A program made the position numbers and the translations under genes. This document shows positions 1-32,870 of a stretch of DNA of 32,870 nt, piece after piece. The first letter of the stretch is position 1, and each line of letters starts with the position of its first letter. The notes below the pieces were generated by a model. It did no database searches. It saw only the letters and a program-made list of their open reading frames with translations, and was not told the DNA's origin. Source of the DNA: Phycisphaerales bacterium (GTDB lineage: Bacteria; Planctomycetota; Phycisphaerae; UBA1845); the NCBI GenBank assembly GCA_013140575.1, contig JABFSN010000146.1, positions 1 to 32,870 of the forward strand, written 5' to 3'.

Positions 1-363
1 GGCGGGGTCGATGATGGCACGGCCGGCGATGGTGATGATGGATCGACCATGGACGGGGACGACGGCGAATTGACGACGGACGACGGCGGCGATGTTTCAT
101 CGCCGGATGACGGGGACGGCGACGACGGTGCGATGGACGAGGGCACGGCCGATGACGGGGGCGATGAACCGTCCGGCGGAGGTGATGGTGCGGATGGCGG
201 CGCGGGCGGAGAGGACACAACCACGACGAACGGCGGCGAGGCCGACGGTAACGGATCCAACACCGGCACGGGGGGCTTGTGCGGCTTCGCGATGGCGCCG
301 TATGCACTCTTCACAGTGGTGTCGCTATCGGTTATGAAACTGGGGAGCCGCCGACGGACCTGA
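1..363 (+). CDS. C-terminal end of a Gly/Asp-rich surface protein with a sorting-like tail (5' partial)
   Basis: The reading frame is open from the first base, so the start lies outside the window; about 120 residues are seen. The first ~90 are low-complexity, dominated by Gly and Asp with some Glu/Thr (repeats such as DDGGD and GDGDDG), like an acidic linker or spacer. The end changes abruptly to GGLCGF, then a hydrophobic stretch of about 18 residues, then GSRRRT. Gly-Cys motif, membrane segment and arginine cluster in this order resemble the tripartite C-terminal signals (MYXO-CTERM or GlyGly-CTERM type) cut by intramembrane or sortase-like proteases. The function of the rest cannot be told. 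Exported cell-surface location is inferred. Confidence 0.6.
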   Translation, partial: GGVDDGTAGDGDDGSTMDGDDGELTTDDGGDVSSPDDGDGDDGAMDEGTADDGGDEPSGGGDGADGGAGGEDTTTTNGGEADGNGSNTGTGGLCGFAMAPYALFTVVSLSVMKLGSRRRT

Positions 364-460
364 CGGCGCGGAGGGTCCATCGGGCGGAAGCAAGTTGGGC
401 GATGCGTCCGCCGGGCGGCGTTCAGCGGTTCGGGGCGCGGACCGGTCAAGGAGTGAGCCG

Positions 461-910
461 ATGACGACCTATACGCAATTTTCCGTGTTCATGGTGACCC
501 GTCCGGGGGTGCTGACGCAGGCGTGCCGGGCGCTGGCGGAGGCGAAGGTGAACATCGTGGCGATGACCATGATGGACACGATGGAACACGGGGTGATGCG
601 CGTGGTGTGCGAGGACGCGGGCCGGGCGCGGGCGGCGCTGCAGAACGGCAATTTTTCGTTCAGCGAAAGCGAAGTGCTGGCGGTGGAGATGCCCAATCGT
701 CCCGGGGCGGCGGCCGATGTTTGCGAGAAACTGGCGACGGGGAAGGTGGCGATCAGTTACATGTATTGCAGCACGAGCGGCGGGGGCGGCAAGGCTATCG
801 GGATTTTCCGGGTGAATAATTTAGACCGGGCCAAGAAGGCGTTGACGGCGACGAACAAGACCAGCCGGACGGTGAAGGTGGGGCGGAGGCAGCCGGCGCT
901 GCGGCGGTAA
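461..910 (+). CDS. Tandem ACT-domain protein (small-molecule-binding regulator)
   Basis: 149 residues with two ACT-like halves (about 5-70 and 72-140). Each begins with a beta strand followed by a Pro-Gly turn (TRPGVLTQACRALAEAKVNI and PNRPGAAADVCEKL), the usual amino-acid-binding ACT layout. There is no catalytic domain, so it is probably a stand-alone sensor or regulator like the double-ACT proteins linked to amino-acid metabolism; the ligand is unknown. The ATG at 461 is preferred over an in-frame upstream start at 395 because AAGGAG lies at 448-453, seven bases before it, and because homology-like sequence begins right after it. No biosynthetic gene is adjacent. Confidence 0.85.
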   Translation: MTTYTQFSVFMVTRPGVLTQACRALAEAKVNIVAMTMMDTMEHGVMRVVCEDAGRARAALQNGNFSFSESEVLAVEMPNRPGAAADVCEKLATGKVAISYMYCSTSGGGGKAIGIFRVNNLDRAKKALTATNKTSRTVKVGRRQPALRR

Positions 911-938
911 CGCGAAGAACGAATCGTCGAAGGAAGAG

Positions 939-1017
939 ATCCACAGATTTCACAGATGAAGATAAGAGCGGATGAGGAGAGCGCACCCATCTGTGCGCAT
1001 CTGTGAAATCTGTGGAT
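939..1017. repeat. Perfect 20-bp inverted repeat, dispersed palindromic element
   Basis: The arm at 939-958 (ATCCACAGATTTCACAGATG) is exactly complementary to 998-1017, with a 39-base loop. There is no T-run after it, so it is unlikely to be a simple terminator. A related half-element (ATCCGCAGATTTCGCAGATG) is at 9603-9622. It looks like a widespread extragenic palindrome of the CAGATTTC(A/G)CAGATG type. Confidence 0.85.
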
Positions 1018-1059
1018 TGCTTGTCTGGGCAGACGCAAGGGTACGAAGGGGGTGGGGAT

Positions 1060-1143
1060 ACCGTAGGGTGTGAAGAGTGAGAAAGTGAGAAGGGTGTGAA
1101 GGGCGTGATGCGTCGGAAGGCGTGAAGAGAGCGGGACGGGGCG
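1060..1143 (+). promoter_or_regulatory. Purine-rich leader before the ParA-type gene
   Basis: The 80 bases before the ATG at 1144 are strongly purine-biased and contain GGGTGTGAAG twice (1066-1075 and 1092-1101), 26 bases apart, plus several GTGAGAA/GTGAAG variants. No single ribosome binding site stands out; the nearest G-rich candidate is GGGACGGGG just before the ATG. It could be a multi-site leader; its function is unknown. Confidence 0.3.
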
Positions 1144-2289
1144 ATGCGATCGATCGCGGTCATCAATCAGAAGGGCGGCGTGGGCAAGACGACTACGACC
1201 GCGCACCTGGCGGCCGGGTTGGGACTGGCGGGCAAGCGAGTGCTGGCGATCGATCTGGATCCGCAGGCGCATTTGACGGTGAATTTCGGGGCGGAGCCGT
1301 CGGGTGACGGCGGCGGCGTTTACGCGGTGATGACGGAGGGGGCGGCGATCGCGGAGCAGATGACGGCCGTTCGGTCGAATGTCTGGCTGTTGCCGTCGCA
1401 CGTCGATCTTGCGGGGGCGGAATGTGAACTGGTCAGCGTGGTGGGTCGGGAGGCGATCCTGCGGGAGGCGATGGCCGCGGTCGCCGATCGATTCGATTAC
1501 GTGCTGATTGACTGTCCGCCGTCGCTGGGGATTCTGACGGTGAACGCGCTGGCGGCGGTCGGAGAGGTGATCATCCCGCTGCAGCCGCATTTCTTCGCGT
1601 TGCAGGGGCTGGGGATGTTGCTGAACGAGACCATCCGGCTGGTGGGCAAGCGGATCAACCCGGCGTTGCGCGTGACGGGGATCGTGGTGACCATGCACGA
1701 GGGGGGGACGCGGCTGGCGTCGGAGGTGGTGGCGGACGTGAAGTCGTTTTTCGGTTCCAACGCGGAGGCCGACTGTCCCTGGTCGGACGCGCGGGTGTTC
1801 GATACGGTGATTCGGCGGAACATCAAGCTGGCCGAGGCTCCGGGGCATGGTCAGACGGTTTTTGAGTACGCGCCGCGGAGCAACGGGGCCGACGATTATC
1901 GCGGGTTGACGGGGGAGTTGCTGGCGCTGCACGGAGCGCCGGATGTCGCCCGGGTCGATGAACCGCGGATCGAGGACGTGGTGCATCCTGTTGGCACTGC
2001 GGACCGCGCCGTCGAGGTCGCGGTGAACGTTGTCGCCGCCGGGCGCGCGGTCGAGGCACCGCCGAACGTCGCCGCCGCGGTTCGGGCGGTCGACGTCGTG
2101 CCGGACAAGCGTCGTGCCGGATCGGCGAAACGTGCGGCCCGGTCGGCGAAGCGCGCTGCGCCCGGTGGTTCCGCGTCGGACGCGGGGCGCGTGCCGGCGG
2201 TCGGAACCATCAAGATCGCACCCCCCGACGCGGTCGACGCGACCGCCGCCCCGGTCGACACACCCACGGACATGGCCCACATTGCGTGA
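1144..2289 (+). CDS. ParA/Soj-family ATPase, orphan, with long Ala/Arg-rich tail
   Basis: 381 residues. The N-terminus carries the deviant Walker A motif KGGVGKTT (residues 10-17), followed by LAIDLDPQAHLT, the DYVLIDCPPSLG switch segment, and PLQPHFFALQG with later strands typical of ParA/Soj ATPases. Such proteins dimerise on ATP and bind DNA non-specifically to partition chromosomes, plasmids or protein cargo. Residues from about 265 on are low-complexity, Ala/Val/Arg-rich with clustered KRAARSAKRAA; they are not part of the ATPase fold and could add DNA or membrane contact. No parB or centromere-like repeat is next to it, so the cargo is unknown. The end overlaps the following VanZ-like gene by 8 bases. 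Confidence 0.88.
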   Translation: MRSIAVINQKGGVGKTTTTAHLAAGLGLAGKRVLAIDLDPQAHLTVNFGAEPSGDGGGVYAVMTEGAAIAEQMTAVRSNVWLLPSHVDLAGAECELVSVVGREAILREAMAAVADRFDYVLIDCPPSLGILTVNALAAVGEVIIPLQPHFFALQGLGMLLNETIRLVGKRINPALRVTGIVVTMHEGGTRLASEVVADVKSFFGSNAEADCPWSDARVFDTVIRRNIKLAEAPGHGQTVFEYAPRSNGADDYRGLTGELLALHGAPDVARVDEPRIEDVVHPVGTADRAVEVAVNVVAAGRAVEAPPNVAAAVRAVDVVPDKRRAGSAKRAARSAKRAAPGGSASDAGRVPAVGTIKIAPPDAVDATAAPVDTPTDMAHIA

Positions 2290-2680
2290 ACGGCGTTCGA
2301 TTCTGTCGTGCAGCGCGGGGCGGGCGCGCACCCTGCTCATCGCGTGGTGGGTGTTGCTGTTCGCGGCCATGCACACGCCCAAGCCGAGCGGCATTTCGCC
2401 CCCGTTTCGCCTTTTCGACAAATGCGTGCATCTGGGCGGTTACGGCGTGTTGGCTGGTTTGTGCGCCTGGTGGGCGCACGCCCGCGGCCGGCCATTGGAC
2501 GGGCGGCGGTATTGGATGTGGTTCATGGTTTTTGCGGGGTACGGAGTGGCTGACGAGCTGCTGCAGCCGCTGGTGAACCGGACGTGTGATTATCGCGACT
2601 GGCTGACGGACATGATCGGCGTGGCGCTGGGGTTTCTCGCATTTTATTGGATGGCCGGGAGGAATCGAACGGTGGGGTAG
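2282..2680 (+). CDS. VanZ-like small membrane protein
   Basis: About 132 residues if the TTG at 2282 is the start. It shows the VanZ-family pattern: a hydrophobic first segment (LLIAWWVLLFAAMHTPKP), then DKCVHLGGYGVLAGL, then ADELLQPLVNR with CDYRDWLTDMIGVALG, where the Asp/Glu/Arg residues are the family's conserved polar positions. Three or four membrane helices are expected. VanZ homologues lower teicoplanin binding in enterococci, but the general role is unknown. Start: no ATG retains the first helix; TTG 2282 overlaps the upstream gene's stop, implying translational coupling, whereas ATG 2369 would delete the first helix. Confidence 0.75.
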   Translation: MRERRSILSCSAGRARTLLIAWWVLLFAAMHTPKPSGISPPFRLFDKCVHLGGYGVLAGLCAWWAHARGRPLDGRRYWMWFMVFAGYGVADELLQPLVNRTCDYRDWLTDMIGVALGFLAFYWMAGRNRTVG

Positions 2681-3152
2681 CGGGTTCGGACATTTGGAAT
2701 TCCAGGACGGCCAGCCGGATCCGGGCCGGCCACGCGAATGGCGGGCTGGGGGGAATTGGTTTCATTCCGGACGCACATGTCGCACGGACAGCGGAGCACC
2801 GTCGTCCGTGTTTAGCGATTTCCGCGGGGTCTCCTCCGCCCCTGCCGGGGCGGGGTTTCATGCGGGACGGAATCCACGTTTTGCGCGATGCTGCGTATCG
2901 CTCCACCCGCGGCTGCGGCCCGTCGCCCGGCCGGCGCTGATCGTCTGTATGCGGACGATGACCGTGCGGCGGGCGGGATGTAACGGGGGCGTAACCAGCG
3001 GGCTGTTGAGCTTGAAGGCGCGGCGCGCCGATTCGTATGATGAGCGGACGATGATGAACATCGGGCATGGGCATGCGGACGATCGTCCGAGAAGCTTGCC
3101 CGACCGCGTCGAAACGAAATGGTTCCGGGGAATGTCAACGAAGGGAGAAGTC

Positions 3153-5396
3153 ATGAGGATGATGAGTGAACTGCGGCGCATGGGTCTGTGGGCGCTGGGT
3201 GCGGCGCTGATCGTGGCGCCGGCGGCATGGGGGCAAAACGAGCACGCGCAGAAGGCGGACGTTCCGAAGTCGGAGACCAAGCCGGCCGAGCAGCCGGCGC
3301 CGGGCGCGGCGAACCCGACGGCGGACAAGGCGGCGGAGGCGGCGCCGGCCGGTCAGGCGGAAGCGGTGGGTCCGCCGGGCGACGCGAACATCGTGGCGGT
3401 GGAGGCGACGCACGATTTCGGCGAGATCTGGTCGGGCAACAAGATCGATCACACGTTCGAGGTCAAGAACACGGGCACGTCGATCCTGAAGATCAACAAG
3501 GTGAAGCCGAGCTGCGGCTGCACGGTGGCCAAGCAGTACGACAAGGAGATCGCGCCGGGGGCGACGGGCAAGATTCCGATTTCGATCGACACCACGCGGT
3601 TGCAGTCGCGCATCACCAAGACGATTTCGGTGGAGTCGAACGATCCGGACGAAGCAACCATGCGTCTGACGGTGACGGGCACGGTGAATCAGCGGGTCTC
3701 GATCGAGCCGAATAATGGCGGGACGTTCGGACGGGTGAAGCCGAACGAGCTGCTGAAGCGGACGCTGACGCTGAAGAACAACACCGAGACGCCGGTGGAG
3801 CTGACGCTGAAGAACGCGACCACGGGGGCGTTCAAGGCCGAGCTGAAGGAGATCGAGAAGGGCAAGGTCTACGAGATGGCCGTGGAGACGGTGCCGTCGA
3901 CGTACGAGAACGAATACAACCGCGGGCAGTTCGAGTTGGGCACGAACATCGCGGATCAGGCGGTGGTGTCGGTTCCGGTGAACGTGTACGTGCTGCCGGC
4001 CGTCGAGGTGACGCCGCCGGAAGTGATCATTCCGGCGCCGCAGCCGACCGTTCGCAAGCAGCCGGTGGCGGTGACGTTCAACACGGAGGAGACGCATAAG
4101 GTTTTGGCGGCGAACATCGACGCGGAAAACGTGAAGGTGGAAGTGAGCGAGCGCCGGCCGAACAATTACACGGTGGAGTTGGAACTTCCGCCGAACTACG
4201 TGCCGCCGAGCGGCGGTCACAAGCTGACCATCAAGACGGATTACGAGAAGCAGAAGGAGATCGTGGTCAATCTGTCGCCCAAGAAGCTGCCGCCGCCGAC
4301 CCCGCCGCAGGGGCCGCCGCCGGTGATGACGCTGCTGGGCAAACCGGCGCCGTCGGCGACGTTCCGGACGTCGGACGAGAAGATGATCGCGACGGATGAT
4401 CGCGGTTCGGCGTCGTTCTACATGTTCTACGCAAGCTGGTGCGGGTACTGCAAGAAGGCGCTGCCGTCACTGCACGAATACGCCAAGGAATTCGGCGATA
4501 AGGGCGTGCGTTTCGTCGGCGTCAGCCAGGACACGCTGGTCGAGGACGGAAACGATCCCGAAGCCAACCCGCGAGCCAAGACCAAGGAATTCGTGGTCGA
4601 CCAGTGGAAGGGGTTCAATCCGGCGTTCCCGGTGGCGTTCGACCCGGACAAGGCCGGTTCGACGCAGTTCAAGGTGTCCGGTTTCCCGACGATGTTCCTG
4701 GTGGGCAAGGACGGGAACGTGGAACGGGTGTACGTGGGCATCGGGGCGATCACTGACGGCACCATGAAGAAGGACTTCGAGATGGCGGCCAAGGGCGAGA
4801 AGCTCCCGCCGCAGCCGGTGGCGGCGCCGGCCGCTCCGGCCGCGACCGCGCAGCGTCCGGCCCAGCAGTTGGAAGGCCAGCCGGCGCCGGCGGCGAAGTT
4901 CGCGACGGCCGACGGACAGAGCTACACGCTGGTGGAAGACGGCAAGACCACGGTGGCGATGTTCTACGCCAGTTGGTGCGGCTTCTGCAAAAAGGCGTTG
5001 CCGATCCTGCAGACCATGTCCACGGAGATGGCCGGTCAGCCGGTGCGGTTCGTGGCCGTCAGTCTGGACTCGCTGGTCGAAGACGGCGCCGATCCGGCGG
5101 TGGACAAGAAGGCCAAGAAGAAAGAGGAAGTGGTCAAGCAGTTCACGGACATGGGCGTCACCTTCCCGCAGGCGTTTGATCCGGAGAAGGCGGGATCGAA
5201 CCTGTTCAAGGTGCAGAGCTTCCCGACCCTGTTCCTGATTGACGGTAAGGGCAAGATCAACAAGGTCTATATGGGAGCCGGGGCGGCGATGGACGGCTCG
5301 CTGAAGAAGGACATCGAGGCCGCGATGAAGGGCGGCGAAAAGGCCGACGCGGGCGGTACGCCGGAAGTGAAGCTGGCGGCCGACGCGCCGAAGTAG
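3153..5396 (+). CDS. Secreted DUF1573 protein fused to two thioredoxin-like domains
   Basis: 747 residues. Start ATG 3153 follows AAGGGAGAAG (3141-3150), although the frame stays open upstream. Residues 1-26 form a signal peptide (helix ending APAAWG-Q), then an Ala/Pro/Glu-rich linker. At about 80-190 is a DUF1573 domain with HDFGEIW (87 onward) and SCGCT (120-124). After a less characterised beta-rich stretch, two TlpA/thioredoxin-like domains follow, with WCGYC (Cys430, Cys433) and WCGFC (Cys609, Cys612), each with a FPT cis-Pro loop. The two Trx domains are clearly related (ASWCG.CKKALP, LVEDG.DP, FDP.KAGS) and look like an internal duplication. Probable role: periplasmic thiol-disulfide exchange or protection of surface proteins; the substrate is unknown. 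A strong terminator follows. Confidence 0.88.
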   Translation: MRMMSELRRMGLWALGAALIVAPAAWGQNEHAQKADVPKSETKPAEQPAPGAANPTADKAAEAAPAGQAEAVGPPGDANIVAVEATHDFGEIWSGNKIDHTFEVKNTGTSILKINKVKPSCGCTVAKQYDKEIAPGATGKIPISIDTTRLQSRITKTISVESNDPDEATMRLTVTGTVNQRVSIEPNNGGTFGRVKPNELLKRTLTLKNNTETPVELTLKNATTGAFKAELKEIEKGKVYEMAVETVPSTYENEYNRGQFELGTNIADQAVVSVPVNVYVLPAVEVTPPEVIIPAPQPTVRKQPVAVTFNTEETHKVLAANIDAENVKVEVSERRPNNYTVELELPPNYVPPSGGHKLTIKTDYEKQKEIVVNLSPKKLPPPTPPQGPPPVMTLLGKPAPSATFRTSDEKMIATDDRGSASFYMFYASWCGYCKKALPSLHEYAKEFGDKGVRFVGVSQDTLVEDGNDPEANPRAKTKEFVVDQWKGFNPAFPVAFDPDKAGSTQFKVSGFPTMFLVGKDGNVERVYVGIGAITDGTMKKDFEMAAKGEKLPPQPVAAPAAPAATAQRPAQQLEGQPAPAAKFATADGQSYTLVEDGKTTVAMFYASWCGFCKKALPILQTMSTEMAGQPVRFVAVSLDSLVEDGADPAVDKKAKKKEEVVKQFTDMGVTFPQAFDPEKAGSNLFKVQSFPTLFLIDGKGKINKVYMGAGAAMDGSLKKDIEAAMKGGEKADAGGTPEVKLAADAPK

Positions 5397-5438
5397 AAGC
5401 GTGGTGGGCGATGCCCACCGTACGCGATTCGTAATTAC

Positions 5439-5482
5439 GGCGTCCGCGCGGGTCGAGAGACCGGCGCGGACGCCTTTTTTTT
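5439..5482 (+). terminator. Rho-independent terminator after the DUF1573-Trx gene
   Basis: GGCGTCCGCGCGGGTC and GACCGGCGCGGACGCC form a 16-bp stem with one mismatch and a GAGA loop, followed directly by eight T (5475-5482). It lies 43 bases after the stop codon at 5396. Confidence 0.92.
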
Positions 5483-5545
5483 GTGGGTTATTGGTTCGGC
5501 GATGGGAGATGCCACGATCAGGAAATCGCCCGAGGAATCCAATGT

Positions 5546-5617
5546 CAGGGTGGGTCTCATCGGCCAGGAATCCAACAGCATCGTTCGGGCCAACGGCGGG
5601 TGAAACCCGCCCTACGA
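5546..5617. repeat. Dispersed palindromic element, copy 1 (ends GGGTGAAACCCGCCCTACGA)
   Basis: Starts CAGGGTGGGTCTCA and ends GCGGGTGAAACCCGCCCTACGA, so the ends are roughly inverted copies of each other. A second copy with the same beginning and end is at 9636-9706, both in non-coding gaps. The remainder of the gap 5483-5781 shows no gene. Confidence 0.7.
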
Positions 5618-5781
5618 GTGAATGGGCCGTGTCGCGATGAAAGCACCATATCGCGCTGTGTCGAATGCTGTCGGCGGAGGATTCACGAGGATGGCGGGGG
5701 GTTGCGTTTGCGAGTAGATTGGCCGCCCAATTGGGCGGCGGTGGTGCCGTGTCGCGGGCGACACGTGGCGCGGGGACGAAC

Positions 5782-6024
5782 ATGAAACGGTTGATCGTGG
5801 TGTTGCTGGTGCTGTTGGCGGTGCTGCACCAGGATTTCTGGTGGCGGAACGACCACGAGACGGTGCTGTTCGGCTTCCTGCCGGTTTCGATGGCCTATCA
5901 CATCGGCATCGCCATCGCGGCGAGCGTTTTGTGGGGATTGGCGTGCGTGTACTGCTGGCCGGCGGATGCGGAAGTGCGTGATGACGAGGCTTGGTCGCCG
6001 AGCGGCGGGTCACGGGGGCATTGA
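5782..6024 (+). CDS. DUF3311-family small membrane protein
   Basis: 80 residues with two hydrophobic helices (about 4-16 and 40-60) separated by the family-typical HQDFWWRNDHETVLFGFLPVSMAYH stretch (seen in pieces: LHQDFWW, VLFGFLP, AYHIG). DUF3311 proteins are nearly always encoded just before a sodium:solute symporter, as here, and are presumed accessory subunits. The stop TGA at 6022-6024 overlaps a TTG of the symporter frame (6021), and the symporter ATG is 6 bases further, so the two are translationally coupled. The start ATG 5782 has only a weak GGGGACG ribosome binding site. Confidence 0.85.
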   Translation: MKRLIVVLLVLLAVLHQDFWWRNDHETVLFGFLPVSMAYHIGIAIAASVLWGLACVYCWPADAEVRDDEAWSPSGGSRGH

Positions 6025-6029
6025 CGGGC

Positions 6030-7745
6030 ATGATGATGGTGGCGGCGGGCGACATGCCGGCGGGAGTGATCCAACTGTGGATCATCGTGGGCTATCTGGG
6101 CGCGCTGATCGCGCTGGGCCTGGCCAGCAACCGGTTGTTCAAGGGGACGGCCGTCGATTATTTCGTGGCGTCGCGCGGGGTGGGGCCGGTGCTGCTGGTG
6201 CTGTCGGTGTTCGGCACGACGATGACCGCGTTCGCCATTCAGGGCAGTTCGGGCGAGGCGTGGGTCAGCGGGGTGGGCGTGTTCGGGAAGATGGCGTCGT
6301 GGTCGGCGATCGTACACGCGGCGTGTTTTTTTCTGGTCGGCGTGAAGTTGTGGACATTCGGGAAGCGGTACGGGTATCAGACGCAGATACAGTTTTTCCG
6401 CGACCGGTTTGATTCGCCCAACATCGGCATTCTGCTGTTTCCCATCCTGGTGTTTCTGCAGATGCCCTACGTGGTCATCGGGATCATCGGGGCGGGGAAC
6501 ATGGTGACCGCGGCCACTTCCGGCGCGTTTCCGCAACTGTTTCCGGGACAGGGCCTCGCGAACGGAAGCGTGCCGTTCTGGCTGAGCACGCTGGGTTGCA
6601 CCGGGGTGGTCTGGTTGTATGTATCACTGGGCGGGGCGCGGGCCACGGCGTGGGCCAATGCGTTGCAGACGTTGATCTTCCTGGTGGTCGGGGTGGTGAC
6701 GTTTGCGATGATCGCCGACAAACTGGGCGGCGCGGCCAACGCCACGCAGATGGTGCAGGAATACAATCCCAGCAAATTCACCCGCGGTGTCACCGACGAG
6801 CACCGGAAGAACTACGACGAGAAGATGGCCTCGTGGGAGGCGGCGAAGGCGGCCGCGCCCGAAGGCAAGCCGGTGACATCCGTTTTGAAGCCCCATCCAC
6901 CGAAGGAAATGAGCGAATGGGGGTTCCTCAGTTACGGGTTCATCCCGTTGAGCGTGGCCATGTTTCCGCATTTGTTCCAATTGTGGCTGACGGCGCGGTC
7001 GGCGAAGGCGTTTCGTTTGACGGTGACGCTGCACCCGTTGCTGATCATGTTGATCTGGGCGCCGTGCATCGCCATCGGGGTGTGGGCGTCGGCGGCGATG
7101 ATCGGCGGCAAACCGGTCATTCCGTTTACACCCGATTCGCCGGACGCCAACGCCAACGTGGTCATTGGGCGGATGGTTGCGGCGCTGGGGGATCCCATGG
7201 TGAGCGGGTTGTTGGCCGCAGGCGTTTTGGCCGCGATTTTGGGGGGCATGGACGCTCAATTTCTGAGCATGGGATCGATGTTCACGCACGACGTGGTGGA
7301 TCACTATTTCGGGCACGACGCGTTGACCGACCGGCAACGGCTGATCACCGGGCGGGTGTTCGTGGTCGTCGTGGTGCTGGGGTGCTGGCTGCTGGCACTG
7401 GCGCTCAAACAGACCCGGCCCATATTCAATCTAGCGGTGTGGTGTTTTTCGGGCTTCGCGGCGCTGTTTCCGCTGGTGATCGCGGCGTTGTATTGGAAGC
7501 GGGTCACGCGCTGGGGGGCATACGCGTCGATCGTCGCGGGGATCGGCAGCGGCGTATGGTTCTACGTGCGCATCGGACTGGACCGTGGATTCTCGTCGCG
7601 CATGGACCCGGAAATGTGGGGTCTGGTGCCGGCCGCGCCCATGGTGGTGTTCGCGACCGTCGCGTTGATTGCGGTGTCGTGGCTGACGCGGCCGCCCGAG
7701 GCGGGCACGATCGAGAAGTTCTTTTCCGCGGGGGCGCGGCATTAG
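6030..7745 (+). CDS. Sodium:solute symporter (SSF family) transporter
   Basis: About 571 residues with some 13 membrane helices; the first is IQLWIIVGYLGALIALGLAS and the next segments (YFVASRGVGP, TTMTAFAIQGSSGEAWVSG) are the hallmark of SSF carriers, which take up solutes with Na+. Also typical are GRMVAALGDPMVSGLLAAGVLAAILGGMDAQFLS and IFNLAVWCFSGFAALFPLVIAALYWKR. A hydrophilic insertion at about 250-300 (with KASWEAAK- and APEGKP-like sequence) is longer than usual. Substrate cannot be told from sequence; monocarboxylates or sugars are possible. ATGs at 6030, 6033 and 6036 compete, and TTG 6021 is another option. It is co-oriented with DUF3311 upstream and the CstA-like gene 18 bases downstream. 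Confidence 0.9.
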   Translation: MMMVAAGDMPAGVIQLWIIVGYLGALIALGLASNRLFKGTAVDYFVASRGVGPVLLVLSVFGTTMTAFAIQGSSGEAWVSGVGVFGKMASWSAIVHAACFFLVGVKLWTFGKRYGYQTQIQFFRDRFDSPNIGILLFPILVFLQMPYVVIGIIGAGNMVTAATSGAFPQLFPGQGLANGSVPFWLSTLGCTGVVWLYVSLGGARATAWANALQTLIFLVVGVVTFAMIADKLGGAANATQMVQEYNPSKFTRGVTDEHRKNYDEKMASWEAAKAAAPEGKPVTSVLKPHPPKEMSEWGFLSYGFIPLSVAMFPHLFQLWLTARSAKAFRLTVTLHPLLIMLIWAPCIAIGVWASAAMIGGKPVIPFTPDSPDANANVVIGRMVAALGDPMVSGLLAAGVLAAILGGMDAQFLSMGSMFTHDVVDHYFGHDALTDRQRLITGRVFVVVVVLGCWLLALALKQTRPIFNLAVWCFSGFAALFPLVIAALYWKRVTRWGAYASIVAGIGSGVWFYVRIGLDRGFSSRMDPEMWGLVPAAPMVVFATVALIAVSWLTRPPEAGTIEKFFSAGARH

Positions 7746-7763
7746 CAGGCTGTCCGGTCAGGC

Positions 7764-9554
7764 ATGAACATAGTGTTGTTGATCGGCTCGGCGGCCGTCG
7801 TCTATTATCTGGCGCAGCGGTTCTACGCGCCGTTTCTGTCCCGGCAATTCGGTGAAGACGATTCGCGGCCCACGCCCGCGGTGACGTGTGACGACGGGGT
7901 CGATTTCGTTCCCACCCGCCCGCACGTGCTCTTCGCGCACCATTTTTCGGCGATTGCCGCGGCCGGACCCATTCTCGGTCCGACCATGGCGCTGTTGTAC
8001 GGGTATGTGCCGGCGATGATCTGGATCGTGGTCGGGGCGGTGCTGATCGGGGCGGTGCACGATTACAGCTGTCTGTTCGTCTCCATGCGCGAGGGCGGGC
8101 GATCGATCGCCGAGGTGGCCCGGCGCACGCTGGGCAATCGGGCGTTTGCTCTTTTCGCGCTCTTCATTTGCTTCAATCTGATCGTGGTCAACGCGGTCTT
8201 TCTGAATCTGACGGCCGTCTCGTTGACGTCACTTCGCGACCCTGCCGCGATCGGCTTGCCGGACGACCAGACGCTCTTTCGGACTATTCCGGGCGCCGAC
8301 GGCCGTCCGCAAGCGGTGGTGGGAGGCATTGCGTCGACGTCGGCGATCGCATTGACCGTGGTCGCGCCGATTCTGGGTCTGCTGGTCATTCGCCGAAAAG
8401 CGAAGAATGCGCTGATTTATCCATTGGCGACCGCGCTCTGCATCGGCTCGGTCTTGATCGGCTTCGTCTATCCGGTCACGCCGCCGACGATCGATCTGGG
8501 ATTCGTCACCATCGGCCCCACGCAGTTCTGGGTCTTGATGATCGCGGTGTATGTTTGGGTGGCGGCCGCGTTGCCGGTCTGGATGATTTTACAGCCCCGG
8601 GAATTCGTCTCCGTGCAGTTTCTCTATGGCGGCATTGCCTTGCTGGTCTGTGCGATTATCGGCGCCGCTATTCAGGGAGCGCCGGTGTCGGCGCCGGCGA
8701 CCGCCATTGAGTCCGGCGAGCACGCACTCGGTTCGATCTGGCCGATTCTGTTCGTGACCATTGCGTGCGGCGCGGTGTCCGGCTTTCACGGGCTGGTGGC
8801 CTCGGGCACGACTTCCAAGCAGATCGCCCTCGAATCGCACGCCCGCCCCATCGGTTACGTGGGCATGCTGGGGGAGTCGGCGTTGGCGTTGTGCGTGACG
8901 TTTGCCATCGCCATCGGCGTTTCCTACAGCGACTACAGCGCACTGTTGGTGCGTCCGGTCGACGCGGCCGCCGATTGGAAGGCGAATCCGGTGCTGGCGT
9001 TTTCCGTCGGCGTGGCCGGCGTCTGCGAGATCGGACTGGGCATACCCAAATGGCTGGGCATTCTGTTCGGGCTGTTGATGGTCGAGGGATTCGTGCTGGA
9101 CACACTGGACGTGTCCATTCGGTTGAATCGTTACCTGATAGAGGAAGTGTGGGCGACGGTCTTCCGCCGCCCGCCGCGCTGGATGCGCAATTTCTGGTTC
9201 AATTCCGGCATCGCTGTCGTTCTGATGCTGGCGATGGCCTATCAAAACACGGCACAAAGCTTATGGCCCATATTCGGAAGCGGAAATCAACTGCTCGCGG
9301 CGCTTTCGCTGTTCACCATCTGGTTGTGGTTGCGGGCACGGGGCCGGCGAGCGCTGTACATCCTGCTGCCCGCGATCGGCGTCGGCGTCACCACGGTCGG
9401 TTCGCTCGTCTACCTGTTGGTGACCAGGTATTGGCCGGCGGGCAATTACCTGCTGGTGGCGACGGACGTCGCGTTCCTGGCGTTGGCCGGCGGGGCGCTG
9501 GTCGCCGGTTGGTCAGGCGGGAGGAAAACCCGAAGTGAGCGATACGAAGCCTGA
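7764..9554 (+). CDS. cstA: Carbon starvation protein A (CstA) family transporter
   Basis: 596 residues with many membrane helices. The family's strongest signatures are visible: DGVDFVPTRPHVLFAHHFSAIAAAGPILGP (in pieces: DGVDFVPT, VLFAHHFSAIA, GPILGP), then GAVHDYSCLFVSMREGGRSIAEVA, SGFHGLVASGTTSKQI and near the end SLWPIFGSGNQLLAALSL. CstA/BtsT proteins import peptides or pyruvate under carbon limitation. It is shorter than E. coli CstA (701 residues), as are many non-enterobacterial members. Location after an SSF symporter suggests one transport operon (gap 18 bases), and both could serve small organic acids; this is inference. Confidence 0.9.
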   Translation: MNIVLLIGSAAVVYYLAQRFYAPFLSRQFGEDDSRPTPAVTCDDGVDFVPTRPHVLFAHHFSAIAAAGPILGPTMALLYGYVPAMIWIVVGAVLIGAVHDYSCLFVSMREGGRSIAEVARRTLGNRAFALFALFICFNLIVVNAVFLNLTAVSLTSLRDPAAIGLPDDQTLFRTIPGADGRPQAVVGGIASTSAIALTVVAPILGLLVIRRKAKNALIYPLATALCIGSVLIGFVYPVTPPTIDLGFVTIGPTQFWVLMIAVYVWVAAALPVWMILQPREFVSVQFLYGGIALLVCAIIGAAIQGAPVSAPATAIESGEHALGSIWPILFVTIACGAVSGFHGLVASGTTSKQIALESHARPIGYVGMLGESALALCVTFAIAIGVSYSDYSALLVRPVDAAADWKANPVLAFSVGVAGVCEIGLGIPKWLGILFGLLMVEGFVLDTLDVSIRLNRYLIEEVWATVFRRPPRWMRNFWFNSGIAVVLMLAMAYQNTAQSLWPIFGSGNQLLAALSLFTIWLWLRARGRRALYILLPAIGVGVTTVGSLVYLLVTRYWPAGNYLLVATDVAFLALAGGALVAGWSGGRKTRSERYEA

Positions 9555-9602
9555 TACTCACCGGCGGAGGTTCCGGCCGACCGGCTCTTGTCCGAAAAGA
9601 TC

Positions 9603-9706
9603 ATCCGCAGATTTCGCAGATGAACGCAGATGTTGCAGGGCGGGTCTTACCCGCCGCTCGCCCAACGGACTCCAGCCGCGCTGAGGCGGGTGAAACCGGC
9701 CCTACG
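9603..9706. repeat. Composite of two dispersed repeats (CAGATTTCGCAGATG and CGGGTGAAAC elements)
   Basis: 9603-9631 matches the arm of the 939-1017 palindrome (ATCCGCAGATTTCGCAGATG then AACGCAGAT). Directly after it, 9636-9706 starts CAGGGCGGGTCTTA and ends GCGGGTGAAACCGGCCCTACGA, a second copy of the element at 5546-5617 with one base difference in the last 20. The rest of 9555-10013 holds no gene I can support. Confidence 0.75.
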
Positions 9707-10013
9707 ATCGGGTCCGTCGGGCGATCTCTTAACCGTGGCATCGCAGATGGGCGAACAGTTACGATTGCGCTAACGGTTTGTCTGCCTGTTTTAATGCTTT
9801 TGCCCTGCCTGCACATCATAAACGAACTCATTTGTAGCAGACCATTCACACGAATCTAACGCGCGCCCGGTAGATTCCCAGACGACTACTGGTGCGTCAC
9901 GCGACGGCGTGTGGGAGCGCCCGGCGTCTTGGCGGCGAGGGGAAGGGCGGACGGCGTAAGGATTGGCGAATTCGGGTCGAGTTGGAAACGGTCGGAAGGA
10001 GGATTCTGAGCCT

Positions 10014-11117
10014 ATGAATCGGCGCGGTTTTGGATCGAAAAAGGCAATGCATCGTGGGGGGTTCACCTTGGTGGAGTTGCTGGTGGTCATCTCCATCATC
10101 GCGCTCTTGATCAGCATCTTGCTGCCCAGCCTCAAGGGGGCGCGGGACCAGGCCAAGCGGGTGAAGTGCGCGGCCAGCATGCGCGGGTCGGTGTTGGCCA
10201 TAGCGACGCACACGTCGGAGAAAAAGGGGGAGTTTCCGCCGTCGTATATCTATCCCTCGGATGCGGGCGGCGCGTACGACCTGTTCAATCAGCCGCTGGA
10301 CAAGCCGTGGGGCTACATGCACTGGTCTTACTTTCTCTTCAGCAGCGGCAAGGTGAACGATTCGTCGTTCACCTGCCCGTCGATGCGCTCTTCGAGGGGC
10401 GGCGCGCCGCGGACCAATCCGGGTCTGTTGAAGGAGAATTGGGAAGCCGGCCAGATCGACGACGGGGGGTCGGAAAGCCCCAACCCGCGCGAGGACAAGC
10501 AGGCCCCGCGCATGGCGTTCACGGCCAACGCGGCGTTGATGCCGCGGAACAAGTTCACGTTGCAGTTGGTGGCGGCCTCGTCGTCGGGCGGTCAGCGGGT
10601 GAACGTGCTGGTGCGGGACGACCAACTCAAGCGCCCCAGCGGAACGATCCTGCTTACCGAGTTCCTGGATGAATGGAAGCAGGTGGGCGTGGCGGCCGGC
10701 AACGGAACGATCAGCAAGAGCCATCGTCCGTTGCACCCCTTCTGGAACCTGTCGAACAGCTTCGACCCCTATTCACACCAGAAGGAAGTGGGCGGGTTCT
10801 TCTACGGCAATCCGCAGGATCCGACATTCGGGTTGTCGCCGTTGTCGGACCTGAAGGACGGCGGGGCGTGGGATTCGCCGTCGTACAACCAGATGAACTT
10901 CGTGGGGCGGCACCATCCCGGCAAGGGGCGGAACAAAATCTGGGGCGGCGACGCCGATTTCGCCTATGTCGACGGACACATCGAGAGCAAGACCGCTTAC
11001 CAGACGTTGAAGCATCGCGAATGGGGCGATCGCTTCTATTCGATCGACGGAAAGAACGACGTAAAACTCCATACGCCCCTGTACAGACAGACCGGGGAGG
11101 GCCCCTGGCCGGAATAG
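10014..11117 (+). CDS. Pseudopilin-like protein (prepilin N-terminal methylation motif, H-X9-DG end)
   Basis: 367 residues. The N-terminus has a short basic leader and the prepilin peptidase site GG-FTLVELLVVISIIALLIS, cut before Phe and methylated; the following ~20 hydrophobic residues form the pilin helix. The C-terminus carries RHHPGKGRNKIWGGDADFAYVDGHIES, seen as RHHPGK... FAYVDGH, the 'H-X9-DG' region of planctomycete prepilin-like proteins. These are abundant in Planctomycetota and may build type II secretion or pilus-like structures or act as individual surface proteins. The start ATG at 10014 follows AAGGAGG (9996-10002); an in-frame upstream start would add 17 unrelated residues. 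No other type II secretion gene is nearby. Confidence 0.87.
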   Translation: MNRRGFGSKKAMHRGGFTLVELLVVISIIALLISILLPSLKGARDQAKRVKCAASMRGSVLAIATHTSEKKGEFPPSYIYPSDAGGAYDLFNQPLDKPWGYMHWSYFLFSSGKVNDSSFTCPSMRSSRGGAPRTNPGLLKENWEAGQIDDGGSESPNPREDKQAPRMAFTANAALMPRNKFTLQLVAASSSGGQRVNVLVRDDQLKRPSGTILLTEFLDEWKQVGVAAGNGTISKSHRPLHPFWNLSNSFDPYSHQKEVGGFFYGNPQDPTFGLSPLSDLKDGGAWDSPSYNQMNFVGRHHPGKGRNKIWGGDADFAYVDGHIESKTAYQTLKHREWGDRFYSIDGKNDVKLHTPLYRQTGEGPWPE

Positions 11118-11159
11118 CGGCGATCCATGCATTGGCGATACGACCGGGGAAGTTTGACG

Positions 11160-11279
11160 CACGAATTGAAACCAAGGAATCACGCAGAGGCGCAAAGACC
11201 GCAAAGGAAGAAATGGAACTCGTTTACTTGAGAAGAGCGATCCCGAACGGTACTTCCATTCCCGCCTTTGCGTGAGCGA
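11160..11279. repeat. Dispersed palindromic element of the TCACGCAGAGGCGCAAAG type
   Basis: 11177-11201 reads ATCACGCAGAGGCGCAAAGACC and the far end (11266-11277) reads CTTTGCGTGAGC, complementary to the beginning of the element. This resembles a repeat commonly found in many bacterial genomes. The middle (11205-11260) is not palindromic and looks decayed. Confidence 0.55.
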
Positions 11280-11600
11280 TTTTGCCGGTAAAGAGTGGCG
11301 CTCGCGATTCGTTGATGATCTTGAAGCGGCGGTGCTCGGCCGAACTAGTTTCCCCTTAGTTTCGAGCTGATCCGACATCGGAGCGGAAAAAGAGGAGCCG
11401 AAAGGCGGGCGCCCGAGCTGCGCGCCTCAGAGAGGCGCGGTTCGGAAAGGAGGGGTCGGGGGCCGAAGGAAGGCGGTAGCGAATCAGAGAGCGGCAGGTG
11501 AAGAATGTAATGGGCGTGTCGAGATCGTGTTGCGTGAACCGTTTGAGACGCGTGGTCCCGAACGGACGGGGGCGGGAACGAATTGGAGGAGTGAAGAGAC
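11280..11600. other. Non-coding gap before the 1346-residue secreted protein
   Basis: No gene seen. It holds a 7-bp perfect stem CGCGCCT-CAGAG-AGGCGCG at 11421-11439, and AAAGGAGGGG at 11446-11455 which has no start codon at a useful distance. The ribosome binding site GGAGGA for the next gene is at 11585-11590. A promoter could not be assigned. Confidence 0.4.
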
Positions 11601-14600
11601 ATGCCGAAAAACAGCCGATGGTTGAAATTGCTGATGTCGGCCGCGGCGGCGGTAACGCTGTCGTCGGTCGCGTCAGCGCAGGAAGAGGTGACGGCGGATG
11701 CCGTCCGTTCGAGCTACTCCGACGAAGAGTGGCAGGCGCTGGTCGAGCAGGCGGCGCAGGAGGCCGCCATCCGGGGCGGCATCGTGGAACAGGAGATGCT
11801 GGCGAGGGAACTGGATTACTCGCCCGCGCCGGCCGACGGGCCGACGACGCAGGGGGGCAATCTGACGGTCAACGCGACCGGCGGAATCGTCAACATTTCG
11901 GGTGCGACGTTGTTCGTGGACTTCTTCAAGGACCTCCGGTCGACGAACGACTGGACCAACCCGGACTGTGACTTCGACTGCCTGACCACCGGGGGGTTGT
12001 GCGTCGACGGAGCCGTGGGCGGGGAGTGCAATCCGGGCGAGACGCACTGCGAGTACAAGGGGTTCGCCGACCGCAGCGGTTGCGCGCTCTTCGACGTGGA
12101 CCAGTTGGCCACGTCGAATCCGACGTCGGGACCGCTGAACACCTACTGGGCGGTCAACTACCGATCGGTGGGTTCGACGAACGGCGTGCAGGAGTTTGTG
12201 AACAGCCAGGTGAGCTTTCTGAACTCCTATTTCAACACGCCGGCCAAACCGGCCAGCAACCTGGAGCCGAACCAGGACGTCGAGAGCGACGGCTACATCG
12301 GCGAAGAGGCCGGCTGCCCGGCCGCCTGCCAGACGGTGGACGACAAGATATGGAACGTGGCCAACAACCTGTGCGGCGCCGCCGAGCCGTGCGGATCGAA
12401 GTGCAATCTGGACTGCATCTGCGCGAACCTCGCGCCGGTGATCCTGCCGGTGGACTGCACGCCGGAAAACGTCTGCGCCCATTCGCTCTTTGGATGCAAC
12501 GACGCCGACTGCTGCTTCGACGAGCTGTTCTTCCCCACCATCTCGCCGAACGAGGCGGGCAGCAACTTCAACAAGGAAACCTATTACAACGGAACGGCCT
12601 GCGTCGGCAATTGGCAACCGGACGCGGACTGCCCGGCCAGTTGCTCGTTCCTGTGCATGAGGGGCATCGACATCGCCAGCACCGACGTGCCGGTGTCGTG
12701 GGCCATCCGCACGCAGCAGCCGGGAAGTGCGTCGTGGGACAATACGCCGGGAGCGCCGGGCTACGGCGACAACTCCACCACGTCCTGGGACACGGGTTTC
12801 GAAAACGTGTTGAAGGACCTGTTCTACGACAGCGACGGGGACAGCGTGATCTCCGATAACGAGCAGCTGAACAGCGATACCGCGACGCCGGACAATCGTA
12901 CGGTTTTCAATAACTTCGTGGCCCACTCGCCGGTGGCGTGCATCGCCAACCGCGGTACGGGCAAGACGGAAATTCGTTACACCGAGGCCCAGCACCACTG
13001 GGTGACCGGCCGGTTCCCATCGGGCGAAAACCTGGTCGCGGCGACGCGGGACTCGGGGTCCGGTACACGCAATGACCACAACAACGGGTTCTGCATCGAC
13101 CCCAGTTACGGTCGCGGCGAGAACATCAACTCGCTCACGCCGGACGCGAACGCGCCGCGGCTAGGTCCGGGCGTTCAGAAGACCAACTGCGGCGGTTCCG
13201 GTGTAATTGAGAACGTCGTGCGCTGGCAGCGTCTGGCCATCGGTTACACGGGTCTGAACGGCGCCAGCCGGGCCGTGACCGACGCCACCGCGGGTCTCTA
13301 CGAAATCCTGAACGTGCGGAACGATGACACCGGCGACGGCTCGGTGGCCGTCCGCCCGTCGAAGAATTCCGTGCTCGACAGTTGCAACGCGAACACGGGG
13401 TATCGCATCACGGCCGAGCAGACAATGGCCACCCGCGGCAACGTCGACGCCAATCGCCTGCCGGGCGACCCGCAGTACGATGCGTCGGCGCCGGCGGTGT
13501 CGAACGACGCGGCCGCCCAGTACATCATCAACATCCTGAACAGCCAGCGGGATTTCGATCCGGCGTTCCCGGCCGATCAGTTTCTGATGCCGGGGCAGCT
13601 CCTGTCGCGGACGTTCTTTTCGGCGCAGGGCGTGGACTGCATACCGTCATTGACCGACCCCTGCGATTACGTGCCGACGCCGGGCTTCAGCCAGCCGTTG
13701 CAGGACTACATCCGGGCAAATATCGACCTGGGATCGGGTCTGGCGGCTCCGTGGTTCGGCGACACGCCGACGTTCGGCGGCGTGAACACGGCCGGCTCGG
13801 TGCCGGTGCGCCGCCCGACACCCAACTTCCCGCCGCCTCCGGGACCGTCCCCGGCCGGCTTCACGGAAGACAAGTACAGCGACGGCAGCGTGGCGGGCGA
13901 ATTCTGCTACTACAACGCGGCCGATGTGCTGCAGACGGCCCTCCCCGGCAACCAGCGGTTGTCGCGCGCCAACCGCGTTCAGGGCGACTTCGACAAGGAC
14001 TTCGGCCGCGATTCGGGTGACGTGATCCCCATGGTCGCGGCCATGCTCGATCCGCGCGGCTGGCAGATCGCCGGAAATGGCGACGGCGGCGGCGCCGGGA
14101 TCGATCTGGGCACGATGGTCTATGACCAGATCATCCCCGAAGCCATCGGTGACATGAACGGCGACGGCAACTTCGACAAGGAAGACCTCCGCTACTACAT
14201 GGACGGTCTCTATCTGGTAGGCGGGAATCTGGACCGCAAGGCCGGCGCCGTTGCCATCGACACCGCGCTGGACAACGCCATCGGCGGACCGCTGGAAAAC
14301 GCGCTCCCGTGGGCGCTGTCCGATCTCGGTGATCGCTGGCCGGTGCCGCCGAACGACTGGGTGGCCGCTGATGCGCCGGCGAACCGTTGCGGCAATCCGA
14401 CGGTTCCGGTGCCGGACGTTTCGGTGGACGCGATGATCGTGACCGGCGCGGGCTACGCGCTGGGCGATTTCCGCGGCGACGTGGCCGGCAACACGCCGGC
14501 GCCGGGCGCCGATCCCCGCGGCTGGGACGGTCTGATCAACGCCGAAGACGCCGATTACGTCTGTCAGAACACGGGCGACTGGACCGACCTCGATGAGGCC

Positions 14601-15641
14601 GTCGCCATCGACCTGAGCGCGGACATGACCGGCGACCGGATCGTCAACGCGCTCGACGTTTGCGAACTGGTGGAGGGGATCCTGAAGACCAACATCGCCG
14701 ACCTGAACCTGAACGGAGCGGTGACCTGCGCGGACTTCAATCTGATGACCCCGGGCGCCGGTTGCTGGAGCGACGGCGACTTCGACGCCGACCACTTGGT
14801 CGACCGTTGCGACGAAAAGGTTCTGCTGCGCCAGATCACGTTGGAGGTGGCCAACATCGACAACACCGGACCGAGCATGAACGTCGTGGACCTGATGGAT
14901 GTCACCTGCGTGCTGAACGACATCAGCGGCACGCCGGCCGGCAGCTGCGGCAGCACGGACGTCCATCCGGAATGCGGCAGCGACGGCGTCGTCAACGTGT
15001 TCGACCTGACCGTTGTGCTGGACGGTTTTACCAACTGGTCCGATTCCAGGTGCCCCGATCCCTGTCCGGGTGGGCCGACGCCGAGCGGTCCGGGGACCGC
15101 CTCGGAACTCCTGACGGCCGAGCGGTTGGAAACGATTTCCAGCGGGTCGGCGACGGTCAAGGCGGACGTGGTGCTGAAGCTGGTGCCGCGCTCGACGAAA
15201 GTGTCGCCGAGCGCGCCGCTGGTGGTCGACGTGTTCGCGTCGGGCGACGCGGTCGTTCAAGGTTACCAGGTGGCGCTGAAGGTGACGGGCGGAACAAGCG
15301 GCGTCCTGACGCCGGCGACATTGACCGTGGACAAGACCCGCGAGGATTACCTTTTCGGGCAGCAGTCGACGGTGAGCGCGTTCGACGTCGAGGGCGGCCG
15401 GATGCTCAACACGCTGCCCCAGGGCGGCGCGAGCGTGGGGTACGCCTACCTGACCACGTTCACGTTTGATGTTTCGGCGGACGCGCGCGGCGCGTTTGCG
15501 GTGAACGCGGATATGAGCCGCACGATGATGACCGGCGCGGCGAACGCGCGAGTCACGCTTGCGTCCAAGGGTGCGGTCGTGGTGAAGGTGGGTCGTGCGT
15601 CGACCGTGCGTGACGGCGTCGCTTCTTCGGTCCGTCCGTAA
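11601..15641 (+). CDS. Large secreted PstS-like substrate-binding protein with dockerin-like repeats and cohesin-like end
   Basis: 1346 residues; ATG 11601 has GGAGGA 10 bases upstream. Residues 1-26 are a signal peptide (ending VASA-Q). From about 95 to 620 the pattern ISGATLFVDFFK (around 100), VNYRSVGSTNGVQEF (184) and TRDSGSGTRND (480) matches phosphate-binding protein PstS (GA..F, NYQ..GSG.G, R.SGSGT), though it contains a Cys-rich insertion (about 215-355). From about 850 EF-hand-like dockerin stretches appear: GDMNGDGNFDKEDLRYY, ADMTGDRIVNALDVCELV, ADLNLNGAVTCADFNLM, GDFDADHLVDRCDEK, DGVVNVFDLTVVLDGF. The last ~170 residues (VVVDVFASG ... GGTSGVLTP) are a beta-rich cohesin-like domain. 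Phosphate binding is not shown; substrate binding or matrix assembly on the surface is inferred. Confidence 0.78.
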   Translation: MPKNSRWLKLLMSAAAAVTLSSVASAQEEVTADAVRSSYSDEEWQALVEQAAQEAAIRGGIVEQEMLARELDYSPAPADGPTTQGGNLTVNATGGIVNISGATLFVDFFKDLRSTNDWTNPDCDFDCLTTGGLCVDGAVGGECNPGETHCEYKGFADRSGCALFDVDQLATSNPTSGPLNTYWAVNYRSVGSTNGVQEFVNSQVSFLNSYFNTPAKPASNLEPNQDVESDGYIGEEAGCPAACQTVDDKIWNVANNLCGAAEPCGSKCNLDCICANLAPVILPVDCTPENVCAHSLFGCNDADCCFDELFFPTISPNEAGSNFNKETYYNGTACVGNWQPDADCPASCSFLCMRGIDIASTDVPVSWAIRTQQPGSASWDNTPGAPGYGDNSTTSWDTGFENVLKDLFYDSDGDSVISDNEQLNSDTATPDNRTVFNNFVAHSPVACIANRGTGKTEIRYTEAQHHWVTGRFPSGENLVAATRDSGSGTRNDHNNGFCIDPSYGRGENINSLTPDANAPRLGPGVQKTNCGGSGVIENVVRWQRLAIGYTGLNGASRAVTDATAGLYEILNVRNDDTGDGSVAVRPSKNSVLDSCNANTGYRITAEQTMATRGNVDANRLPGDPQYDASAPAVSNDAAAQYIINILNSQRDFDPAFPADQFLMPGQLLSRTFFSAQGVDCIPSLTDPCDYVPTPGFSQPLQDYIRANIDLGSGLAAPWFGDTPTFGGVNTAGSVPVRRPTPNFPPPPGPSPAGFTEDKYSDGSVAGEFCYYNAADVLQTALPGNQRLSRANRVQGDFDKDFGRDSGDVIPMVAAMLDPRGWQIAGNGDGGGAGIDLGTMVYDQIIPEAIGDMNGDGNFDKEDLRYYMDGLYLVGGNLDRKAGAVAIDTALDNAIGGPLENALPWALSDLGDRWPVPPNDWVAADAPANRCGNPTVPVPDVSVDAMIVTGAGYALGDFRGDVAGNTPAPGADPRGWDGLINAEDADYVCQNTGDWTDLDEAVAIDLSADMTGDRIVNALDVCELVEGILKTNIADLNLNGAVTCADFNLMTPGAGCWSDGDFDADHLVDRCDEKVLLRQITLEVANIDNTGPSMNVVDLMDVTCVLNDISGTPAGSCGSTDVHPECGSDGVVNVFDLTVVLDGFTNWSDSRCPDPCPGGPTPSGPGTASELLTAERLETISSGSATVKADVVLKLVPRSTKVSPSAPLVVDVFASGDAVVQGYQVALKVTGGTSGVLTPATLTVDKTREDYLFGQQSTVSAFDVEGGRMLNTLPQGGASVGYAYLTTFTFDVSADARGAFAVNADMSRTMMTGAANARVTLASKGAVVVKVGRASTVRDGVASSVRP

Positions 15642-15674
15642 TTCACGCGGATTCAAAGGGAAGGAACAATACGC

Positions 15675-16502
15675 ATGAAACGCATAACGATGAACGGATG
15701 TCTGTTCGCCTTGGCGGTGACCGCCGCCGCCTCGGCCCAAACCATGTCCCTCGTACCGCGGGGCGGCACGGGGAATTCCATCGCCGTGGCCCCCTGCGCG
15801 ACCGTCACCATCGACGTCTACGCGCAGGGCATCGCGCCGGACCTGCTGCGTGCCTATCAGGCCACGCTGCCGCTGACGGCGACGGGCGGCGCCTCCGGTT
15901 CGGTCGGCCACGACGGCGCCGTGCCGATGATCAACTCCGGCCATCCCGACTACGTGTTCGCGGCGCTGACGGCCAGCGGAACGGGCTCGGTCGACGGGTT
16001 GCCGCTGGTGGTGAACGCGTTGCAGTTCGCCGGCGACAGCGTGTCGGTGACCACGTCCATGTACCTGGGTGAGTTCCAATACGAGGTGTCGACGAATGCA
16101 TCGGGGTCGTTCACCATCGACGCGGTTGATCCGGGGACGAACCCGTCGGTCAACGACAGTTTCCTGGTGGACCGCTTCGACCAACCCATCGCCTTCACCA
16201 CGATCCCGGCGCAGATCACCGCGTGCAACGATCTTGACGTCTGCACGTGGGATGTGCCTGCGGGCAGCAGCTGCACGAACACGCCCAACGCATACGGCGA
16301 TGTCAACCACACCGGCATCCCGGTCGATATTTTCGACATACTCTGCGTTCTGGACGGGTTCGCCGGCGTGTACACGACCTGCCCGTGTCTTGACACGGAC
16401 ATAGCAGGTTGCCCCGGCGGCGACGGCATCATCGACATATTCGACATCCTCGCCGTCCTCGACGCATTCGCCGGCGTCAGCGCGTGCAGTTGCCCGGGTT
16501 GA
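15675..16502 (+). CDS. Secreted protein with cohesin-like domain and two dockerin-like motifs
   Basis: 275 residues; signal peptide (CLFALAVTAAASA-Q). Residues about 25-160 form a beta-rich domain (TIDVYAQGIAPDLLRAYQAT ... GGASGSVG) that resembles the C-terminal domain of the preceding protein (VVDVFASGDAVVQGYQV ... GGTSGVLTP). The end has two short repeats, GDVNHTGIPVDIFDILCVLDG (about 218) and GGDGIIDIFDILAVLDAFAG (about 252), related to VNVFDLTVVLDGF in the neighbour. Six or more Cys flank the repeats, so disulfides are probable. It starts 33 bases after the previous stop, with AAGGAA upstream of ATG 15675, and both are likely one transcript ending at the terminator near 16591. Function unknown. 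Confidence 0.75.
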   Translation: MKRITMNGCLFALAVTAAASAQTMSLVPRGGTGNSIAVAPCATVTIDVYAQGIAPDLLRAYQATLPLTATGGASGSVGHDGAVPMINSGHPDYVFAALTASGTGSVDGLPLVVNALQFAGDSVSVTTSMYLGEFQYEVSTNASGSFTIDAVDPGTNPSVNDSFLVDRFDQPIAFTTIPAQITACNDLDVCTWDVPAGSSCTNTPNAYGDVNHTGIPVDIFDILCVLDGFAGVYTTCPCLDTDIAGCPGGDGIIDIFDILAVLDAFAGVSACSCPG

Positions 16503-16590
16503 CCGTGATCCGGTGACCATGACCGGCAACGGTTCCGCCGCGCACGACGTGTGGATGGCTGGACCGTAGTCGCGGATAGGTAACGATTGC

Positions 16591-16631
16591 GACGGGGTCG
16601 CCCCTGACACGGGCGGCCCCGTCCGTTTTTT
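16591..16631 (+). terminator. Rho-independent terminator after the secreted-protein pair
   Basis: GACGGGGTCGCCC pairs with GGGCGGCCCCGTC (13 bp with one G-U pair) across a CTGACAC loop, followed after two bases by six T (16626-16631). It lies 88 bases after the stop at 16502. Confidence 0.85.
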
Positions 16632-16866
16632 GGAGTTCCGGCGAGGCACGTCCGCGGGTCGCATGGAATGGCGCGCCCGATGCGGCGGCCGAAAGCCGGT
16701 TTCCAGCCAAACGCCGCCGAACCCGCGCCGGTGAAGCACGAACGCGAAGCCGCCCGCTCGGGGCCGGCGTCCTGACCGCCGCGATCGGTGCCCCACGCCA
16801 GAACGGAGTGGGGGACCCTGCCCGCCCAGCCGGGGGATGGTGCGTCGATTGACGGCGGTTGCCTTC

Positions 16867-17027
16867 GCGGGAAGGGACTCCCGCTGTGATGCGCGCGGGA
16901 AGTGATTCTCGCACGAGCGACGGGGGATGTATTCGCCGGAAGGGATTCCCACGCCCATAGGTACGAGAAGGGATTCCGGCACGAGCGAGTACGCCGGCCC
17001 AGACGATTCGATCGGAATCCCTCGCCG
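16867..17027. repeat. Cluster of five short palindromes with GAAGGGATTC core
   Basis: Units: GCGGGAAGGGACTCCCGC (16867-16884), GCGGGAAGTGATTCTCGC (16895-16912), a unit with GCCGGAAGGGATTCCCAC at about 16935, another with ACGAGAAGGGATTCCGGC at about 16963, and a reversed one with CGGAATCCCTCGCCG (17013-17027). Starts are spaced 28, 40 and 28 bases. The rest of the gap 16503-17227 holds a terminator and the repeat at 17142-17168 and no gene. Confidence 0.7.
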
Positions 17028-17141
17028 AGCCGGCACGTCGCTTCCGATGCGGTCATCCGTTCCACGGCGCGTTCGGTCGGCTTGCCGAAATCCAGCCGGA
17101 CGCTGTCAACGCCGGTATGAAACAGAATCGCGGCCGTGCGG

Positions 17142-17168
17142 CCCGCCACTTGCGTGGCGGGTTCTGAT
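17142..17168 (+). repeat. TTCTGAT-tailed hairpin repeat, copy A
   Basis: CCCGCC-ACTTGCGT-GGCGGG followed by TTCTGAT: a 6-bp stem with an 8-base loop. Two further copies are at 29283-29309 and 29202-29227 (opposite strand). Confidence 0.7.
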
Positions 17169-17227
17169 AACACCCGGCGACTCGATCGTCCCGGCGGACG
17201 AGCCATGCCCACCGTCCGACTTCGCCG

Positions 17228-18628
17228 TCAGAGCGCGCGCAGGAACGCGACCAGGTCTTGTTTCTCCTTGGCGGTCAGTTGGGTGCCGAGCACGAGATTG
17301 AAGAACTCGACGGTGTCGTCCAGCGTCAGCAGACGATCGTCGTGCAGATAGGGCGGCGAGTCCTTGATGCCGCGGAGCGGAAAGGTCTTGATCGGTCCGT
17401 CGGAGGCGGCGTATCGGCCGTTGACCATGACCGGCTCGAAGAATCGCTCGACCTGCAGATTGTGCATCAGGCCGTCTGTGTAATAGGGGGCGGGGTGGCA
17501 GCTGGAACACAGGGCCTTGCCGAAAAACAGTTCCTGCCCGCGAAGTTCCGCTTCCGTCGCCTTGGACGGATCGAGTCTGCCCATGATGTTCAACTTGGGC
17601 GCCGGCGGGAAGTCGAGCAGGGACTGGAATTCGGCCATGAAATGTACCTGGCTTCCGCGTTCGAGAATGTTGACGCCCTTCTTGGTGGCCGTCACCGGGT
17701 CGCCGTCGAAATAGGCGGCGCGCTGCTCGAACTCGGTGAAGTCCTCGACGCTTTTGAGGGCCCGCTGCGAGCCAAACAACCGCTGGATGTTCACCCCGCG
17801 CAGTGACGGCGTGTCGATGCGGTGGCGGAACGCCTGCGGGCGGATGTCGCCGACGAGGTGCGTGGCGGCGTTGGTGTGGCCGTTGACGTGGCAATCGAAA
17901 CAAACGACGCCGCGGCTGGGTTCGAGGGTGCGGCGGTCGTCGGTCTGATTGAACTGCTGCTGGGGGACGGGCGTGACCAGAAGACGGATGCCTTCAAGCT
18001 GCTTGGGATTCAGGATGCCGTTGAAGAGTTTGAAGTAGTTCATGATGGTGACCAATTGCCCCTGCGAGACGTCGCCGAGGTCGGGCCGGGTGGTCAGGAA
18101 AATCGGCGGCGGGAATTCGGGCAGAAAATGCGTGGGCAGGTCGAAATCGAGATCGAAGCGGGTGAGGTCGCGGGTCTCCTGCTTTTTGATTTCGTCGATG
18201 TGATGCTGCGGAAAAACCATGCCGCCTTCCGCGTGGTTCGGATGGGGGAGCGGCAGAAATCCTCTAGGCCATAGGTTCTTGACGTAAACATCGTCCGGCT
18301 TCATCGCGGCCAACTCTTCCCACGAGGCGGCGCCGGCCGGGAGCTTGGCGCGGACGCCGTCCTGAATGGACTTGCCGCGGGTCATTTTCACGCCCTTGGC
18401 GGCGCGGTCGGCGAGGTCGTAGCGTTCCTTCAGCAGATCGGCCTGCCGGGACATGATGCCCGCCTTGGCGGCCGACATGCGCTCGACGACCTTGGCGAAA
18501 TCCTCGACTCCGTCGACCGGGGAGTAGCTGGTTTTTCCTCGCGGATCGGGCGCCTGGGCGATGGCGAGTCGGCACGGTTGTAACGCGGCGAGTACGGCGA
18601 TCGCTCGAATCAAAACGGCTCGATTCAT
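17228..18628 (-). CDS. Secreted di-haem cytochrome c (cytochrome c peroxidase/MauG-like)
   Basis: 466 residues from ATG 18628, behind AAGGAG (18635-18640 on the plus coordinate). A signal peptide ends at LAIAQA-P (residue ~25). Two CxxCH haem-attachment motifs occur, CFDCH (243-247) and CSSCH (374-378), separated by about 131 residues. The segments YYTDGLMHNL, KTFPLRGIKDSPPYLHDDRLLTL and FNLVLGTQLTAKEKQDLVAFLRAL are typical of the di-haem peroxidase family, which reduces hydrogen peroxide or oxidises partners in the periplasm. The N-terminal ~235 residues are longer than in ordinary peroxidases and hold no clear domain. It is downstream of DUF420 and SCO1 genes in the same direction but 220 bases away; common transcription is uncertain. 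Confidence 0.85.
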   Translation of the reverse strand: MNRAVLIRAIAVLAALQPCRLAIAQAPDPRGKTSYSPVDGVEDFAKVVERMSAAKAGIMSRQADLLKERYDLADRAAKGVKMTRGKSIQDGVRAKLPAGAASWEELAAMKPDDVYVKNLWPRGFLPLPHPNHAEGGMVFPQHHIDEIKKQETRDLTRFDLDFDLPTHFLPEFPPPIFLTTRPDLGDVSQGQLVTIMNYFKLFNGILNPKQLEGIRLLVTPVPQQQFNQTDDRRTLEPSRGVVCFDCHVNGHTNAATHLVGDIRPQAFRHRIDTPSLRGVNIQRLFGSQRALKSVEDFTEFEQRAAYFDGDPVTATKKGVNILERGSQVHFMAEFQSLLDFPPAPKLNIMGRLDPSKATEAELRGQELFFGKALCSSCHPAPYYTDGLMHNLQVERFFEPVMVNGRYAASDGPIKTFPLRGIKDSPPYLHDDRLLTLDDTVEFFNLVLGTQLTAKEKQDLVAFLRAL

Positions 18629-18848
18629 GTTGAACTCCTTCCGTGAATCTTGACGGCGGGCGGGCACGGCCGGTAGACCCCTCGACCTAGCCGCCCGTCG
18701 ATGTTGTGACGACGGGAACATCATCGCACGCTGAACGTGATTTGGGAAGCGGCGGAATCCCGTAGTTCGCGATGAGTTGTTACCGAGTGCACGGCCACGC
18801 AAGCGTGAGCTATTCCACCCGACACCGATTGAACCGTCGCTTGGCGGA

Positions 18849-19274
18849 TTACTGCCCCGGCGGCCACTGGTACAGCATCAGGTAGACGACGACGCCGGTG
18901 ACGCTGACGTACATCCAGATGGGCCAGGTCCAGCGGGCTATGCGGCGGTGGGCGGGGAAATCGCCGCGCAGGGCGCGGCGAAGGGTGATGATGGCCAACG
19001 GCGGAACGGACGCGGCGAGCACGATGTGCGTGATCAGGATGGAGAAGTAAACCGAGCGGACCGGACCGGCGTGCTGAAATCGGGTGGAACCGTGCAGCGC
19101 GTGGTAGGTGACGTAGCTCAACAGAAAAATGACGGAAACGGCGAATGCGGCCACCATGCAAAACCGGTGGCGTTGAACCTGTTTTCGGCGGATGAAGACG
19201 AGACCGGCGCAAAGGAACACCGCGGCAATGGCGTTGAGCGCGGCGTTGACGGCGGGTAGGTCGGCCGTGGTCAT
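18849..19274 (-). CDS. DUF420-family membrane protein, oxidase-assembly associated
   Basis: 141 residues, with four hydrophobic helices (about 8-27, 38-56, 75-95, 116-136). HGSTRF, the SYVTYHALHG stretch and SILITHIVLA match DUF420 proteins, whose conserved histidines probably bind haem or metal and which are encoded with SCO1 and haem-copper oxidase genes. Start ATG 19274 follows 43 bases after the stop of the SCO1 gene, so the two are probably co-transcribed. No oxidase subunit is in the window, so the target oxidase must be encoded elsewhere. Confidence 0.85.
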   Translation of the reverse strand: MTTADLPAVNAALNAIAAVFLCAGLVFIRRKQVQRHRFCMVAAFAVSVIFLLSYVTYHALHGSTRFQHAGPVRSVYFSILITHIVLAASVPPLAIITLRRALRGDFPAHRRIARWTWPIWMYVSVTGVVVYLMLYQWPPGQ

Positions 19275-19317
19275 GTCAGGCGATTCCACCGGGAAATGCG
19301 CCCGGTTGGGGACTTGG

Positions 19318-19962
19318 TCACGGAAGACCGGCCTCGCGGCGCAGGGCGCGGACGTCGGCCGACAGCTTGTCGGGTCCGTCGGGTTCGAGAACATCGTAGT
19401 AGCCGCGGATGCGCAAGCTCCCGTCGATCAGAACGGCCTTGGTCGAATGCAGGATCATGTGTTCATAATCCTCGCCGGTGTCGACGGCCAGCTTGAACCC
19501 CTTGATGGACAGGTTGTAAATGGCGTCGCGGTCGCCGGTCAGGAACATCCAGCGGGCGGGATCCGCGGCGTAGTCGCGGGCGTAGCGGGCCAGCACCTGC
19601 GGCGTGTCGTATTCCGGATCGACGCTTATGGAAACGAGGGCGATGCCGGGCAACTGCGCGAATCGTTGTTGGAGGTCGTGGAACGCCTGGGTCATGCGCG
19701 GACACGGTCCGGCGCAACGGGTGAAAACGAAGTCGGCGATCCAAATGCGATTGCGCAAGTCGTCGGCCGACACCGACTCGCCGGTTTCGCGGGTCAACGC
19801 AAACGGGGGAAGCGCGCCGTACACCGGCGGCGGCGGCGTCGTGGGCGCGGCGATGCGCGCGTCGCGCGCCATTTGACGAAACGCCATCACCGTACCGGCC
19901 ACGCCGACCAGGCACATGGCCGCGATGACCGCCCGCGTGCCGCGATGTCCGAGGTTCTTCAC
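19318..19962 (-). CDS. SCO1/SenC family copper chaperone
   Basis: 214 residues starting at GTG 19962, with GGAG eight bases upstream. One N-terminal helix (about 10-27) anchors a thioredoxin-like domain that shows the copper-binding CAGPC (Cys83, Cys87) and downstream His172 in HSTKAVLID, plus SISVDPEYDT, all diagnostic of SCO proteins. These insert copper into the Cu-A site of cytochrome c oxidase or protect against copper and peroxide. An upstream GTG (at 19971) was rejected because GGAG would be adjacent to it. It sits 61 bases downstream of serS and 43 bases ahead of DUF420, in the same direction. Confidence 0.9.
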   Translation of the reverse strand: MKNLGHRGTRAVIAAMCLVGVAGTVMAFRQMARDARIAAPTTPPPPVYGALPPFALTRETGESVSADDLRNRIWIADFVFTRCAGPCPRMTQAFHDLQQRFAQLPGIALVSISVDPEYDTPQVLARYARDYAADPARWMFLTGDRDAIYNLSIKGFKLAVDTGEDYEHMILHSTKAVLIDGSLRIRGYYDVLEPDGPDKLSADVRALRREAGLP

Positions 19963-20023
19963 GAGACACACTCCGCCAGATTCACGAGCACGACCGTCGC
20001 GCCCGGACCCAGGTATATTGTTC

Positions 20024-21370
20024 TCAAGGGCGCACCAGTCTGCCGGATGCAATCCGTTCCCTCCCGTTCATATACGGACGCAGCTTGCCGGGAATAGTCA
20101 CGCTGCCGTCCGCATTCTGATGCAGTTCCAGCAATGGAATCAGAATTCGCGGCGACGCGATCACCGTGTTATTCAGCGTATGGCAATAGTGAATCTTCTT
20201 CTGCTCGTCCCGGTAGCGAAGCATTAATCGCCGGGCCTGAAATTCATAGAACCGCGACGCCGAGTGCGTCTCGCCGTAGCTGTTTCTCGACGGCATCCAC
20301 GTTTCTATGTCAAATTTCTGCACCTGGCCCTGGCCCAGATCGCCGGTACAGACGTTGACGACGCGATAGGGCAGCTCCAACGCCCGCAAGACGTCTTCCG
20401 CATTCCGCAGAATCTCTTGATGGAACTGCTTGCTCAGCTCTTCGTCATTGCGGCAAATAATCACCTGCTCGACCTTGTCGAACAAGTGAATGCGATACAG
20501 ACCGGCCGTGTCCTTGCCCGCGGCGCCGGCCTCACGGCGGAAACAGGGGCTCACGGCGCAGTATTTCAGCGGCAAATCTTTTTCCGACAGGATTTCGCCG
20601 GTGTGGTACGCCGTCAACGGCACCTCGGCCGTCCCCACCAGCGATAGCTCGTCTCGCTCGCACAAATAGGCTTGGTCGCGTCCGGCCGGGAAATAACCCG
20701 TGCCGGTCATGGTCTCTTCGCGGACCAATACCGGCACGTGCATGGGCACGAATCCGCGCTCGACCATCAGGTCCAGCGCCAGTTGCAGCACGGCCCGGTG
20801 CAACAGTGCCCCGTCGCCCTTCAAGACATAATTCCGCGAGCCGGCCAGGCGCACGCCGCGCTCGATGTCGATGATGTCCAGCGCCGCCCCCAGCGCGACG
20901 TGGTCCTTGGGCTCGAAATCGAACCGCCGCACCCCGCCTTCGCGGCGCAGCTCGACGTTTTCGGATTCGTCCTTTCCGGCCGGCACGTCGTCGTCCGCGG
21001 GCTGCGCCACGGTCAGCATTAGCGCGTCGAATTCCTGGTTGACGACCTTATCCTGCTCTTCAAGCGACTTGATGGCCGACTTGACCTGGTTCAGCTCCTC
21101 CTGCGTGCGTTTCGCCTCCCCCGCAATCTGTTCGGTCGTCATTCCCGACGCAATCGCCCGTTTGTACCATTCCGACTTGGGGTTTCGGTAGAGCGCGATC
21201 TGCTGACCGCCTTCGCGGCTCGCTGTGCGCAGCGCTTCCAATTCCAGTTGCACCGCCCGGCGACGCGCGTCCACCGCGATCAATTGATCGAGGTCGCACG
21301 CCACCCGCTTGGCCGCGGCCGCTTGCCGCACTCGCTCGACGTTTTCGCGAATGTACTTGATGTCCAGCAT
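20024..21370 (-). CDS. serS: Seryl-tRNA synthetase
   Basis: 448 residues from ATG 21370 (MLDIKYIREN). Residues 1-110 form the long coiled-coil arm that contacts tRNA-Ser. The class II core shows GTAEVPLTAYH (246-256), motif 2 PCFRREAGAAGKDTAGLYRIH (about 285-305) and motif 3 NNTVIASPRILIPLLE (about 400-415). The enzyme charges serine onto tRNA-Ser. Oddity: the segment usually read as SSCSNC-DFQARR is HSASRFYEFQARR here (about 369-381), so cysteines commonly present are missing. Upstream in-frame codons (to 21445) would add 25 unrelated residues. No promoter was assigned; the divergent protease gene has a -10 box at 21517. Confidence 0.93.
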   Translation of the reverse strand: MLDIKYIRENVERVRQAAAAKRVACDLDQLIAVDARRRAVQLELEALRTASREGGQQIALYRNPKSEWYKRAIASGMTTEQIAGEAKRTQEELNQVKSAIKSLEEQDKVVNQEFDALMLTVAQPADDDVPAGKDESENVELRREGGVRRFDFEPKDHVALGAALDIIDIERGVRLAGSRNYVLKGDGALLHRAVLQLALDLMVERGFVPMHVPVLVREETMTGTGYFPAGRDQAYLCERDELSLVGTAEVPLTAYHTGEILSEKDLPLKYCAVSPCFRREAGAAGKDTAGLYRIHLFDKVEQVIICRNDEELSKQFHQEILRNAEDVLRALELPYRVVNVCTGDLGQGQVQKFDIETWMPSRNSYGETHSASRFYEFQARRLMLRYRDEQKKIHYCHTLNNTVIASPRILIPLLELHQNADGSVTIPGKLRPYMNGRERIASGRLVRP

Positions 21371-21493
21371 GTCGATCCGCCGCCCGGCGACCGTCCGTTC
21401 GTCAATCCGCACGGTTCTTATCGTGCCCGCCACAACCACTGTCAACGCATCACGCAGCGCCCGGCCCGCGATTAACGGACTCCGCCGCGGTCG

Positions 21494-21522
21494 TTGGATT
21501 ATGGACGCGAGCGGCGTATAAT
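21494..21522 (+). promoter_or_regulatory. Sigma-70-type promoter for the DegP-like gene
   Basis: TATAAT (21517-21522, six of six) lies 17 bases after TTGGAT (21494-21499, three of six). The transcript would begin about 21529, which excludes the upstream in-frame ATGs at 21494 and 21524 as starts and supports ATG 21590. Confidence 0.6.
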
Positions 21523-21589
21523 CATGGGCCGGCGATCGTTATCCCGAATCGGACCCTTGAACCGGTCGGCGTCCCCGTCGGAACCCGCC

Positions 21590-22795
<1,206 letters not shown>

Positions 22796-22842
22796 CGCGC
22801 CACGTCGATTTTACGACGCAACGCCTCCGGGCGGTGGACTCC

Positions 22843-22858
22843 GACGGCGTTCGCCGTC
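22843..22858 (+). terminator. Possible weak terminator hairpin after the protease gene
   Basis: GACGGC-GTTC-GCCGTC, 6-bp stem and 4-base loop, 48 bases after the stop at 22795. Only a scattered T-rich run follows, so the assignment is tentative. Confidence 0.3.
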
Positions 22859-22876
22859 ATGCGGGTTTGTGATTTC

Positions 22877-22905
22877 TTGCCCCGGCCTCCCTTGGCCGAT
22901 ATAAT
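22877..22905 (+). promoter_or_regulatory. Strong sigma-70-type promoter for the cyclic-DPG synthetase-like gene
   Basis: TTGCCC (22877-22882) and TATAAT (22900-22905) are 17 bases apart; four and six of six positions match the consensus. The predicted transcription start is about 22912, right at the ATG of a 15-codon ORF (22913) and 150 bases ahead of the ATG at 23063. Confidence 0.65.
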
Positions 22906-22912
22906 GCAACGC

Positions 22913-22960
22913 ATGGTCGTCCTGACCAATCACATCATCCGCGGCGCGCAGATGTCCTAG
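22913..22960 (+). CDS. Candidate leaderless 15-residue leader peptide (MVVLTNHIIRGAQMS)
   Basis: An ATG about one base after the predicted transcription start reads 15 codons to TAG at 22958-22960, then a perfect GCGACCC-GCC-GGGTCGC stem (22960-22976). It precedes the cyclic-DPG synthetase-like gene on the same transcript. It may be a leader peptide, or just chance. Nothing in the composition (one His, two Ile) points to an attenuation signal. Confidence 0.3.
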   Translation: MVVLTNHIIRGAQMS

Positions 22961-23062
22961 CGACCCGCCGGGTCGCACCGTCCAACGTCCACCCCACGAC
23001 AAGCTGAATTCGAAGCGACGTCCCGTCGAACCGACGCTACGTGATTGCAAGGAGATTCGAAC

Positions 23063-24391
23063 ATGGCATCGAACGCGAAGACCAACGTCATCATCATCGG
23101 GGCCGCGGGCCGCGATTTTCATAATTTCAACGTCGTCTATCGAAACGACCCGTCGCGGCGCGTCGTGGCCTTCACGGCCGCGCAGATTCCCGACATCGCC
23201 GGCCGCACCTATCCCCCCGCGCTCGCCGGGAGCGCGTATCCCGACGGCATCCCCATTCACAAGGAAGACGAACTTTCCGACCTCATCAAACGCCACTCCG
23301 CCGACGAATGCGTGATGGCCTATTCCGACCTCGCGTACGAAGACGTCATGCACAAGGCGGCTGTGGTCAACGCCGCCGGCGCGGATTTCCATCTCCTGGG
23401 CGCCCGCCGCACCATGATCGCGTCGAGCAAGCCGGTGATCGCCGTGGGAGCCGTGCGCACCGGCTGCGGCAAAAGCCAGACGTCGCGGCGGATCGTGCAA
23501 ATCCTGAAACAAATGGGCAAGCGCGTCGCGGCCATTCGGCACCCCATGCCCTACGGCGACTTGTCAAAACAGATTTGCCAGCGATTCGCCACGCTCGAGG
23601 ACATGAACAAACACGAGTGCACCATCGAGGAACGGGAGGAATACGAGCCGCACGTGGCCGCCGGGGGCGTCGTGTTTGCGGGCGTCGATTACGAAATCAT
23701 CCTCCGCGAGGCCGAAAAAGAGTCCGACGTCATTCTGTGGGATGGCGGCAACAACGACATGCCCTTCTACAAGCCCGACCTGTTCGTCGTCGTGGCCGAC
23801 CCGCATCGGCCCGGACACGAACTGCGCTACTACCCCGGCGAGACCAACGTCCGCATGGCCGACGTCGTCTTGATCAACAAAGTGCAGACGGCCGACCCGA
23901 AGAACGTCGACACCGTGGAACGCAACGTCCGGGCGTTGAACCCGGGCGCCCGGATCATCCGTGCCTCATCGCCGGTGACCGTCGACGATCCGAAGGCCGT
24001 CGCCGGCAAACGCGTGCTGGTCGTCGAGGACGGTCCCACGCTGACCCACGGCGAAATGACCTACGGCGCCGGGCACGTGGCCGCCAAGGCCAACGGCGCC
24101 GGGACGATTGTCGATCCGCGGCCCTACGCTGTGGGCACCATCAAGGCCACGTTTGCCAAGTATCCGCACGTGAAGGAAATCCTGCCGGCGATGGGTTACG
24201 GCAAGAAACAAATGGGGGAACTGGAAAAGACCATCAACGCGGCCGACTGCGACCTGGTGTTGATCGGAACCCCCATCGACCTCGGTCGCCTGCTGAAGAT
24301 CAACAAGCCTCATCAGCGCGTGCGCTACGAACTCGACGACGCATCGACCGCGGCGCTGAAAAAGGAAATCACGGCCGTGCTGGCGAGGTGA
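23063..24391 (+). CDS. Cyclic 2,3-diphosphoglycerate synthetase family protein
   Basis: 442 residues from ATG 23063 with AAGGAG at 23049-23054. The N-terminus VIIIGAAGRDFHNFNVVY, then GRTYPPALAG and DECVMAYSDLAYEDVMH, the P-loop VRTGCGKSQTS (131-141), RHPMPYGDL, ILWDGGNNDMPFYKPDLFVV and LVVEDGPTLTHGEMTYGAGHVAAK, are the hallmarks of the family that in methanogens makes cyclic 2,3-diphosphoglycerate from 2,3-diphosphoglycerate with ATP, a thermoprotectant. Bacterial relatives, including planctomycete ones, have not all been assigned that activity, so the function is provisional. It has its own promoter and converges with the nucleotidyltransferase gene 31 bases away. Confidence 0.85.
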   Translation: MASNAKTNVIIIGAAGRDFHNFNVVYRNDPSRRVVAFTAAQIPDIAGRTYPPALAGSAYPDGIPIHKEDELSDLIKRHSADECVMAYSDLAYEDVMHKAAVVNAAGADFHLLGARRTMIASSKPVIAVGAVRTGCGKSQTSRRIVQILKQMGKRVAAIRHPMPYGDLSKQICQRFATLEDMNKHECTIEEREEYEPHVAAGGVVFAGVDYEIILREAEKESDVILWDGGNNDMPFYKPDLFVVVADPHRPGHELRYYPGETNVRMADVVLINKVQTADPKNVDTVERNVRALNPGARIIRASSPVTVDDPKAVAGKRVLVVEDGPTLTHGEMTYGAGHVAAKANGAGTIVDPRPYAVGTIKATFAKYPHVKEILPAMGYGKKQMGELEKTINAADCDLVLIGTPIDLGRLLKINKPHQRVRYELDDASTAALKKEITAVLAR

Positions 24392-24422
24392 CGCATCGTG
24401 TCGCCAAGTGGCTGACGCCCTG

Positions 24423-25040
24423 TCATGTGGGGCGGTTTTCGCCCGTCGAACTATCGCCGCGGGGCGACTGGGAAGGAGCACTCGCGGCGCGGCGCTCGAC
24501 CGCATTCCACACGGCATCCAGCCCCAGCCGCGCCGCCCATTCGGCGATGTATCGCCGATCGATGCGTTCGCCGCTGATCTTCAAGACGCCGGTGATGTCG
24601 CGAAGGTGCTTCTCCGATCCGCCCTCGCGGTAGTACTCCAGCTTTTTGATAATCACGTCTTCCGGCGCCGCGAAACACGCCTCAAGACCCGCGGTCGGTC
24701 GTACGCGAACCGTTCGCGCAAATCGGCTGCGATTGAAAGGCGTGTCCTCCGGAATCATGACGTCCACCTTCAATCCCGATTCCGGATGCAGAATGTTGAA
24801 CTGACCATGCGCCTCAATCGCCATGCGGACGGCCTCGTCGCTAAGATAGAACGACGACGCGGGAAACGCACGGACGAACTCCGCCGCGCGTTCCGCGGGA
24901 AGCGCCACCACCATGTCGATGTCATTCGTGTACCGCGGCTCTCCGTAATAGATCGTTGCCACCGACCCGGTCACGAAATACGGCACCCTCATTCGTTCGA
25001 GAAGTTGAACGCAATAAGGCAGAAGGTCAGACGGCTCCAT
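24423..25040 (-). CDS. Nucleotidyltransferase-fold protein (AbiEii/DUF6036-like)
   Basis: 205 residues. It carries the catalytic pattern GSVATIYYGEPRYTNDID (Gly25-Ser26 ... Asp40, Asp42), with a third acidic residue Asp93 in LKVDVMIP, and the downstream EDVIIKKLEYYREGGSEKHLRDITGVL that is typical of the AbiEii-like/MNT-related group. Such proteins modify tRNA or proteins with nucleotides and often form toxin-antitoxin or housekeeping pairs with a small neighbour. The upstream small gene overlaps this start by 14 bases (25027-25040), so the two are a translationally coupled pair. The C-terminal ~25 residues are low-complexity and Ser/Arg-rich. Substrate unknown. Confidence 0.8.
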   Translation of the reverse strand: MEPSDLLPYCVQLLERMRVPYFVTGSVATIYYGEPRYTNDIDMVVALPAERAAEFVRAFPASSFYLSDEAVRMAIEAHGQFNILHPESGLKVDVMIPEDTPFNRSRFARTVRVRPTAGLEACFAAPEDVIIKKLEYYREGGSEKHLRDITGVLKISGERIDRRYIAEWAARLGLDAVWNAVERRAASAPSQSPRGDSSTGENRPT

Positions 25041-25242
25041 GCGACAGCCTCCGGGCGACCTCCGCGTTCACTCGCGCGTCGTCCCAGTCAGGGTGCTCCT
25101 CTCGCAGCCGGATTCGAATGCCATCGCGGGCGAACCGGAAAAACGCGTCGGCCATCGCAATGCGCTCCGCTCCGGTCTTGGCGCGGAGCATCTCCGCCGT
25201 CGCGTCGTCCATCACCTCGATCTGCCCGTCGTCGAGCCGCAT
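25027..25242 (-). CDS. Small acidic/basic protein paired with the nucleotidyltransferase
   Basis: 71 residues, mainly helical, with a charged C-terminus: IRIRLREEHPDWDDARVNAEVARRLSHGAV. The pattern R..HP.W.D..V..EVARRLSHG recurs in planctomycete small proteins encoded before a nucleotidyltransferase, from memory of the family; no domain name is assigned. Its end overlaps the start of the nucleotidyltransferase, suggesting an antitoxin or partner role, which is unproven. There is no ribosome binding site of good strength before ATG 25242. It starts 114 bases after the L,D-transpeptidase stop, across two hairpins. Confidence 0.6.
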   Translation of the reverse strand: MRLDDGQIEVMDDATAEMLRAKTGAERIAMADAFFRFARDGIRIRLREEHPDWDDARVNAEVARRLSHGAV

Positions 25243-25295
25243 GGGTCGATTCTACTGCGATCCGCCCCCCACGGGCGAGTGTCGCGGCGCGGTAC

Positions 25296-25333
25296 GGGCG
25301 TCTCGCCCTTGCATCACGGGCCAGGTGCCCGTG
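25296..25333. repeat. Twin-hairpin dispersed element
   Basis: GGGCG-TCT-CGCCC (25296-25308) followed by CACGGGC-CAGGT-GCCCGTG (25315-25333). It lies between the transpeptidase stop (25356) and the next start (25242) on the minus strand. No T-run follows in either direction, so it reads as a repeat rather than a terminator. Confidence 0.6.
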
Positions 25334-25355
25334 CCACGGTCAACCGAACTACGCA

Positions 25356-26384
25356 CTAATCCCGAATCTCCACTTTCGACTTGTTCACGATCAGCAGGTC
25401 GTACAGAAACTCCACGTCTTCGTTATACAGACGCACGCATCCCAGCGACGCGTTTCGGCCTATGCTGTCAGGTTCAACCGTGCCGTGAATGCCGTAGCGC
25501 ATCTGACCGACCGCGTTTCCGTCCACCCCTTCCAGACCGATCCATCGTTCGCCCAACGGGTTAGCCGGGTCGTCGGCCGAGACGATGTCGCCGCTCCGCG
25601 GCGGGTAATAGGTCGGGTTGGTCAATTTGTTTCGGACCACCCATGCGCCCGTGGGCGTCGCGTCGTCGGCGCCCAGACCGACCTTGAAATGGTCGACGAA
25701 CACGGTCCCCAGGAACACGTCGATGGTGTGCGTGCTTTTCGTCACCCGGGCGTGAAACGGACCCCGGATGACCTTCAGTCGTTGACCCGCCCCGATGCGA
25801 TTCACGTCTGAAATGTTGTTGATTCGCGCCAGCAGGTCGGCCGTCACGTCGTGCGCCGTTGCGATCTTGCCCAGCGAGTCGCCGGGTTGGACCGTGTAAT
25901 AACTCGCGAACGGGTCGTTCTCGAAACACGACGGCGAAAACACCGTGTCGCGGCCCAGCACGCGAAGCTGCCGCCGCGCCTCCTGCTCGTCGTCCGCGGA
26001 CAGTCCCAGGTTCATGGCCTCGCTGAAATGGGCCCGTGCCAGCACCTTGTCACCCGACGCCAGCGCCCGATGGGCCGATTCCAGAAGGGCCGCCGACTTG
26101 GTTGGGTCGATCGACGCCGTCCGCGAAACCGGCTCGATCGAATTGTCCCCGCGCTCCGGAACGTCCGCGTACGGACCGCCCGTCAGGTCGCTGTCTTCCG
26201 GCCGATCCGTGGTCAACGGCGGCGGTTGAAACTCCGAAACGTCGTTCGGCGCGGTCGATCCGCCAAACCACCCCCACCACGATTCATGGAATACGCCGGC
26301 GACAGTCACCGTCAGCACCATAACCGCCGCCGTGATTCCCGTGCGGTTTCGTTTTCGAGGTCGAATCCTGCGTCGTTTGGCCAA
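25356..26384 (-). CDS. Membrane-anchored LysM/L,D-transpeptidase (YkuD family)
   Basis: 342 residues from ATG 26384. A basic N-terminus is followed by one helix (about 17-34), then a Pro-rich linker and a helical TPR-like stretch (about 95-140). A LysM domain (161-206; YYTVQPGDSLGKIATAHD) binds glycan and a YkuD catalytic domain ends the protein: RYGIHGTVEPDSIGRNASLGCVRLYNED contains the HxG..(His300) and catalytic Cys316 in SLGCVRLY. It forms 3-3 cross-links in peptidoglycan or attaches proteins to it. The full catalytic motif argues against a pseudogene. Divergently upstream is the large gap 26385-27128. No promoter was assigned. Confidence 0.9.
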   Translation of the reverse strand: MAKRRRIRPRKRNRTGITAAVMVLTVTVAGVFHESWWGWFGGSTAPNDVSEFQPPPLTTDRPEDSDLTGGPYADVPERGDNSIEPVSRTASIDPTKSAALLESAHRALASGDKVLARAHFSEAMNLGLSADDEQEARRQLRVLGRDTVFSPSCFENDPFASYYTVQPGDSLGKIATAHDVTADLLARINNISDVNRIGAGQRLKVIRGPFHARVTKSTHTIDVFLGTVFVDHFKVGLGADDATPTGAWVVRNKLTNPTYYPPRSGDIVSADDPANPLGERWIGLEGVDGNAVGQMRYGIHGTVEPDSIGRNASLGCVRLYNEDVEFLYDLLIVNKSKVEIRD

Positions 26385-27128
26385 GGCGCGTCCCTTTCGC
26401 GGTGGGAAATCCCCGTCGATCGAATCCCGGATGGCGCCGCCGAAAACTACCCTTCACGCATGAACCGCGCCGCCATTCGGCAGCATACGGTCGGCCATCG
26501 TTCACGCAAGCCCGAATTGCGAACCGCCATCGTTTTCCGCGACCATCGGCTGCATCGAGACACGCAATTCCTGTGGAGCGAGATGACCAGCTACCTCCCC
26601 CCGAACCGGCGGTCCACCGTTTCAGGGCGTGCCTATTTGATCGGGCCGGTTTTTGATTTCCATCTTCATCCGCATCCGGTATCCCCGGAACGGCGTCGAA
26701 GACGAACGGCAACCGGGAAACGCAGGACTGCGGCGGATCGAACCACGCGCCCCGTCCGCAGGTTGAATCGACAGGCCCGGCGTCGGCGGGCCATATTCAA
26801 GGCGCCTCCAGGAGACGCCAACCACCCGCGAACGATCGGCGTCGAGGCGAATAAAACGTCATTCCGCGGACGCATAAACCGAACGATGCAAGGTCTCGAA
26901 AAACGCGAGAACGGTTGATGGGACGCGTTTCTTGATTGCTGCGGACGCACAAATAAAGTCAAATTCGTTTGGACCCGCCGATTCCCCTGACTTTTGGTTC
27001 TAGTGCCCTCATCGACCGACCGATACCACTCAACGCAGTCACTTCCGAGGGGAGGAGCCGGGCCGATCAAGCGTTCTGTGTTTTGGGAGGTGCTTCCCGA
27101 AAATCGTCATTTCTTAAGGAGCGCGCAG
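26385..27128. other. 744-base stretch without a recognised gene
   Basis: Six frames give only Arg-rich translations without a ribosome binding site or domain. Noted inside it: GGCGCCTCC-A-GGAGACGCC, nearly palindromic, at about 26801-26819, and a bent hairpin TTTTGGGAGG...CTTCCCGAAAA just ahead of the tiny ORF at 27129. This may be a leader for the tiny ORFs, or decayed coding sequence. Confidence 0.5.
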
Positions 27129-27206
27129 ATGATGGGGACACTGGTAATGTGGCTTGTCGAACTGTTCGGGCCGCTCGGTGCATTCATCGATCAGATCCCT
27201 GCATGA
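27129..27206 (+). CDS. Candidate 25-residue hydrophobic small protein
   Basis: ATG 27129 follows TAAGGAG (27115-27121) at a 7-base spacing, seven of the eight bases of the anti-ribosomal consensus. Translation is MMGTLVMWLVELFG then PLGAFIDQIPA, with an amphipathic/hydrophobic helix and a Pro-containing tail. Its TGA overlaps the ATG of the next small frame (ATGA at 27203). No homologue is known to me; it could be a membrane microprotein or type I toxin-like peptide. Alternatively a chance ORF behind a good ribosome binding site. Confidence 0.4.
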   Translation: MMGTLVMWLVELFGPLGAFIDQIPA

Positions 27207-27235
27207 AGGAACCCCGCAGTAAGGAGACCCCGACC

Positions 27236-27286
27236 ATGGTGATACTGATTACCCAGATCGAGGAGATCATCGCCGCGACGCGGTAA
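27236..27286 (+). CDS. Candidate 16-residue peptide (MVILITQIEEIIAATR)
   Basis: ATG 27236 follows a second TAAGGAG (27220-27226) at a 9-base spacing. The peptide alternates hydrophobic and acidic residues and could form an amphipathic helix. A longer alternative starts at ATG 27203 (27 residues, overlapping the stop of the first tiny ORF). It is downstream of it in the same transcript, and a GGTGCCA-TTACG-TGGCACC hairpin follows at 27349-27367. Confidence 0.35.
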   Translation: MVILITQIEEIIAATR

Positions 27287-27348
27287 TCGCTCGCGGCCGC
27301 TCCCCGATCGACAAATTGAGTCGCGCGTGCCCGATGGGCCGATCCGCA

Positions 27349-27367
27349 GGTGCCATTACGTGGCACC
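27349..27367. repeat. Hairpin GGTGCCA-TTACG-TGGCACC
   Basis: A perfect 7-bp stem 63 bases after the tiny ORF stop; no T-run follows. It may end the small transcript or be a repeat. Confidence 0.45.
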
Positions 27368-27430
27368 CACAGCGCCGCGGCGCTCGTGGCCTGGCCAACC
27401 CGGCCACGTTCCGGCGAACGTGAATTCGTT

Positions 27431-27517
27431 CGTGCGAGAATCCCCTCCTCGCTCGCGCGAGAATCGCTCGTGCGAGAATCCCTTCTCGCACGTCCGTCGG
27501 CGGGAATCCCTTCCCGC
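27431..27517. repeat. Cluster of palindromes with GAATCCCTTC core (second copy of the 16867 family)
   Basis: Units are CGTGCGAGAATCCC (27431), CGCGAGAATCGC (about 27455), CGTGCGAGAA-TCCC-TTCTCGCACG (27469-27492, perfect 10-bp stem) and GCGGGAA-TCCC-TTCCCGC (27500-27517). The last is the reverse complement of 16867-16884 with one mismatch. Confidence 0.75.
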
Positions 27518-27571
27518 GGCTCGGCGACCCGCACGGTCGACGCCCTCGCGGCCACGCCCGAACGGTGACGA

Positions 27572-28339
27572 TCAACCGGGAAACGATTCCACCGGCAGGC
27601 CCGTCCGATCCCGCACCCGGTCGGCGATCCGCGCCACTTCCGCGTCGTCGAGCCGCGTCACGTACCCCTGCGCCGGTGGACGTGCGACCGTGTAGACCTG
27701 CACACATGCGAGTCGCCCGCCCCCGACCACGATTTCGCTCAGCCGGCCGACGTACGCATCAATCTCCGCGTCGGACGGCGGCGCATCATGAACCCGCATG
27801 AACAACGATTGGATCACCACCGGTCGGACGCGCGCGGCGTGCACGATGTTTTCCACGACGTGGGCCAGCGGGTAGTTCGGCCGGTTGATGAGCCGGTAAT
27901 AATCCTCCGTTCCCGCATCCAGCTTCGCCCAGATTTCGCCGTGCGAACCGTCCATGATTTCGAGTCCGCGTACCACCGCCGGCCGCGTCAGATAGCACGC
28001 GTCCGTAATCAGGACCGTTTTGACCCCGCCGAGATTTCGCGCGCGTTTCAATTCCGCGACCATCGCCACGGCGTCGGCGAACTGTGGACACGTCGTCGGC
28101 TCGCCGTCGCCGCTGAACGCGATGTCGTTCAACCGCCGAAATGTGGGGGGTGTCGCGGCGAATTCGGGCTCGCTGAACAACGCACCGGTGACTGCGGTCT
28201 CGACTAGCGCTTCCAATTCCCGTCGCAAAACCGCGACGTCGACCGTCCGCACTCGCGGAACTCCGGTGCGATCGACTTGGCAATAAATACAGTCAAAATT
28301 GCACGCAGCATCGGGGTTCAGGTTTACCCCTATGCTCAA
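27572..28339 (-). CDS. Radical SAM protein with abnormal 5' end
   Basis: 255 residues from TTG 28339. CNFDCIYCQVDR gives the [4Fe-4S] CxxxCxxC motif; FSGDGEPTTCPQF and KLDAGTEDYYRLINRPN match a family of single-domain radical SAM proteins of unknown substrate. In-frame sequence continues 35 codons upstream to 28444 with RDWRGFLYAYPVISRRSRG, then SIGVNLNPDAACNF, exactly the expected family N-terminus, but no ATG, GTG or TTG occurs there before the stop at 28445-28447. Either initiation uses a rare codon (for example ATT), or a base change or assembly error removed the start. It is convergent with none, and divergent from rpmE. Confidence 0.78.
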   Translation of the reverse strand: MSIGVNLNPDAACNFDCIYCQVDRTGVPRVRTVDVAVLRRELEALVETAVTGALFSEPEFAATPPTFRRLNDIAFSGDGEPTTCPQFADAVAMVAELKRARNLGGVKTVLITDACYLTRPAVVRGLEIMDGSHGEIWAKLDAGTEDYYRLINRPNYPLAHVVENIVHAARVRPVVIQSLFMRVHDAPPSDAEIDAYVGRLSEIVVGGGRLACVQVYTVARPPAQGYVTRLDDAEVARIADRVRDRTGLPVESFPG

Positions 28340-28418
28340 TCCGCGGCTTCGCCGCGAGATGACCGGGTAAGCATACAGAAACCCCCGCCAGTCGCGCGGA
28401 TGATGACGGTGGTCACGG

Positions 28419-28441
28419 ATTATAACGTCTTTATTTATAAT
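28419..28441. promoter_or_regulatory. AT-rich promoter-like island between radical SAM gene and rpmE
   Basis: TATAAT occurs on the minus strand at 28419-28424 and on the plus strand at 28436-28441 in an otherwise high-GC stretch. No good -35 box is spaced 17 bases from either. The minus-strand -10 would start RNA at about 28412, inside the 35-codon open extension of the radical SAM frame. Confidence 0.35.
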
Positions 28442-28444
28442 TAC

Positions 28445-28815
28445 TTAACTCGCTTTTGAGCCGCCTTCGCCCGCCTTCGACAGCACTCCTCGATTCTATC
28501 TCGGAATCCGATCGATGGCACGAATGGCGTTTGGTTAATAAGGAAATCGACGGGCCGAACGAAATAGCCGCCGCCGGTCTCGACATTGATTGGTTGTACG
28601 GGGGCTGCCGGCAACCCTGTTCGCTGAAACCGTTTTGACCGGTGCCGGTGACGTCGGCTCGCCCACTGGCATCGGTGTACGCCCACCCTCTTGTCGGAAG
28701 AGGGTGGGCACTTTCATGCGCACTCCCGGGACCGGTACGGACCGAATATTGCGTTTGCATGTCCGTCGGCTATACTCCCGGCGGGCGGCGGGGTTCGCCC
28801 CCACGGAGTTGCACC
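28445..28815. other. Gap before rpmE with a strong hairpin
   Basis: GCCCACCCTCTT-GTCGG-AAGAGGGTGGGC (28681-28709), a perfect 12-bp stem, lies 107 bases before the rpmE start; the bases after it are not T-rich. Possible leader structure, terminator of an upstream transcript, or dispersed repeat. An ORF of 60 codons starting at 28456 lacks a ribosome binding site and is not called. Confidence 0.5.
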
Positions 28816-29067
28816 ATGAAAAAAGACATCCATCCCAAGTACATGGACGCGGTGGTCCGCTGCGGTTGCGGCCACACGTTCGAAACCCGCAGCACCCTGG
28901 CCACCATCGCCGTCGAAATCTGCTCGGCCTGCCACCCGTTCTTCACCGGCACGCAGAAATTCATCGACACCATGGGCCGGGTACAACGATTCCAGAACAA
29001 ATTCGGCGGCAAGTACTTCCAGCAGGCCGACAAGCAGACCCCAGCGTCGCGCAAGGTCCGGCATTAG
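28816..29067 (+). CDS. rpmE: Ribosomal protein bL31
   Basis: 83 residues from ATG 28816, with GGAG 8 bases upstream. [42 protein letters not shown] and [10 protein letters not shown] are the bL31 signature; Cys16, Cys18, Cys36 and Cys39 form the zinc-binding type of L31, implying it is the zinc-dependent form. It binds the 50S central protuberance. It precedes prfA by 277 bases in the usual rpmE-prfA order. Confidence 0.95.
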
Positions 29068-29201
29068 CTACAGTTACATTCGGCACACCACGGGCATGGG
29101 GTTCGACGCATCGATCATGGCCGCGTGGCGTTTGATTGCGCGGATGCCGCAACTGCGATAGGTCCGCCGATTGATCTACGAGTGCCGATGGGTGGCACGT
29201 T

Positions 29202-29227
29202 TCAGAACCCCGGATGCAAGTCCCGGG
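29202..29227 (-). repeat. TTCTGA-tailed hairpin repeat, copy C (minus strand)
   Basis: Read on the minus strand it is CCCGGG-ACTTGCAT-CCGGGG then TTCTGA; the loop ACTTGCAT and the tail match copy A while the stem bases differ yet still pair (CCCGG with CCGGG). Confidence 0.5.
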
Positions 29228-29282
29228 CCGAAGTAAAACCGGCGTCACGACGGTTGCGGTTGTGGATGCCGACACCACCCAG

Positions 29283-29309
29283 CCCGCCGCATGTGTGACG
29301 GGTTCTGAT
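29283..29309 (+). repeat. TTCTGAT-tailed hairpin repeat, copy B
   Basis: CCCGCC-GCATGTGT-GACGGG then TTCTGAT, 36 bases before the prfA start. Stem has one mismatch. Related to 17142-17168. Together with copy C it accounts for most of the structure in the 29068-29344 gap, where no gene is seen. Confidence 0.6.
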
Positions 29310-29344
29310 CAGACGCGGCGGCGGGCAACCGATGGTGATGGATC

Positions 29345-30439
29345 ATGGTTCAATCCGTTGACGACCGGCTGATTGAATTGCTGCAGGGGCTGTCCGACCG
29401 CCACGACGCGATCATGGAGCAGCTCAACGACGCGGCCGTCGCGTCCAACCCCGGCAAAAGCATCGAACTATCGAAGGAGGCCGGCAGAATCCGCCGGCTG
29501 GTGGACCCGTTCCGCATGTTTCGCAAGGTGCGGCAGCATCTGGGTGAATCGCGGACGCTGGCGACCGACTTGTCGCAGGACGCCGACCTCCGCGAACTGG
29601 CGTTGGCCGAAATCGACGACCTGCAGGCCGATCACGACGCCCGCCTCGAAGCGCTCAAGGAGCGCATGGTCACCAACGAGGACGCGGCCATCTCCTCGCT
29701 CATCATGGAAATCCGCGCCGGCACCGGCGGCGAGGAGGCCGCGTTGTTCGCCCGCGACCTGTTCGAAATGTATCTGCGTTACTGCGACACGCAGAAGTTC
29801 AAGGTCGAGGTCATCGATCAGTCGGCCAGCGACATGGGCGGCTTCCGCGAAATACTGTTGAACATCCGCGGCGAAAGCGTCTTCACCTATCTCGGCTACG
29901 AGGGCGGCGGGCATCGCGTCCAGCGCGTGCCCAAGACCGAATCGCAGGGCCGCGTACACACGTCGGCCGTCACGGTGGCCGTTTTGCCCGAGCCGGAGGA
30001 GATCGACATTCAGATCAACTGGGAGAAGGACGTGGAGGAGTTCGTCTCCCGCGCCGGCGGACCGGGCGGGCAGAACGTCAACAAGGTCTCGTCGGCCATC
30101 CGCCTGGTGCACAAGGAGACGGGCATCGCCGTGTCCATGCGCGACGACAAGTCGCAGCACAAGAACCGCTCGAAAGCCCGCCGCATCATGACCGCGCGGT
30201 TATACGATCATTTTCATTCGGCCGCCGAAAACGAACGCTCCGCCGCCCGCAAGAAGATGATCGGCTCCGGCGACCGCTCCGACCGCATCCGCACGTACAA
30301 TTTTCCGCAAAACCGCTGCTCCGACCACCGCATCAACCTCGACCTCCACTGCCTCGACCGCATCATGCTCGGCGACCTCGCCCCGCTCATCACGGCGTTG
30401 CAGACGCACGACAAGCAGGAACGGCTTAAGGCGCTGTAG
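29345..30439 (+). CDS. prfA: Peptide chain release factor 1
   Basis: 364 residues. RAGTGGEEAALFARDLFEMY, then GGGHRVQRVPKTESQGRVHTSA with the tripeptide Pro196-Lys-Thr198 (the PxT that reads UAA/UAG in RF1, not the SPF of RF2), and GGPGGQNVNKVSSAIRL with GGQ at 241-243, which promotes peptide release. GGQNV replaces the GGQHV of E. coli; this variant occurs in other phyla. The start ATG 29345 has no clear ribosome binding site. It follows rpmE; prmC, the GGQ methyltransferase often next in line, is absent here and accessory DNA begins instead. Confidence 0.95.
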   Translation: MVQSVDDRLIELLQGLSDRHDAIMEQLNDAAVASNPGKSIELSKEAGRIRRLVDPFRMFRKVRQHLGESRTLATDLSQDADLRELALAEIDDLQADHDARLEALKERMVTNEDAAISSLIMEIRAGTGGEEAALFARDLFEMYLRYCDTQKFKVEVIDQSASDMGGFREILLNIRGESVFTYLGYEGGGHRVQRVPKTESQGRVHTSAVTVAVLPEPEEIDIQINWEKDVEEFVSRAGGPGGQNVNKVSSAIRLVHKETGIAVSMRDDKSQHKNRSKARRIMTARLYDHFHSAAENERSAARKKMIGSGDRSDRIRTYNFPQNRCSDHRINLDLHCLDRIMLGDLAPLITALQTHDKQERLKAL

Positions 30440-30554
30440 TTATGGCATCGCGACGCTCAGGCCTGTCCGTGGGTTCTTGGAGGTCGGGGCATCGACCCGG
30501 CGTTTCCAATGCCCCCATTCCTTCGCGCATTCGTGCCCGGCGGTTCGTCCTTTT

Positions 30555-31379
30555 TCACGCTGGTGACCTACCGGCCTTGCGAATCGACGCGGGAATTCGA
30601 GCTCGGTGTTTTCCAGCGTCCAAGTGTGCGACATACGCGAGCAGAACTTGCACTGCCTCCTCCGCCCTCACAAAGCGGAGAGTTCCGCCAAAGACGCCAA
30701 GAATTCCCAGCGAGAAAAGGAGAATAATGAGCGAAATCCAGTCAAACGTGCGCGATGTGATTAACCAGCAAATCAAGCCAGCCAAGCTGAAAACAACTCC
30801 GCCCGTCGCTGCCCAAATCATTCCGACAAAAAAACGAACTCTCGCTTCAAGGACTTGCGTAAACGCAAATGCGGAAGGCTGATCCATACACAGGACGAGC
30901 TTCCAATAATCAAACGCGACGACGGCGCTGGAGGTCGTCGGAGGGAACCAGTTGATGTGCTTTACTGTGGAATCGTTGTCACGCAAATCTCGTAGGCTGA
31001 CTCGAAGGACTTCCGGATAGGGAAACCCGCGTGCGCGACGGACTCTCTGCTTCCAGTAGCTCTTGTACCGTAATCGCAGAAGTTTGAGGCGGGCAATTCG
31101 AACAAGTTTGTTGCAACACCCGTCGGTTGGACCAACGACGAACGCCCGGGGAATGTTTCCGAGAAGATACGCTATAAAGACGATCGATAGCAGATTTGGC
31201 CAATCTCTGAACTTGTTCGCCACCGCAGTGAACACAGAATCAGGAGCCCGGTTGCCCGGATTTACAATCAGCAGCATCGACGACAGGACGATGTAGAATC
31301 CTGGAAGAAGAACCCCAAAGAAATCTACTTTTCCGAAACGCGGCAGTAGGGAAGTCACGGAGTTTCTCTCTTGAACCAT
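30555..31379 (-). CDS. Four-helix membrane protein of unknown function, lower GC
   Basis: 274 residues. Hydrophobic helices at about 18-38 (FFGVLLPGFYIVLSSML), 62-82, 185-210 and 215-238; a basic, Arg-rich cytosolic loop lies between the second and third (with LKLLRLRYKSYWKQRVRRARG). I recognise no family. Its base composition is visibly more AT-rich than the neighbours. Start ATG 31379 is one base after the NUDIX stop (TGA at 31380-31382), so translation is coupled. The setting beside an integrase remnant and a tRNA fragment suggests recently acquired DNA. Confidence 0.65.
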   Translation of the reverse strand: MVQERNSVTSLLPRFGKVDFFGVLLPGFYIVLSSMLLIVNPGNRAPDSVFTAVANKFRDWPNLLSIVFIAYLLGNIPRAFVVGPTDGCCNKLVRIARLKLLRLRYKSYWKQRVRRARGFPYPEVLRVSLRDLRDNDSTVKHINWFPPTTSSAVVAFDYWKLVLCMDQPSAFAFTQVLEARVRFFVGMIWAATGGVVFSLAGLICWLITSRTFDWISLIILLFSLGILGVFGGTLRFVRAEEAVQVLLAYVAHLDAGKHRARIPASIRKAGRSPA

Positions 31380-31952
31380 TCACATATCGGCGCGCCCCTG
31401 ATACAATCCGAGGAATCGTTGCATGGCGATTTGCTGATGGACAAAAGCCAGATCGGTCGGGACTGCGTCGACTGAATGCCATTGGAGTTCTGCGACATCG
31501 CTGCCGGCTTGAAAACGATCGGTCTCCGCTTGTGCGATGAACATGAGATTTACGGTCGCGGTTCGATGGGGTCCGTATTCGTCGGGGAAGGACGCGAAGT
31601 AACGGAACTCGCCCGGTCGGAGCGGCTCGCTCGCTCCCGCGGGAGCGGGGACCAATTGGAGAGACGTTTCTTCGGTTATTTCCCGCGCGACCGCCGCTTC
31701 CACCGTTTCGCCATTTTCAACAAAACCGCCGGGGATGTCATACATCCCTCGCTTCGGCTCCTCGCCACGACGGGCAAGAAGTATGCGCCCGGCGTGTTCG
31801 ATAATCACGCCGATGCATGGTTTGGGATTCGGATAGTCGACGAACCCGCACTGGGGACACTTTGCCCAGACGCCGTCCGCATGGCCGCTTGGTCTTTCGA
31901 GCTGCAGGCCGTCATACGGACAGAAACAGTACTTGAATTCGCGGGAGGTCAT
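31380..31952 (-). CDS. NUDIX hydrolase with partial N-terminal zinc ribbon
   Basis: 190 residues from ATG 31952 (a GTG at 32015 would add 21). The NUDIX box is GGFVENGETVEAAVAREITEETSL at about 75-98: Gly76, Glu82, Arg90, Glu91, Glu94, Glu95 are present, but the usual Gly after EET is Ser. The N-terminus has CFCPYDG and CPQCGFVDYPNPKPC, a NudC-like ribbon in which one Cys has been replaced by Asp, so zinc binding may be weakened. It hydrolyses nucleoside-diphosphate-linked compounds such as NADH or ADP-ribose; the specific substrate is unknown. It overlaps none but is coupled to the membrane-protein gene. Confidence 0.85.
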   Translation of the reverse strand: MTSREFKYCFCPYDGLQLERPSGHADGVWAKCPQCGFVDYPNPKPCIGVIIEHAGRILLARRGEEPKRGMYDIPGGFVENGETVEAAVAREITEETSLQLVPAPAGASEPLRPGEFRYFASFPDEYGPHRTATVNLMFIAQAETDRFQAGSDVAELQWHSVDAVPTDLAFVHQQIAMQRFLGLYQGRADM

Positions 31953-32029
31953 TCGCAACACTTCCCCAAGGTCACCACGATGCGCAGGGGAGAAATCAAT
32001 GCCGTCGTGAAACACAATCAGCGACCGCC

Positions 32030-32413
32030 ATGGTAACGCGGCGGGGCGGCGTTGTCAAAACCCGCCAGGCGGTTCGACCACGTGATGGACAATTTGTTCC
32101 GGCGGTCGACCGGCTGCTGGCCGTTGCCAAGAAGTGTTTGACGCGATTGGGTATGACCGGGCCGGATCGGGCAACACCGTATCGGCTGGTGGTCGAAGCC
32201 GGGTTGCGGGCGGATGAACTGCGGACGCTGACGTGGGCGGCGCTGGACCTGAACGCCAACGAGCAACGGGAAGCTGCGACGCGGACGCATCGCGTCCGCC
32301 CCGCCACTTGCCCCGATAGATATCGCGCGATTCGCGGCGAATCGTTGCGACGGGCTGCGACGAACCTGTCGCAAGTGCCGCAAGTTGTCATATCAATGGA
32401 ACGCATTCTTTAG
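32030..32413 (+). pseudogene. Tyrosine-recombinase (integrase) remnant
   Basis: About 127 residues remain in the frame. The segment VVEAGLRADELRTLTWAALDLNANE (seen in pieces: AGLRADELRTLTWAALDL) matches the box I region of phage-type integrases, where the Arg of GLR is catalytic. Box II (HxxR ... Tyr) is missing and the end is unrelated to integrases, so the gene is truncated or rearranged. The N-terminal part (RRGGVVKTRQAVRPRDG) is not recognisable. It points toward the tRNA fragment at 32461, as expected near an attachment site. No active recombination is implied. Confidence 0.6.
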
Positions 32414-32460
32414 CCGAAAAGGGCCATGAATTGCGAAATCGTGCGGCCGCTTGCATTGAC

Positions 32461-32506
32461 GCGCCGGGCAGGACTCGAACCTGCGACCGTCGGATTAGAA
32501 ATCCGC
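32461..32506 (-). pseudogene. 3' half of tRNA-Arg(TCT), likely attachment-site remnant
   Basis: On the minus strand the T-arm GCAGG-TTCGAGT-CCTGC (32468-32484), a 5-base variable loop, and an anticodon arm with loop TTTCTAA (32495-32501; anticodon TCT at 32497-32499) are intact apart from one outer mismatch. The acceptor half CCGGCGC follows, but no encoded CCA, D-arm or 5' acceptor strand is found upstream. Tyrosine recombinases commonly integrate into the 3' end of tRNA genes, so the fragment beside an integrase remnant is best read as an old att site. Confidence 0.7.
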
Positions 32507-32713
32507 GGTGCCGAATCCGTAACCGACGGTGAATCAACGGCTTGCGCGCCGACGGCCGAAACGCTTGGCGTTCTGCTTGGCGTTTTTCTGCCAAAACTGG
32601 CCGAAACCGACCCGGAATTGGCGGCCGTCGTCGCGGCGTGGCCGACGCTGCCGGATGCGATCCGGGCGGGCATCGTGGCGATGGTCCGGGCGTCTGGCCG
32701 CACTGGTGAATAG
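32507..32713 (+). pseudogene. Frame running through the tRNA fragment with an Ala-rich helical end
   Basis: Frame open from 32426 reads across the tRNA fragment (giving the artefact-like RRAGLEPATVGLEIR), then continues as ETLGVLLGVFLPKLAETDPELAAVVAAWPTLPDAIRAGIVAMVRAS. The second part has helical, conserved-looking character and resembles ends of integrase-associated small proteins in planctomycetes, from memory. No start codon lies after the tRNA piece. Treated as element debris; function unknown. Confidence 0.35.
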
Positions 32714-32870
32714 GGTCGGCCAAGGAGGTGCGAGTGGAACGTGATCCGCAATCGAGGCTGGTCGCAATGCGGCGGTAGGAGACCGGAGCGACGAACGCGC
32801 CGAGTTTTCACAAACAAATCCGCGACGGCGGGGTGGGGGGCGGGCGCGAACGTGCGCGAGGGTGCAGCGG
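32714..32870. other. End of window, no supported gene
   Basis: AAGGAGG (32721-32727) precedes GTG 32733, a 14-codon frame ending at a TAG (32775-32779). Too short and unlike any protein I recognise. It may be the remains of a gene start in the same element. Confidence 0.3.

Follow-up and report, generated by a model that had tools for sequence, protein, structure and literature searches.

Two conserved microprotein genes in a Phycisphaerales lineage, with related copies in phage contigs

The window, by which we mean the whole stretch of 32,870 nucleotides of Phycisphaerales DNA analyzed here, contains two very small plus-strand genes in a gap of about 1.2 kb (26385-27571) between two minus-strand genes. 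One border of the gap is formed by a gene for a LysM/YkuD L,D-transpeptidase (25356-26384, minus strand) and the other by a convergent gene for a radical-SAM protein (27572-28339, minus strand; PF04055, E value of 5.6e-11). Microprotein gene 1 (27129-27206) encodes a peptide of 25 residues, MMGTLVMWLVELFGPLGAFIDQIPA, with a hydrophobic N-terminal part and a conserved FIDQIPA directly before the stop codon. Microprotein gene 2 (27236-27286) encodes a peptide of 16 residues, MVILITQIEEIIAATR. Both are preceded by the Shine-Dalgarno (SD) sequence TAAGGAG, located at 27115-27121 (plus strand), 7 nt before the ATG of peptide 1, and at 27220-27226 (plus strand), 9 nt before the ATG of peptide 2, exactly as described in an earlier note made from this sequence. 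A search of both strands of the 32.9-kb window for TAAGGAG followed by ATG after 5 to 10 nt returned exactly two sites, those of peptides 1 and 2.

The same note had joined a longer version of peptide 2 to gene 1 through an ATGA overlap, which arises where the peptide 1 stop codon abuts the SD sequence (..GCATGAAGGA..). This alternative frame of 27 residues (27203-27286, plus strand) was rejected as a real product: its N-terminal extension is not conserved, and the other genomes retain the short form only. Folding of the 90 nt downstream of gene 2 gave a GC-rich hairpin, GGTGCCATTACGTGGCACC (27349-27367), as a possible operon end. Because it has no U-tract, we assign a terminator function to it only tentatively. 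Strong hairpins are also found 3' of gene 2 in several relatives, for example, G033, G040, and G020, and GC-rich hairpins at this place would fit the end of an operon. Palindrome-like short repeats of the type GCGAGAATCCCTTCTCGC / GCGGGAATCCCTTCCCGC are clustered between the pair and the radical-SAM gene (27426-27517) and occur again at 16895 and 16942. Elsewhere in the window, an Rfam tRNA call at 32460-32529 (minus strand) lies exactly at the gathering score (29 bits) and has no corresponding ARAGORN call. The draft genome is planctomycete and of the Phycisphaerae type, with a release-factor gene that is nearest to loci of named Phycisphaerae bacteria.

The first search with the 25-residue query already revealed both peptides in three other genera. 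We then surveyed the 51 genomes of the family with degenerate patterns and profile searches; the 16 genomes with peptide 1 are also the 16 with peptide 2, each has one pair, and they represent 10 of 32 genera. The profile matches had E values of 9.6e-6 to 9.4e-10 for peptide 1 and of 2.3e-5 to 1.4e-7 for peptide 2. Pattern and profile searches of the order's remaining 63 genomes returned neither peptide, the peptide 2 pattern had no case in the remaining sampled genomes of the class, and the peptide 1 pattern had none in 245 other sampled genomes of the phylum. A match in G028 (HLIDQIPG) was judged to be a chance hit, as no peptide 2 adjoins it. Many of the searched genomes are draft assemblies, and absence from an incomplete genome is weak evidence; the absence of the pair in about two-thirds of the family may reflect loss or divergence past detection. 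In a tree of the radical-SAM protein, the deep branches are too poorly resolved to separate one ancient gain followed by losses from several gains. The peptides scanned had no match in Pfam, NCBIfam, PHROGs, or PADLOC, libraries which contain few peptides this short; peptide 1 has no sequence relative in the PDB, and no description of this peptide pair was found in the literature.

Peptide 1 is 21 to 28 residues long across the set, with the consensus of a variable part of 14 to 21 residues followed by F-[IV]-D-[QS]-I-P-[AC]-stop. Its N-terminal part is hydrophobic or amphipathic, and its C terminus, FIDQIPA, is nearly invariant. The best 14-residue segments have Eisenberg means of 0.43 to 0.78, with the versions of genus g5 being amphipathic, and by composition peptide 1 has the short hydrophobic helix expected of small membrane-protein regulators. 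The membrane peptide suggested in the earlier note therefore agrees with peptide 1 at the level of composition. Peptide 2 is 16 to 23 residues long, acidic, rich in isoleucine, and amphipathic, with the consensus M-[IVL]-x-[IVL]-I-T-[QP]-[IVM]-[DE]-[DE]-I- (MIE[IV]ITQIDDI-like). The net charge of both peptides is negative.

An SD-like site precedes peptide 1 in all 16 genomes, and relatives retain SD-like sites ahead of peptide 2 as well. The peptide 2 start codon follows the peptide 1 stop codon after 12 to 15 nt in 15 genomes; in the window, this distance is 29 nt. Over all pairs of genomes, the final eight codons of peptide 1 had a pN/pS of 0.14, compared with 0.85 for the N-terminal part of this peptide and 0.30 for peptide 2; because pS is near saturation, these ratios are if anything too high. 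Within pairs of genomes of the same genus, the frames share an identity of 0.59 to 0.96, versus about 0.37 to 0.57 for the distal upstream and downstream flanks, where the DNA is at roughly the background level. Selection at the amino acid level in both frames is evident from these codon changes. The earlier note had held that such strong SD-ATG signals are hard to explain by chance, and the joint recurrence of both peptides in 16 genomes and 10 genera bears this out. It had also asked for a look at synonymous sites, where the tail of peptide 1 (0.14) and peptide 2 (0.30) both have low ratios, and had named a lack of conservation in close relatives as grounds for refutation, whereas the pair and its SD sites are kept in 16 of the 51 family genomes. 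Its proposal of a microprotein pair is thus strongly supported by conservation, SD retention, the synonymous-site patterns, and the constant spacing of 12 to 15 nt in 15 relatives. The comparative evidence supports genuine, selected peptide-coding frames, which are presumably translated in vivo.

Peptide 1 is also present in mobile DNA. The set is small, comprising three phage contigs from IMG/VR and one integrase-bearing element, and the copies have SD sites. IMGVR_UViG_3300038466_000059 (G413), a contig with portal, terminase, and RusA genes, encodes peptide 1 as MLTALAPMLGWLMELFRLFIDQIPA and, about 420 nt downstream, peptide 2 as MILLITPVDEVVHDTEDYHAA, and the region of the pair contains a Lar-like restriction-alleviation gene. 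IMGVR_UViG_3300048072_000107 (G414) encodes MFLSIALIVLVWLGFIDQIPA behind a tRNA-Met gene. In IMGVR_UViG_3300014656_004740 (L419), the peptide 1 copy, MVGWIDLCSRVLDLFALFVDQIPA, is followed by genes which we take, from reading them, to be phage packaging genes. The integrase-bearing contig G044:C617 (L417) encodes a solo peptide 1, MVFCDLFLRLWDLFSTSIDQIPA, at 6393-6461 (minus strand). G413 alone has both peptides; no peptide 2 was detected with the other three of the four mobile copies of peptide 1, so a joint action of the two peptides need not be obligate.

The peptide 1 of G044:C617 is nearest to the chromosomal version of G044, including the variable part, and none of 5,000 shuffles was equally good. 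Both peptides of G413 are nearest to those of genus g5, with one of 5,000 shuffles being as good for peptide 1. These relationships point to hosts and phages exchanging the peptides within particular lineages, in one direction or the other. Most viral pattern matches were attributed to chance, for example, the RCLALSLIDQIPA group and L273, and G413 is the only real case of the ITPVDEV pattern in viruses. No match was found among the INPHARED phages, and the only match in plasmids was insignificant.

The radical-SAM gene is the sole widely recurring gene within 9 kb of the pair. It lies no more than about 2.2 kb away in 13 of the 16 genomes while the other neighbors change. In eleven of these it is adjacent to the pair in a tail-to-tail arrangement (including a remnant in G044); the distance is 1.3 kb in G014 and 2.2 kb in G020, where the gene and the pair share a strand. 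As for the other three genomes, G005 and G015 are cut by contig breaks, and G040 has the gene clearly apart, at a locus whose flanks extend for 5 kb in both directions without the pair. In four genomes (G003, G033, G014, and G040), the pair is preceded by what we presume, by sequence recognition, to be an mqnD-like gene and then an HAF-repeat-like gene.

Such proximity raises the possibility, which we consider rather unlikely, that one or both peptides are RiPP-like or pheromone-like substrates or protein partners of the convergent enzyme. The structural model of the enzyme (pLDDT of 91.8) has a radical-SAM fold, and its best match in the PDB is the complex of SuiB with its precursor peptide, SuiA (E value of 7.5e-9), which favors a peptide substrate. 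However, the DesII, TYW1, viperin-like, and NifB folds have nearly the same scores, and several of these are not peptide-acting enzymes. Within the 255 residues of the enzyme, Pfam finds PF04055 only, no NCBIfam model is above its cutoff, and no SPASM/twitch or peptide-recognition domain was found with either library; the protein fits no curated family. It has a weak resemblance to viperin (NCBIfam E value of 4.8e-5, far below the cutoff score, and PADLOC pVip E value of 9e-5). The homologous frames begin about 100 nt farther upstream than the TTG start listed in the window, which is therefore probably too late.

Since the radical-SAM gene is found across the order, as a single copy in 90 of 114 genomes irrespective of whether they have the pair, its linkage to the pair is only suggestive and is no proof of a joint function. 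Moreover, another neighbor of the radical-SAM gene, encoding about 550 to 700 residues, is often kept in pair-less genomes and is also kept beside the G044 remnant, so the retained synteny with the pair is not exceptional. This conserved neighbor is located upstream on the same strand at the radical-SAM loci of G001, G009, G010, G011, G016, G030, G036, G043, G044f, G047, and G056. What adjoins the pair in G044 is a mere remnant, decayed (L126, G044:C611, 3667-4146), and the intact copy on another contig (C282) groups with those of pair-less genomes, which may be either a replacement or a binning artifact. The architecture of peptide 1, with a conserved tail and a variable N-terminal part, is also the reverse of that of the usual RiPP precursor, which has a conserved leader and a variable C-terminal core.

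We also regard as improbable a small toxin or bacteriocin-like pair, in which peptide 1 would be membrane active, peptide 2 would neutralize or assist it, and phages would use peptide 1 for exclusion, killing, or lysis. Hydrophobic or amphipathic peptides of 21 to 28 residues behind strong SD sites would suit such a role, as would the patchy distribution (16 of 51 genomes) and the carriage by phages. Against it are the net negative charge of both peptides, the lack of a PADLOC or Pfam match, and the nearly invariant tail of seven residues, which favors a specific partner. The type I toxin considered in the earlier note is without positive support, both peptides being net negative, single copy, and strictly conserved in their motifs.

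The leader pair, another suggestion of the earlier note, would require FIDQIPA-stop to stall the ribosome in cis and thereby control the next frame. Conservation does peak just before the stop codon while the N-terminal part varies, and the short gap (12 to 15 nt) places the peptide 2 SD site within reach of a stalled ribosome in 15 genomes. However, the stop codon itself varies (TGA in 7 genomes, TAG in 7, and TAA in 2), peptide 2 is itself under amino acid selection, and where the radical-SAM gene is adjacent (the window and ten other genomes), the same strand has no protein gene before that convergent gene. In phages, peptide 1 stands ahead of unrelated genes, and peptide 2 can be about 420 nt away. 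Together, these observations make an arrest or leader peptide doubtful indeed. Frames that arose by chance, or a conserved RNA instead of peptides, would be in keeping with the small size and with nothing else, and we consider them hardly credible given the amino-acid-like conservation with abundant synonymous change, concentrated in the frames, and the retention of both frames in 10 genera.

The explanation which we prefer, and to which we give about even credence in its full form, is that of a real bicistronic operon of two microproteins, with a membrane-associated peptide 1 carrying a partner-binding FIDQIPA tail and a co-acting peptide 2. Judging from composition, peptide 1 is most likely held within the cytoplasmic membrane or at its surface by the N-terminal helix, which is variable and either hydrophobic or amphipathic, and the almost invariant tail would be exposed and bind a specific putative partner. 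The combination of a strict tail and a lax helix suggests that the partner is specific to the tail and that the helix is tuned in each lineage. Peptide 2, made from the same message, may share the target of peptide 1 and act together with it, or may be its counterpart. Such a module would be of the small membrane-protein regulator type and neither an enzyme nor a leader acting in cis. Phages carry peptide 1 repeatedly, and both peptides once, in versions that resemble those of particular host lineages and were probably copied from the hosts. The module would thus probably have its target in the host, and phages would benefit from tuning it. Overall, this suggests a membrane-linked function of the pair that is shared by bacteria and phages. 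A more speculative extension, which we offer with some reserve, is a host-specific control module of two microproteins that phages have copied from their hosts. Peptide 1, through its nearly universal tail and a helix specific to each lineage, would act on a single host target that is itself conserved, which might be a membrane complex or the radical-SAM enzyme; with matching copies, phages would steer that target during infection.

The genes of this pair have 16 to 28 codons, are under clear amino acid selection, are in none of the profile libraries used, and are also borne by phages, and ordinary gene finding missed both. If a function is confirmed, they would constitute a lineage-specific planctomycete microprotein module common to host and phage, and the C-terminal FIDQIPA would be a short, testable motif for finding the target.

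Several known systems share features with the pair. The arrest peptides TnaC, SecM, and ErmCL have their conservation concentrated at the C terminus by the stop codon, as peptide 1 does; unlike them, peptide 1 has no consistent downstream gene, varies in its stop codon, and has phage copies in other contexts. The phenol-soluble modulins of staphylococci are likewise very small and amphipathic, and their tandem genes have separate SD sequences, but the pair described here belongs to a different phylum, has a nearly invariant FIDQIPA tail, and has no family match. In streptococci, the SHP/Rgg-linked radical-SAM RiPP loci for streptide and tryglysin have a short hydrophobic peptide encoded near a radical-SAM gene (PMC13361665, PMC8092268). 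The pair is similar in having a short hydrophobic peptide close to such a gene, but the enzyme here is order-wide and is present without the peptides, and we noticed no Rgg-like regulator in the vicinity of the pair. Finally, MgtS, MgtR, AcrZ, KdpF, CydX, and YohP are single-helix bacterial small membrane proteins. No sequence relation between proteins of the MgtS/AcrZ type and the peptides was found, and the peptides differ from them in being a tandem-encoded pair, in having the C-terminal tail as the conserved part, and in having phage copies. Several small membrane proteins, according to two publications, bind and regulate larger membrane proteins (PMC7549839, PMC6813294). What the pair has in common with the MgtS, MgtR, AcrZ, KdpF, CydX, and YohP type is a length of less than 50 residues, a hydrophobic helix, and genes that annotation missed.
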